DNA of 42,486 nt, from positions 1 through 42,486 of the IMG/VR virus record IMGVR_UViG_3300035199_001164, one strand, 5' to 3'. The stretch is from a virus. Below, one piece after another: positions 1 to 42,486 of this stretch (positions within the stretch are counted from its first letter, which is position 1; every line of letters begins with the position of its first letter). The position numbers and the translations under genes were made by a program. The notes under the pieces are model-generated. The model was given only the letters and a program-made list of their open reading frames with translations. It had not been told where the DNA came from and ran no database searches.

Positions 1-528
1 CTAGTATCCCCCTCCCCTCACACGGTCATAGGCCGCCTCGCACGCCCGCCCCGCTACTCCCCGCTCGTCGGCTTCTGCAGCATAGAGTCGAGCAGCCTCT
101 CCAACCCGGCCGAGCACGTCGGCTCGCAGTCGGACACCGGCTTCGGCTGCCTGGCCAAGCTGGGCAGTGAGGGAATCGCCGCAGGCGCGGCTCCTTCGCT
201 CAGCCTCTTCGTATCGCTGCTGCAACCGCTGGAGAGCATCGCCAGCCCGAGCAGCATCGGTCCGAGCCACTTCCAGTTTCCCTTCCGCTTCATTCCCCAC
301 CTCATCAACCGCCTTCTGGCGGCGTTGCTCTTCGGCCCTGGCCCGGGCATCGGCCCGGCGATCGCGCTCCGACACCTCCAGCCGGTAGCCGGCCAGCTCG
401 GATCGGGCGTCCGCCGTTTCGCCTTGGGCCCACCCCACCCGCAGCTGCTGGGCGCCGGCAATAGCCAGCAGCGCCAGCACCAGCACGCACCATAGCCAGG
501 GCGGCACCAGCTTCAGCCAGGCAGCCAT
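1..528 (-). CDS. Rz: Rz-like inner-membrane spanin (i-spanin)
   Basis: Predicted 175-residue type II membrane protein. An N-terminal hydrophobic segment (about residues 8-25) is followed by a long charged helical region rich in Arg, Glu and Ala, as in Rz proteins, which span the periplasm and fuse the membranes at the end of lysis. The ATG at 528 overlaps the endolysin stop as TGATG; an in-frame GTG at 531 is an alternative. A second gene in another frame inside this one encodes an Rz1-like lipoprotein, which strongly supports the call. The stop codon is the first three bases of the window. Low sequence similarity among Rz proteins is normal, so the call rests on topology and context. Confidence 0.82.
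   Translation of the reverse strand: MAAWLKLVPPWLWCVLVLALLAIAGAQQLRVGWAQGETADARSELAGYRLEVSERDRRADARARAEEQRRQKAVDEVGNEAEGKLEVARTDAARAGDALQRLQQRYEEAERRSRACGDSLTAQLGQAAEAGVRLRADVLGRVGEAARLYAAEADERGVAGRACEAAYDRVRGGGY
54..293 (-). CDS. Rz1: Rz1-like outer-membrane lipoprotein spanin, embedded in Rz
   Basis: A 79-residue protein lying wholly inside Rz in another frame. It has a basic N-terminus (MKRKGNWKW), a hydrophobic stretch and a clear lipobox, LSSGC, with the lipidated Cys at residue 24. The mature part is short and Pro/Ser-rich (AAPAAIPSLPSLARQPKP), as in Rz1 proteins. The start at 293 was chosen over upstream in-frame ATGs because a purine-rich Shine-Dalgarno (gaggtggg) precedes it and the signal peptide begins there. 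It should sit in the outer membrane and pair with Rz. The nested Rz/Rz1 layout is classical for lambda-like phages. Confidence 0.85.
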   Translation of the reverse strand: MKRKGNWKWLGPMLLGLAMLSSGCSSDTKRLSEGAAPAAIPSLPSLARQPKPVSDCEPTCSAGLERLLDSMLQKPTSGE

Positions 529-965
529 CACGGCACATCCTTGAAAAAGATGTGCCGGCCGATCTTGCAGGTGCGCACAGCCTTGGCCGTCCACTTCGGC
601 GCCTTCGGCATCGTGGTGGCGTAGTAGTGGGTCGCGCCGTCGGTCGGGTCAGGCTGGCGCCCTTCGATCACCGACACCGCGGCTTCGCGCGCCAGCGTGT
701 ACTGGGCGTTCGGGATATCTCGGGTGCCGGACAAGTATGGGTAGTTCGGGTCGTTCTGGTTCCAGCAGGAGAACTGCCAAGGCGCCCGGCAGACACCTTC
801 GTACCCCTCCCCCCACCAGTCAGGGCGGCCGTCCTTGCCCAGGTCCATCTCGACCCGGTTGCGGATGGTCCAGCCAACGGCCACCTGGCCTGCTATACCC
901 TCCCCTCGTGCCTCGCCCCAGATCGTGCGGGCGAGCACGTCTATATCGCGCTCTCGTTGCGACAT
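528..965 (-). CDS. Endolysin, SleB-type cell wall hydrolase
   Basis: A 145-residue protein that is almost entirely a Hydrolase_2/SleB-type domain. The N-terminal motif TIWGEARGEG, then VAVGWTIRNRV, is typical; Glu18 in the motif is the expected catalytic residue. No signal peptide or membrane anchor is visible, so export would need a holin. A good ribosome site (ctggag) precedes the ATG. The gene overlaps Rz by one base (TGATG) and starts only 17 bases after an intrinsic terminator, so its transcription must come by read-through. The specific bond cut in peptidoglycan cannot be read from sequence; SleB relatives are lytic transglycosylases. Confidence 0.85.
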   Translation of the reverse strand: MSQRERDIDVLARTIWGEARGEGIAGQVAVGWTIRNRVEMDLGKDGRPDWWGEGYEGVCRAPWQFSCWNQNDPNYPYLSGTRDIPNAQYTLAREAAVSVIEGRQPDPTDGATHYYATTMPKAPKWTAKAVRTCKIGRHIFFKDVP

Positions 966-982
966 GCTGTTCTCCAGAAATG

Positions 983-1003
983 AAAAACCCCGCCGGAGCG
1001 GGG
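983..1003 (-). terminator. Intrinsic terminator just before the endolysin gene
   Basis: On the minus strand a 6-bp GC stem (ccccgc/gcgggg, arms 998-1003 and 988-993) with a four-base loop is followed by five T (987-983). It follows the tail-fibre genes and lies 17 bases before the endolysin start, leaving no space for a promoter, so it should be leaky or antiterminated. Confidence 0.75.
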
Positions 1004-1023
1004 TGTGGATGAGGGGTGAAGCA

Positions 1024-1371
1024 TCAAGCCGGAGGCGATTCAGCCTCGGCCTGAGCCTGGTCGCGCTTGGTGGCGACGTGCAGGTAGGCGCTGGCCAGCG
1101 CCACGTAGAGGTCCTGGTAGGTCATGCTGCCGAGCACCGCGCCGGTCTCCGGGTGGAGCAGGTCGAACGCCTCGTTGGCGTTCTCCGCGGTGAACGGCTC
1201 GACCAGGTTGCCCAACGGGCGGTGGATTTCCTCGCCCTCGACCACCAGCACCTTCTCTTCGGCGAAGGTCACCGAGGGCACGCCCAGCTGCGGGCGCGGG
1301 TTGTCGATGCCGATGTACTTGCAGCGCACCCAGCTGGTGAACGCGCCGGCCTGCTCGTTGTAGTCGGGCAT
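1024..1371 (-). CDS. Hypothetical protein downstream of the tail fibre
   Basis: A 115-residue soluble protein of no family I can name. It has no signal peptide or membrane segment and ends in a short Ala/Glu/Gln-rich, probably helical tail (about residues 95-115). It starts 3 bases after the tail-fibre stop, with a GAGG ribosome site inside the end of that gene, so it is translationally linked to the fibre. Small genes directly after fibre genes often encode fibre assembly chaperones or tip proteins, but nothing in this sequence confirms that. A terminator follows it. Confidence 0.6.
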   Translation of the reverse strand: MPDYNEQAGAFTSWVRCKYIGIDNPRPQLGVPSVTFAEEKVLVVEGEEIHRPLGNLVEPFTAENANEAFDLLHPETGAVLGSMTYQDLYVALASAYLHVATKRDQAQAEAESPPA

Positions 1372-1374
1372 GGG

Positions 1375-2706
1375 TCATTCCTCGTAGGTGATGAGCACGG
1401 TGAATGCCTTGCTCAGGATGTTTTCCGAGTTGGTGGCGTGCAGAACCACCTGAACCCCGGTCGAGGTCAGTTGCACGTCGTACTGATAGCCAGCACTTGC
1501 CACCCAGCCAGGGAGAATGGCGTTGGTGCTGCTGTGGAACACCAGCACCTGCACCCCAATGACCTTCGACGAAGTGACGCCATGGTTGACCGACGCGCTC
1601 CCGCCTTCGGCCGCCGCCGTGGTGCCGGTGAGCTTCTTCATCTTGATCGCTGGCGCGGTGTCACCGAGCTGGGTGTAGTCATTGAACGTCTGCTTGGCGG
1701 TCCAGGTCTGTGCGCTGCCGAGGAAGGCGTACTCACTCCAGCCGCCCCAAGTGCCTGACGCCTGTCGGCGGAAGAACTTGCGGTTGAGCGTGACCGGCAC
1801 GTACTCCTGAAAGGCGAATCCGGCCGAGGCGTTGTCGAAGTGGTAGCCGTATCCGTTGATGTTCAGCGGCAAGATTCCCAGCGACTGTGCCGTGAAGTTA
1901 TAGAAACCTGTTCCTCTGTCGTTATCGTTGAGGTTGGTTTCGAGTGCAACGATCGCCGTTCCACCTAGGCCGTAGTCACCCGTCCGCAGCAGTTCGTACC
2001 AGTTACCCCAAGTCGTGGCTCCTGTTTTACTGCGGATGAACAGGTGCGGATCAGCCAGGTAGCCGCCACCAGCGCTGGTGTATTGCAGCGCGATCTGACC
2101 AGCGGTGGTGCTGGTATCCGCGACATGCGGCAGGTTGAGGATGTACTGCTGATAGGGGGTCGGCGCGTTGCTGGCGGCCAGGCTTACGTTTCGGTAGAAC
2201 GCCATGTGGGTCAGCGCGTTGGCGTCGGTGTAGTTGGCCCCTTGGCCCAGGCCGAACGGGCCTTGGTTACCCGAGCCCATGACCAGCACCCGACCAGCGT
2301 TGGTATCGAACGTAGTGGTCTGCTTGACCAGGTCGTTGGTCCGCCACAACAGAAAGTCCGCCTGCCCGGTGGCACCCGAGGTAACGCCGTAGGTCGCCGC
2401 CCCGCCTAGGCCCAGCACCGAGCGCCCGCCGGCCTGATCCGCCGCAGCGTTCATCTGCCGACCGAACACGGTCAGGTCGGCCAGTGCCATGGCGCCGGCC
2501 CCGGTGAAATAGAACTGCTTGCTCGCCGATCCAATCAACCCGGCGAGCGCGGTCAGGTTGGCGTGCAGCGGCTGGCCGCCGAGATTACCCAGTGCGGTCG
2601 GCGCATCGGTCGCCCCGGTGCCGCCGGCACTGACCGGCAGCCAATCGCCGGGCGGCAGCTGCTGGAAGCTGCCATTCAGGCGCACAACAGGCCGTCGCGC
2701 CGCCAT
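1375..2706 (-). CDS. Tail fibre protein
   Basis: A 443-residue protein with the composition of a fibre: rich in Gly, Ala, Thr, Asn and aromatic residues, few charges. The N-terminal part has the motif LPVSAGGTGATDAPTALGN, a repeat-like element common in phage side and tail fibres. Later segments (FRRQASGTWGGWSEY and ATTWGNWYELLRTGDY) resemble the W-x-x-W fibre repeats that occur before receptor-binding tips. The C-terminal roughly 90 residues are beta-rich and probably form the receptor-contacting tip. It is likely trimeric and outside the cell. It overlaps the preceding gene by one base. Confidence 0.8.
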   Translation of the reverse strand: MAARRPVVRLNGSFQQLPPGDWLPVSAGGTGATDAPTALGNLGGQPLHANLTALAGLIGSASKQFYFTGAGAMALADLTVFGRQMNAAADQAGGRSVLGLGGAATYGVTSGATGQADFLLWRTNDLVKQTTTFDTNAGRVLVMGSGNQGPFGLGQGANYTDANALTHMAFYRNVSLAASNAPTPYQQYILNLPHVADTSTTAGQIALQYTSAGGGYLADPHLFIRSKTGATTWGNWYELLRTGDYGLGGTAIVALETNLNDNDRGTGFYNFTAQSLGILPLNINGYGYHFDNASAGFAFQEYVPVTLNRKFFRRQASGTWGGWSEYAFLGSAQTWTAKQTFNDYTQLGDTAPAIKMKKLTGTTAAAEGGSASVNHGVTSSKVIGVQVLVFHSSTNAILPGWVASAGYQYDVQLTSTGVQVVLHATNSENILSKAFTVLITYEE

Positions 2707-3227
2707 CAGAGCACCACGTAGCCGTCGTCAGTGGTGAGGATTTCCGTGGCGCTGGTGGATTTGCCCAGGCACTGGTCGATCTTGCCGGTGCCGGCCTGCG
2801 CCACCGCGTCCAGTGGGGTAGAAATCACGCCGCCGGCCGTACCGAGGTAATAGCGGATGCCCACGGCGAGGCCCGACAGCGCGGTATTCGGCGCATCCAG
2901 CGGGTAGACGGTGGCGGTCGCGGCGTTGGCCACCGCCGCCAGCACGAAGCCGTCCGCCGGGCGGTTGTTGCTGTTGTCGGCCTTGCGCGCGTTGAGGGTG
3001 CCGGCGTTGTCCCAGAGGTTGACGTAATTGCCGGCGTCCAGCGCCTCGGAGGCGGTGACGGGCTTGGTCTGCACGCCGACGCCGACCGGCAGCATGCTCA
3101 GGTCGAAGCGCCCGGTGGCGTCCAGGGCGGGAATCTTGCCAGCATCGGCGGCGCCAGCCGACACCTGGATACCGAGAATCTGCTTGGTGATGCCGCCGAC
3201 GCGGGCGAGAAAGCCTTGTCCTGCCAT
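2706..3227 (-). CDS. Putative tail tip or fibre-base structural protein
   Basis: A 173-residue protein beginning MAGQGFLARVGGITKQIL. It is rich in Ala, Gly, Thr and Val with little charge, and the segment GIRYYLGTAGG near residue 125 resembles motifs of virion surface proteins that precede fibre genes. I do not recognise a named family. It sits between a collagen-containing protein and the main tail fibre, with a one-base overlap to the fibre gene, which points to a fibre attachment or tip role. Composition and position are the only support. Confidence 0.6.
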   Translation of the reverse strand: MAGQGFLARVGGITKQILGIQVSAGAADAGKIPALDATGRFDLSMLPVGVGVQTKPVTASEALDAGNYVNLWDNAGTLNARKADNSNNRPADGFVLAAVANAATATVYPLDAPNTALSGLAVGIRYYLGTAGGVISTPLDAVAQAGTGKIDQCLGKSTSATEILTTDDGYVVL

Positions 3228-3233
3228 GTGTAG

Positions 3234-3758
3234 TTACTCCAGGTCGATTGGGGGTTGTAGGTTGAGCAACAGTCGCGTCGCCGAGACGGCGGCGCCGATC
3301 AGCACGTCGAAGCCGTCGAGTGGTGGCGTCTGGGTCAGGACGCCGTCGGCGCCGAGCCAGACAGGGCCAGGGGCCCAGGTCCAGCCGGCATCGTCCACCG
3401 CACCTGCGTTCTGCACATTGAGCGGCTGACCGACGCTGGCGCTGGTCAGGGTCAGGCCGGCGAGCAGGGCGATGTGCGCCTCGTCGCGGTAGTCCAGGGT
3501 GAACACCTGGCCATCCCACTCGTAGACCGCGCGCAAGGCACTGAGCGCTTCCCCGGCACTGCGCTGGAAAGCCGCGCCGCCGGCAGGACCAGGGGCACCT
3601 TGCGGGCCCGCCGGGCCCTGCTCGCCAATGGCGACAATCAGGGTCTCCGGCACCTGGATGGTGACGGCATAGTCCTCGCCGCCCTCCACCAGCACCGGGC
3701 CGGCATCGGCCTCCACCACCAGGATGTAGGCCTCGACGGCCTCGGTCGTGTCGGTCAT
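3234..3758 (-). CDS. Tail protein with a short collagen-like segment
   Basis: A 174-residue protein with a short Gly-X-Y run near residues 47-58 (GEQGPAGPQGAPGPAG), a collagen-like trimer nucleus often found in phage fibre and tip proteins. The N-terminal part is acidic and beta-rich; the C-terminal half has Trp and Leu-rich segments. The ATG at 3758 forms an ATGA overlap with the upstream gene and is preferred to start codons further upstream that would overlap it deeply. A short trimeric linker or fibre-base protein is the likely role; the exact family is unknown. Confidence 0.7.
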   Translation of the reverse strand: MTDTTEAVEAYILVVEADAGPVLVEGGEDYAVTIQVPETLIVAIGEQGPAGPQGAPGPAGGAAFQRSAGEALSALRAVYEWDGQVFTLDYRDEAHIALLAGLTLTSASVGQPLNVQNAGAVDDAGWTWAPGPVWLGADGVLTQTPPLDGFDVLIGAAVSATRLLLNLQPPIDLE

Positions 3759-4336
3759 ACCGTCACCTGCGGCGAGACCTTCACAGAGCCCTCTGCCCAG
3801 CGCTGCACGCTGCCGTCGGCGAAGGTCACCTCCAGGTCGTAGACGGCATCGGTAAAGGTCAGGCCGCCGGTCTGCGCGGCGGAAATCTCGCGGCGCAGGG
3901 TGCCGGCCGCTTCCAGGGTCAGACCGGCGCCGGTGCTGAGTTCCAGCAGCAGCTGGCCGCCCGGCTGGTCGCGGATCTGCATGCGCGCCGTGCAGCCAGT
4001 GAGGTCCACCGGGAGCTGATAGACCAGCTGGCCGCCCGACGGATTGAGACCTACCGCCGACAGGACGTTGATCTCCAAGGTGTCGGAGTCGATCCGCGTC
4101 GCCGCCCAGGGCTTCTGCCTCAGCGGCTCGCGGTTGATCTCTGGAAAGCCCTGGACACCTCGCACCCACACCGGCCAGTCACTGGCCAGGCCATGGTCCG
4201 GCACCAGCAGGCGCACCGGCGCCACAGCGGAAATGGCGCTGATGGCCTTGTAAGCGAAAGTCGGCTGGCTCAACCGCAAGGTGTCGCGAAAGGTCGCGCC
4301 CTGAATCAGGCGCAGGGGTACACAGGCCGGCTGCAT
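3755..4336 (-). CDS. Putative tail tip / baseplate-upper-like protein
   Basis: A 193-residue protein starting MQPACVPLRLIQGATFRD. Most of it is predicted beta structure, with the segment TGCTARMQIRDQPGGQLLLELST near residue 115 resembling the N-terminal domain of proteins that join a receptor-binding module to the tail tip. It sits among tail-tip genes and has an ATGA overlap with the next gene. No enzyme motif or membrane segment is visible. I call it a structural tail protein from context. Confidence 0.6.
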   Translation of the reverse strand: MQPACVPLRLIQGATFRDTLRLSQPTFAYKAISAISAVAPVRLLVPDHGLASDWPVWVRGVQGFPEINREPLRQKPWAATRIDSDTLEINVLSAVGLNPSGGQLVYQLPVDLTGCTARMQIRDQPGGQLLLELSTGAGLTLEAAGTLRREISAAQTGGLTFTDAVYDLEVTFADGSVQRWAEGSVKVSPQVTV

Positions 4337-4366
4337 GGCTGGCTGCTCCTTGTGTCAGGTACGGGA

Positions 4367-5317
4367 TTAGGCGCTGCGGCGCAGCGACATCAGGGTCGAG
4401 TAGATACCGGAGGCGAGCTCCGCCGGATCGAACACGAAGGGGCTGGGTAGACCGCCGGCATAGGCCGTGCTGCGTCGGACGCAGGTGTACTGGGTGATGC
4501 CCGAGCCGCCGATCACCAGGCCGCCCGAGGACAGCCCGTGGAAGCTCGCGCCGGCCGAGCAGTGCAGGGCCAGCCAGTAGAGCTTGCCGGCCTCCAAGGT
4601 CAGCGGCGCCGCCAGGGCCGACGCCTTCACCCCCGTGGAACCGGTGCTGAACTCGGCACCAGTAGCCAGCAGGACGTCCGGCCAGCCGTCGGCATCGCTG
4701 GAGTAGAGGGCCAGCTTCGCGTTACCCGCCACCGCCGTGCTGACGCTGCAGCGCAGCAGGTCCACGGTGATGTCGTCGAACACCGGCAACGGGAACAGGC
4801 GCAGCTGGTCGGCAGACCAAGCCTGCCCGAGCGAGGTGTTCACCTGCGGCAGGTTGACCAGGTCATAGCCCACGGGCGGTTTCGGCACCCGGAACAGGCC
4901 GCCGTGCAGGCGCTTCCAGGCACCGGCGCGGCGGGCGTTCAGACCGTCATCCGGGGCGTCGGGAATGCCGCCCCCACCGCCACCCGAGCCAGCCGCATCC
5001 CGCAGCGTGCTCATGTCACCCGCCGTCAGGCGCGCGGCGATGCGCGAGCCCGACGGCCAGAGGTTCGCCACCGTGCCTTCCTGGGCCCGGACGATGGTCA
5101 GCACTCCGCCGGCCTGGGCCGTCACCTTGACGATCTCCCAGGCCGTCTCGGCGCCGGCTACGTCCGTCGCCACCAGGGTCAGCAGGTAGTAGTCGCCGGT
5201 CCCGAGGCCCACCAGCTTGGCGGCCTGGGCAGCATCGACGCTGAGTTCCAGCCCGCCCATGGCCAACTCCGCCGTCAGGGTGGCCTTCCAGTTGTTCACG
5301 AAGAGTCGTTTCGGCAT
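4367..5317 (-). CDS. Tail tip structural protein with Gly-rich linker
   Basis: A 316-residue protein in two parts. The first (residues 1-115, starting MPKRLFVNNWKATL) is a compact beta-rich domain with the segment GSRIAARLTAGDM, a pattern seen in many siphophage tip proteins. A linker with six consecutive Gly follows, then a beta-rich C-terminal domain (about 150-316) that may be a carbohydrate-binding jelly roll. The ATG at 5317 is preceded by a GGAG ribosome site and lies one base after the previous stop; a start further upstream would overlap that gene. The function of the C-terminal domain is inferred from composition. Confidence 0.65.
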   Translation of the reverse strand: MPKRLFVNNWKATLTAELAMGGLELSVDAAQAAKLVGLGTGDYYLLTLVATDVAGAETAWEIVKVTAQAGGVLTIVRAQEGTVANLWPSGSRIAARLTAGDMSTLRDAAGSGGGGGGIPDAPDDGLNARRAGAWKRLHGGLFRVPKPPVGYDLVNLPQVNTSLGQAWSADQLRLFPLPVFDDITVDLLRCSVSTAVAGNAKLALYSSDADGWPDVLLATGAEFSTGSTGVKASALAAPLTLEAGKLYWLALHCSAGASFHGLSSGGLVIGGSGITQYTCVRRSTAYAGGLPSPFVFDPAELASGIYSTLMSLRRSA

Positions 5318-5318
5318 C

Positions 5319-6758
5319 TCAGCTCCAGCCAACAGGCGCCGCCTCCGGGGCGGCATGGTCATGGGTCGACGGGTTCCACGCCCCATAGGGGCGCGGGCCG
5401 TAGAGTTCGAAGCGCGGCTGCAGGGGGCCGCTCTGGGTCAGGTCCACCGTGGTATCGATATCGACCGGGCCTTGCGGGCTGGCCGCGTCCAGGTAGCGGT
5501 GGCGGTCGGGGCCGTCCATGTTCAGCCGCAGGTACAGGCCCACCAGGTTGTTGCCGTAGGGCAGCAGGTCCATGGCGGATCCACCCGAGACGCTCTCAGC
5601 GCGCACCACCGCCTGCTCCACGCCCCCTTCGGACCAGGCCGAGGGCATCGGGGAGATGGTCATGGGGTCGGTGTTGATCTCGGTGATCACGGTGGTGTGG
5701 TACGGCGTGCCGTCGAGGGACAGGGTCACCGTCATGGTGTCGTCGTCATCCGAGGACATGGTGCCGGCCTCGTTGTAGGTCAGCAGGGCCGTGACGCACT
5801 CCGTCGCGCCGAGGCGCAGGGTGTAGCGGTAGTCGGTGGTCTTGCTGCAGGTGCGCTCGGTGTACTGGTTGGGCGAGCTGCCCGTCGGCGGCGAATACTC
5901 CGGAAACTCCTGAGCAACGCGCTCGTGGATATCCAGGCACAGCTCCTGCGGGGTGCCGGTGTCGTCGAACCACAGGGCCCAGATCCGCCCGGTGAGGGTG
6001 CGGATCGTCTCGCCCGTGGCGATCTCGTAGTTCAGCGTGCCGTCGTTGAAGCTCATCGAGCGCGGCTCGATCACCATGGTGTTGGTGTAGCCCAGCGCCC
6101 CCAAGGTCTGGGCGCGGGTGCGCAGCACGGTGTAGGTCAGGACGAAGGGCGTGCTCACCCCTCCCGTCACCTCGGCCAGCAGGAACCCCAACGGAATCGG
6201 CCGCTCGCGCGGTGGGTACCCGGGGTCATTGGCGTACAGCATGAAGATGGCCTGGCGCCCGTCCGGGGTGATGTCGAGCGGTTCTTCCCACTGCAGCGCG
6301 GTCACCGGGCCGTTGCCCAGGTCCACCTCCGGAGAGGTCTGACCGGTATCGGCGGGGTTGTTGATGGTCAGGGTGCGCTGATCCAGCGGCTTGCCAATCT
6401 CGCCGAAGCGAAAGGCCTTGCCCTGCCCCCGGCTGATCAGCCAGCGGCTGCCGTCGGTGGCGCAGTAGATCCAGCCGTTCAGGTTCTTGCCGTACAGCTG
6501 AAAGAACCGGCCGCAGAGGATCGCCTCACTCCACCACTGGCGGCCGGCGGCGACATCGCCCGCCAGCTGCTCGGGCGTGCGGGTGACCACCGGGGTGCCG
6601 GGCACCCGCAGGCGGTAGGTGTTCCAGGGCCGCTCCGGCAACGGGTGGGTCTTGGTCTGGCCGTTGGGCAGGTGCAGCCCGGCGGCATCGATCCGGCCAT
6701 GCCAGGGCCAGCCCCAGATGTTGACCTTGTCCGTCAGTACGCCACCGATGTTGATCAT
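5319..6758 (-). CDS. Large virion (tail tip) protein of unknown family
   Basis: A 479-residue protein with no membrane segment or recognised catalytic motif. It is rich in Trp, Tyr, Pro and Thr and mainly beta-structured in appearance, with several segments like SRWLISRGQGKAFRFGE that would fit a beta-propeller or sandwich. Four consecutive Asp lie near residue 335, a possible metal-binding loop. It overlaps the upstream gene by four bases and is separated from the next by one base. The context puts it in the tail tip or host-recognition complex. Confidence 0.6.
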   Translation of the reverse strand: MINIGGVLTDKVNIWGWPWHGRIDAAGLHLPNGQTKTHPLPERPWNTYRLRVPGTPVVTRTPEQLAGDVAAGRQWWSEAILCGRFFQLYGKNLNGWIYCATDGSRWLISRGQGKAFRFGEIGKPLDQRTLTINNPADTGQTSPEVDLGNGPVTALQWEEPLDITPDGRQAIFMLYANDPGYPPRERPIPLGFLLAEVTGGVSTPFVLTYTVLRTRAQTLGALGYTNTMVIEPRSMSFNDGTLNYEIATGETIRTLTGRIWALWFDDTGTPQELCLDIHERVAQEFPEYSPPTGSSPNQYTERTCSKTTDYRYTLRLGATECVTALLTYNEAGTMSSDDDDTMTVTLSLDGTPYHTTVITEINTDPMTISPMPSAWSEGGVEQAVVRAESVSGGSAMDLLPYGNNLVGLYLRLNMDGPDRHRYLDAASPQGPVDIDTTVDLTQSGPLQPRFELYGPRPYGAWNPSTHDHAAPEAAPVGWS

Positions 6759-7258
6759 GGCGCCACCGACTGCGCCAGGTTGACCACCACGTCGGCGTCA
6801 TTGGCGTCCTTCAGCTTGAGGGTTTTCACCGGCGGCACCTCATAGGTGAAGATGCCGTCACTGCTGGTCAGTACCAGGTCCGGCCAGTAGTCGCGGTCCG
6901 GTACCGTGTCCTCGCCCACTACCTTGGTCTGCTCGGTCAGGGGGCTGGCTACGCCGCCCCCAGTGCCAGCGACTGGTACCAGGGACACGGTCCCGCGTCC
7001 CCGGGTGACTGGCCGCGCTCCATGTTGCTCGACGCGACTCAGGGCCTGTCGCTTACGCGGCGCCGTTTCCAGCGAGTTCAAGTCCCGCTGCAGGGATTCC
7101 CCCCGTCGACTCGCCTCGATGGCATCGCCGATTCCCCGGCGCGCTTCTTCGTTGTTTCGGCCGATCGCGCGGCGGGCTTTCTCGTTGTTGGTGCCGATCG
7201 CGCGGCGGGCCTTTTCATTGGCCCGGCCGAGCTCGCGGCGGGCGTCACCGAATGCCAT
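6755..7258 (-). CDS. Tail-associated protein with 11-residue coiled-coil repeats
   Basis: A 167-residue protein. Residues 4-55 hold four to five copies of an 11-residue repeat of the form ARRxIGxNNEK, highly basic and amphipathic, predicted to form a hendecad coiled coil. The rest is a small domain with a C-terminal YEVPPVKTLKLKDANDA segment of beta character. It lies between a large tail-tip protein and another virion protein, so the helix is probably a trimeric stalk or an internal spacer. I do not recognise the family. Confidence 0.6.
   Translation of the reverse strand: MAFGDARRELGRANEKARRAIGTNNEKARRAIGRNNEEARRGIGDAIEASRRGESLQRDLNSLETAPRKRQALSRVEQHGARPVTRGRGTVSLVPVAGTGGGVASPLTEQTKVVGEDTVPDRDYWPDLVLTSSDGIFTYEVPPVKTLKLKDANDADVVVNLAQSVAP
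7093..7249 (-). repeat. Tandem 33-bp repeats coding 11-residue units
   Basis: In-frame tandem repeats with a 33-bp period (best matched between about 7140 and 7220) encode the ARR-x-I/L-G repeats of the protein at 6755-7258. The DNA copies are nearly identical in the middle units, which suggests recent duplication. Confidence 0.75.
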
Positions 7259-7282
7259 ACGCTCAACTCCAGGTCAGATAGA

Positions 7283-9037
7283 TCAGAACTCCACCAGGTC
7301 ATCAGGCACCGATATCCGGTAGGTGGTCGCCTGGGGCGCCGCATATTCGTCGCGGACATCGGCTGGAATCTCCGGCGCGTCCAGGTCGAGCCGCACCTCG
7401 AAGGGCTCCTGGCTGCCGTTGTAGTTGTCGTAGTTGCCGCTGAACCCCAGCAGTTCCGCGTCGTAGGGGGGGCTGTCCAAGTGCCCGCTGAACTGGCTGG
7501 GCAACTCGATCAGGGTCGGCGCTTCGCCTGGCGGCGTGCTGGCGGGTACCGACGGCGGCACCAGCGGATCCGCGATGCTGCCCCCACCCTGGCTCACGGC
7601 GAACACGATGGAAGTGATCGCTGCCCCGCTGTCGAGGTCCCACTCGTCGGTAATGCTGAACACCTTCGCCCGGCACTGCACCGGCGTCCCGAGGATCACG
7701 TCCTGCACATGCAGGGTGTGCTCGAGCCGGAATCCCAACGTGTCGGAGGTGGGCAGCTGAAACGGCACCCGACTGCCACGGTGAGCCGCAAGGATGGTGG
7801 TCGCGGCCATGCCCAGGTGGCAGGAGATACCGTCGACACGGCGGCTCTCCTCGCGCAGGTCCACCACCCAATCCCCGAGAGTGTCCTCGGCGGCATCCGC
7901 CTCCGGCGTGGTGAACTCGGCATTGAGGAATTCCGCCTCGCGATCGCTCTCGGTCTCAATGGCCAGCCGCTCCCGGCTGACCACCTCACCGGCCTGGGTA
8001 ACACTCGCTGGTGCCTCCACCCGCAGGCGATACTGCTCAGTGACCCGCTGGGCCCACCGGGTAGCCCCGGTCCAGTCGGCGCCCAGCAGTAGCCCCTCGT
8101 ACTGGTTTTGCCAGCTTACCGGCGGCGTGCAGTACACCCCGGTCGGGGGCAAAGTCAGCCAGACGGCGCCGTCGAGAATGACCTCGAAGCCGGCGTTCTG
8201 GGTGGCCTGATAGACCGTGTCCTTGTTCGGCAGGTCGCCCGTGTCGGTGTGCCACACACAGAAGCTGTTGTCGATGGAGTCGCCGACGATGTCCGGGTGG
8301 CGCCAGGTGAACGGCTGGTGCCGCTCGCGCAGGCGGATAAAACGGTAGTCCGCCTCGATCTCGACCACGTTGGTGCGGTCATTGAGCTCCACAGGCACAT
8401 AGTCCAGGCTCCCGTCGAGCACCGCGCCCGCCGGGATGATGAAGGCCGCGGCGGCGGCAGCCCAGGCCGTCTTGTGCAGTTGCCCTTCGACGCTGAGCTG
8501 CAGGCTGGCCGGCTGGGTGCTCATCCGCTCGGTGGCGTAGTCCCAGCGCGAACGCCCCTCTACCGGTTCGAAGACATCGTCCGACCAGAGTCCTTCGGTG
8601 ACGGCATCGATCGCCGCCGCCTCCATTTCCTCCACCTTCTCCTGCAACTGGTCGCTGCACTCGCAGGCCAGCAGGCGCGCCTGCAGGTTGAACTGCGGGC
8701 GGACGATCTTGCCCCTGAACTTCAGCGTCTCGCGCCAGCTGCCCAGGTGACGATCACGGTAGTAGAGCTCCACCGCCTGCCCGGTATAGCTGGACGGATT
8801 CACTGCGCCGGCATCCAGCAGCAGGGTGAAGTCGGCCAGGCAGCGCACGCCCTCCTGCCTCACTATGCGCACCGACCCCGTCAGCAGATGGCTCATGTTG
8901 ACGCCATTGAGCATCAGGCGCGGCGCCCACAGAACCGAGACCACCGGCACGATGGTGACCGGATCGACGGGCGCACTCCCGCTGGCCGAAGCGCCGTTCA
9001 GGACGGCGGCATTCAGCCCAGCACCGTTCAGTTCCAT
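7283..9037 (-). CDS. Tail tip / hub-like protein
   Basis: A 584-residue protein. The N-terminus (residues 1-16) is itself repetitive, MELNGAGLNAAVLNGA, then a beta-rich region follows. Segments such as VELYYRDRHLGSWRE and the late YRISVPDD are typical of virion proteins. The length and place after the tape measure and two genes before the fibres suit a tail hub or tip protein, the equivalent of lambda gpJ in position but without its sequence features. The ATG at 9037 overlaps the previous stop as TGATG, so longer starts are rejected. Confidence 0.62.
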   Translation of the reverse strand: MELNGAGLNAAVLNGASASGSAPVDPVTIVPVVSVLWAPRLMLNGVNMSHLLTGSVRIVRQEGVRCLADFTLLLDAGAVNPSSYTGQAVELYYRDRHLGSWRETLKFRGKIVRPQFNLQARLLACECSDQLQEKVEEMEAAAIDAVTEGLWSDDVFEPVEGRSRWDYATERMSTQPASLQLSVEGQLHKTAWAAAAAAFIIPAGAVLDGSLDYVPVELNDRTNVVEIEADYRFIRLRERHQPFTWRHPDIVGDSIDNSFCVWHTDTGDLPNKDTVYQATQNAGFEVILDGAVWLTLPPTGVYCTPPVSWQNQYEGLLLGADWTGATRWAQRVTEQYRLRVEAPASVTQAGEVVSRERLAIETESDREAEFLNAEFTTPEADAAEDTLGDWVVDLREESRRVDGISCHLGMAATTILAAHRGSRVPFQLPTSDTLGFRLEHTLHVQDVILGTPVQCRAKVFSITDEWDLDSGAAITSIVFAVSQGGGSIADPLVPPSVPASTPPGEAPTLIELPSQFSGHLDSPPYDAELLGFSGNYDNYNGSQEPFEVRLDLDAPEIPADVRDEYAAPQATTYRISVPDDLVEF

Positions 9038-9540
9038 CAGACTTCCTCGGCAGTAAACGACCAGGTGTGGGTGTTGTTGGAAGGATCCATGGCCCGGCGC
9101 GGCGGCCGGCAGAACACAGTGAACATCGGCATCCAGCAAACCTGGTACTGCAGCGCGCCGGGCACTTCGGTGATGGTGAAGTTCTGGCCGACCATGGCCA
9201 CCGGCGTCAGCGTCCAGTCGCCTTCGATGTAGGCCAAGGCCCAGGGCGCCATGTCTGGCCGCGGCGTGCCCGGGATGGTCCCGGTCAGCGCCATGGTGGT
9301 CAGGCTGTCCTGCTGGGTGCAGCGCAGCTCGAGGGGTTCACTGAAATCCAACCCCTCGAAGCCAGGCCCCATCCAGCCGGAGCCGCTGATGGCGATCACG
9401 GCCTTGGTGTAGTGGGTCATCTTCACCGCCGCACCGCCGGAGCGTCGCAGCACGGTTGAGCCGGACTCCAGCACGTCGTATTCCTGCTGCGGCGGCCCGT
9501 TGTGCAAGCGGATCGGAACACCGCCAAGCATCACGTCCAT
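9037..9540 (-). CDS. Distal tail-like structural protein
   Basis: A 167-residue protein directly after the tape measure gene, the usual place of distal tail or tail-tip adaptor proteins in siphophages. It has a beta-rich fold, no membrane segment and the segment MTHYTKAVIAISGSGWMGPG at about residues 41-60. The ATG at 9540 gives the same one-base TGATG overlap seen with its neighbours; an in-frame TTG three bases earlier is less likely. I call it by position; no named family is recognised. Confidence 0.6.
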   Translation of the reverse strand: MDVMLGGVPIRLHNGPPQQEYDVLESGSTVLRRSGGAAVKMTHYTKAVIAISGSGWMGPGFEGLDFSEPLELRCTQQDSLTTMALTGTIPGTPRPDMAPWALAYIEGDWTLTPVAMVGQNFTITEVPGALQYQVCWMPMFTVFCRPPRRAMDPSNNTHTWSFTAEEV

Positions 9541-12500
9541 CAAGGTTTCCTCTTGTGGTTTCGACCAGCCTGGCGAGCACGCAGGTGCGTCAGGTCCTCA
9601 ACGGCGGAGCGTCGCATCAGCGCCGGAAACTCGCTGTCGCCGTCGCGGATGGTCACCATGCCCAGGTCATCCCAGCCCGCGAACGGTTCGGCCGCCGCCG
9701 CTACTGATGGCGAAGGCGTCGGGATCGAGGGCAGGTTCACGACACCGCCGGTGGCAAATCCAGGGAACTGCAGGCGGTTGATCTGGTGCACCAGGTCCGG
9801 GCCGTAGAACCGCACTGCCTTGGCGGTCAGGATCCCCTCCCCATCGCTGAGACGCGCCATGATGCTGTCGCTGGTCCCGGTACCCGGACCGCGCAGCACA
9901 CCGCCAGTTGCGAAGGCCGGCACCCCGACCGCGCTCCCAGAATCGGCAATGCCAACAGGCACAACCGGAACCGGGATGGTCATCTGCTGCCGGAACTGGG
10001 CAGACATCGCCTGGATCGTCTCGGCCGCGATCGCCGCCGCCTTCTCGTCCACCTTCATCTTCACGTCGACGGGCGGCAGGCTGGTAGCGGTGTCTCCGTC
10101 CTGTTCGATGGCCTTCGGCCGAATCGCCACGTCCACCGGCGGGAGATTGGTCCAGCTGTTCTCCCCTTCCTGCCGGATGCCCTTGGGGGCAATGTCCGCC
10201 TCCACAGGAGGAAGATTCGTGAAGCTGTCGGGACCGTCCTGCCGCACGCCTTTCGGCTTGATGTCCGCCTCGACAACCGGGAGGTTGGTGAAGCTGGCCG
10301 GGCCATCCTGGCGGATACCCTTCGGCTTGATCTCGACATCCACCGCCGGAAGATCGGCCCCCGCTTGCGCACCGCCGGCCGGGTTCGGCGCCATGGGTAC
10401 CTGCACTTTCGACTGGGGCCTGGTCTTCGACTCTGGTGTGGCATTGGGCGCCAGCAGCGGAGCGTGCCAGACGGCCGGAGTCAGCGTGCGAGGATCGATG
10501 GTGATGTCCTGGCCGATCATCTTCGCCCACCGCTGCATCTTCGCCGTGGCCTCGGCCAGCGCCTTGTCGTCGATGGTGGGGGTGATTTTGAAGTCCTTCA
10601 GCTCCTCGAATTCCTCCTTCCACTCGCGGGTCTTGGCGCGCGCCTCATCCCGGGCCTTCTGCTTCTGGTCGACGACCTTCTGGTCCGCTTCCTGCTCGAT
10701 CGCCTGGAGGCCCTTGATGATGCCCTCGAAGCCGTAGGTGTTCCCGCCGTCCTCGCCGATCTTGATCAGCATGTCGAGGGCGGCCTGGGCGTTCTTCTTG
10801 GCCCGGTCGAAGTCACCCTGCTGCAGCGCCGAGCGAGCGGCCATCTGCAGCGCCTGGGCGTTGCCGAAACTGGCTGGGCCAGCAGCACCGACACGGAGCT
10901 TCTCCAGGGCATCCTGGTAGCGCTTGGCCGTCTTCAGTTGCTCGTCGCGCGCCTTGGACAGCGCGGAGTTCGCCTTGGTCTGGGCGGCGACCTGGTCTGC
11001 CAAGGCGACTTTGAAGTTCTTGGTCAGGTTCTCCTGGATGCCGTTGAAACTGGTGGCGTAGGCGCGCATTTCGGCCAGGCGCTGTTCGCCAATATCCTCC
11101 GCAGCGTTCTGGGCATCCTGTTGCGCCTTGGTCTGCGCGTCGAGATTCCCTTCGGTTTCGTCGGTCAACCAGCGCCAAAGATCAACCGCCTTACCCCAGG
11201 TAACCAGCCAGCCGGAGGCCGGATTGAACAGCTGCCAATCCTCGGCGACCTTGGATAAGGCGTCGCCCGCTTCGCCATCCGCCAGGCTATCCAGAGCACT
11301 GGAGAGCCGATCTATATGCTCAACGGCGTAAGCCGAGGCTCCAGTCAAGGAATCGATGGCGCCGACCAGTTTCCCCATCTTGTCGTAGAACGTGTTCTGA
11401 GCATCGCCTACGGTAACCCGCATGTTGTCAGCGAGCCTCAGCAACTCATCCGACTGGCCGGACAAAGCGCCGACGAACTTTTCAGTGGTGATCTCGCCAT
11501 CCTCCGCCATGCGCTGGAGCTCGGCACGGGAAACACCCAGCGCCCTCGTCAGGGCGCCAATCAATGCCGGCGAGTTCTTCAGGACCTCACCAAATGCCTC
11601 ACCACGTATGACGCCGGTCTGCAGGCCTTTGTTGAGCTGGTCGAGCACTGCGGCAGCCCGTTCTCCAGTGACCCTGTCGGCCACCAGGCCCGCAGCCAGG
11701 GCGCCGGTCATGTCCGCTGCTGCTTTGGCAGAGAAACCCATCTCACGCAATGGGCCAATGGTGCCGAGAAAGGAATCGGTAACGGCCGCGATAGGGACAC
11801 GAACCCGTTCGGATATATCCTCCAAACGCGCCTGGGCGCGTTCGTAGTCCTCTTGGACCGGCAATACGTTGCGCATCCGGTCTTCGAGTTCGCCTACAGC
11901 ATCAGCGGTGCTGAAAAACCTCGTGGAAAGCTCTTTCGCTGTGAAGGAGGCAGCCAGCAACCCTGCAACACGGGTCTGCAGGCCGGCCCAGCCGCCGTCA
12001 TCACCCTCCTGCTCCCCATCTTCCAGATCACGGATAGCCCTCCGGGTCCGGGCGACCTGTGCCTGGTAAGCCACTTCCGCCGAGGCGCGCTCGGTGGCCG
12101 AGAGCACCCCAGCCTGCTGCACGCGCTTGTAGTCGGACTGGAGCGCGACCAGTTGGGCCCGCAAATCCCGCAGGCGAGTAATTCCGAAGCGATCAACCAA
12201 CTGGCTGATGCCGGCATCGGCCTGGCCGCGACTCACCGCCGAGGAGAGCGACTTCTGCAGACGTTCCTGCTCGGCAGCAAGGTTGCGAGTATCCACGCCA
12301 GCGGCCTTCAGCTCGGCGCGCTGCTCGCGCACCCGCGCCTTCTGCCGGTCGAACTCGCGGGTTGCCACGGCAAGGGTTTGCTGGGCCTTGATGTACTCCC
12401 GATTCAACCCCTTGACCGGCTGACCAGCCTGCTCGACAGCGCGACGGAGATCATCGACTCGCTTCCGGGCTTCGAAGTAGGCAGAGCTGGCTGCCTTGGC

Positions 12501-12647
12501 CGACTCCTGGGTCTTCTGGAAGGCATCGATTTGACGAAGCGGCCGCTCAATTGCCTTGACCAACTCCACATATTCTTTGCGGAATTCTTTAGTTGCACTG
12601 CTCGCCTCGGAAGTGTCGGCGGTCAGTTTGAGTTCATACTCGGCCAC
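9540..12647 (-). CDS. Tail tape measure protein
   Basis: A 1,035-residue protein. The N-terminal 200 residues are long coiled coil. A TMP-type domain follows at about 290-400, with VIRGEAFGEVLKNSPALI. A further helical region reaches about 750, then four 22-23-residue tandem repeats and a C-terminal ATGGVLRGPGTGTSDS motif that recurs in tape measure proteins. The GTG at 12647 has an AGGAG site five bases upstream; the GTG at 12653 overlaps that site and is unlikely. The protein sets tail length; by comparison with lambda gpH a tail near 150 nm is a rough estimate. It follows the chaperone gene, as in most siphophages. Confidence 0.93.
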   Translation of the reverse strand: MAEYELKLTADTSEASSATKEFRKEYVELVKAIERPLRQIDAFQKTQESAKAASSAYFEARKRVDDLRRAVEQAGQPVKGLNREYIKAQQTLAVATREFDRQKARVREQRAELKAAGVDTRNLAAEQERLQKSLSSAVSRGQADAGISQLVDRFGITRLRDLRAQLVALQSDYKRVQQAGVLSATERASAEVAYQAQVARTRRAIRDLEDGEQEGDDGGWAGLQTRVAGLLAASFTAKELSTRFFSTADAVGELEDRMRNVLPVQEDYERAQARLEDISERVRVPIAAVTDSFLGTIGPLREMGFSAKAAADMTGALAAGLVADRVTGERAAAVLDQLNKGLQTGVIRGEAFGEVLKNSPALIGALTRALGVSRAELQRMAEDGEITTEKFVGALSGQSDELLRLADNMRVTVGDAQNTFYDKMGKLVGAIDSLTGASAYAVEHIDRLSSALDSLADGEAGDALSKVAEDWQLFNPASGWLVTWGKAVDLWRWLTDETEGNLDAQTKAQQDAQNAAEDIGEQRLAEMRAYATSFNGIQENLTKNFKVALADQVAAQTKANSALSKARDEQLKTAKRYQDALEKLRVGAAGPASFGNAQALQMAARSALQQGDFDRAKKNAQAALDMLIKIGEDGGNTYGFEGIIKGLQAIEQEADQKVVDQKQKARDEARAKTREWKEEFEELKDFKITPTIDDKALAEATAKMQRWAKMIGQDITIDPRTLTPAVWHAPLLAPNATPESKTRPQSKVQVPMAPNPAGGAQAGADLPAVDVEIKPKGIRQDGPASFTNLPVVEADIKPKGVRQDGPDSFTNLPPVEADIAPKGIRQEGENSWTNLPPVDVAIRPKAIEQDGDTATSLPPVDVKMKVDEKAAAIAAETIQAMSAQFRQQMTIPVPVVPVGIADSGSAVGVPAFATGGVLRGPGTGTSDSIMARLSDGEGILTAKAVRFYGPDLVHQINRLQFPGFATGGVVNLPSIPTPSPSVAAAAEPFAGWDDLGMVTIRDGDSEFPALMRRSAVEDLTHLRARQAGRNHKRKP
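10080..10352 (-). repeat. Four 22-23-codon repeats in the tape measure gene
   Basis: Four tandem copies of a unit of 66-69 bp encode variants of LPPVEADIAPKGIRQEG plus a short polar end, with a degenerate half copy after them. They sit between the helical rod and the Gly-rich C-terminal region. Confidence 0.8.
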
Positions 12648-12649
12648 GA

Positions 12650-13095
12650 TCACTCCTTAAGGCATCTCAAAAAAAGTCGCCACGGATAGTTAATTGCGTT
12701 CGGGTGCCCTGCTCTACCAAGTAGCGCCAGACACCTTTCAAGTTCTTTCAGGACTTCCGACGAGCTTCGGCCATCCTGGCCATTGCGCCGAAAAAATCAG
12801 GATTCAACTCCTTCGCCTTGGCGAGAATCTTGCGGAGTTGGCTCGGGGGGATTTCGTCGAAGTCAGAAACTTTCAGCCCCGTAAAGATCGCCAAATCCGT
12901 CAGACGACAGTCCGGGAAAAGATGACTATCGATCTGGTAGCCGGCATATTCCTCCGGCGAACCTTCCTCGCCAGGCCAAGGGTTGGCCAGGATGACCTGG
13001 CGCATCTGCGCAGGGGTCAACTCAGAAACCACAATGTCACGCTTCCCATCACCCTCTCCGATGGTAACTACACCCTTCGCCGACAAGTCACTCAT
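12650..13095 (-). CDS. Tail assembly chaperone gpGT, made by -1 frameshift
   Basis: Predicted 148-residue fusion: the first 102 residues of the gene at 12748-13095, then a -1 shift at TTTTTTC (12796-12790), then 46 residues ending at a TGA at 12652-12650. The extension has no start codon of its own in a good context, yet its reading is protein-like, ending GHPNAINYPWRLFLRCLKE, as in T extensions that bind the tape measure protein. The gene order (major tail protein, chaperone, tape measure) is exactly where gpG/gpGT frameshifts occur in siphophages. The TGA lies two bases before the tape measure start. Confidence 0.85.
12748..13095 (-). CDS. Tail assembly chaperone gpG-like protein
   Basis: A 115-residue acidic protein with the pattern of gpG chaperones: segments ELTPAQMRQVI and DLAIFTGLKVSDFDEIPPSQL, helical and without membrane segments. 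It should coat the tape measure protein during tail assembly and is not part of the virion. The ATG at 13095 has a GGAG ribosome site. A terminator hairpin lies 18 bases upstream, separating it from the AT-rich inserted gene. Codons 101-102 contain the slippery heptamer used to make the longer gpGT form. Confidence 0.85.
   Translation of the reverse strand: MSDLSAKGVVTIGEGDGKRDIVVSELTPAQMRQVILANPWPGEEGSPEEYAGYQIDSHLFPDCRLTDLAIFTGLKVSDFDEIPPSQLRKILAKAKELNPDFFGAMARMAEARRKS
12790..12796 (-). promoter_or_regulatory. -1 ribosomal frameshift slippery site (TTTTTTC)
   Basis: On the minus strand the heptamer reads T TTT TTC in the gpG frame, a standard X XXY YYZ slippery sequence. A shift here enters a frame that is open for 46 codons and stops two bases before the tape measure start. 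Confidence 0.85.
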
Positions 13096-13112
13096 ACGTT
13101 TCTCCAGCCAAT

Positions 13113-13132
13113 AAAAAACCCGCCGAAGCGGG
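13113..13132 (-). terminator. Intrinsic terminator after the AT-rich inserted gene
   Basis: Minus-strand hairpin cccgc/gcggg (arms 13128-13132 and 13119-13123) with a four-base loop, followed by six T (13118-13113). It lies between the gene at 13153-13542 and the tail chaperone, and is very similar to the terminator at 983-1003. Confidence 0.75.
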
Positions 13133-13152
13133 CTTTGAAGAAAACAAAAATA

Positions 13153-13542
13153 TCAAAACAAACTTATATCCGAACCAGTCCAAGTCTTCTCTTCACTGTT
13201 ACGCATAACAGTAATATAGAAATTGGTTCGAAGCATGGCGCCAAATGAGTTTTGCGAATCCACATGACTAGCAACTCGATACTTGCACCCACCAAGATCA
13301 TCAATACTGACGTTGTCGGAACCTTCCCTCGCAAACTTCGCAGAGGCAGGAGACTTTAGGTGATTAGCCACGATCCTCTTGGCAGCATCGTAGGCATTCG
13401 ACTTGTTGCAATAGTCAAGCGGCTTGCTTTCGGAAAAGAACATCCCCCAAGCAGCAAAGAGAAAAACAGGAGTTACTGCTAACCATATTTTTCTATTAAC
13501 ACGCTTCTTTTTCTCTTCCGGTGTTTCAACTCTTTCGCTCAT
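13153..13542 (-). CDS. Small membrane protein, AT-rich inserted gene (moron candidate)
   Basis: A 129-residue protein with a cytoplasmic Lys/Arg-rich N-terminus (about residues 1-20), one membrane helix (about 22-40, WLAVTPVFLFAAWGMFF) and a soluble, probably periplasmic domain of about 85 residues that has two Cys (CNKS and GGCKYR). The ATG at 13542 follows a GGAGGG ribosome site; an in-frame ATG upstream lies in the previous gene. Its base composition is far more AT-rich than the flanking tail genes. It stands alone between the major tail protein and the tail chaperone, with its own terminator. Such genes are often carried for lysogen benefit, but no function can be read here. Confidence 0.7.
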   Translation of the reverse strand: MSERVETPEEKKKRVNRKIWLAVTPVFLFAAWGMFFSESKPLDYCNKSNAYDAAKRIVANHLKSPASAKFAREGSDNVSIDDLGGCKYRVASHVDSQNSFGAMLRTNFYITVMRNSEEKTWTGSDISLF

Positions 13543-13595
13543 GGCATCCCTCCCGCCGTGAAATGGAGGGAGGGTAGCCCAGTCGAAGGCGCCGG

Positions 13596-14375
13596 TCACG
13601 CGGCCGCCTTCTCCTTCTTGACACGGAAGTACTTCGAGGTGCCAGCACCGACCTTGGTGTTGTCGCGCAGCACCTTGGCCGTGGCCTCAAACCCGCCGAA
13701 GTCTTCGGAGCTGATCCAGTCCATCTGGGTGGCCGGGTTGAGGCGGCACTGCCAGAAACGGGCCTCGACGCGCTTCTGGGTACCTGCGGCGTTCTCACCC
13801 TCGAAGAGGAACTCGAACACCTTGCCGCTGTTGGTCAGGGCCTCGATCACGTCCACCGCGGCGGAGCTGTAATCGACGTTGACCTTGTACGGCGTGCCAG
13901 GCGCAGCAGCCAGGATTGCCGTTTCCAGCGCGCCGCCGGACACGACCTCGATGCCCGAGCCGGTCATGACCCAGTCGTCGAACTCGTCGAAGGTAGTGGT
14001 GCCGGCCTCGTTGGCGACAGCCGAGACGGTGAGCGGCATCTTCTCCAGGGCGATGGTGCCATCCACTTCGGCGATGTGCAGCTCATCGGTCACGGTGGTG
14101 GCCGCCACGCTGGTGGCGTCACCCCACACCAGGGCGGCCAGCACCCAGGTGAAGATCTCGCGGAAGTTGATGGTCAGGGTCACTGCGGTCACCCGATCCA
14201 CGGAATCGTACTCGCCACCCTGCGGGGTGGTGTTGTCCGTCAGGGTCAGGGTGTTGGTTTCCGTGGCGTGCTGGATGGTAGAGACCAGTCCGACCTTCTG
14301 GAACGGCACATTGGTGCCGGCAAGGCGCGCCTTCAGGTGGCCGCCGATGACGACCGTTTCTTTCTTGATGGCCAT
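13596..14375 (-). CDS. Major tail tube protein
   Basis: A 259-residue protein with the composition of a tail tube subunit: Thr, Val, Ala and acidic residues, mostly beta structure, no Cys-rich or membrane parts. It starts MAIKKETVVIGGHLKARLAG and has a TDELHIAEVDGT segment near residue 97. The location, after small connector genes and before the chaperone pair, matches the conserved siphophage order. A good ribosome site (gaggag) precedes the ATG. It would polymerise as rings around the tape measure protein. I am confident about the role, less so about the exact family. Confidence 0.82.
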   Translation of the reverse strand: MAIKKETVVIGGHLKARLAGTNVPFQKVGLVSTIQHATETNTLTLTDNTTPQGGEYDSVDRVTAVTLTINFREIFTWVLAALVWGDATSVAATTVTDELHIAEVDGTIALEKMPLTVSAVANEAGTTTFDEFDDWVMTGSGIEVVSGGALETAILAAAPGTPYKVNVDYSSAAVDVIEALTNSGKVFEFLFEGENAAGTQKRVEARFWQCRLNPATQMDWISSEDFGGFEATAKVLRDNTKVGAGTSKYFRVKKEKAAA

Positions 14376-14378
14376 TGC

Positions 14379-14582
14379 TTACTTCTCCTCGGCGGGGGCG
14401 TCGACGCGAGCGGCAGGCTTGTCCAGCACACCAGCCTCCTCGAGGAAGGCCTTCTGCTTCTCGGTCACTTCGATTTTGGCGCCGGCGGGATAGTCCTTAC
14501 CGGCATGGGTGTGGGGCTTCGCCAGAGCGACGGAGACCCGCTCGACGGCTTTCGCGGTCGAGTTCTCGCTGGGTTTGGTCAT
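14379..14582 (-). CDS. Small phage protein, DUF7210-like
   Basis: A 67-residue protein with VALAKPHTHAGKDYPAGAKIEVTEKQKAFLEE, matching my memory of the DUF7210 pattern: a short beta-hairpin followed by a helix, found next to tail genes in many phages. The ATG at 14582 gives a four-base ATGA overlap with the upstream gene; longer starts upstream are in an out-of-frame region of that gene. Function unknown. The polar C-terminus (AARVDAPAEEK) is probably disordered. Confidence 0.7.
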   Translation of the reverse strand: MTKPSENSTAKAVERVSVALAKPHTHAGKDYPAGAKIEVTEKQKAFLEEAGVLDKPAARVDAPAEEK

Positions 14583-15058
14583 GACTTGTCCTGAATGATG
14601 GTGTGGATGTGGACGGGGATCAGGACGCCGGCGTACTTCTGGCCGTTGCCTGGTGGGAAGTGGTCCGGGGCGCCGACGGTGACTCCGCTGAAGCCCATGG
14701 TCCGAGGGAGCCACTTGCAGGGCTGTCCTTCCGGTGGGACCAGGGACTCCAGGAGGTCGACCTCCATGTCATCGAGCATGTCCTCGTAGTTGTCGAGACC
14801 GACGCTGGCGAGGCCAATGACATAGAACCCCTTGAACACCTTGAGAGCATGCGGCCCCTTCTGCGGCGGCAGGCCGGAGGCCAGCTGGAGCACGCAGAGA
14901 GAACTGGGCAGGCCCTTGGTGACAAGGATCTCGTTGAGCCAGCCGGTGCGGAGGTTGGTGCCGATGTCCGTGCGACTGCCGCTGGCCAGGGTGATGCCCT
15001 GAAGGCGCGCTTCGAGGAGCTTCCTGGCCCGCGTCAGCGGGTTGGTGGATTGGCTCAC
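14579..15058 (-). CDS. Tail terminator-like (gpU-like) protein
   Basis: A 159-residue protein lying between the head-tail joining protein and the major tail protein, where the tail terminator protein is found in lambda-like phages. It starts with a helix (ARKLLEARLQGI), has beta-rich segments (FYVIGLASVGLDN) and ends in a beta strand region (YAGVLIPVHIHTIIQ). It would cap the finished tail before head joining. The call rests on gene order and general shape. It overlaps both neighbours by four bases. Confidence 0.6.
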   Translation of the reverse strand: MSQSTNPLTRARKLLEARLQGITLASGSRTDIGTNLRTGWLNEILVTKGLPSSLCVLQLASGLPPQKGPHALKVFKGFYVIGLASVGLDNYEDMLDDMEVDLLESLVPPEGQPCKWLPRTMGFSGVTVGAPDHFPPGNGQKYAGVLIPVHIHTIIQDKS

Positions 15059-15375
15059 GAGTCGTCCTCCATGCAGGCAGCGGTCGCCATTTGGCCATCG
15101 CCAGATACTTCTTCCACGACCAGCCGCTTACCCTGGAACAGGAAATGGCCGCCGCGTTCAGCGCCCCCGCAGAGGTGGTGCTGCTGCCACGTGACCATGA
15201 TCTGCTCCGAGCGCCAGGTGCCTTGCGGTCCGTTCTGCATAGGGTGGAAATCCACCATGACGGGAATGCCATGGACTGCCGGGGAGCCATCAGGCCCCCG
15301 GTACTCCGCTGTGCCGTCGTTGAGCTTGGCCATGCAGCGCTGGTGCAGCTGGTCCCGCATGCGGGCCCAACTCAT
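15055..15375 (-). CDS. Head-tail joining protein (gpFII-like)
   Basis: A 106-residue protein starting MSWARMRDQLHQRCM, with a central beta-rich part and a late KRLVVEEV segment. Length and position (between the capsid decoration protein and the tail terminator) match lambda gpFII, which attaches the tail to the portal neck. Sequence identity in this family is low, so the call is positional. A four-base overlap with the following gene implies coupled translation. Confidence 0.62.
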   Translation of the reverse strand: MSWARMRDQLHQRCMAKLNDGTAEYRGPDGSPAVHGIPVMVDFHPMQNGPQGTWRSEQIMVTWQQHHLCGGAERGGHFLFQGKRLVVEEVSGDGQMATAACMEDDS

Positions 15376-15378
15376 GGC

Positions 15379-15729
15379 TTACACCGGTGCCGGAGCGGAC
15401 ACGCCATTGAGGCGGCAGCGGCCGGTGGCGGAAGGGTTGGCGGCGACTTCGGTAGCCACGCCCACCAGCACCAGACCGGTGGCCGAGGCGTTGCTCAGCG
15501 AGCGGCTGGTGGTGTTCATGTAGACCAGGTCACCGACGGCCCAGGCCTGGGCGCTGGTCTTGGTCAGTTGGAAAACGCCGGAGAGCTTCAGCTCGACCGG
15601 AGCGCCGGCGGCCTCCGTGGTAGCCGCAACGCCGATGAAGGCGCCAACTTTGTAGAGTTCGCCCGATACGGTGCCGCCGGACGGAGCGGGAACGGTGACA
15701 ACGTCACCAGCCTGGATATAGCTCTTCAT
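15379..15729 (-). CDS. Capsid decoration protein, DUF2190 type
   Basis: A 116-residue protein with IQAGDVVTVPAPSGGTVSGEL at the start and VGAFIGVAATTEAAGAPVEL next, the characteristic pattern of the DUF2190 family of small capsid cement proteins. No membrane or signal segment. It follows the major capsid fusion, as decoration genes do. A perfect 10-bp inverted repeat lies between the two genes. Confidence 0.8.
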   Translation of the reverse strand: MKSYIQAGDVVTVPAPSGGTVSGELYKVGAFIGVAATTEAAGAPVELKLSGVFQLTKTSAQAWAVGDLVYMNTTSRSLSNASATGLVLVGVATEVAANPSATGRCRLNGVSAPAPV

Positions 15730-15761
15730 GGTTCACCTCGTGAACAGGGGAGTGGAAAGCA

Positions 15762-15788
15762 GAAAGGGCGCTGACGTGGCGCCCTTTC
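15762..15788 (-). terminator. Perfect 10-bp hairpin between decoration and capsid genes
   Basis: Arms gaaagggcgc (15762-15771) and gcgccctttc (15779-15788) pair perfectly around a 7-base loop. The T-run is short and within the stem, so on either strand it may be an attenuator, an mRNA stability element or a weak terminator rather than a strong terminator. Confidence 0.5.
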
Positions 15789-15803
15789 AGGTCACTGCGC
15801 GAC

Positions 15804-17795
15804 TCAGGCGCCCGGGTTCTTGTAGGCGCCGCGGTAGTCGATCCAGCCCGCGCCGAACACCAGGCGAGCCTTGACCTCCATGCCGTCCACCTCGAAGCCC
15901 TCGCGGGTCTCGGTGAAGACGCCTTGCTCGCCTTCCAAGTAGGCGTATTCGAAGGTGTCGATCACGCCCGGCGCGGCGTACAGGTACCACTGGTTGCCGG
16001 TGATGCGGGCGTCGACGATCACGGTCAGCGAGGCGTTGCGGCTGTCGTTGATGTCGGCGTTCTTGGCCGGCACATACTGCGAGCTGGTGAACTGGAAGGC
16101 CTCAAGCTCCTTGTCCGGACCTACCACCAGGTACTCCGGGCCAATGTTGAGGAAGGAGCCGGCCTTCGACTTCTGCTTCCGCATCGCAGCGCGAGCGGCG
16201 GCCAGAGTCGTGGTGTTGATGGCGCCGCCACTGGCCGCCAGGTTGCCGTGATCGGCGTGGAAAAGCGCCGTGCCGTCGGTGAAGTTGGGGTTGCCCAGCA
16301 GCAGCGCCCAGACCACATCGGACTCGGTCTGAGCTGCGGCAGCACCCAGGGCCTGGGGAATGCGGGTCAGCGCACCGAGGTCGTCATTGACGATCGACTC
16401 CCAGGTGATGGCGATGATCTTGCCGTACTTGACGACCTTGATCGGAGCGCCGTCCTCGCTGAGCGAGCCGTACTTGTATTCGCCATGCTCGCGGACCTGC
16501 TCCAGGGCGGCAATGTCGCCCAGGGCTGCACGAGTCACCGCCCGGAAGTCAGGCACGGAAGTCTGGCGGCCGAGCGGGCGCCAGGTCTGCGGCGCCAGCT
16601 CATAGGCGTCGCGCAGGGTGCGATTCACGGTGCTGCCCAGCAGCAGCGGGAAGTCGCTGGTGCTGTGCATGCCGGCGGCCCGGAACGCCTGGCGATCGCA
16701 GCCCAGGGCCGCGCGAGCGATCTCCTGCGGCAGCAGGCCGCGCACGCTGCCGCCGGACATTTCGACGAACTCGCGCGCCATGTCGATCAGGCGCATGCCG
16801 CGGAACTCGCGGCCGGCTTCCTCCAGCTTGATGCCGGAGTTGCAGCGGTGCAGCAGGGCGTTCTGCATGGCCGAGCGCTTGGCAGTCAGGACCGCAACGT
16901 CCTGGCCGCCGGTGATGGTCGGCTGGCTGTTGCGGCCCAGGGGCTGCTGTTCCTGCTGACGCTCGGCCAGCTTGTCGATCATGGCGGCGCTGGCCTGATC
17001 CGGGGTTACACCGCGCTCGATGAGGTCCTCGGCGAAGTCCTCGTCCAGACCGACCTTGCGTGCCATCTGGCGGATGGTGGTACCGCGCTTGCGCTCGGCT
17101 TCAGCCGCTTCACGGCGGATCAGCTCGTCGGCCGCGCGCTTCTCTTCTTCGGTCATCTCAATTTCCTCTTTGGGGGTGGCCACGGCGGCCGGTTGCACGG
17201 CAGGCGCTTCCGCCTCCCGAGTTTCGAAAAGGGTGTTGAATCGCTGGCCTTGGTACTCGGCCGGTGTTTTGGCGCTGCGTACCTTGGCGCCATCGTCGAA
17301 GCCGACCGGGACCAGGGAGAGCTCCATCGGCTCCCAGTCGTCGGCCCGGTAGAGCGGCAGGGTGTCGTCGCCGCCCTCGACCAGGGCGTAGTGGTGCACG
17401 GTGTAGCCGACGCTGATGTTCCGCAGGATCCCGTCCTTCACGTCGCGGAACACCTCATCGGCGTCCTCGCGCTGACTGAAGCGAACCAGGGCATGGCCCT
17501 CGCCGTTTTCCAGCCAAGCGCGCTCGACCACCGCCAGCACGGAGCGAAGCTCCCACTGGTTGTGCACGTTGAGTAGGGGAGCGCCATTGTTCAGGCGGTC
17601 CAGGTTTACAGCGGTATCGCTGACCTCGAGCTCCTCGAGGTAGTAGCCGATATCCCAGTTCCAGCGGCGGCCCTTGGCCCCGGTGGTCCACACCAGCTCA
17701 ACGGTGCGCGCCTCGATGTCGACCGTTTCCGGCCGAACCGCTGCGCGCAGCGAGAGCATGGGCGTCTCATGCGCCTTGTTCGTCGTCTGCGGCAT
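15804..17795 (-). CDS. Prohead protease - major capsid protein fusion
   Basis: A 663-residue fusion. Residues 1 to about 180 look like the HK97-type prohead protease (a Ser/His protease): His in LLNVHN near residue 78 and Ser in RNISVGY near residue 128 are the candidate catalytic residues. Residues about 180-290 are a charged helical scaffold-like part (Glu/Arg rich). The rest, from about 290, is the capsid subunit, with TWESIVNDDLGALTRIP and LFHADHGNL typical of major capsid proteins of this type. Start is uncertain: ATGs lie at 17840, 17831, 17795 and 17759, none with a strong ribosome site. The gene overlaps the portal gene by up to 29 bases with the start used here. Confidence 0.85.
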   Translation of the reverse strand: MPQTTNKAHETPMLSLRAAVRPETVDIEARTVELVWTTGAKGRRWNWDIGYYLEELEVSDTAVNLDRLNNGAPLLNVHNQWELRSVLAVVERAWLENGEGHALVRFSQREDADEVFRDVKDGILRNISVGYTVHHYALVEGGDDTLPLYRADDWEPMELSLVPVGFDDGAKVRSAKTPAEYQGQRFNTLFETREAEAPAVQPAAVATPKEEIEMTEEEKRAADELIRREAAEAERKRGTTIRQMARKVGLDEDFAEDLIERGVTPDQASAAMIDKLAERQQEQQPLGRNSQPTITGGQDVAVLTAKRSAMQNALLHRCNSGIKLEEAGREFRGMRLIDMAREFVEMSGGSVRGLLPQEIARAALGCDRQAFRAAGMHSTSDFPLLLGSTVNRTLRDAYELAPQTWRPLGRQTSVPDFRAVTRAALGDIAALEQVREHGEYKYGSLSEDGAPIKVVKYGKIIAITWESIVNDDLGALTRIPQALGAAAAQTESDVVWALLLGNPNFTDGTALFHADHGNLAASGGAINTTTLAAARAAMRKQKSKAGSFLNIGPEYLVVGPDKELEAFQFTSSQYVPAKNADINDSRNASLTVIVDARITGNQWYLYAAPGVIDTFEYAYLEGEQGVFTETREGFEVDGMEVKARLVFGAGWIDYRGAYKNPGA

Positions 17796-19320
17796 CGTCC
17801 GGTTTCTCTTCAGTGGTTGGTGAACTGCCATCGCTGACATCGGTTGAGGGGATGACGGTCCCTTCTGGGCGGGCCTGGGTGAGGCCGGCGCTGGAGACCT
17901 TGCGGGCGTCGTAGTCGAAGACCAGACCGAGCTTGTCGACGGCCTCCAGGTGAGAAGCGAAGCGGGCCATTACGTCGGCCGGGTCGGTGTACCCCATCTC
18001 TCGCAGGGCATCGTCCGGGGTCATCAGACCGTTTCGAAGCTTCTGCTTTACGGCCTCGATCTCCTCCCGCGGGTTGACCATCTCGCGGCGCGGGGTCGTC
18101 CACTCGGCGCCAACCTCCTCGCGGATGCCGTCGGGCAGGACAGCCTGGGCTTCCATGAACCAACGCCAGACACCCTCGCAGAGTTGCGGGATCAGCATCC
18201 GCCACTGCCAGACATCGACGCGCCGGGCGAAGTGCAACCAGCCCATGCGACCGCTGGAGAAGTTCACGCCCTTCAGGTCGCCGGTCACCAACTCGTAGGG
18301 CACACCGAGCCCCACCGAGATGGCATGCAGGCTCTGCCAGGCGTAAGTCGAGTAGCCGTTGAAGGTCGGGGGCGTGCCGAAGCTGACCTGCTCGCCCTGG
18401 GCCAGCTCCTGGATGATGCCGGGCTCGACCCGCTCAACCAGGGCGGGCGCCTTGCCACGACCACTGCTGGCATCGTCCTTGGTGACGAAGGCGGCGAAGC
18501 AGGCGGCAATCTTCGCCTGTTCCATCACCGCATCTTCCATCTCGTCGAAGTTGCGCAGGCGCTGCATCACTGGCGCGAACCACGAGTAACCCCGCGCCTG
18601 GCCCGGCCGCTTCGGCAGGAAGACGTGGATGATGTCCTCAGCCGGTACCCGACGAGAGGTCAGCGACTTCCAGACGTTCACGGCGCCCGGGTGTTCGTCG
18701 AACAGCCAGAAGGCCACGCGGCGCCCAATCGGGTCGAACTCAATGCCCTGGATGATCTGGTTTTTGCCGTTGGTGCCGTTCTTTTCCTCATCGAGGAAAT
18801 CGGCCTCCAATATCTGGAGCTGCATAGGGACCGGGAGGCCGTCGGAGGATTTCCGACGCCGGCGCCGAATCAGCACTTCGCCGCCTTCTGGTACCGCCTC
18901 CATGACCTTGTGCTGCAGGCCGTAGAAGTTCTCCAGGCCATCGGCGTCGCACAGCGTGGTTTCAGCCCAGGCCTTCCATCGCTCGATCAGCCGCTTGTTG
19001 GCGCGCGCGCTCTTCGCCAGCGGTCGCGGAACAATGCCAGCGCCGACGACGTTGTCAGCAATGCCAGCGACAGCGCGCTCGGCGTAGGGATTGTTCCGGC
19101 GCAGGTCGCGCGCTCGGTTGCGCAGCCGGGCCATCGCGGGTCCGATCTCGGCGTTGGCATCGGACCCTCCGCTGCGCCACCCATCGTTGCGCCGACCGCC
19201 AGCCGCGCCTTCGAATCGACGCTCCAGCAGCTTGATCTGAAGGTCGGCACGGATTTTCTTCAGGCGCGACTCGGCGCGTTTCGCGGCCCTGCCGGGAAAC
19301 CAGGTATCGAAAACACCCAT
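17767..19320 (-). CDS. Portal protein, lambda gpB type
   Basis: A 517-residue protein starting with a basic coiled stretch (RAAKRAESRLKKIRADLQIKLLERR). The region at about 75-100, NNPYAERAVAGIADNVVGAGI, and AEDIIHVFLPKRPGQARGYSW at about 225-245 match the lambda/gpB portal family. The last 60 residues are polar and probably disordered, ending PDDAADDEQGA. A dodecameric channel at one capsid vertex is the expected role. It follows the gpW gene (two bases apart), as in lambda, and overlaps the capsid fusion. Confidence 0.93.
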   Translation of the reverse strand: MGVFDTWFPGRAAKRAESRLKKIRADLQIKLLERRFEGAAGGRRNDGWRSGGSDANAEIGPAMARLRNRARDLRRNNPYAERAVAGIADNVVGAGIVPRPLAKSARANKRLIERWKAWAETTLCDADGLENFYGLQHKVMEAVPEGGEVLIRRRRRKSSDGLPVPMQLQILEADFLDEEKNGTNGKNQIIQGIEFDPIGRRVAFWLFDEHPGAVNVWKSLTSRRVPAEDIIHVFLPKRPGQARGYSWFAPVMQRLRNFDEMEDAVMEQAKIAACFAAFVTKDDASSGRGKAPALVERVEPGIIQELAQGEQVSFGTPPTFNGYSTYAWQSLHAISVGLGVPYELVTGDLKGVNFSSGRMGWLHFARRVDVWQWRMLIPQLCEGVWRWFMEAQAVLPDGIREEVGAEWTTPRREMVNPREEIEAVKQKLRNGLMTPDDALREMGYTDPADVMARFASHLEAVDKLGLVFDYDARKVSSAGLTQARPEGTVIPSTDVSDGSSPTTEEKPDDAADDEQGA

Positions 19321-19321
19321 G

Positions 19322-19525
19322 TCAGTAGCCTTTCGAGAAGGAGGCGTAACGGCGGCCGCCGTTGTTGTTGCCGTTCAGGCCAAGCTCGTCCTTCATCAGG
19401 TGAAGGATCCGCAGCATCTCGTCGACGCTGCGGTAGGTGACGGCGCGATCGGCATATCGAACCGACAGCTCGCCGCCAGCAATCGCGGCCTGGAGGGCTT
19501 CGTATTGCTCCATGGTGTAGGCCAT
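19322..19525 (-). CDS. Head completion protein, gpW-like
   Basis: A 67-residue protein with ALQAAIAGGELSVRYADRAV and YRSVDEMLRILHLMKDEL, the helix - beta hairpin - helix pattern of gpW-type head-tail joining proteins (first beta strand carries RYADR). It lies between terminase large subunit and portal, the same order as lambda A-W-B. Ends NNNGGRRYASFSKGY, a flexible tail. The start overlaps the terminase stop by one base (TGATG-type). Confidence 0.88.
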   Translation of the reverse strand: MAYTMEQYEALQAAIAGGELSVRYADRAVTYRSVDEMLRILHLMKDELGLNGNNNGGRRYASFSKGY

Positions 19526-21474
19526 CAGTTTCGTTTCCAGTAAGAGGATTTCGCCCGCGGGCGTTCTTCATCGGCATCAGCAGCAGCTGACCCGCCCGGC
19601 TCCGGTTGCTCGACCAATGCATCAAGGTCCAGACCGAAGCGCTGCTGGCTGATCCGAAGAGCAGCCAAGGCATACACGAAGCAGTCGAGGCCCTCATTGC
19701 GCCTACCGCCGGCATCCCAGCGAAGCTCGCGCTTCCCCCGGACCATCACCGGCTTCTTCCGCTCGGAGGTGATCTGCTTCAGCTCGTCTTCGTCGCAGAT
19801 GTCGTCGTTGGCCGGGAAGTGCACAGCACCGGGTTGCATCACGCCGGCCTGGGACTTGGCCATGTCGATCGCGATCTTCAGGCGGCTATAGATCAGTTCC
19901 TTCGCGTTGTCGGTGCCGAGCTCGGTCTTGTAGATGCCGTCCTTCCGCTTCTTCGGGAAGTTGGCGATCGGCTTCCCGTAGGTGCTGGCGCCGAAGGTGG
20001 GGATTACCCACTGCACCCCATGCCGCCGGCTTTCTGCGGCCACCTCGTCGGAGTAGTGCCCGCCGGCGTCCCAGCACCAACGCTCGACACGCATCTTCAT
20101 CCCATCGGCCCGAGTGAACTGCCGGTGGACCTGCAGGCCGACCTTGCGCCGTAACTCCTCGCTGGCGGGATCGCCGGTGAGGATGAAGCGATGGACCAAC
20201 CAAGCCTCTTCCCCCGGACCGAAGGCATACACGCGGCCTTCGTAACGGTCGTCCTGGGTGTCGATGCCACCCATCAGGGTGACCGCAGCCAGGGGGACTT
20301 CCGGATAAACCTCGCGGCGCCCGTAGAGTTGCTCCCAGTCGACCTTCTCGCCCTGATCGTCATCCCAGACCTCGCCGAGAGTGGTGTTGACGAAGGTGAT
20401 CAGCCCCTGAAGGTCACCCTTCACAGCGAGCCATTCAGTGGCGATCTTCAGCCAGGTGCTCCAGGTGCTGTAGATCGCCCAGCAATAGAAGGCAACCGAG
20501 CGCGGGGTGCGCGTCGGCTCATCGTCTGGACCGAACCAGTCCATGGCGTCGCGCGTCCAGATACCCGTTTGCTCGCAGATCCAGCGGCCGCTCCTGGAGG
20601 CCTCAACCATGTCCTGATGGAAGAAGCAGCACTTGCAGTGCTCGCAGACGTACCAGGCCTGAGTGGCTTCGCCGAGTTCGTTCTTCTCCCACTTCAGCCC
20701 ATGCTCGCAGTCCTTGCCGCCCCACTTAAGGGTCTGCTCTTCGTGGCAGTGAGGACAGGCGATGAAGAACCGCAACCGGATGGGAGAATCAGCCGCAGCC
20801 TTGGAGACCTGGCAGAAGCCCATCTTCTTAGGTGTGGAGCCGCGGATGGACTTCGGATAAACCGCCCCGTCCAAGCGCTTGTCACCCAATCTGACCGGGT
20901 CGCCCTCCCCTTCGATGTTGGAATCGAAATTGGAGAGCTCGTCGTAGATCACCTCATCAGCGGACTTCTCGCGATAGTTGCGGGAGGCCTTTCCGCCGCG
21001 AATCCAGAGGGTCTTCCGGTTGGTGAAAATCTTCTGGTCCAGCGTGTTGTCGCTGTGCTTGCGCCCGAACCACGGAGCCAGCTTGAGCAGCAGCGGGACA
21101 TCGCGGATCAAGCCGTTGACGTGGCTCTTGCTGATGTCTTCGGCGTCCGGATCGGTCGGACTCCACATCATCACGTTGCGGCGCTTGTGCTGGAGCTTGT
21201 AGCCGATGTTTGCCATCAGCAGCTTCGTGTAGCCGATCCGAGCGGACTTCACGAAGTTAACGACCGCGATCAGGTCATTGCCCATTGCATTGAGGATCGC
21301 GACCTGAAAAGGGTCTGTCGTCCACTTACCTTCGTTGTAGGAAGACTCGGACGACATATAGAAATGCTCGTCTGCCCACTCCACAGCCGTCATTGGCGGC
21401 TCTTTGTGCAGGGCTAGCAACCCAAGACTGACGGCTTTGCCGAGGTCATGGATCCAGGGTTGCGAGATACTCAT
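19525..21474 (-). CDS. Terminase large subunit, gpA type
   Basis: A 649-residue protein, close to lambda gpA (641). The N-terminal ATPase has a Walker A-like KSARIGYTKLL at 76-86 and Walker B VIYDELSNFD at 175-184, with Lys76 and Glu179 at the same places as in gpA. A zinc-binding region follows with CPHC at 241-244 and CEHC at 278-281. The nuclease domain begins near GGIDTQDDR with Asp406. It packages DNA into the prohead and cuts at cos. The ATG at 21474 overlaps the small-subunit gene by 29 bases and leaves little ribosome-binding signal; an upstream start would overlap it further. Confidence 0.95.
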   Translation of the reverse strand: MSISQPWIHDLGKAVSLGLLALHKEPPMTAVEWADEHFYMSSESSYNEGKWTTDPFQVAILNAMGNDLIAVVNFVKSARIGYTKLLMANIGYKLQHKRRNVMMWSPTDPDAEDISKSHVNGLIRDVPLLLKLAPWFGRKHSDNTLDQKIFTNRKTLWIRGGKASRNYREKSADEVIYDELSNFDSNIEGEGDPVRLGDKRLDGAVYPKSIRGSTPKKMGFCQVSKAAADSPIRLRFFIACPHCHEEQTLKWGGKDCEHGLKWEKNELGEATQAWYVCEHCKCCFFHQDMVEASRSGRWICEQTGIWTRDAMDWFGPDDEPTRTPRSVAFYCWAIYSTWSTWLKIATEWLAVKGDLQGLITFVNTTLGEVWDDDQGEKVDWEQLYGRREVYPEVPLAAVTLMGGIDTQDDRYEGRVYAFGPGEEAWLVHRFILTGDPASEELRRKVGLQVHRQFTRADGMKMRVERWCWDAGGHYSDEVAAESRRHGVQWVIPTFGASTYGKPIANFPKKRKDGIYKTELGTDNAKELIYSRLKIAIDMAKSQAGVMQPGAVHFPANDDICDEDELKQITSERKKPVMVRGKRELRWDAGGRRNEGLDCFVYALAALRISQQRFGLDLDALVEQPEPGGSAAADADEERPRAKSSYWKRN

Positions 21475-21991
21475 CGAGGATTTCCGGAAGATCGTCGGCC
21501 GCCTTCGCGGAGACGTTTCGCGCCAGGGCGATCTCCCGCTCAAGGGTCTCCAGGATGCGCGGATCGATATCTGGGTGGCGGCGGCTCACCGTCTTGCCGA
21601 CGGTTTCCAGCTTCGACCCGATCTGAGCGGCGATCTTCGACAGCGCGAAGGTGGCAAATGGGACCGGCACCAGGAGCTTTTCGGCGACCTGGTTCTTCTT
21701 CTCCTGGGCGTCGGCCTGGGCCGCAGTGAGGCGCAGGCGCTCTTGGGTCAGCTTGTACTCGAGTAGCGGATCGATACCTTCGCCGTCCGCCACGCCAGGT
21801 TGTTGCTTCCGCGCGGCGTGGTCGATGCGGTTTTGGACCACATCCTGCACCGTGTAAAAGGCCTCGCGGCCGATGCGCGCGACGGGCTCAACACCCCACT
21901 TATCAAAGGCTTGCGGAGAAATCCCGAGGCTCGCGGCCATCTCGGATTTGTTCAACCATCCGCGCTGCTTGGTTGTTTCGTTTTTGCTCAT
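21446..21991 (-). CDS. Terminase small subunit, Nu1-like
   Basis: A 181-residue protein. The N-terminus (WLNKSEMAASLGISPQAFDKW, about residues 12-32) is a winged-helix type DNA-binding motif, then a long charged helix rich in Gln, Ala and Glu near 65-105 (KLTQERLRLTAAQADAQEKKN), as in Nu1. It should bind cos and dock the large subunit. ATG at 21991 is chosen; the longer version from 22030 has no better ribosome site. A gene-free stretch upstream of it probably contains cos. It overlaps the large-subunit gene. Confidence 0.88.
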   Translation of the reverse strand: MSKNETTKQRGWLNKSEMAASLGISPQAFDKWGVEPVARIGREAFYTVQDVVQNRIDHAARKQQPGVADGEGIDPLLEYKLTQERLRLTAAQADAQEKKNQVAEKLLVPVPFATFALSKIAAQIGSKLETVGKTVSRRHPDIDPRILETLEREIALARNVSAKAADDLPEILDEYLATLDP

Positions 21992-22135
21992 GACTAAACA
22001 ACAACCAACCCCTGGATTTTGGTCATACATATTTGGCGCGCGGGGCCCGAATTACCCTCATAGGCACCCCCGCCCGGGAGGACCCAAGGCCATAGGGGTA
22101 GCCTATCGATGAGGGGAGGCCCGGCGCCGGCCGGT
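21992..22135. other. Gene-free stretch before terminase, probable cos region
   Basis: About 145 bases without a gene, between the small terminase and a gpZ-like gene. It holds several GC-rich palindrome-like elements (ggcgcgcggggcccg, ggcgccggccgg) and an imperfect inverted repeat (ccctcataggc and gcctat...gaggg). In lambda-like phages cos lies just upstream of nu1, so the cohesive-end site is expected here. The exact nick positions cannot be read. Confidence 0.45.
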
Positions 22136-22921
22136 CTATCGACGCCGCGTGGCCAGGGCCTGAGCCATAGCCTTCTCGAACTCGATGGGCAGGGCCTCCT
22201 CGGCCACTCGCTCGGCGATCTCGAAGAAGTCCAGCGTCTTGCTGTAGGTGGGCTGTCGAGCGAATGCCATCACGATGCGCAGTCCTGCCCTGCCTTTGCC
22301 CGTCCGCTCTGCCACTGCGAATGGCTGGCGGTTGGTGTCGTGCATGACGAAGTAGCGCTTGGCATTACCCTTCTTGGTACTGCGATCGCTGTCCGTGGCG
22401 TTGGCGTTGTAGCCTTCCTCAGTGAAGAGGGAGGCACCAGACATGATCTTGGTGAGCACACCAAGCGGGATGTTGCCGTAGGCATCGAGCGTCATCTTCT
22501 CGCCCGGCACGATGTACTGGCCAGGCTTGAGGACACCCTTACGCAGCAGCATGGATTCGATGCCCTTCTCGCTGCGCGGACCTCCGTAGATCTGGGGGGT
22601 GAGCCACTTCGATGCAGCCCTGCCCTTGCCCCAGCTACCAGCCTGACCAACGACCCGGCCACCTGCCGAAACGCTGCGGCCATCCTTGATCCAGACGCGC
22701 GCCTCCATCCGCTGCTTGGTAGCGGGCTGGATGTACAAGCTGTTGAGGGTTGCGGGGGTGGGCCTGTCGAACACCACGCCCATCTCGGCGCGGATCTCCC
22801 CGGCTACTACCTGAGCGGTGCGGGTCAGTGCCAGGGCAGCAGCGAAAGGCAGCTGCTCACGCTCCAGGCGGTCCAGCGTCTGGAGCCGCTCACGCAAGCC
22901 CCTGAACGTAACCTTGATCAT
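22136..22921 (-). CDS. Minor tail / morphogenesis protein, gpZ-like
   Basis: A 261-residue basic protein. The start MIKVTFRGLRERLQTLDRLE followed by EREQLPFAAALALTRTAQ resembles the helical N-terminus of lambda gpZ-type minor tail proteins; the C-terminus, FEKAMAQALATRRR, is basic and helical. No enzyme motif is visible. In lambda the Z gene lies among tail genes, here it stands upstream of terminase, a different position, so the match is moderate. It overlaps the following membrane-protein gene by four bases. Confidence 0.55.
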   Translation of the reverse strand: MIKVTFRGLRERLQTLDRLEREQLPFAAALALTRTAQVVAGEIRAEMGVVFDRPTPATLNSLYIQPATKQRMEARVWIKDGRSVSAGGRVVGQAGSWGKGRAASKWLTPQIYGGPRSEKGIESMLLRKGVLKPGQYIVPGEKMTLDAYGNIPLGVLTKIMSGASLFTEEGYNANATDSDRSTKKGNAKRYFVMHDTNRQPFAVAERTGKGRAGLRIVMAFARQPTYSKTLDFFEIAERVAEEALPIEFEKAMAQALATRRR

Positions 22922-23235
22922 CTACGCGCCTTGCTCGCCAGCTGACCATGCTGACGATCCTTTCCACCCCCATAGAGGAAGTCGGTGAACAGGCTCCCGC
23001 GCTTGGCCCAGGCATACAGCACGATGCCCAGATGTAGCAGCACCGACGACGGGCTGATGAAGTAGCCGCGCGCCAACTCGGCCAGGATGCCGAAGGCGCC
23101 GATGGCCACCAGGTAGAACGACAGGCTCAGGATGGGATGCTCGAACAGGTGGACGGTGCGCAGGAACTCCAACGCGGCCAGGACCACCAGAATGCACAGC
23201 ACGGCGTCCAGGGCCATGAGAAGGGAAGTCATCAT
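22918..23235 (-). CDS. Small three-helix membrane protein, holin candidate
   Basis: A 105-residue protein with three predicted membrane helices at about 6-26, 36-57 and 66-79, and a basic C-terminus (KDRQHGQLASKARR). Size and topology fit a class I holin or a holin partner such as an antiholin. It follows another three-helix membrane protein and precedes the gpZ-like gene. Two ATG codons adjoin at 23235 and 23232, a layout that in some holins gives two products of opposite effect; whether both are used here is unknown. Confidence 0.6.
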   Translation of the reverse strand: MMTSLLMALDAVLCILVVLAALEFLRTVHLFEHPILSLSFYLVAIGAFGILAELARGYFISPSSVLLHLGIVLYAWAKRGSLFTDFLYGGGKDRQHGQLASKARR

Positions 23236-23237
23236 GG

Positions 23238-23546
23238 TCAGGTGCCTCGCGTTGCCAGGATTCGCTCCGCTGCCGCCTTGATGGCGGGGATGATGTTCAT
23301 GGCGAGCAGGCCAATCAGGAATGCCACGCCGTTCTTCGACTCGGCGTCAGCTGGGAGACCGAAGTGCACGACCACCAGCTGGGTGGTGAAGATCGCGGAC
23401 AAGAAGCCGGTCAGCACCGCGGCGGCGGCTTGCTTGCGGGTCAGTCCCCGCAGGAACGACAACGAGAGGATGGCACCGGCGAAGCCGGCAATTGCGACGC
23501 TGTACTTCGCGAACAGCGCGCCTGCGGCGGTCGAGGTGGGCTCCAT
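23238..23546 (-). CDS. Probable holin
   Basis: A 102-residue protein with three likely membrane segments (about 17-32, 41-60 and 73-88) and a basic C-terminal end (KAAAERILATRGT). This is holin-like in length and topology. The ATG at 23546 has a GGAG ribosome site. It is the first protein gene of the late operon after the tRNA, while the endolysin and spanins lie 22 kb further down the same transcript. Which of the two small membrane proteins makes the lytic pore cannot be decided. Confidence 0.65.
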   Translation of the reverse strand: MEPTSTAAGALFAKYSVAIAGFAGAILSLSFLRGLTRKQAAAAVLTGFLSAIFTTQLVVVHFGLPADAESKNGVAFLIGLLAMNIIPAIKAAAERILATRGT

Positions 23547-23606
23547 CGAAATCTCCGAAGAAAAGGCCGCCAGCCGCTGGGGAGGAATGGGCAGGCGGCA
23601 GAAACG

Positions 23607-23631
23607 AAAAAGCCCAGCGTTGGGGCTGGGC
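23607..23631 (-). terminator. Intrinsic terminator after the phage tRNA
   Basis: Minus-strand stem gcccagc/gctgggc (arms 23625-23631 and 23612-23618) with a six-base loop, followed by T5 (23611-23607). It lies 9 bases after the tRNA and before the holin. The flanking gaaacgaaaaagccc (plus strand) is repeated at the terminator on the other side of the tRNA. Confidence 0.8.
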
Positions 23632-23639
23632 CTTGGAAT

Positions 23640-23716
23640 TGGTAGCGAGGGCTGGATTCGAACCAGCGATCTCCGGGTTATGAGCCCGGCGAGATGGACC
23701 ACTTCTCCACCCTGCG
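23640..23716 (-). tRNA. tRNA with CAU anticodon, initiator-like (tRNA-fMet)
   Basis: A 77-base cloverleaf with encoded CCA. The anticodon loop is CTCATAA (CAT), the T-arm GCTGG/TTCGAAT/CCAGC. Initiator features: three consecutive G:C pairs at the base of the anticodon stem (ccGGG/CCCgg), an unpaired first position (C1 facing U72) and an A11:U24 pair in the D-stem. The acceptor stem is weak: A4-C69 is a mismatch and G5-U68 a wobble. The gene is bracketed by two terminators and sits within the first 200 bases after the late promoter candidate. Confidence 0.88.
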
Positions 23717-23725
23717 CCTGAAACG

Positions 23726-23750
23726 AAAAAGCCCGGCTCAGTGGCCGGGC
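23726..23750 (-). terminator. Intrinsic terminator upstream of the phage tRNA (tR'-like)
   Basis: Minus-strand stem gcccggc/gccgggc (arms 23744-23750 and 23731-23737) with a six-base loop, followed by T5 (23730-23726). It lies about 45-70 bases downstream of the predicted late-promoter start, like lambda tR', and would stop late transcription unless an antiterminator acts. Confidence 0.8.
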
Positions 23751-23800
23751 TCTTCGTGGTCGGACGCTCACCTCAGAGCGCACCGAACCGCAGGTTAGAA

Positions 23801-23828
23801 ATTAACGCGGCAAGCCGGCAAAGGTCAA
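23801..23828 (-). promoter_or_regulatory. Candidate late promoter (pR'-like)
   Basis: On the minus strand TTGACC (23828-23823) and GTTAAT (23806-23801) are separated by 16 bases. It overlaps the stop codon of the gene at 23825-24397 and precedes the terminator - tRNA - terminator block and the 23.6-kb late operon. Confidence 0.6.
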
Positions 23829-24397
23829 GCCACTTCCTCTTGTTCCAGCAGGCCGGCCGCTTCAAGGATCGGCAGTGCTGCGTCGAAGGCGGCGGTCACC
23901 CGCCCCTCCAGCCACTTCACTGTCACCTGCCGCCAGTGCCGCAGGGTCCGCTCTGGCGTGCCGTCGTCGTCCCAACTGGAGATGTTGTAGAACGCTTCAG
24001 GCAGCCCCCGTCTGGAGGTCTTCACGCCGGCCTGCACACCCGGTTTCTTCGGAATGGCCCAGGCCGTCACGCACTTCGTCTTGAACAGGTGATGCGCCGG
24101 GCTGACGACGCGCGGGATCAACCACCGCACCGACTCAGCTACTTCTTGGTCGTTGATGCTGTACTTGGCCACCAGCGCGTGCCACAGCTCCGGCGCAAGA
24201 TCCCGGTGCAGCGTTGCCCGGGCCATGCTGTCCTGAGCCAGGCGCTCCTCTGGAGACAGCTCGAGCATGGAGCGGCGCCTGGGCTCCTGGAATCCCGCCT
24301 GGTAGCGCCGTTGCCACAGCTGCTTCGCCGTGCCGTCATTGGCTTCGATGCTCATGATCCGCGCAACCGCGGCTCCCACGTCGCGATATACCGTCAT
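23825..24397 (-). CDS. Unknown protein in the position of a Q-type late antiterminator
   Basis: A 190-residue protein starting MTVYRDVGAAVARIMSIEANDG. It is basic, mostly helical, with Trp-rich helices in the middle (ELWHALVAKYSINDQEVAE) and at the end (RHWRQVTVKWLEGRVTAAFDAAL). No zinc motif or known Q domain is visible. Its position - last gene before the late promoter and a promoter-proximal terminator - is that of the lambda Q gene, so an antiterminator role is an inference from context only. It overlaps the preceding gene by ATGA. Confidence 0.6.
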   Translation of the reverse strand: MTVYRDVGAAVARIMSIEANDGTAKQLWQRRYQAGFQEPRRRSMLELSPEERLAQDSMARATLHRDLAPELWHALVAKYSINDQEVAESVRWLIPRVVSPAHHLFKTKCVTAWAIPKKPGVQAGVKTSRRGLPEAFYNISSWDDDGTPERTLRHWRQVTVKWLEGRVTAAFDAALPILEAAGLLEQEEVA

Positions 24398-24657
24398 GCT
24401 TCCCCCTCGAAATCTTCCAACTTGAACCCCATCGCTTCAGCCACCCAGCCCCGCATGATGCGAGCCTGTTCGTCCAGCGAATGCAGCTGCTCCACCACGT
24501 CCGGCGGCAGCGACTCGTCAACCTTCCCCGTCGCCAGATTCACCACTCGCGAGGGTGGCGTCCTCTCCAGAAGCCACCTCCTGGCGCCCTGGTAGGCGCT
24601 GCAGGCCAGATCAGCCCGCCCCCTGAACTCCTTCCGTTGCTCATCAGTGGGCGTCAT
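24394..24657 (-). CDS. Hypothetical small protein
   Basis: An 87-residue mostly helical acidic protein starting MTPTDEQRKEFRGRADLACS and ending with a helix (IMRGWVAEAMGFKLEDFEGEA). Not recognised. It has ATGA overlaps at both ends, so it is translated with its neighbours in the region just upstream of the late promoter, equivalent to the nin region in lambda. The ATG at 24657 is chosen over a much longer open frame upstream because of the overlap rule seen throughout this operon. Confidence 0.65.
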   Translation of the reverse strand: MTPTDEQRKEFRGRADLACSAYQGARRWLLERTPPSRVVNLATGKVDESLPPDVVEQLHSLDEQARIMRGWVAEAMGFKLEDFEGEA

Positions 24658-24944
24658 GCGGCGGTCCTCGGGTCCGGATCGTTGTTCAGGCCGAACAGGT
24701 CGCGGAGCAACCGGTTGGACACGGGGTTCTTCGCGTTGCCCTCGGCCACCCAACGCTGGCCGTAGTCGTGGAACGGGACGCCGTTGCGGTCGCCGTGCCA
24801 GGACGCCACCAGGTCCAGCAGAGCGGCCAGGGCCTGAGTGCCGCCCAGTTTGGTCTTGGCCAACTCCTCGGCGGCGATCTTGAGGAACTTGCGCTCCAGT
24901 TCGGTCATCACCTTGCGCGGCAGGGCCGCTACTACGTTGCTCAT
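24654..24944 (-). CDS. Hypothetical protein, helical
   Basis: A 96-residue protein starting MSNVVAALPRKVMTELERKFLKIAAEEL, probably helical in its first half, with the segment NAKNPVSNRLLRDLFGLNND near the end. No family recognised. The ATG at 24944 has a GGGGGA ribosome site and makes a four-base overlap with the phosphatase gene; the longer reading starts inside that gene and is less likely. Part of the nin-like cluster of small genes. Confidence 0.65.
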   Translation of the reverse strand: MSNVVAALPRKVMTELERKFLKIAAEELAKTKLGGTQALAALLDLVASWHGDRNGVPFHDYGQRWVAEGNAKNPVSNRLLRDLFGLNNDPDPRTAA

Positions 24945-25654
24945 TGCCGTTCCCCCTTGGCCTGATGAAGGCCCCAATCGTTGAGACATACCGCCGACAG
25001 GAGGCCGCCAAAGCAGGCGCCGGTGTCGAGGTAGATGGTGTTTCCGAACTGGACGACGAGGTTGTGCGGGGTGTGGCCGACCACTACGGCCAGGGCACCC
25101 TCGACCACCTCATGGCTGCCGGCGCTGATGCGTTTTCGGCTCCACATGGCGGCTGCCTGCAGGTTGTTGTGGGAGCGCCGGCTGATCGGCAGTTCACCGC
25201 GAAGCTGGCGGCAGAACACCCGCCAGTCGTTCAGCGGGCACTCGACATGGACTACGCCCACCAGCCCCTGGGCGGTCGGGATCTCGATCGCCAGGGGCAA
25301 CTCGCGAAGCTGAACAGCGAACTCCTGCTGCTCGGCACTGGGCAGGCCGATGAACCACGCACCGCCGTTGTAGAGGTACATGTCACTGGAGAGGGCTTCG
25401 GCCGCGGCGTCGATCACCATCTGCTCGTGGTTGCCGCGCACGGCGAAGAACCAGGGCTTGGCCAACCACTCCAGCACCTGCTCACTCTCCGGACCACGGT
25501 CCACCAGGTCACCAGCGGCAATCAGCCGATCCGCGGCCTCGTCGAAATTCACCATGTCCAGCAGGCGGCGCAGCAGGCTGAAGCAGCCGTGGATATCGCC
25601 TACAACGAAGTCGCGGCCGGCAGTGTTCGGCGGCAAGGTAAGCACCAGACTCAT
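24941..25654 (-). CDS. Lambda-type Ser/Thr protein phosphatase (NinI-like)
   Basis: A 237-residue metallophosphatase. The three signature motifs appear in order: GDIHG (19-23), GDLVDRG (48-54) and RGNHE (73-77), with later His residues near 123 (VVHVE-type) and 190 (GHTPHN) for the metal centre. This is the pattern of lambda protein phosphatase and of NinI. The start at 25654 follows a GGGAGGG ribosome site and overlaps the recombinase stop by ATGA. Its role in phage growth is not established; in lambda the homologue is dispensable in the laboratory. Confidence 0.9.
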   Translation of the reverse strand: MSLVLTLPPNTAGRDFVVGDIHGCFSLLRRLLDMVNFDEAADRLIAAGDLVDRGPESEQVLEWLAKPWFFAVRGNHEQMVIDAAAEALSSDMYLYNGGAWFIGLPSAEQQEFAVQLRELPLAIEIPTAQGLVGVVHVECPLNDWRVFCRQLRGELPISRRSHNNLQAAAMWSRKRISAGSHEVVEGALAVVVGHTPHNLVVQFGNTIYLDTGACFGGLLSAVCLNDWGLHQAKGERQ

Positions 25655-26997
25655 GCTCGGCACCCTCCCTGCTGATCCGCCTCGTCGCCTTTCTGCAACC
25701 TCCACCCCTTTGGATGCGGAGAATCGCCAGAAGCCTTGTAGGTAGCGGGCGCGATGCCCTCGCCTGTTTCATGCGGACGCGAAAATGTCGCGCCGTGAAT
25801 CCGGCCAAATCCGTGGCTGTCTAGCTCGGCATGCCAGCGCTCCAGGGCCTCCCGTTTCTTCGCCTGGGCCTGGGTGTGGATGTACGCCGCCGCCACCCCG
25901 CGAATGGCATGGTTCAACAGCATCTCCCCGATCAGGTGATCCACCCCCAACTCGGTCCAGCAGGTCCGGGCCAGCTTGCGCAGGTCGTGGCTGGTCCAGT
26001 TGCCTTGGCCCAGGCGGACAAACACCTCGCTGGCCTGCTTCTCCGACATGGCCGAGCCGGGCGCTCCCGGGAACAGGAAGGCCGTCTCGATGCCTCGGGC
26101 GCGCTGCCATTCGCGGTGCGCGGTGAGCAGGGCCACGGCCTGGTCGGTCAGCGGCAGCTGGTGCTCGGCACGGGACTTGGCCTTCACGGCGGGGATGATC
26201 CACAGGCGCTCCTCCAGCAGCACATGCCGCCAGCGGGCTTGCCGCGTCTCACCAATGCGAGTGCCGTGGCAGAGCATCAGCAGGGCCAGCAGGGTGTCGC
26301 CGGGCGCCTCCTGGTGGCGCTTCACCAGCCCCTCCACCAGCACCGGCAGATCGAACGGACGCAGGCCCGGTTCGCGAGGCTGGATGCGCTCCTGCACGAA
26401 GTCGGTGAACTGCACCCCGTCCATGGGGTTCGCGGCGATCAGGTCCAGCCGCCGGGCCTGCCGTAGGGCGCTGGCCAGCACGCCATAGGCCTGGCGCACG
26501 TAGCTGACCGCGTACTGCTCCTGCAGGGGCCAGAACAGCAGGCGGTCGAGGGTCGCCTTGTTCGCCTCGAGCAACGCCAGGCACTCCACCCGGGGCAGCA
26601 GGTGGCAGGTGATCAGCGACTTCACCGAAGCCTTGCGCTTGGCCGACAGCGTGCGGTTGCGCAGGGCCCGATCCAAGTGCCACGCCAGCACCTCGCCGAG
26701 CGTGCCAAGGCCCTGGGCGGTGCCGGAGGCAGCAGGATCAGCCGTCAGCCGGGCTGTCACCTGCGGCAGCACGCCCAGGGCGCCCTTGGTGGTCAACCCG
26801 GGGAAGCGGCCCATCTTGTGCCACTTGCCGGCCAGCACCACATGCCAGGTGCCCCGGGAACGGTCCCTGCCGAAGCGAAAGCGCAGCGAGGGGTAGCGCA
26901 TGTCCCGCAGCTCGCGAACGTCGCCATTCGCCGCCTGGGCCCGAATCTGGGCGTCCGAGAGGTCGACGCGGACGGTACGCATCTTGGCCTCGGTCAT
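25651..26997 (-). CDS. Second tyrosine recombinase, inside the replication operon
   Basis: A 448-residue tyrosine recombinase with the catalytic set: Arg247 (CHGTRIGE), His337-x-x-Arg340 (SHDLRKLART), His363 (LNHAIRG) and nucleophile Tyr372 (AAYIHTQ), with Lys near 272-274. The N-terminal 75 residues, with GKWHKMGRFPGLTTKGA, look like a short Arm-binding domain of the DUF4102 kind, then a core-binding helical region. It is in mid-operon, translationally coupled to both neighbours (ATGA overlaps), far from the integration site and distinct from the integrase at 39780-40970. No recombination genes such as bet or recT are visible in the window. The substrate is unknown. Confidence 0.9.
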   Translation of the reverse strand: MTEAKMRTVRVDLSDAQIRAQAANGDVRELRDMRYPSLRFRFGRDRSRGTWHVVLAGKWHKMGRFPGLTTKGALGVLPQVTARLTADPAASGTAQGLGTLGEVLAWHLDRALRNRTLSAKRKASVKSLITCHLLPRVECLALLEANKATLDRLLFWPLQEQYAVSYVRQAYGVLASALRQARRLDLIAANPMDGVQFTDFVQERIQPREPGLRPFDLPVLVEGLVKRHQEAPGDTLLALLMLCHGTRIGETRQARWRHVLLEERLWIIPAVKAKSRAEHQLPLTDQAVALLTAHREWQRARGIETAFLFPGAPGSAMSEKQASEVFVRLGQGNWTSHDLRKLARTCWTELGVDHLIGEMLLNHAIRGVAAAYIHTQAQAKKREALERWHAELDSHGFGRIHGATFSRPHETGEGIAPATYKASGDSPHPKGWRLQKGDEADQQGGCRA

Positions 26998-27368
26998 TGG
27001 CCAGCCCTCCCAGCAGCGATCCGGGCCCGCGCCACGCAGCCCAGGAACACGTCTTCCCGCACCACCTTGCGCAGTTCGGCTAGCAGCAGGGCGTCATGCG
27101 ACTGGGCCATGCCGCGCTTCTCCTCACGGCGCAGCTTGGCCATGTGCTCCATCAGGCGCTGACGGTCGTGGTTCAGGTAGCGCAGGCGCGCATTGGCCCG
27201 GTGGTACCAGCCGTTGTCGGAGTATCCGGCGCCGGCGGCGGCATCGCCGCGTGCTCGGTCGAGGCGCTGCTTCAGGTCGGTGGTTTCATGCACCAGGTGC
27301 TCCATCAGTTGCTCCGCCTCAGCCAGCGTCGCCGGCATCACCAGCGGTCCCTTCACTTCGCGGCTCAT
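26994..27368 (-). CDS. Hypothetical helical protein
   Basis: A 124-residue protein of predominantly helical, highly charged character (AEQLMEHLVHETTDLKQRLDRARG and LMEHMAKLRREEKRGMAQ). It is a likely coiled coil. It lies between the DnaB helicase and the recombinase with ATGA overlaps on both sides. A small helicase-associated or recombination factor is possible; I recognise no family. Confidence 0.65.
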   Translation of the reverse strand: MSREVKGPLVMPATLAEAEQLMEHLVHETTDLKQRLDRARGDAAAGAGYSDNGWYHRANARLRYLNHDRQRLMEHMAKLRREEKRGMAQSHDALLLAELRKVVREDVFLGCVARARIAAGRAGQ

Positions 27369-28759
27369 TGCTTACCCCCTTTCGCATAGCGGCCCGCGAA
27401 CGGGCGACCCATCTCGACTTCTTCCTGGCTGGTCTCGCGGTAGCCGGCGAGGCTGGCGAACCGGCCGTACTGACCCTGCTGCTGGAGACGGCACATGCCC
27501 ACCGGCGCATGCCGGCACTTGGTCATCAGGATCTCGGTCACGCCGGCGGCCCCCTCCTCGGTGTCGGGGTCGCGGTGGACCATCAAGATGCAGCTGGCGT
27601 CGGCCTCGATCTCGCCGGAGTCGCGCAGGTCGCTGGACTGCGGGCGCTTGGCCTTCCCGGCGCGCTTGGTGGACTCGCGGTTGAGCTGGGCCAGCTCGAT
27701 GACGGGCACGTCCAGTTCCTTGGCCAGGCGCAACAGGGCCTTGTTCACGGCGCCCACCTCCTCGGCACGAGAACGCCCGCGGCTGTCGGCCGGGATCAGG
27801 CCCAGGTAGTCGATCACGATGCCGGCCAGGCCGTGCTCACGCTTGCAGCGGCGGGAAATGGCGCGGATGCGGGTGGGGGTCACAGACGGGTCGTCGCAGA
27901 TAAACAACGGCGCCTCCAGCGCCTGGCCCGCGGCAGCGCTGATGCGAGTCCAATCGTCATCCTCGAGCGCCTTGGGATCGTCCAGGCGCTTCAGGTCGAC
28001 GCCGCCCAGGCTGGCAATCGCCCGGATGCCCAACTCCTCCTCCGGCATCTCCAGGGAGAACACCAGCCAGGGCTCACCACGCTTGACGGCGTTGTGCTGG
28101 GCGATCTGTAAGGCCAGGGTGGTCTTGCCGCTACCGGGCAGGCCGGCGATTACGGTGATCTTCTTCGGGCGGATACCGCGCAGCAGGTGGTCCAGGTCGA
28201 TCAGGCCAGTGTCCGGCCACTTCGGCAGGCGGTCGTTCAGACCATCGTCGAGCCGGTCGGTCACCTTCAGGATCACTTCAGCCAGCCGCTTGAACTGCGG
28301 GCCTTCATCGTCCAGATCACGCAAGTCGGCCATGGCCTGCTGAGCGCGGGCGATGATCTGCGCCACTGGCCGGTCCTCAGTGGCCAGGTCCTCGATGGTG
28401 CGAGCAGCGGCAATCACGTTGCGCAGCACGGCGCGCTCGCGCAGGGTCTTGGCGTAGGCCTTCCAGTTGGCGGTGGACGGTACCCGCTGCGCCAGCGTGC
28501 CAGCGAAAGCCATGGTGACCTCCCCGCTGGGCAGAGTTGGGCGAATATCCCCCAGCGTGACCGGGTCCACCGGCACGCCCTCCTCCCGCAGATCGACGAT
28601 CGCTTGGAACAGCGCGGCAGTGTCCTCGCCGTGGAAGTCATGCCGCTCCACCTTCTCCAGGATCTGGTCCACCAGGCCTGCGTCCTTCTGCAGGTCGGCC
28701 AGCATCAGGGCGCCGAGGATGGCGTGCTCGGCCTCGTAGCTGTGCAGTTCGCGGCTCAT
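27365..28759 (-). CDS. Replicative DNA helicase, DnaB-like
   Basis: A 464-residue DnaB-type helicase. N-terminal helical domain (about 1-130) with EAEHAILGALML; RecA-like domain with Walker A GLPGSGKTT at 206-214, Walker B IVIDYLGL near 313-320, and LAQLNRESTKRAGKAKRP in the arginine/DNA loop region. It unwinds DNA at the phage replication fork. The preceding gene encodes the loader and the next-but-one upstream the O-like initiator, so the phage carries its own initiator, loader and helicase set. Overlaps both neighbours by ATGA. Confidence 0.93.
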   Translation of the reverse strand: MSRELHSYEAEHAILGALMLADLQKDAGLVDQILEKVERHDFHGEDTAALFQAIVDLREEGVPVDPVTLGDIRPTLPSGEVTMAFAGTLAQRVPSTANWKAYAKTLRERAVLRNVIAAARTIEDLATEDRPVAQIIARAQQAMADLRDLDDEGPQFKRLAEVILKVTDRLDDGLNDRLPKWPDTGLIDLDHLLRGIRPKKITVIAGLPGSGKTTLALQIAQHNAVKRGEPWLVFSLEMPEEELGIRAIASLGGVDLKRLDDPKALEDDDWTRISAAAGQALEAPLFICDDPSVTPTRIRAISRRCKREHGLAGIVIDYLGLIPADSRGRSRAEEVGAVNKALLRLAKELDVPVIELAQLNRESTKRAGKAKRPQSSDLRDSGEIEADASCILMVHRDPDTEEGAAGVTEILMTKCRHAPVGMCRLQQQGQYGRFASLAGYRETSQEEVEMGRPFAGRYAKGGKQ

Positions 28760-29589
28760 GCGTCCACCTCACGGCGGACCGAGCCCCAGGTGAAGCCCAC
28801 CTGCACCCCTCCGCCTTGGCGCAAGCGATCCAGGGCCCGCTCACCGATGAAGGCGGCCAACTGCTCCAGAGTCAGGTTGGACACCAAGACTGTGGGCCGG
28901 ACCATCTGGTACCGGCGATCAATCACCTCGTGCATCAGGCAGCGCTCGTACTCAGTGCCGGCCTGGGCGCCGACCTCGTCGATCACTAGCAGGTCGAAGG
29001 CCGCCAGCTCCTCGATCACGTCGCTGTCGGTGTACTGGGCGCCCTTGCGCATGACGCCCTTGGCCACGCGGATGATCCCGGCCGCCGAGGTGATCACCGC
29101 CCGGGCCCCATGCTCGCGGATCACGTGCTGGACGATGCTGCAGGCCAGGTGGGTCTTGCCTGTGCCGATGTTGCCCACCAGCAGGGCGGCACGGCCGGCG
29201 CGGTAGTGCTCGGGGAACTGCTCGGCGTAGGCACGGCACTTCGACAAAGCCTTGGTCAGGGCATTGGCCAACTCCGGGTTGTCACTGGCAGTCACGAACG
29301 AGTCCAGCGTGCTGTCGCGGAACCGCGGGGTGATGCCGGAGCCGATCAGCAGTTGGTTCAGCGCTCGCTGGTGGGACGCCGCCTTGGCCGCTTGGAAGCG
29401 CTCACTATCCGCCGGCTCACAACGCAAAGCGCGGAAATGGCAGCCAGGGCAACCGAGCGGCAGGAATCCACCGTCGAACTGTTCCACCTGGGTCTCGGTG
29501 TAGGAGCCGCAGCTGGGGCAGGATGCTGCGCCCTCGCCACCCTGCTGCCGCTCGGGCTGGCGGGTGAAGTTAGAAATCAGATCGGCCAT
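28756..29589 (-). CDS. DnaC-like helicase loader (AAA+ ATPase)
   Basis: A 277-residue protein. An N-terminal zinc-like module (CPSC at about 24-27 and CPGC at 47-50) precedes an AAA+ domain with Walker A GNIGTGKTHLA at about 139-149 and Walker B LLVIDEVG at about 200-207. This fits DnaC/IstB-type loaders. The ATG at 29589 has a perfect AGGAGG site and lies inside the end of the initiator gene. It would load the phage DnaB at the origin. Confidence 0.9.
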   Translation of the reverse strand: MADLISNFTRQPERQQGGEGAASCPSCGSYTETQVEQFDGGFLPLGCPGCHFRALRCEPADSERFQAAKAASHQRALNQLLIGSGITPRFRDSTLDSFVTASDNPELANALTKALSKCRAYAEQFPEHYRAGRAALLVGNIGTGKTHLACSIVQHVIREHGARAVITSAAGIIRVAKGVMRKGAQYTDSDVIEELAAFDLLVIDEVGAQAGTEYERCLMHEVIDRRYQMVRPTVLVSNLTLEQLAAFIGERALDRLRQGGGVQVGFTWGSVRREVDA

Positions 29590-30439
29590 CTTGGGCCTCC
29601 TGGTACATGTCGGGGGTATGGGTCGGGAGGTCGGTGAAGTTCGAGCGCTGGCCACTCGGCGGCGCGCTGGGCTGGGGGCCGAGGTAGGCCTTCCAGTGCT
29701 CGCCTTTGCCGAGGAAGGTCGCCGGCAGCTTCACGAACTCGGTGCCGACCTTGCCCTTGGCCACCTGGTCCTTGCGGTAGTTGATCGCGCCGGTGATCAG
29801 GTTCTGGGCGGATACCCCCTGCTTGAGGCGGGCCTTCCAGGCCTTCCAGGCATCCGGTTTGGAGGCAGCGCGTTCGCGCTTCGGGTACTCCTGCCAGAAC
29901 TCTTCGAACTCAGCCGAGTAGGGCGAGGAAGCCTTCTCGGTCGGCGCGACAGCGCCAGCCCCCTCGGGGGGTTGGGGGGCACTGGGATCAGGGATCAGAG
30001 AATCAGGAATCAGAAGATCAGGAATCAGAGAATCAGACCGAAGCGCTTCTTCCCTTGGCTGAAAGTCCTGTTCGCCTTGATTGTCCTGGCTTTCTCCGGT
30101 CGTTGTGCAGGCCTCCTCCATGGCCGGGATTTCGCTTGCAGCCTCGTTGTGATGAGGTCTCTGGTGTTTGGTGAAGCTGGCAATCTGGATGTATCGCTCT
30201 CCCTCGACTTCGTACCGAGTTAGAAAGCCCTTCTCACCAAGGCGAGAAAGCATTGCATCCACATCCGCAACCTCGTACGGAAGCGCTTCTGCCTTGATCC
30301 GCTTCGGACGATCCTCCAGACGCCCCTCACGGTCGGCCAGCATCCACAGATAGATGAACAACAGGCGCTCCAGCGGCGACAGTTCCGCCAGGTGCTCGTT
30401 GGCCATGATTCCGGGCTTGATGTTGCGCGCGCGGGCCAT
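29570..30439 (-). CDS. O-like replication initiator
   Basis: A 289-residue protein. The first 95 residues form a winged-helix-like domain (LSPLERLLFIYLWMLADREGRLED; CI-type helix DVDAMLSRLGEKGFLTRYEV), used by phage initiators to bind the origin. A linker rich in repeats (IPDSLIPD) is encoded by the iterons at 29984-30035, as in lambda O. The C-terminal part (about 170-289) with FEEFWQEYPKRERA is typical of DnaD/O-type replication proteins that contact the helicase. Overlaps the upstream gene by one base (TGATG) and the loader by 20 bases. Confidence 0.85.
   Translation of the reverse strand: MARARNIKPGIMANEHLAELSPLERLLFIYLWMLADREGRLEDRPKRIKAEALPYEVADVDAMLSRLGEKGFLTRYEVEGERYIQIASFTKHQRPHHNEAASEIPAMEEACTTTGESQDNQGEQDFQPREEALRSDSLIPDLLIPDSLIPDPSAPQPPEGAGAVAPTEKASSPYSAEFEEFWQEYPKRERAASKPDAWKAWKARLKQGVSAQNLITGAINYRKDQVAKGKVGTEFVKLPATFLGKGEHWKAYLGPQPSAPPSGQRSNFTDLPTHTPDMYQEAQDGRSDF
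29984..30035. repeat. Iterons inside the initiator gene, probable replication origin
   Basis: Three tandem 15-bp repeats, consensus ggaatcaga(g/a)(a/g)atca, at 29991-30005, 30006-30020 and 30021-30035, preceded by a 7-bp half copy at 29984-29990. Each has two half-repeats of the type g(g/a)(a/g)atca. They encode the (L/S)IPD repeats of the initiator. A lambda-type origin lies in this place in the O gene. Confidence 0.8.
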
Positions 30440-31227
30440 CAGATCGCTCCTGCAGGAAACTTCACATGGGTGAAGCTGCCGTTCCAGTCGACCTTCATGG
30501 GCAGGTCGCCCTTTTGGTACAGCTCATAGAGGCGGATTGCGCCGGCCTGCAGCAGCTGGGCGGTATGGGGAATGAAACTGGCGACCGAGGTCTTCACCTC
30601 CTTGCCGATCTTCTCGGTGAGGTAACGGTCCCGGGCGTAGGACTTCACTCGCCAACGCGCGCTACGCTCGGGGTCCGACTCGTTGTAGAGCCAGCCCCGG
30701 CGCTCTAGGTAGGCATTCACCTTGGAGGTGTTCACACCGTTCAATTTCTTGCAGAAATCGACGGGGGTCATGCCGGGGGTGAACAGGCTTTCGAGGGAGT
30801 GGATCCGCTCGGCCTGCTGCTGGTTCTCCAGCAGCAGCGTGGCGTTCTGCTCCTCCAGGTCGGCGGCCAGGCGCAGAGCCTCAGCCCTTGTACTGGGCAC
30901 GCGAAATCCACCTGCCGCAGCCTGGGTTTCCAGTTCCTGCCAGCGGTCAACCAACTTCGCGGTGAATTCCGGACACAGTTGGGCAACCACGACAAGACTG
31001 TCGCGTTTGCCCTTTGTCCCCCGGAACACATAGACCTGAGTGGTATAGGTCCTGTTATTACCTCCCTTCTGCTGCACGTCCGCCGTCGGCGGTTGTGCAA
31101 TTACGCGACGCTCGACAAGGCGTTCGATCGAACGCTTCACGTCATCGTGGCGGGATCCAACCAGCTCGGCGATCTCCAAGCTGGTCATCGTGACGGCCTG
31201 GCCGCCAGTGGTGATCAGGTCGGTCAT
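30439..31227 (-). CDS. Rha-type phage regulatory protein
   Basis: A 262-residue protein. Residues 13-85 match the Rha domain: an HTH-like helix (TSLEIAELVGSRHDDVKRSIERL) and VYVFRGTKGKRDSLVVVAQL then CPEFTAKLVDRWQELE. The C-terminal part (about 130-262) has the segment TPGMTPVDFCKKLNGVNTSKV, resembling the KilA-C/antirepressor type domain. A role in phage gene control or host interference is likely. It lies just upstream of the initiator gene, overlapping it by one base. Confidence 0.85.
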   Translation of the reverse strand: MTDLITTGGQAVTMTSLEIAELVGSRHDDVKRSIERLVERRVIAQPPTADVQQKGGNNRTYTTQVYVFRGTKGKRDSLVVVAQLCPEFTAKLVDRWQELETQAAAGGFRVPSTRAEALRLAADLEEQNATLLLENQQQAERIHSLESLFTPGMTPVDFCKKLNGVNTSKVNAYLERRGWLYNESDPERSARWRVKSYARDRYLTEKIGKEVKTSVASFIPHTAQLLQAGAIRLYELYQKGDLPMKVDWNGSFTHVKFPAGAI

Positions 31228-31230
31228 GGC

Positions 31231-31590
31231 TCAGTTCACCCTATGGACTTTGACGGGGTTCGGATTGAGGCCTAGTTCGTCGACGGCACGCTTGGCTTCC
31301 GCGGGGTCAATCCCCAAGCGGTCGGCCAGCCCATCCAACGTGTAAACAGGTTCCCCATCGTCCGTGTAGCCATCGGGAACAGCAGGTATCAGCCCCATCT
31401 GTATGGCCATGTCGTGCATCTCCTGGCGGAACGACTCGGGGGCGGCGTCATACATGCGCTGGAATGCATCTGCGGCCTCTGGCGTTTGCGCCAGGCCGGC
31501 CTCAGACAGTCGGGAGTAGAGGCGGCCGGCAGCCAGAAACTCTGGAGTTACCTGTTCGGTTGCGTTGCGCTTGTTCTTCATGTCGCTCAC
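31231..31590 (-). CDS. Hypothetical protein
   Basis: A 119-residue acidic protein. The C-terminal half has TLDGLADRLGIDPAEAKRAVDEL, which looks like a helix-turn-helix; the first half has EFLAAGRLYSRLSEAGLAQTPEAADAF. A GTG at 31590 has a GGAG site at the right distance and forms a GTGA overlap with the upstream gene; an ATG at 31581 is an alternative. A DNA-binding role is possible but not shown. Confidence 0.65.
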   Translation of the reverse strand: MSDMKNKRNATEQVTPEFLAAGRLYSRLSEAGLAQTPEAADAFQRMYDAAPESFRQEMHDMAIQMGLIPAVPDGYTDDGEPVYTLDGLADRLGIDPAEAKRAVDELGLNPNPVKVHRVN

Positions 31591-31841
31591 TTGGAAGTCT
31601 CCTCAACGGCCTTCAGGCGGTTCTCCAAGGTCTCGCGCTCGCAATCGAGGACGTTGTGCCAATCCTCGATGTTGTACAGCGCGAGGTCGGCCAGCTTGGC
31701 GTAGTGCGCCAGCTCGGGATCCGACTGGATGCGATCCTTGATGACGTGGAAGGTGGAGCGCAGCCAGTCCAGTTGGCCCAAGGCACAATTGATCTGGAGG
31801 GTGGCGTCCCTGGCGATCTGCTGGAGTTCGGGATTGCTCAT
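31587..31841 (-). CDS. Small two-helix protein (array member)
   Basis: An 84-residue helical protein starting MSNPELQQIARDATLQINCAL, with a second helix ADLALYNIEDWHNVLDCERE. It is the last in a run of four small genes of similar size and helical design, all with four-base ATGA overlaps. No known family assigned; the shape is reminiscent of small Pseudomonas DUF3077-type proteins. Role unknown. Confidence 0.65.
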   Translation of the reverse strand: MSNPELQQIARDATLQINCALGQLDWLRSTFHVIKDRIQSDPELAHYAKLADLALYNIEDWHNVLDCERETLENRLKAVEETSK

Positions 31842-32080
31842 GCCGGCACCTCCAGCAGGTTCATCAGGTTGTGGAAGTCGCCGAGCACGGCCTTCCCCAG
31901 GGCATGGATCGCGAAGTGGAGGGCATCCACCTGGCAGGGGCTCAGCCGAGGGCCAGGTTCGCACCCGTCGAATGCCTGGTCTTCGCGAATCACCGACACC
32001 AACTCGGGGATGGCTGTCAGGTGCTCCTCGATTCGATCAGCGAGGAGCTGGGATTCGGTGCGGCTGCTGGTCTGGCTCAT
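31838..32080 (-). CDS. Small two-helix protein (array member)
   Basis: An 80-residue protein with helices ESQLLADRIEEHLTAIPELVSVIRED and SPCQVDALHFAIHALGKAVLGDFHNLM. Third in the run of four. ATGA overlaps with both neighbours. Two short Cys (GCEPG, SPCQ) are not arranged as a metal site. Function unknown. Confidence 0.65.
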   Translation of the reverse strand: MSQTSSRTESQLLADRIEEHLTAIPELVSVIREDQAFDGCEPGPRLSPCQVDALHFAIHALGKAVLGDFHNLMNLLEVPA

Positions 32081-32346
32081 GCGAATCCCCCCTTCATCAA
32101 TCCAGAGGAACAGGCGTCGACGAGGGCCTTCGCGGCATCAACTTCACTCTCGATCAGGAACAGCGTGTTCTGCGAGATGCCACCTTCGTCCTCCGCCGAT
32201 TCGCGAATGAACTCCCGCAGGATGGCCATTCGATACGAGCAGTGTTCGAGCACTGCTTGAACACCCAGATCAGGCCGAACGGCCAGGACGCAGGAGTCGC
32301 CATCAAACGTTTCGAACTGCTGCTCAGCAGTGACGGGGCGATTCAT
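32077..32346 (-). CDS. Small two-helix protein (array member)
   Basis: An 89-residue protein with an LGVQAVLEHCSYRMAILREF helix and a FLIESEVDAAKALVDAC helix. The second helix ends AKALVDA, a motif I recall from small Pseudomonas proteins of the DUF3077 kind. Second in the run of four; ATGA overlaps with both neighbours. Function unknown. Confidence 0.65.
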   Translation of the reverse strand: MNRPVTAEQQFETFDGDSCVLAVRPDLGVQAVLEHCSYRMAILREFIRESAEDEGGISQNTLFLIESEVDAAKALVDACSSGLMKGGFA

Positions 32347-32603
32347 TGGGCGCCCCCTTCCTGGGGAAGGCTGCGAGCCACCGACTGCACCAGGGCGGCG
32401 CACATCCCACCGAGGAAGCCAACCGCTGCGATTTCATCAATGCAGGCGAACTCGTTGCTCTCGTTGATCTGGTCATGCAAACGCTTGGAGATCAGCTCCA
32501 CCCCCTGCGCCAGTTTGCGGGCCAGTTCCAGGGCCTCTTCGGCCGGGTGATCTGCGCTGATAGTGATCAGGTAGGTGTCGCACCAAATGCCGCCAGCGTT
32601 CAT
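32343..32603 (-). CDS. Small two-helix protein (array member)
   Basis: An 86-residue protein with PAEEALELARKLAQGVELISKRL and a second helix CIDEIAAVGFLGGMCAALVQSV. It is the first of the run of four. The ATG at 32603 lacks a strong ribosome site (CTGAAGACC region); a longer open frame upstream crosses the hairpin region and looks non-coding. About 500 bases without a gene lie upstream. Confidence 0.6.
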   Translation of the reverse strand: MNAGGIWCDTYLITISADHPAEEALELARKLAQGVELISKRLHDQINESNEFACIDEIAAVGFLGGMCAALVQSVARSLPQEGGAQ

Positions 32604-32695
32604 GGTGGTGGTCTTCAGTTGTTGCGCCTCCACAGGCGCTTTGCTATTTTTTGGCTGTGTCAATTCCTCGTCCTCCGCAGACGATGAAAGAGATG

Positions 32696-32743
32696 CCACC
32701 CCTGCAAGGGTGGTTGTTTGAAGAAGCCCGCCTGCAAGCGGGC
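32696..32743 (+). other. Twin hairpins with identical CTGCAA loops
   Basis: Hairpin 1: ccaccc (32696-32701), loop ctgcaa, gggtgg (32708-32713). Hairpin 2: gcccgc (32726-32731), loop ctgcaa, gcgggc (32738-32743). The second ends in a plus-strand T-run. The pair could end a plus-strand RNA, or act on the minus-strand early transcript. Confidence 0.6.
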
Positions 32744-32750
32744 TTTTTTT
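32724..32750 (+). terminator. Strong intrinsic terminator, plus-strand orientation
   Basis: Six-bp stem gcccgc/gcgggc with T7 (32744-32750) on the plus strand. On the minus strand the flank is only ttcttc, so it would be weak there. No plus-strand gene ends just before it. Confidence 0.65.
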
Positions 32751-33110
32751 GTGGCCGCAGATCAGGGGGTATTCCCCATCTTCCACAGGTCCGCAAAAGC
32801 GCAAGCGCCCCAGTCAGGGCGGTTCGGATTGATGAGCGCGGACGCGCGTATCAGACTTTTTCAAAGTGCAACCCCTGTATTTCTCGACCGGCTTTCCTGC
32901 CGGTGGGCTGCTCCAGCCCTTTGTCTTAATAGTGTCCAGCCAGTGCCCTTTTTTGCGAGCGATGGCCGGATGACCGAAAAACGGCCACAAACTCTCTAAT
33001 TCCGGTTCAAGGTTCCCGACTCCGGGAAAACTTCCGCATGCGAAAACTTTGCAGTGGCGCCAATGCTCGATGGTCTGCGCCGATTAGCACTGGATGCCCG
33101 AACAGCATGA

Positions 33111-33383
33111 TCAGCTCACTGCTCCGCTGATCCTTGGATCGGTATCGTTTGTTCCAAGGTCGGCGGCAGTCTTGCCGGCCAGGGACCAGGGGAAATCGGG
33201 GCACAGGTCTTCACGCCGAAAAGCCCGACCGGTTTTTTCTTCGGCTCGCACAGCGGCCTCAGGAGACATGCCCCACTTGCCGTTGACCCAGCCAGAAACG
33301 GTCGACTGATTCACGGAAAGCGCAGCTGCGGCTTGCTGCTGCGTACCGAAGTGCGCCACAAGCCTGGAAAAGATGTTGTCCAT
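33111..33383 (-). CDS. cro: Cro-like repressor
   Basis: A 90-residue DNA-binding protein. The helix-turn-helix is at about residues 13-33 (TQQQAAAALSVNQSTVSGWV), with the recognition helix VNQSTVSGWVNG. It is of the Cro/YdaS type. It is divergent from the CI-like repressor with 85 bases between starts, the lambda layout. It should bind the three operators at 33397-33457 and turn down repressor synthesis in lytic growth. An AAAGG ribosome site precedes the ATG. Confidence 0.85.
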   Translation of the reverse strand: MDNIFSRLVAHFGTQQQAAAALSVNQSTVSGWVNGKWGMSPEAAVRAEEKTGRAFRREDLCPDFPWSLAGKTAADLGTNDTDPRISGAVS

Positions 33384-33396
33384 CTCAACAGCCTTT

Positions 33397-33457
33397 TATG
33401 AGTTTCCCCATAACTTACCATGACAAAACTCATTTGCAAGATATGAGTTCTCTCCTG
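33397..33457. promoter_or_regulatory. Three operators between cI and cro (OR-like)
   Basis: Three 16-bp sites fit TATGAG-N4-CTCATA: 33397-33412 (tatgag/cccata), 33419-33434 (catgac/ctcatt) and 33442-33457 (tatgag/ctcctg). Centre spacings are 22 and 23 bp. A candidate cI promoter, ATGACA (33420-33425), 16 bp, TATGAG (33442-33447), overlaps the second and third sites. The leftward promoter for cro is not clear. Confidence 0.72.
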
Positions 33458-33468
33458 AAGATTCCGGC

Positions 33469-34335
33469 ATGACTACATTCGCTGATCGCCTCAAAAAGGC
33501 TCGACAACATGCGCGGCTCACTCAGGCAGAGCTGGCCACGATCGTGGGCATCGACCAGACGTCGATATCCAACCTGGAGCGCGGTAAATCGCAGGGCACC
33601 TCGTTCAGTGCCAGGCTGGCTGACGCGTGCGGAGTGAGCGCGATCTGGCTGGAGTCTGGGATAGGGCTGATGTCGGAAGCTGAGGAGCCTCGCTCCGTTC
33701 AGGTGCTCGTACATAGCCAGGGCTCGGGTAAAACCACGGCCATGCTAGACCTGGTCAAGTCATTGCTTGACTCGAAAGCTGCTAAGGCATTGCCCCAGGA
33801 GGCGAGGGATCTTCTCCTTAAGGCCGCGGAGGACCCTCAACAGCAAGGCACGGCCCCTAAGCCCACCAACGTCGTGACTGGTGACTTTTCTCGTGCTGCA
33901 CGCATGACTGACGGTGACATCCTGATCCCGCAGTACGATGTGCGAGCCAGCATGGGGCACGGCCAGGTGCCGTCCGACTACGTCGAGTTCGTCCGCAACA
34001 TCGTGGTCAGCGGCCCGCAGCTGGAGAAGCTGGGTCTGGAGTACACCTCGCCGGCGAACCTCTCGATCATCACCGGCTGGGGCCAGTCCATGGCAGGGAC
34101 GATCGAGGACAAGGATCCGATCATCGTCGACCGTGGCGTGACCGAGTTCAACGGCGATGGGGTTTACGTGCTGACCTGGGATGATCACCTTTACATCAAG
34201 CGCCTGCAGAAGGCCGACACCGAGCATTTCGACCTGATTTCCGACAACCCCAAGCACAAGGACCGCGTGGTGCATGTCGATGACGTGGTCATTCATGCTC
34301 GTGTGCTGTACGTCTGGCGGGGCATGAAGGTGTAA
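33469..34335 (+). CDS. cI: CI-like prophage repressor (HTH plus S24 peptidase)
   Basis: A 288-residue repressor. N-terminal HTH at about 17-38 (LTQAELATIVGIDQTSISNLE), a linker of about 100 residues, then an S24 LexA/CI-type C-terminal domain. The catalytic Ser207 is in GQSM (Gln where many have Asp) and Lys244 in LYIKRLQ. The cleavage region has VRASMGHG at 158-165, in place of the Ala-Gly of lambda CI, a variant I recall in Pseudomonas repressors. It should hold lysogeny and be cut on RecA activation. It is divergent from cro and followed by a terminator. Confidence 0.9.
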   Translation: MTTFADRLKKARQHARLTQAELATIVGIDQTSISNLERGKSQGTSFSARLADACGVSAIWLESGIGLMSEAEEPRSVQVLVHSQGSGKTTAMLDLVKSLLDSKAAKALPQEARDLLLKAAEDPQQQGTAPKPTNVVTGDFSRAARMTDGDILIPQYDVRASMGHGQVPSDYVEFVRNIVVSGPQLEKLGLEYTSPANLSIITGWGQSMAGTIEDKDPIIVDRGVTEFNGDGVYVLTWDDHLYIKRLQKADTEHFDLISDNPKHKDRVVHVDDVVIHARVLYVWRGMKV

Positions 34336-34354
34336 CCAGTCGCCTCAGAAACGA

Positions 34355-34388
34355 GAAAGCCCGCGTTATGCGGGCTTTCTTCTTTTTG
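34355..34388 (+). terminator. Terminator after cI, probably bidirectional
   Basis: Ten-bp stem gaaagcccgc/gcgggctttc (34355-34364, 34370-34379) with a five-base loop and a T-rich flank (tcttttt) on the plus strand. It lies between convergent cI and the DUF1654 gene and can serve both. Confidence 0.85.
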
Positions 34389-34396
34389 GCTCGATG

Positions 34397-34705
34397 TCAG
34401 AAAGGAGCATCCAGAGCCTGCACTTCACCCTCCCCCACTTGGTGATCGCCGTCGCTCTCCAGGTGCCACTTCAGCGTCACGGTGCCGTCGTCATTAAAGG
34501 TCATCTCGATGCCATCCTCCTCCCCTAGCAACTCCATCACCGCATCCCACGCCTCGTCGCTGTCCGTATCCAGCCGGTGAATCGTCACCCGGCGGTTTTG
34601 CTGTGCCAGCGGCGCATTGATCATCGCCGACACCCGCATCCCAAGCCGCTCTAGTCCAGTCAACTCGCGGCGTTCCAGTTGTTTCGCTTGCTTCTGTTTG
34701 GCCAT
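34397..34705 (-). CDS. DUF1654 protein, SOS-box controlled
   Basis: A 102-residue protein with GMRVSAMINAPLAQQNRRVTIHRLDTDSDEAWDAVM, the pattern of the Pseudomonas DUF1654 family. It is basic at the N-terminus and acidic at the C-terminus, with no membrane segment. It runs against cI. An AAGGAG ribosome site precedes the ATG and a perfect CTG-N10-CAG LexA site lies 18 bases upstream. Function unknown; its control suggests a role in DNA damage or induction. Confidence 0.82.
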   Translation of the reverse strand: MAKQKQAKQLERRELTGLERLGMRVSAMINAPLAQQNRRVTIHRLDTDSDEAWDAVMELLGEEDGIEMTFNDDGTVTLKWHLESDGDHQVGEGEVQALDAPF

Positions 34706-34722
34706 GGGCGCCTCTCCTTTTG

Positions 34723-34738
34723 CTGTACATCCATACAG
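34723..34738. promoter_or_regulatory. LexA (SOS) box upstream of the DUF1654 gene
   Basis: The site ctgtacatccatacag has the CTG-N10-CAG form with a CTGTA/TACAG palindrome, close to the Pseudomonas LexA consensus. It overlaps the -10 of a candidate minus-strand promoter (TTGCGA at 34764-34759, 18 bp, TACTGT). Confidence 0.8.
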
Positions 34739-34766
34739 TACACGACCGCCTCAGATCATCGCAATC

Positions 34767-34827
34767 CACGAGTCACCTCATATTTTTATGATAAAACTCA
34801 TTGACAGTCAGTATGAGTTTTCTCATA
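34767..34827. promoter_or_regulatory. Three operators upstream of the rightward operon (OL-like)
   Basis: Sites of the same 16-bp form as at cI-cro: 34767-34782 (cacgag/ctcata), 34787-34802 (tatgat/ctcatt) and 34812-34827 (tatgag/ctcata, perfect palindrome). Centre spacings are 20 and 25 bp. They cover the promoter for the genes from 34863. Confidence 0.7.
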
Positions 34828-34829
34828 TT
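34801..34829 (+). promoter_or_regulatory. Rightward early promoter (pL-like)
   Basis: TTGACA (34801-34806), 17 bp, CATATT (34824-34829), a near-consensus promoter. Its spacer and -10 are covered by the perfect operator at 34812-34827, so the CI-like repressor should block it. Confidence 0.75.
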
Positions 34830-34862
34830 TAAGCCGCACACCAATGCGCCAGAGGGATCAAC

Positions 34863-35231
34863 ATGGAAACCATCACTGCAGGGAACTGGGTAGGGAAGCT
34901 CGGCAATGGCCTCGCCCCTCGCGAGCTTGAGGCCACCCTCTACAGCGCCTCCGACCTCACTGCCAAAGAGATCGCCCGCTTAATGGGCATCAGCCCTGGC
35001 ACCGTCTCCAAACGCCTCGATGACGCCCGCTTCAAGATGGGCGCACGCACCGTGCGCGGCCTGGTGATGGAGGCCTTCAAGCGCGGCCTCATCGCTCCCG
35101 TTACCTGCATGGTGCTGGCCCTGCTGATCGGCCTGCAGCACCAGCCATCCAACGCCGTTCGCCGTCCTCGCGAAGGCAGCGTGTCCATGCGCATCGCCGC
35201 CCGCCGCGCCGAATGTGACTGGGTGGTGTGA
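34863..35231 (+). CDS. LuxR-type HTH protein (first gene of rightward operon)
   Basis: A 122-residue protein. The HTH LTAKEIARLMGISPGTVSKRLDDARFKMGARTVRGLVMEA at about residues 32-71 is of the LuxR/GerE type (KEIA...SPGTVS...ARFKMGARTV). A hydrophobic stretch near 78-90 could be a membrane helix. It is the first gene after the OL-like promoter, where lambda has N; as no N-like Arg-rich motif is visible, I call it a transcription regulator. Ribosome site AGGG before the ATG. Confidence 0.8.
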   Translation: METITAGNWVGKLGNGLAPRELEATLYSASDLTAKEIARLMGISPGTVSKRLDDARFKMGARTVRGLVMEAFKRGLIAPVTCMVLALLIGLQHQPSNAVRRPREGSVSMRIAARRAECDWVV

Positions 35232-35232
35232 C

Positions 35233-35472
35233 ATGGCCTACTCCTGGAATCCCAACGACCCGACCTGTCAGCTGGTGCTCCAGCTCTGCACCGAGTTGAG
35301 CGACGTGGGCGCTTTCTGCTCCTACTGGAACGGCCCGTCGCAATACGCCTTCGCCCAGTACATCGAGCGCCTGGGCAAGCCCATCGACGACCTCACCGTG
35401 GCCGACCTGAAGGCGGCAGCCGCCTTCGCCGATGCCGAACTGCGGGACCTGCAGGCGCGGGGTGCCATCTGA
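35233..35472 (+). CDS. Hypothetical small protein
   Basis: A 79-residue protein starting MAYSWNPNDPTCQLVLQLC. Acidic and mostly helical at the C-terminus (DLTVADLKAAAAFADAELRDL). No family recognised. It overlaps the next gene by one base (TGATG). Ribosome site weak. Confidence 0.65.
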   Translation: MAYSWNPNDPTCQLVLQLCTELSDVGAFCSYWNGPSQYAFAQYIERLGKPIDDLTVADLKAAAAFADAELRDLQARGAI

Positions 35473-35744
35473 TGATCAAGTCCATCGCCTGGGCGTTCGC
35501 CGCCCTCCTCTTCATCGCCGCTGCTGCCGGGCTTGGTTTCTGGCTTGCCCCGCTGATGCTCGCAAGCGGGCGGCCTGAGCTGATCCTGCTGGCCTACCTG
35601 CTGCCCTTCTGTGGGGTGGTCGCCGGCCTGGCCCTCTACATCGCGTGGGCCGACTCCGGCTGGTCAGCGCCCGACGATCCCGGCGAGGAGGCCCAGGTGG
35701 GCGCCTCGCCAAGCCATGGGCCATTGCTGCCCGCACTCCATTGA
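35472..35744 (+). CDS. Small membrane protein
   Basis: A 90-residue protein with two membrane helices at about 4-30 (AWAFAALLFIAAAAGLGFWL) and 37-58, and a polar C-terminal tail of about 30 residues (SAPDDPGEEAQVGAS). It probably lies in the inner membrane. Early expression, unknown role; phage early membrane proteins often protect against superinfection, which is unproven here. Confidence 0.65.
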   Translation: MIKSIAWAFAALLFIAAAAGLGFWLAPLMLASGRPELILLAYLLPFCGVVAGLALYIAWADSGWSAPDDPGEEAQVGASPSHGPLLPALH

Positions 35745-35753
35745 GGACCAACC

Positions 35754-36008
35754 ATGACAACCAAGCGTCCAGCGCTCACGCCGCTGCGCCTGCTCGTGCT
35801 CCTGACGGGCTGGCTTATCTGGCTCGCCACCACCGCACTGATCCTGGGCGTCGTCGCCCCAGAGATGGTGAGCGAGCCCAATTCCGTTTCCGTGGCCATC
35901 GGCTTTGCCTTCGCGGTGCTTTGGCTCATCGCCTCGGCGTGCCTCGGCCTTCTGCTGTTCCAACAACGCCGCATCGACGGCGCTACCAACGAGGAAACTC
36001 CCCAATGA
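35754..36008 (+). CDS. Small membrane protein
   Basis: An 84-residue protein with two hydrophobic helices (LLVLLTGWLIWLATTALILGVV at about 13-34; IGFAFAVLWLIASACLGLLL at about 48-67) and short polar ends. GAGGA ribosome site. The stop overlaps the start of the Band-7 gene by ATGA, so the two are probably coupled and may form one membrane complex. Confidence 0.68.
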   Translation: MTTKRPALTPLRLLVLLTGWLIWLATTALILGVVAPEMVSEPNSVSVAIGFAFAVLWLIASACLGLLLFQQRRIDGATNEETPQ

Positions 36009-36853
36009 AGCAACTTGGCTACATCTTCACCTTGTTCCTGGTCGCCATACTGGCGGGCTGCTCCAAGGTTCCGTCCGGAAACGTCGGTATCAAGGTCTAT
36101 CTGCTCGGCGGCGCCAAGGGCGTCGACACCGAAACCCTCGGCGTCGGGCGCTACTGGATCGGCATGAACGAAGAACTGCACATCTTCCCGACCTACTCGC
36201 AGACCGTGACCTGGGGAGCAGAAGACGACGAGCAGATCGCATTCCAGACCCGCGAGGGGATGCAGGTGAACGCCGACATCGGCATGACCTACTCGATCGC
36301 CCCGGACAAGGTGCCGCTGGTATTCCAGAAGTACCGCCGCGGCATCGAGGAAATCACGGATGTCTATCTGCGCAACATGGTGCGCGACGCCCTGGTGACG
36401 GTGGCCGGTGGCAAGGCCGTCGAGGCGGTCTACGGCGAAGGCAAATCGGGAATCATCAAGCAAGTCGAAGAGATTGTGCGCAGCCAGGTGGCGCCGTTCG
36501 GGATCAACATTGAGCGCGTCTATTGGGTCGGCGCCGTGCGCTTGCCGGAACAGATGATCAACGCCCTGAATGCCAAGCTGCAGGCCACGCAGATGGCCGA
36601 GCAGCGCCGCAACGAAGTCGAGCAGGCGAAGGCCGAGGCACAGAAGGAACGCGAACGCGCCCAAGGTGACGCGGACGCCAAGCTGACTCTGGCCAAGGCC
36701 GAAGCCGAGTCGATCAAGCTGAAGGCGGCGGCGCTGCGCGAGAACGCCGACGTGGCCACCCTGAACGCCATCGAGAAGTGGGACGGCAAGCTGCCGACCT
36801 ACATGGCACAAGGCACTCCCCTCCCCTTTATCGGCGTGGGGGCTTCGAAATGA
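36005..36853 (+). CDS. Band-7/SPFH (HflK/HflC-like) lipoprotein
   Basis: A 282-residue protein with a lipoprotein signal ending LAGC at residues 16-19. The SPFH/Band-7 domain follows (about 25-200), with YVGIKVYLL-type start and IEEITDVYLRNMVRDALV. From about 195 to 245 there is a charged helix typical of these proteins (EAQKERERAQGDADAKLTLA). HflK/HflC control FtsH in E. coli and lambda lysis-lysogeny; here the protein has a lipid anchor and no HflK transmembrane segment. The start is set by the ATGA overlap. Confidence 0.88.
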   Translation: MKQLGYIFTLFLVAILAGCSKVPSGNVGIKVYLLGGAKGVDTETLGVGRYWIGMNEELHIFPTYSQTVTWGAEDDEQIAFQTREGMQVNADIGMTYSIAPDKVPLVFQKYRRGIEEITDVYLRNMVRDALVTVAGGKAVEAVYGEGKSGIIKQVEEIVRSQVAPFGINIERVYWVGAVRLPEQMINALNAKLQATQMAEQRRNEVEQAKAEAQKERERAQGDADAKLTLAKAEAESIKLKAAALRENADVATLNAIEKWDGKLPTYMAQGTPLPFIGVGASK

Positions 36854-37095
36854 TCGAGCTCGGCAAGAAGGCTCGCGACAAGGTCACTGGCTTCGAAGGG
36901 GTGATCACCGGGCGCGCGCAGTACCTCACCGGCTGCGACCAGTACGTAGTCGTTCCGCTCGTGAAGGACGGCAGCTTCCAGCGCGGCGAGTGGTTTGACG
37001 AAGGCCGCCTGGAAGTGATCGGCGAGGGCATCAGCGCCGCTGACGTTGCCGGCACCAGGCCTGGCGGCCCGCAACGCGACGCACCTCGTACCTGA
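36850..37095 (+). CDS. Hypothetical small phage protein
   Basis: An 81-residue protein, [20 protein letters not shown] then [16 protein letters not shown], a pattern I recall in small phage proteins with a SH3-like beta barrel. It overlaps the Band-7 stop by ATGA. C-terminal end is unstructured ([13 protein letters not shown]). Function unknown. Confidence 0.75.
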
Positions 37096-37144
37096 ACGCA
37101 GCACCAGCGCGGCCGGGATGGCCGCGCCTGACAAGGAGATTCAT

Positions 37145-37372
37145 ATGTTGATTTTGACAAGGCGCATTGGCGAGAAGCTGAAGATCGGCGACGACATCGA
37201 GGTCGTCGTCCTGGGGGTGAAGGGCAATCAGGTGCGCATCGGTATCGCCGCCCCGAAGGACGTCGAGGTCCATCGCGAAGAGATCTACGACCGCATCCAG
37301 ACCGAGAAAGCCGAGGCGGAATTCGGCGATCGCATCATGGCCGCCGCCAAGAAAGTCCGCCGTTTCACCTGA
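37145..37372 (+). CDS. csrA: CsrA/RsmA-type RNA-binding regulator
   Basis: A 75-residue protein. The start [20 protein letters not shown], then [19 protein letters not shown] and [10 protein letters not shown], matches CsrA/RsmA along its full length, including the key Arg in VHREEIY. It is longer than the host type (about 61) by a helical C-terminal tail ending KKVRRFT. CsrA binds GGA in mRNA leaders and alters translation. AAGGAG ribosome site. It lies in an early operon, so it would act soon after infection or induction. Confidence 0.93.
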
Positions 37373-37388
37373 TCCAGCCCAGGGGGCT

Positions 37389-37407
37389 ACTACGAAACTT
37401 TCGTAGT
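37389..37407. promoter_or_regulatory. 19-bp perfect palindrome before the 485-residue gene
   Basis: Arms actacgaaa and tttcgtagt around one central C, ending four bases before a GGAG ribosome site. As RNA it can fold with a seven-bp stem and five-base loop. It may be an operator or an RNA control element. Confidence 0.6.
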
Positions 37408-37419
37408 TTGGAGACCTAC

Positions 37420-38877
37420 ATGACCGCGAAAACAGTAACGATTGTTCTTCGGCCCGGCCTAGGCCTGGACTTCGAGGCGATGGCTCAGGCCCTGACCTTG
37501 GGCGCGCCGGTCTCTATCGGGCGAGGTGGCGCAGTGATCGCCGCGCTGTCCGACGAGAACGCAGTGGAGCGTCTGTCCGCCCTGGACGAGATGCTTGCCG
37601 GTGATGGCTGGCAGCACGAGCTGACGCCCGGCCTGCTGGAGATGCTGATGGCCGGATACGAGAAGCAAGAGAAGCTGAAGGACCTGCTGATGGACAGCGA
37701 CCGCCTGCTCCAGGAGTACAAGGGCGGTACCGAGATACTCGAGGCTTTCATTGAAAGCGTCTACAGGGCCATCAGGGAGATCCGCCAGCTTGCTGCGACT
37801 GGTCAGAAGGAACAGGCAGCAGAAGCCCTCCGCTCCATTGAGGCCCTGGCTGCGGCCTGGATCAGGGCCTCTGAAGCAGGCGCCGCGCGCCACGAAATAG
37901 CGAAACCGGAAAACGTGGCGCGGGAAGTCCAACCCCCGCAGGCCGAGGAGGTCTGCGCCTGTGGCGATATCTACCCCGCCGACAGCTTCGGCGCCGGGTT
38001 CATGGCTGCAAACAATGGCGTCTGCGAGAACTGCGATGCGGCCGAGTTGGCCGGGGCAACTATGGCAAAAAATGCCAAGGTTCGAACTGGTGAAGAAAAT
38101 GCACTGGTTGCCGCTGCCCCTGCCGAGGACGCACATGACGAGCAGTCGCACGCCTCGTATCGCGCGGCGCAGCTCGCCGGGCGTTTCGATATTGAGGTTC
38201 CCACCAGCGTCTGGAAGGCGGGCTACGCAGCGGGCATGGAGCGCGCCGCGCCCGCTCCGACTGGAAGCGAGCACCTGCCGGCCCTGCAGAGCCTGCTGGA
38301 CAAGCTGATGTCCGTCGGCTTCGAAGCGGCCCAACAGTGCGAGCGTCATGCCCTGGACGAAGGGGCTGACCAACAGGAAGCCGAGCAGGTCGGTGGCTGG
38401 GTGCTGCGCGGTTTCGCTATCGCCAAGCTGAAGCTCCAGCCGCTGATCGAGGTGGATCTGTTCGCCGAGCGCGCTCTTGCAGGAGCCATTCCCCACACAC
38501 CGACGGTAGGTGAGGAACACGCTGGCGCGCTCGTCATCCGCGCCCAGAGCTTACTTAGCCAGGCCGTAAGCGCCCTTGGGGCCGAGCGTCTGCAACAGGC
38601 GGAGGTGGTGGAGCTGCTGACCAAGGATCTCGACGCCCACCGGACTGCCCTGGGCGATGACCACCGGCTGAAGGTGGCGGCGCCTCAGATGCTGGACCGC
38701 CTGCAGCAGGTGCTGACCAAGGTAGGCGGCCTGTTCGCGGTACTGGATCACGGTGGCAAGCCGAGCGAGCAGATGTGGGAGGAAGCCAGCCAGGCCATTG
38801 AACCGATATGGGATCTGGTCGCCCAGGTCGAAGGGCGCGACGTCTCCGCTGTCGTAGAGGAGGCGATCCATGGCTAG
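37420..38877 (+). CDS. Large early protein of unknown function
   Basis: A 485-residue helical protein starting MTAKTVTIVLRPGLGLDFEAM. A possible zinc site with CACGDIY and CENCDA (about residues 185-210), then helical segments with many Ala, Glu and Gln. It has no membrane segment and no catalytic motif I recognise. The ATG at 37420 has a GGAG site; an in-frame TTG at 37408 is an alternative. It is followed by the DUF1566-like gene with an 8-base overlap, so the two are coupled. Composition hints at a DNA- or protein-binding scaffold. Confidence 0.6.
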   Translation: MTAKTVTIVLRPGLGLDFEAMAQALTLGAPVSIGRGGAVIAALSDENAVERLSALDEMLAGDGWQHELTPGLLEMLMAGYEKQEKLKDLLMDSDRLLQEYKGGTEILEAFIESVYRAIREIRQLAATGQKEQAAEALRSIEALAAAWIRASEAGAARHEIAKPENVAREVQPPQAEEVCACGDIYPADSFGAGFMAANNGVCENCDAAELAGATMAKNAKVRTGEENALVAAAPAEDAHDEQSHASYRAAQLAGRFDIEVPTSVWKAGYAAGMERAAPAPTGSEHLPALQSLLDKLMSVGFEAAQQCERHALDEGADQQEAEQVGGWVLRGFAIAKLKLQPLIEVDLFAERALAGAIPHTPTVGEEHAGALVIRAQSLLSQAVSALGAERLQQAEVVELLTKDLDAHRTALGDDHRLKVAAPQMLDRLQQVLTKVGGLFAVLDHGGKPSEQMWEEASQAIEPIWDLVAQVEGRDVSAVVEEAIHG

Positions 38878-39571
38878 CGTGCGCGCCGGCGCCCTCCCAG
38901 CCCTGGGTCAGCCGTTTGCCGGCGGCTACTTCGCGGGCCGGTACTTCCTGCGCGGCGAGGAGCGGGCATTGGTGGTCGCCGATCGCGCCTGCGAGTTCGC
39001 AGCGCAGTGGTGGGACCGCACCGGCCCCCGGCCGAACATTCGCGGGGCCCAGGACTACATGGACGGCATGGTTAACACCATGGCGATGGCTGAGGCCGGC
39101 TGTGCGGTGGCCACCAAGGTGCTGCGGTTGCACATCGGCGGTCACGGCGGCTGGCACATCCCGGCCCGCGACGAGTTGCTGGTGATGCAGGTGAACCTGC
39201 TGCAGTTGGAAGCGTTCCAGCGTGATGGCAGCCAGCGGTTCTCCGATCCCCGCAGCCTGGGCGTCTACTGGTCGAGCACCCAGAGGAGTGCCGGCAGTGC
39301 TTGGAACCTGCACATGCTTCCCTGGTGTACGCCCGACACGAACTGGGCGACCAAGGTGAAGCTGGTTCGACCGGTCAGGTCCATCCCGATCATCCATGAA
39401 CCCGACGCGATGGACCTGCCAGCCGAGGGTGTGATTGTCGACCGCATCCAACTACCGCGCCACTCCTCCAGGCAACTGGAGGAGATCCTGGGCCGGTTCA
39501 TCAACGAGGACTCTGGCCGGTTCTACGGCCGCACCACGGACCTGGTGGAAGCATTGACCGGCTTGGCTTAA
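38870..39571 (+). CDS. DUF1566-like protein
   Basis: A 233-residue protein. The central part holds GWHIPARDELLVM, then YWSSTQRSAGSAWNLHM and WATKVKLVRPVRSI, matching the DUF1566 pattern (GW-LP--DEL ... YWSST ... VRPVR), a C-type-lectin-like fold. Such domains are usual in extracellular proteins; here there is no signal peptide. The ATG at 38870 follows a strong GAGGAGG site. The last part (RQLEEILGRFINEDSGRFYG) may be a helix. Function unknown. Confidence 0.75.
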   Translation: MASVRAGALPALGQPFAGGYFAGRYFLRGEERALVVADRACEFAAQWWDRTGPRPNIRGAQDYMDGMVNTMAMAEAGCAVATKVLRLHIGGHGGWHIPARDELLVMQVNLLQLEAFQRDGSQRFSDPRSLGVYWSSTQRSAGSAWNLHMLPWCTPDTNWATKVKLVRPVRSIPIIHEPDAMDLPAEGVIVDRIQLPRHSSRQLEEILGRFINEDSGRFYGRTTDLVEALTGLA

Positions 39572-39624
39572 GCCGAGAGAAAGCAAACGAGCCGCGGCGA
39601 GGTAAGCCGCGGATGGGGATCGGA

Positions 39625-39900
39625 ATGCGCTACGTGACAGTCAGGAAATTCGCGAGCGAGTCGGGCTACACCGAAGATGCCATTCGCTCGAAGATCCGGG
39701 ACGGAGTCTGGAGGCAGGACGAAATATGGATCAGGGCTCCCGATGGGCGAACCCTGATTGACGTGAGAGGGTATGAATCATGGGTAGAGATGGGCGGGGA
39801 GTCCGTGCGGTCTCCGACTCGAGCATCGAGATCACGTTCATGTACCGCGGCGTTCGGTGCCGTGAGCGCATCGGGCTCAAGCCCACCGCCACTAATCTGA
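39625..39900 (+). CDS. Excisionase-like HTH protein
   Basis: A 91-residue protein whose first 55 residues (YVTVRKFASESGYTEDAIRSKIRDGVW) form a MerR/excisionase-type HTH, followed by a Ser/Arg-rich tail. It lies directly before the integrase gene and overlaps its start by 121 bases in another frame; such overlaps are usual for xis-int pairs. ATG 39613 (GAGG site) is an alternative start. The tail may be non-essential, but no stop precedes. Confidence 0.78.
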   Translation: MRYVTVRKFASESGYTEDAIRSKIRDGVWRQDEIWIRAPDGRTLIDVRGYESWVEMGGESVRSPTRASRSRSCTAAFGAVSASGSSPPPLI

Positions 39901-40970
39901 AGCGGGCTGAGCAGCACAAGGCTGCGGTGGAGCATGCCATCGCCGCCGGCACCTTCGACTATGCGGTGACCTTCCCAGGCTCGCCCAGGGCAGCGAAGTT
40001 CGCCCCCGAGGCAAACCGGGAAACCGTCTCTGGGTTCCTGACCAGGTGGCTGGCCGGGAAAAAGAAACACGTATCCAGCAGTACCTTCGAAGGCTACCGG
40101 AAGATCGTGGAGCAGCGCCTGGTTCCGAAGCTCGGCACCGTCATGGTCGTCGAGCTCAAGCGCAAGATGGTGCGCGACTGGCTCGACACTCTGGGGGTCA
40201 GCAACAAGACATTGACCAACATTCAGAGCTGCCTGCGATCCGCGCTGAACGACGCCGTGGACGAGGAGTTACTGGAGACGAACCCGCTTGCCGGCTGGAC
40301 CTATCTACGCAAGGAGGCGCCGCCGAAGGAGGACGATGTGGATCCGTTCTCCCCAGAGGAACAGCGCGCCATTCTCGACGTGCTTCACGGGCAGGCCCGC
40401 CACTTGGTTCAGTTCGCCTTCTGGTCCGGCATGCGCACCAGCGAGCTGGTCGCGCTGGACTGGGGGGATATCGACTGGATTCGTGGAGAGGTTCGCGTCT
40501 CGCGCGCAATGACGCAGGCCGCCAAGGGCACAGCTGAGGTGACCAAGACGGCCGCCGGTGCGCGCACGATCAAGCTGCTCGGCCCGGCCCTGACGGCACT
40601 GCAGGAGCAGAAGGCTCACACTTTCCTGGCAGGCAACGAGGTGTTCCAGAACCCACGCACAGGCGAGCGCTGGGCTGGCGACGGACCGATCCGGAAAACC
40701 ATGTGGGCGCCGGCGCTGAAGAAGGCCGGCGTGCGATACCGGCGACCGTACCAGACCCGCCACACCTTCGCCTCGATGATGCTCTCGGCCGGCGAGCACC
40801 CCATGTGGGTCGCCCAGCAAATGGGCCATGCCAATTGGGCCATGATTTCGCAGGTCTATGGCAAATGGATGCCCGCGGCGAATCTTGAAGCAGGTCAGAA
40901 GGCGGAGCAGCTATGGGCGAGCGGGAGTGCTGACGAAGCTCAATTGACATCTTCCAAAGCAGGCGGATAA
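39780..40970 (+). CDS. int: Phage integrase (tyrosine recombinase)
   Basis: A 396-residue integrase. N-terminal Arm domain of DUF3596 type (EITFMYRGVRCRERIGLKPT, about 16-36), core-binding helical domain (about 80-165), catalytic domain with Arg219 (SGMRTSEL), Lys256, Arg327 (YQTRHTF; Tyr324 replaces the first His), His350 (MGHANW) and Tyr360 (VYGKW). It faces the right prophage end at about 41957, and the excisionase candidate precedes it. It should insert the phage at the ssrA 3' end. Confidence 0.94.
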   Translation: MGRDGRGVRAVSDSSIEITFMYRGVRCRERIGLKPTATNLKRAEQHKAAVEHAIAAGTFDYAVTFPGSPRAAKFAPEANRETVSGFLTRWLAGKKKHVSSSTFEGYRKIVEQRLVPKLGTVMVVELKRKMVRDWLDTLGVSNKTLTNIQSCLRSALNDAVDEELLETNPLAGWTYLRKEAPPKEDDVDPFSPEEQRAILDVLHGQARHLVQFAFWSGMRTSELVALDWGDIDWIRGEVRVSRAMTQAAKGTAEVTKTAAGARTIKLLGPALTALQEQKAHTFLAGNEVFQNPRTGERWAGDGPIRKTMWAPALKKAGVRYRRPYQTRHTFASMMLSAGEHPMWVAQQMGHANWAMISQVYGKWMPAANLEAGQKAEQLWASGSADEAQLTSSKAGG

Positions 40971-40997
40971 TCAGCCAGCTTTTTATGTCACACATGC

Positions 40998-41016
40998 TAT
41001 ACACAAGTTATCCACA
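40998..41016 (+). promoter_or_regulatory. -10 element and perfect DnaA box before the TA-like cassette
   Basis: TATACA (40998-41003) is a good -10 with no clear -35. A perfect DnaA box, TTATCCACA, lies at 41008-41016, near the likely transcription start of the gene at 41038. Confidence 0.55.
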
Positions 41017-41037
41017 GGATTTGACCAAGGAGGTCTT

Positions 41038-41481
41038 ATGCCCAGCTCTATCGACGTGGCGAAATTTTTCCTCGCCCAATCCAATGAAGAGGCTGGCGAC
41101 CTTGTGTCCAACCTGAAAGTGCAGAAGCTCGTTTACTACGCACAAGGTTTCCATCTCGCTGTCTACGATCGCCCGTTATTTGACGATCAGATCGAGGCCT
41201 GGACACATGGTCCCGTGGTGCCGTCCGTTTACCACCATTACAAGCACCACGGCGCCGGCAGCATCCCTGTTCCTACTGACTTCGATCCAGCTATTTTCCA
41301 GCCTGAACAGATCGAGCTGCTGAACGAAGTGCAGCAGATCTATGGCCAATACTCTGCATGGCGTCTCCGTGAGATGACTCATGAAGAAGCTCCTTGGAAG
41401 AACAATTTCCGCGCCGGAGCAATGAGCCAGGCCATCCCGCACGAGGATATGCAGCACTTCTTTAAAGGCTTGCTGAAATAG
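41038..41481 (+). CDS. Panacea (DUF4065)-type antitoxin candidate
   Basis: A 147-residue protein, SIDVAKFFLAQSNEEAGDLVSNLKVQKLVYYAQGFHLAVYD at the start, then EAWTHGPVVPSVYHHYK. This is the DUF4065/SocA-type pattern (Panacea domain), often the antitoxin of two-gene systems. Strong AGGAGG-like site (aaggaggtc) seven bases upstream. It is the first gene of a cassette between integrase and attachment site, a usual place for cargo genes. The partner is the gene after it. Confidence 0.82.
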   Translation: MPSSIDVAKFFLAQSNEEAGDLVSNLKVQKLVYYAQGFHLAVYDRPLFDDQIEAWTHGPVVPSVYHHYKHHGAGSIPVPTDFDPAIFQPEQIELLNEVQQIYGQYSAWRLREMTHEEAPWKNNFRAGAMSQAIPHEDMQHFFKGLLK

Positions 41482-41492
41482 GACGGGATAGC

Positions 41493-41903
41493 GTGAAACA
41501 TCTCAAGGATAGAGGCTCAAAGGGTAGCGCCCTACTCAAAGAGCGGACGGAGCCAGTCGAAAACCCCGAATTGAAACCTCCGCTTTTCTCCTTTGAGTTC
41601 ATGCAGCCAGATTATTGCGTGAGCGCCTGCACCTCAGACGAGCGAAGCAGTGTGCTGTCAAAACTCCGCACGTTGAGCCAAATGACCTGGCAGCAGATTA
41701 AGCAGGCAGATCGACACGGATTGGGGTGCGAAATAATCGCTCGACACTCCTTCCATGTAGCGATTCCGAAATTTCTGACGGATGAGGTCAATTTGCTGGC
41801 GATCAGGGCAATCGGAAAGGCGCCTATGGTTGGGTTCAGAACCGGACGGATTTTCCACATCCTGTGGGTCGACCGTGATTTCACCGTTTACGATCACGGC
41901 TGA
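41493..41903 (+). CDS. Partner of the Panacea protein, candidate toxin
   Basis: A 136-residue basic protein starting at GTG 41493, 11 bases after the previous stop. The core has SKLRTLSQMTWQQIKQADRH, then GRIFHILWVDRDFTVYDHG at the end, a pattern I associate with small conserved proteins found beside Panacea antitoxins. Two His-rich segments could form an active site, but none is known to me. Its base composition is less GC-rich than the phage average. The toxin role is inferred from the pairing. Confidence 0.6.
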   Translation: MKHLKDRGSKGSALLKERTEPVENPELKPPLFSFEFMQPDYCVSACTSDERSSVLSKLRTLSQMTWQQIKQADRHGLGCEIIARHSFHVAIPKFLTDEVNLLAIRAIGKAPMVGFRTGRIFHILWVDRDFTVYDHG

Positions 41904-41956
41904 AATGACAGCCTTATGCCAGCCTCTGGCGTAGAACCCACGCCACTGCTGGCCAA

Positions 41957-41987
41957 GACGGGGGTTCAAATCCCCCCGGCTCCACCA
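41957..41987 (+). other. Right attachment site, 3' end of tmRNA (ssrA) gene
   Basis: The sequence is the T-arm (ggggg/ttcaaat/ccccc at 41960-41976), acceptor 3' strand cggctcc, discriminator A and CCA, fitting the 3' end of a tmRNA gene, including the U of the G3.U70 pair. No upstream tmRNA part is present, so this is the displaced 3' fragment, i.e. attR. The rest of the gene should lie left of the window. Confidence 0.8.
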
Positions 41988-42000
41988 AAAACAACGACTA

Positions 42001-42037
42001 AGCCCCTGATTTTCCTAGCGAATTTCAGGGGCTTTTT
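42001..42037 (+). terminator. Terminator after the ssrA 3' end
   Basis: Nine-bp stem agcccctga/tcaggggct (42001-42009, 42025-42033) followed by T5. It is probably the host tmRNA terminator left on the right of the prophage. Confidence 0.82.
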
Positions 42038-42114
42038 CGTTTCTGCCTGGATGTCTCGAAGAAGTGTCGAACATCGATGACCCTTCGGGTCGAAGCAAGG
42101 GTTTGCAAAGCTCC

Positions 42115-42486
42115 CTACTTCAGTTTCCCGTGCAAAAAAACCGCGCCTGCCGTTAGCGCAGCGGCACCAAGGCCTGTCGCGATCATCGCACCGATTCTCA
42201 TATTCCCTCGCTGAGTAGTTGTGGAACGCTCCCCACAATCACGGGCTTCCTTCTTCTGCCGCTTGTCCCCATTTTCCGCCATCTTCGCGTACCGCATCCG
42301 CTCTTCAGGGGAATCAGCATTCTTGATTGCCTCCTTCAAAGCTTCCATCAGTGCTTCTGAGGTGGCGGCACTTGCCTTCAATTCTTCCGCATCAACCTTT
42401 GCAGCGCTCTCCGATGCCTTTGAGATCCCCTCTAGGGCCTCCTTAACAACTTCATCGCTGACCTTCTCCGGCTTATAAGCTGTCAT
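42115..42486 (-). CDS. Host-side hypothetical membrane-anchored protein
   Basis: A 123-residue protein with an acidic, helical N-terminal part (DEVVKEALEGISKASESAAK), a charged middle (KMAENGDKRQKKEARDCGERS) and a C-terminal membrane helix (AMIATGLGAAALTAGAVFL, about 100-118) before a short HGKLK end. It could be a tail-anchored protein. It lies right of the attachment site, so it is probably chromosomal or belongs to another element in the same site. The start codon is the last three bases of the window. Confidence 0.65.
   Translation of the reverse strand: MTAYKPEKVSDEVVKEALEGISKASESAAKVDAEELKASAATSEALMEALKEAIKNADSPEERMRYAKMAENGDKRQKKEARDCGERSTTTQRGNMRIGAMIATGLGAAALTAGAVFLHGKLK

Follow-up and report, generated by a model that had tools for sequence, protein, structure and literature searches.

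Features of the locus

The window, which is the whole stretch of 42,486 nt that was analysed, derives from a temperate phage of the Pseudomonas type. Its features of interest comprise a group of adjacent elements read leftward, in which a single tRNA gene is flanked by two terminators between a predicted antiterminator gene and a holin-like gene, and a host terminator near the right end:

23825..24397, minus strand: predicted antiterminator gene of the Q21/AlpA type (phrog_3412, E 2.7e-58; predicted fold)
23799..23828, minus strand: predicted late promoter, whose -35 box TTGACC overlaps the TGA stop codon of that gene, with a -10 box of about TAATTT
23808..23822, minus strand: presumed antiterminator binding element, a direct repeat TTTGCCG/CTTGCCG with an 8-bp period between -35 and -10
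23720..23752, minus strand: terminator 1 (tR'-like), upstream of the tRNA, a hairpin of -17.7 kcal/mol with a T-tract (z -3.9)
23640..23716, minus strand: initiator-type tRNA-Met (CAU) by sequence, with encoded CCA (ARAGORN; Rfam 55 bits; 74/77 identical to the D3 tRNA-Met)
23601..23637, minus strand: terminator 2, directly downstream of the tRNA, -17.0 kcal/mol (z -4.4), present in the terminator scan
23238..23546, minus strand: holin-like gene, the first protein gene past the cassette (phrog_2359 holin, E 1.1e-20)
42002..42047, plus strand: host ssrA terminator with a GGGCTTTTTCGTTTCTGCC tail, adjoining the tmRNA 3' end at about 41957-41987

The tRNA gene and its initiator-type features

The gene at 23716-23640 (77 nt, minus strand, anticodon CAT at 23682-23680) is the sole tRNA gene located by ARAGORN within the window, is matched by Rfam RF00005 with 55 bits (E 2.8e-9), and has the sequence CGCAGGGTGGAGAAGTGGTCCATCTCGCCGGGCTCATAACCCGGAGATCGCTGGTTCGAATCCAGCCCTCGCTACCA. 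In its cloverleaf reading, the acceptor stem begins with C1 x U72, G2:C71, C3:G70, A4 x C69, and G5:U68, position 11 is paired as A11:U24, the lower anticodon stem consists of three G:C pairs (G29-31:C39-41), and the anticodon loop is CUCAUAA with U33. The traits for which a sequence-only reading had previously called this tRNA initiator-like, namely the CAU anticodon, the three G:C pairs, the unpaired C1, and A11:U24, are all present; the internal acceptor mismatch A4 x C69 was not singled out in that reading.

These traits were compared with the distinct tRNAs from all fetched loci, both viral and host. A broad initiator-type set was selected on the D-arm and the anticodon arm, with the 1:72 pair left out of the selection, and a non-pairing 1:72 was observed in 89 of 105 distinct initiator-type tRNAs versus 27 of 291 other tRNAs, C1 x U72 being the second most frequent type of mismatch in the initiator-type set. 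Among the register-checked initiator-type tRNAs, A:U occupies 11:24 in 101/101, a position that was partly fixed by the search patterns, while positions 2:71/3:70 are G:C/C:G in 94/101, as they are in the window copy. Judged by its sequence, the window tRNA is of the initiator type, and its identity elements suggest that it would be processed, charged, and formylated. The segment of the acceptor stem from 2:71 to 7:66 contains the A4 x C69 mismatch as well as G5:U68, and of the 101 distinct initiator-type tRNAs of viral or host origin, only 3 have an internal acceptor mismatch of any kind, the remaining 98 having none. Because of A4 x C69, the computed cloverleaf energy of the window tRNA is weaker than that of the D3 tRNA (-22.9 versus -27.8 kcal/mol), and the minimum-energy predicted fold differs from the cloverleaf in both. 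The rarity of the A4 x C69 pair makes an early stage of decay of the window tRNA possible.

Relation to the tRNA-Met of D3-type phages and to host initiator tRNAs

Related phages such as D3 have this gene as well, and it does not represent a new system. The same tRNA is located in the same place in the Pseudomonas phages D3, BUCT566, FBPa47, Haboob, and phPA-G, where it is labelled merely tRNA-Met; Haboob and phPA-G have a dissimilar upstream gene but retain terminator 1 and the tRNA. The window tRNA shares with these copies its location right behind the late promoter and terminator 1, C1 x U72, A73, and the encoded CCA, and both this position and an identity of at least 90% assign it to the D3 type. 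The window and D3 sequences are identical at 74 of 77 positions and differ by an extra D-loop C, U33 in place of C33, and C69 in place of U69 in the window copy, which gives A4 x C69 there versus A4:U69 in D3. In addition, the second terminator is intact in the window, whereas the D3 tRNA is followed by a decayed version of it, and no Gly-Asn-Thr tRNA cluster lies behind the window tRNA. The window copy is, by sequence, a sister variant of the D3-type copies, distinguished by U33. C33 was observed instead of U33 in all D3-group initiator tRNAs seen (for example, L003, L004, L005, L032, and L038), and it is absent from host copies and from the window tRNA. The view that C33 is unique to D3 initiators had to be softened, as several tRNAs from phage contigs that carry large tRNA arrays have it too.

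The sequence-only reading had recommended a comparison with the host fMet tRNA. The window tRNA and Pseudomonas-type host tRNA-fMet have CAU within an identical anticodon loop, three G:C pairs, A11:U24, G2:C71, C3:G70, and an unpaired 1:72 position in common. However, 61-65 of 79 aligned positions are identical and 14 to 18 differ, including C1 x U72 in the window versus C1 x A72 in the host, a weaker acceptor stem, an A13:U22 D-stem pair, the D-loop, and G57 in the T-loop. Close copies were not found in 299 Pseudomonadaceae-level genomes at E 1e-18, in a search run without a positive control.

The flanking terminators and their shared tail

The 15-bp sequence GAAACGAAAAAGCCC (plus strand) occurs exactly at 23601-23615 and 23720-23734, and both copies form the T-tracts of strong hairpins, which agrees with the earlier description of a direct repeat in two flanking terminators. 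The further description of these terminators as near-identical does not hold, since they are 78% alike over 37 nt when compared whole. Copies of GAAACGAAAAAGCCC with at most two mismatches number 5 in the window versus 0.04 expected, including an exact copy at 42029-42043, in the host ssrA terminator past the end of the prophage, and one with a single mismatch at 34348. The tail is common among terminators of these genomes; as it ends other terminators, one of them that of host ssrA, it is by itself no mark of mobility, and the 15-bp repeat was rejected as sole evidence for a mobile cassette. Most relatives have a terminator at the same distance as terminator 1. The gap between terminator 1 and the tRNA is shorter than 10 bases, and a generic promoter scan returned no sigma-70 consensus that could serve the tRNA cassette as its own promoter.

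The late promoter and the upstream gene

The upstream gene product belongs to phrog_3412, a family listed as of unknown function. Its AlphaFold model (pLDDT 80) has as its best PDB matches the AlpA-loaded and AlpA-loading complexes 7xyb_G and 7xya_G, both with probability 1.00 and with moderate scores (TM about 0.5, E 4e-3 and 1e-2, respectively), and one relative of the gene carries the annotation anti-termination. A Pfam scan of the protein yielded no useful match, and no sequence match to solved antiterminator structures was found. On the predicted fold, phrog_3412 is likely an antiterminator family of the Q21/AlpA type.

The overlap of the stop codon with the TTGA box is kept in most related loci, and the promoter itself is absent from the output of the generic promoter scan. 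Between -35 and -10, a repeat at offset 8 with at least 6/7 matches was detected in 22 of 27 distinct spacers, compared with 0 at the other offsets from 3 to 12, and shuffled spacers reached it in 0.5% of cases. The sequence of the repeat unit differs between phages; a clear 8-bp repeat is missing in Haboob and phPA-G. The binding element of phage 21 Q is likewise a direct repeat, of TGAGCA, between -35 and -10 (PMC6606751), and AlpA binds one site between -35 and -10 and subsequently continues past a terminator located further on (PMC9371919). The window locus resembles both in having its element between -35 and -10 and an intrinsic terminator just downstream, it resembles phage 21 further in the direct repeat with an 8-bp period, and the predicted fold of its upstream protein is moderately similar to AlpA; it differs from AlpA in having two sites at the promoter versus one 6-bp site. 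The predicted antiterminator fold and the phage-21-like direct repeat would together place the tRNA first behind an antiterminated late promoter. The proposal of the sequence-only reading that the tRNA is the first product of the late promoter is, by this analogy, well supported. In the initially transcribed region of related late promoters, where a -10-like pause element would be expected for the Q21/AlpA type, a conserved ACCT/ATCT stretch is also visible.

Contents of the slot behind terminator 1

The contents of the slot were surveyed across 80 viral loci that contain a relative of the upstream gene. It holds the initiator tRNA, a version of it with a CAC anticodon, a tRNA-Thr, a tRNA-Ser, an HNH gene, small ORFs, or nothing, and the content changes at least 12 times across the phylogeny of the upstream protein. 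Identical or near-identical upstream proteins are accompanied by different contents (the tRNA, nothing, the CAC version, or the HNH gene), and many relatives have no tRNA in the slot, a frequent absence that shows the tRNA to be dispensable. In the empty sites of the D3 group, the tRNA and the second terminator are missing together, with a clean junction inside the terminator tail. L022, whose upstream gene is the closest to that of the window (67%), carries only one terminator in the slot; how it matches the window further downstream was assessed by eye, the automatic alignment having left the gap unplaced.

A swappable cassette consisting of the tRNA and its terminator is supported by these sequence comparisons: the unit is missing in relatives that show a clean junction, and it brings its own terminator (terminator 2). 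A promoter of its own is lacking, as judged from the scan and from the short interval between terminator 1 and the tRNA. The earlier notion of a mobile cassette is consequently upheld by empty sites and exchanged contents and not by the 15-bp repeat.

Several relatives show more unusual contents than the window itself, these being the replacement by an HNH gene and the C33 and CAC variants, all of which lie outside the window. In L102, an initiator tRNA body with CAC for CAU is located 105-180 nt past the stop of the upstream gene; this anticodon would read GUG, and ARAGORN labels the gene tRNA-Val. An HNH gene takes the place of the initiator tRNA core in L101, L103, L106, L113, L117, L119, L121 (PMG1), and L123. 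In PMG1 and its relatives, this gene of 144 aa is flanked by the first 19 nt of the tRNA on one side and by its last 15 nt, including CCA, on the other, and it is possible that the retained first 19 nt supply its ribosome binding site. An intron was considered for these loci and rejected, the tRNA core being missing and not interrupted. The HNH protein belongs to phrog_2255, without a useful match in a Pfam scan, and has homologues in or beside the tRNA clusters of Myxococcus phage Mx1 and the mycobacteriophages ET08 and MS810. Its homologues are placed similarly to free-standing homing endonucleases beside phage tRNAs, such as SegB in T6 and HNH enzymes in tRNA clusters, but the PMG1-type gene replaces the tRNA core while keeping its ends; the window has no HNH gene.

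Proposed expression, benefit, and competing explanations

The locus is probably best explained as a phage-borne tRNA-fMet (CAU) that forms a swappable tRNA-terminator cassette in the first slot of an antiterminated late operon. Late transcription would start at the promoter that shares part of its -35 box with the stop codon of the Q21/AlpA-type antiterminator gene, and in the absence of the antiterminator, most transcripts would end at terminator 1, while terminator 2 would halt leaked transcripts ahead of the holin gene and so insulate the lysis genes. Upon induction, antiterminated polymerase would pass both terminators, and the tRNA would then be cut out of the late transcript in its 5' region. 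Antitermination activity, leakage, and benefit are inferred here. The benefit, which is the weakest step of the explanation, is most likely conditional, with extra initiator tRNA assisting the translation of late genes whenever the pool of the host runs short or is damaged; as the tRNA is dispensable and comes and goes, both a conditional advantage and a passenger are possible.

That the initiator tRNA hitch-hiked into the slot as a passenger, and that the window copy is now losing function, is a possible but rather doubtful explanation. It is consistent with the internal A4 x C69 mismatch and the weaker cloverleaf of the window tRNA, with the slots of D3 relatives that are often empty or have the core replaced by an HNH gene, and with the decayed second terminator of D3. 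The other identity elements and CCA are nevertheless intact in a copy so close to that of D3, A11:U24 and G2:C71/C3:G70 are as in the register-checked set (101/101 and 94/101, respectively), and an acceptor stem can still work with a single A x C pair. An anti-defence device, in which the tRNA would replace host initiator tRNA destroyed by nucleases such as VapC, is unlikely, and this function, suggested by the sequence-only reading, found no direct support. Phage tRNAs have been proposed to counter tRNA-targeting defences (PMC10264068), and supply by dosage has been shown for tRNA-Tyr against Septu (PMC13096335). A replacement of this type is still conceivable, since a higher dosage can be of use as well. 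The patchy, fast-turning distribution of the slot tRNA is compatible with such a role, and C33 in the anticodon loop of the D3 family, absent from host copies, would fit the idea of a loop mutation. The window loop CUCAUAA, in contrast, is that of the host initiator tRNA, therefore nuclease resistance via an anticodon-loop mutation is unsupported for the window copy and was rejected for it. Moreover, late expression fits an early rescue poorly, and a survey reports that tRNA-fMet genes are generally avoided by phages where this tRNA is a VapC target (PMC10264068), for which reason D3-type phages are a useful counter-case.

It is improbable that the slot carries initiator tRNAs selected to escape or alter initiation control, with the window phage at the host-like end of a series; if true, C33 in the D3 group and the CAC anticodon of L102, which could start at GUG, would belong to this series, and homing endonucleases would compete for the slot. 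The remark that many phage genes in the window start with GTG was found unconvincing, as about 19 of 32 likely leftward genes start with ATG even in a rough count from longest-ORF starts. A role as an RNA processing or insulating element heading the late transcript, with decoding secondary, would agree with the position directly after terminator 1, which is fixed in all carriers, but elements used in initiation only (the 1:72 mismatch and A11:U24) are kept and many relatives have no tRNA at that place, making it very improbable. A remnant of an attachment site, taken over as a piece of a host tRNA gene that served for integration, is scarcely credible and was rejected: a tyrosine integrase-like gene is present about 2 kb away (25651-26997), yet the tRNA gene is complete and diverges from host initiator tRNAs at the 14 to 18 aligned positions noted above, and the likely real site is the tmRNA 3' end near the second integrase (39780-40970).

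The gene annotated as a plain tRNA-Met in D3-type phages has the sequence of an initiator tRNA, is probably under late control, and occupies a slot of fast turnover, and the gain of temperate phages from an initiator tRNA of their own becomes directly testable. For phrog_3412, the predicted fold offers a likely function as an antiterminator of the Q21/AlpA type.

The downstream gene and the prophage boundary

The match of the holin-like gene to phrog_2359 spans residues 87-174 of a long ORF, for which a start at the ATG at 23546 is proposed; the longest-ORF start at 23783, which would read through the tRNA, is probably not the real one. At the right end (41940-42486), the tmRNA 3' end and the host ssrA terminator mark the prophage boundary. 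The right flank gave no match in 400 genomes at 1e-30, and a shorter query then assigned the host to the Pseudomonadaceae, the ssrA-terminator stretch matching a genome of this family with 89% (locus L246). Past this terminator, the window probably continues with host sequence or with the opposite side of the attachment site. Two tyrosine integrase-like genes are present, on the minus strand (25651-26997) and the plus strand (39780-40970), and only the second is near the likely attachment site. Also near an integrase gene, at 41038-41481 (plus strand), is a gene for an antitoxin-like protein with a SocA/Panacea domain (Pfam PF13274, E 5.5e-24). Within the replication initiator gene, a 15-bp unit is repeated three times in tandem at 29986-30036, possibly as an origin iteron.
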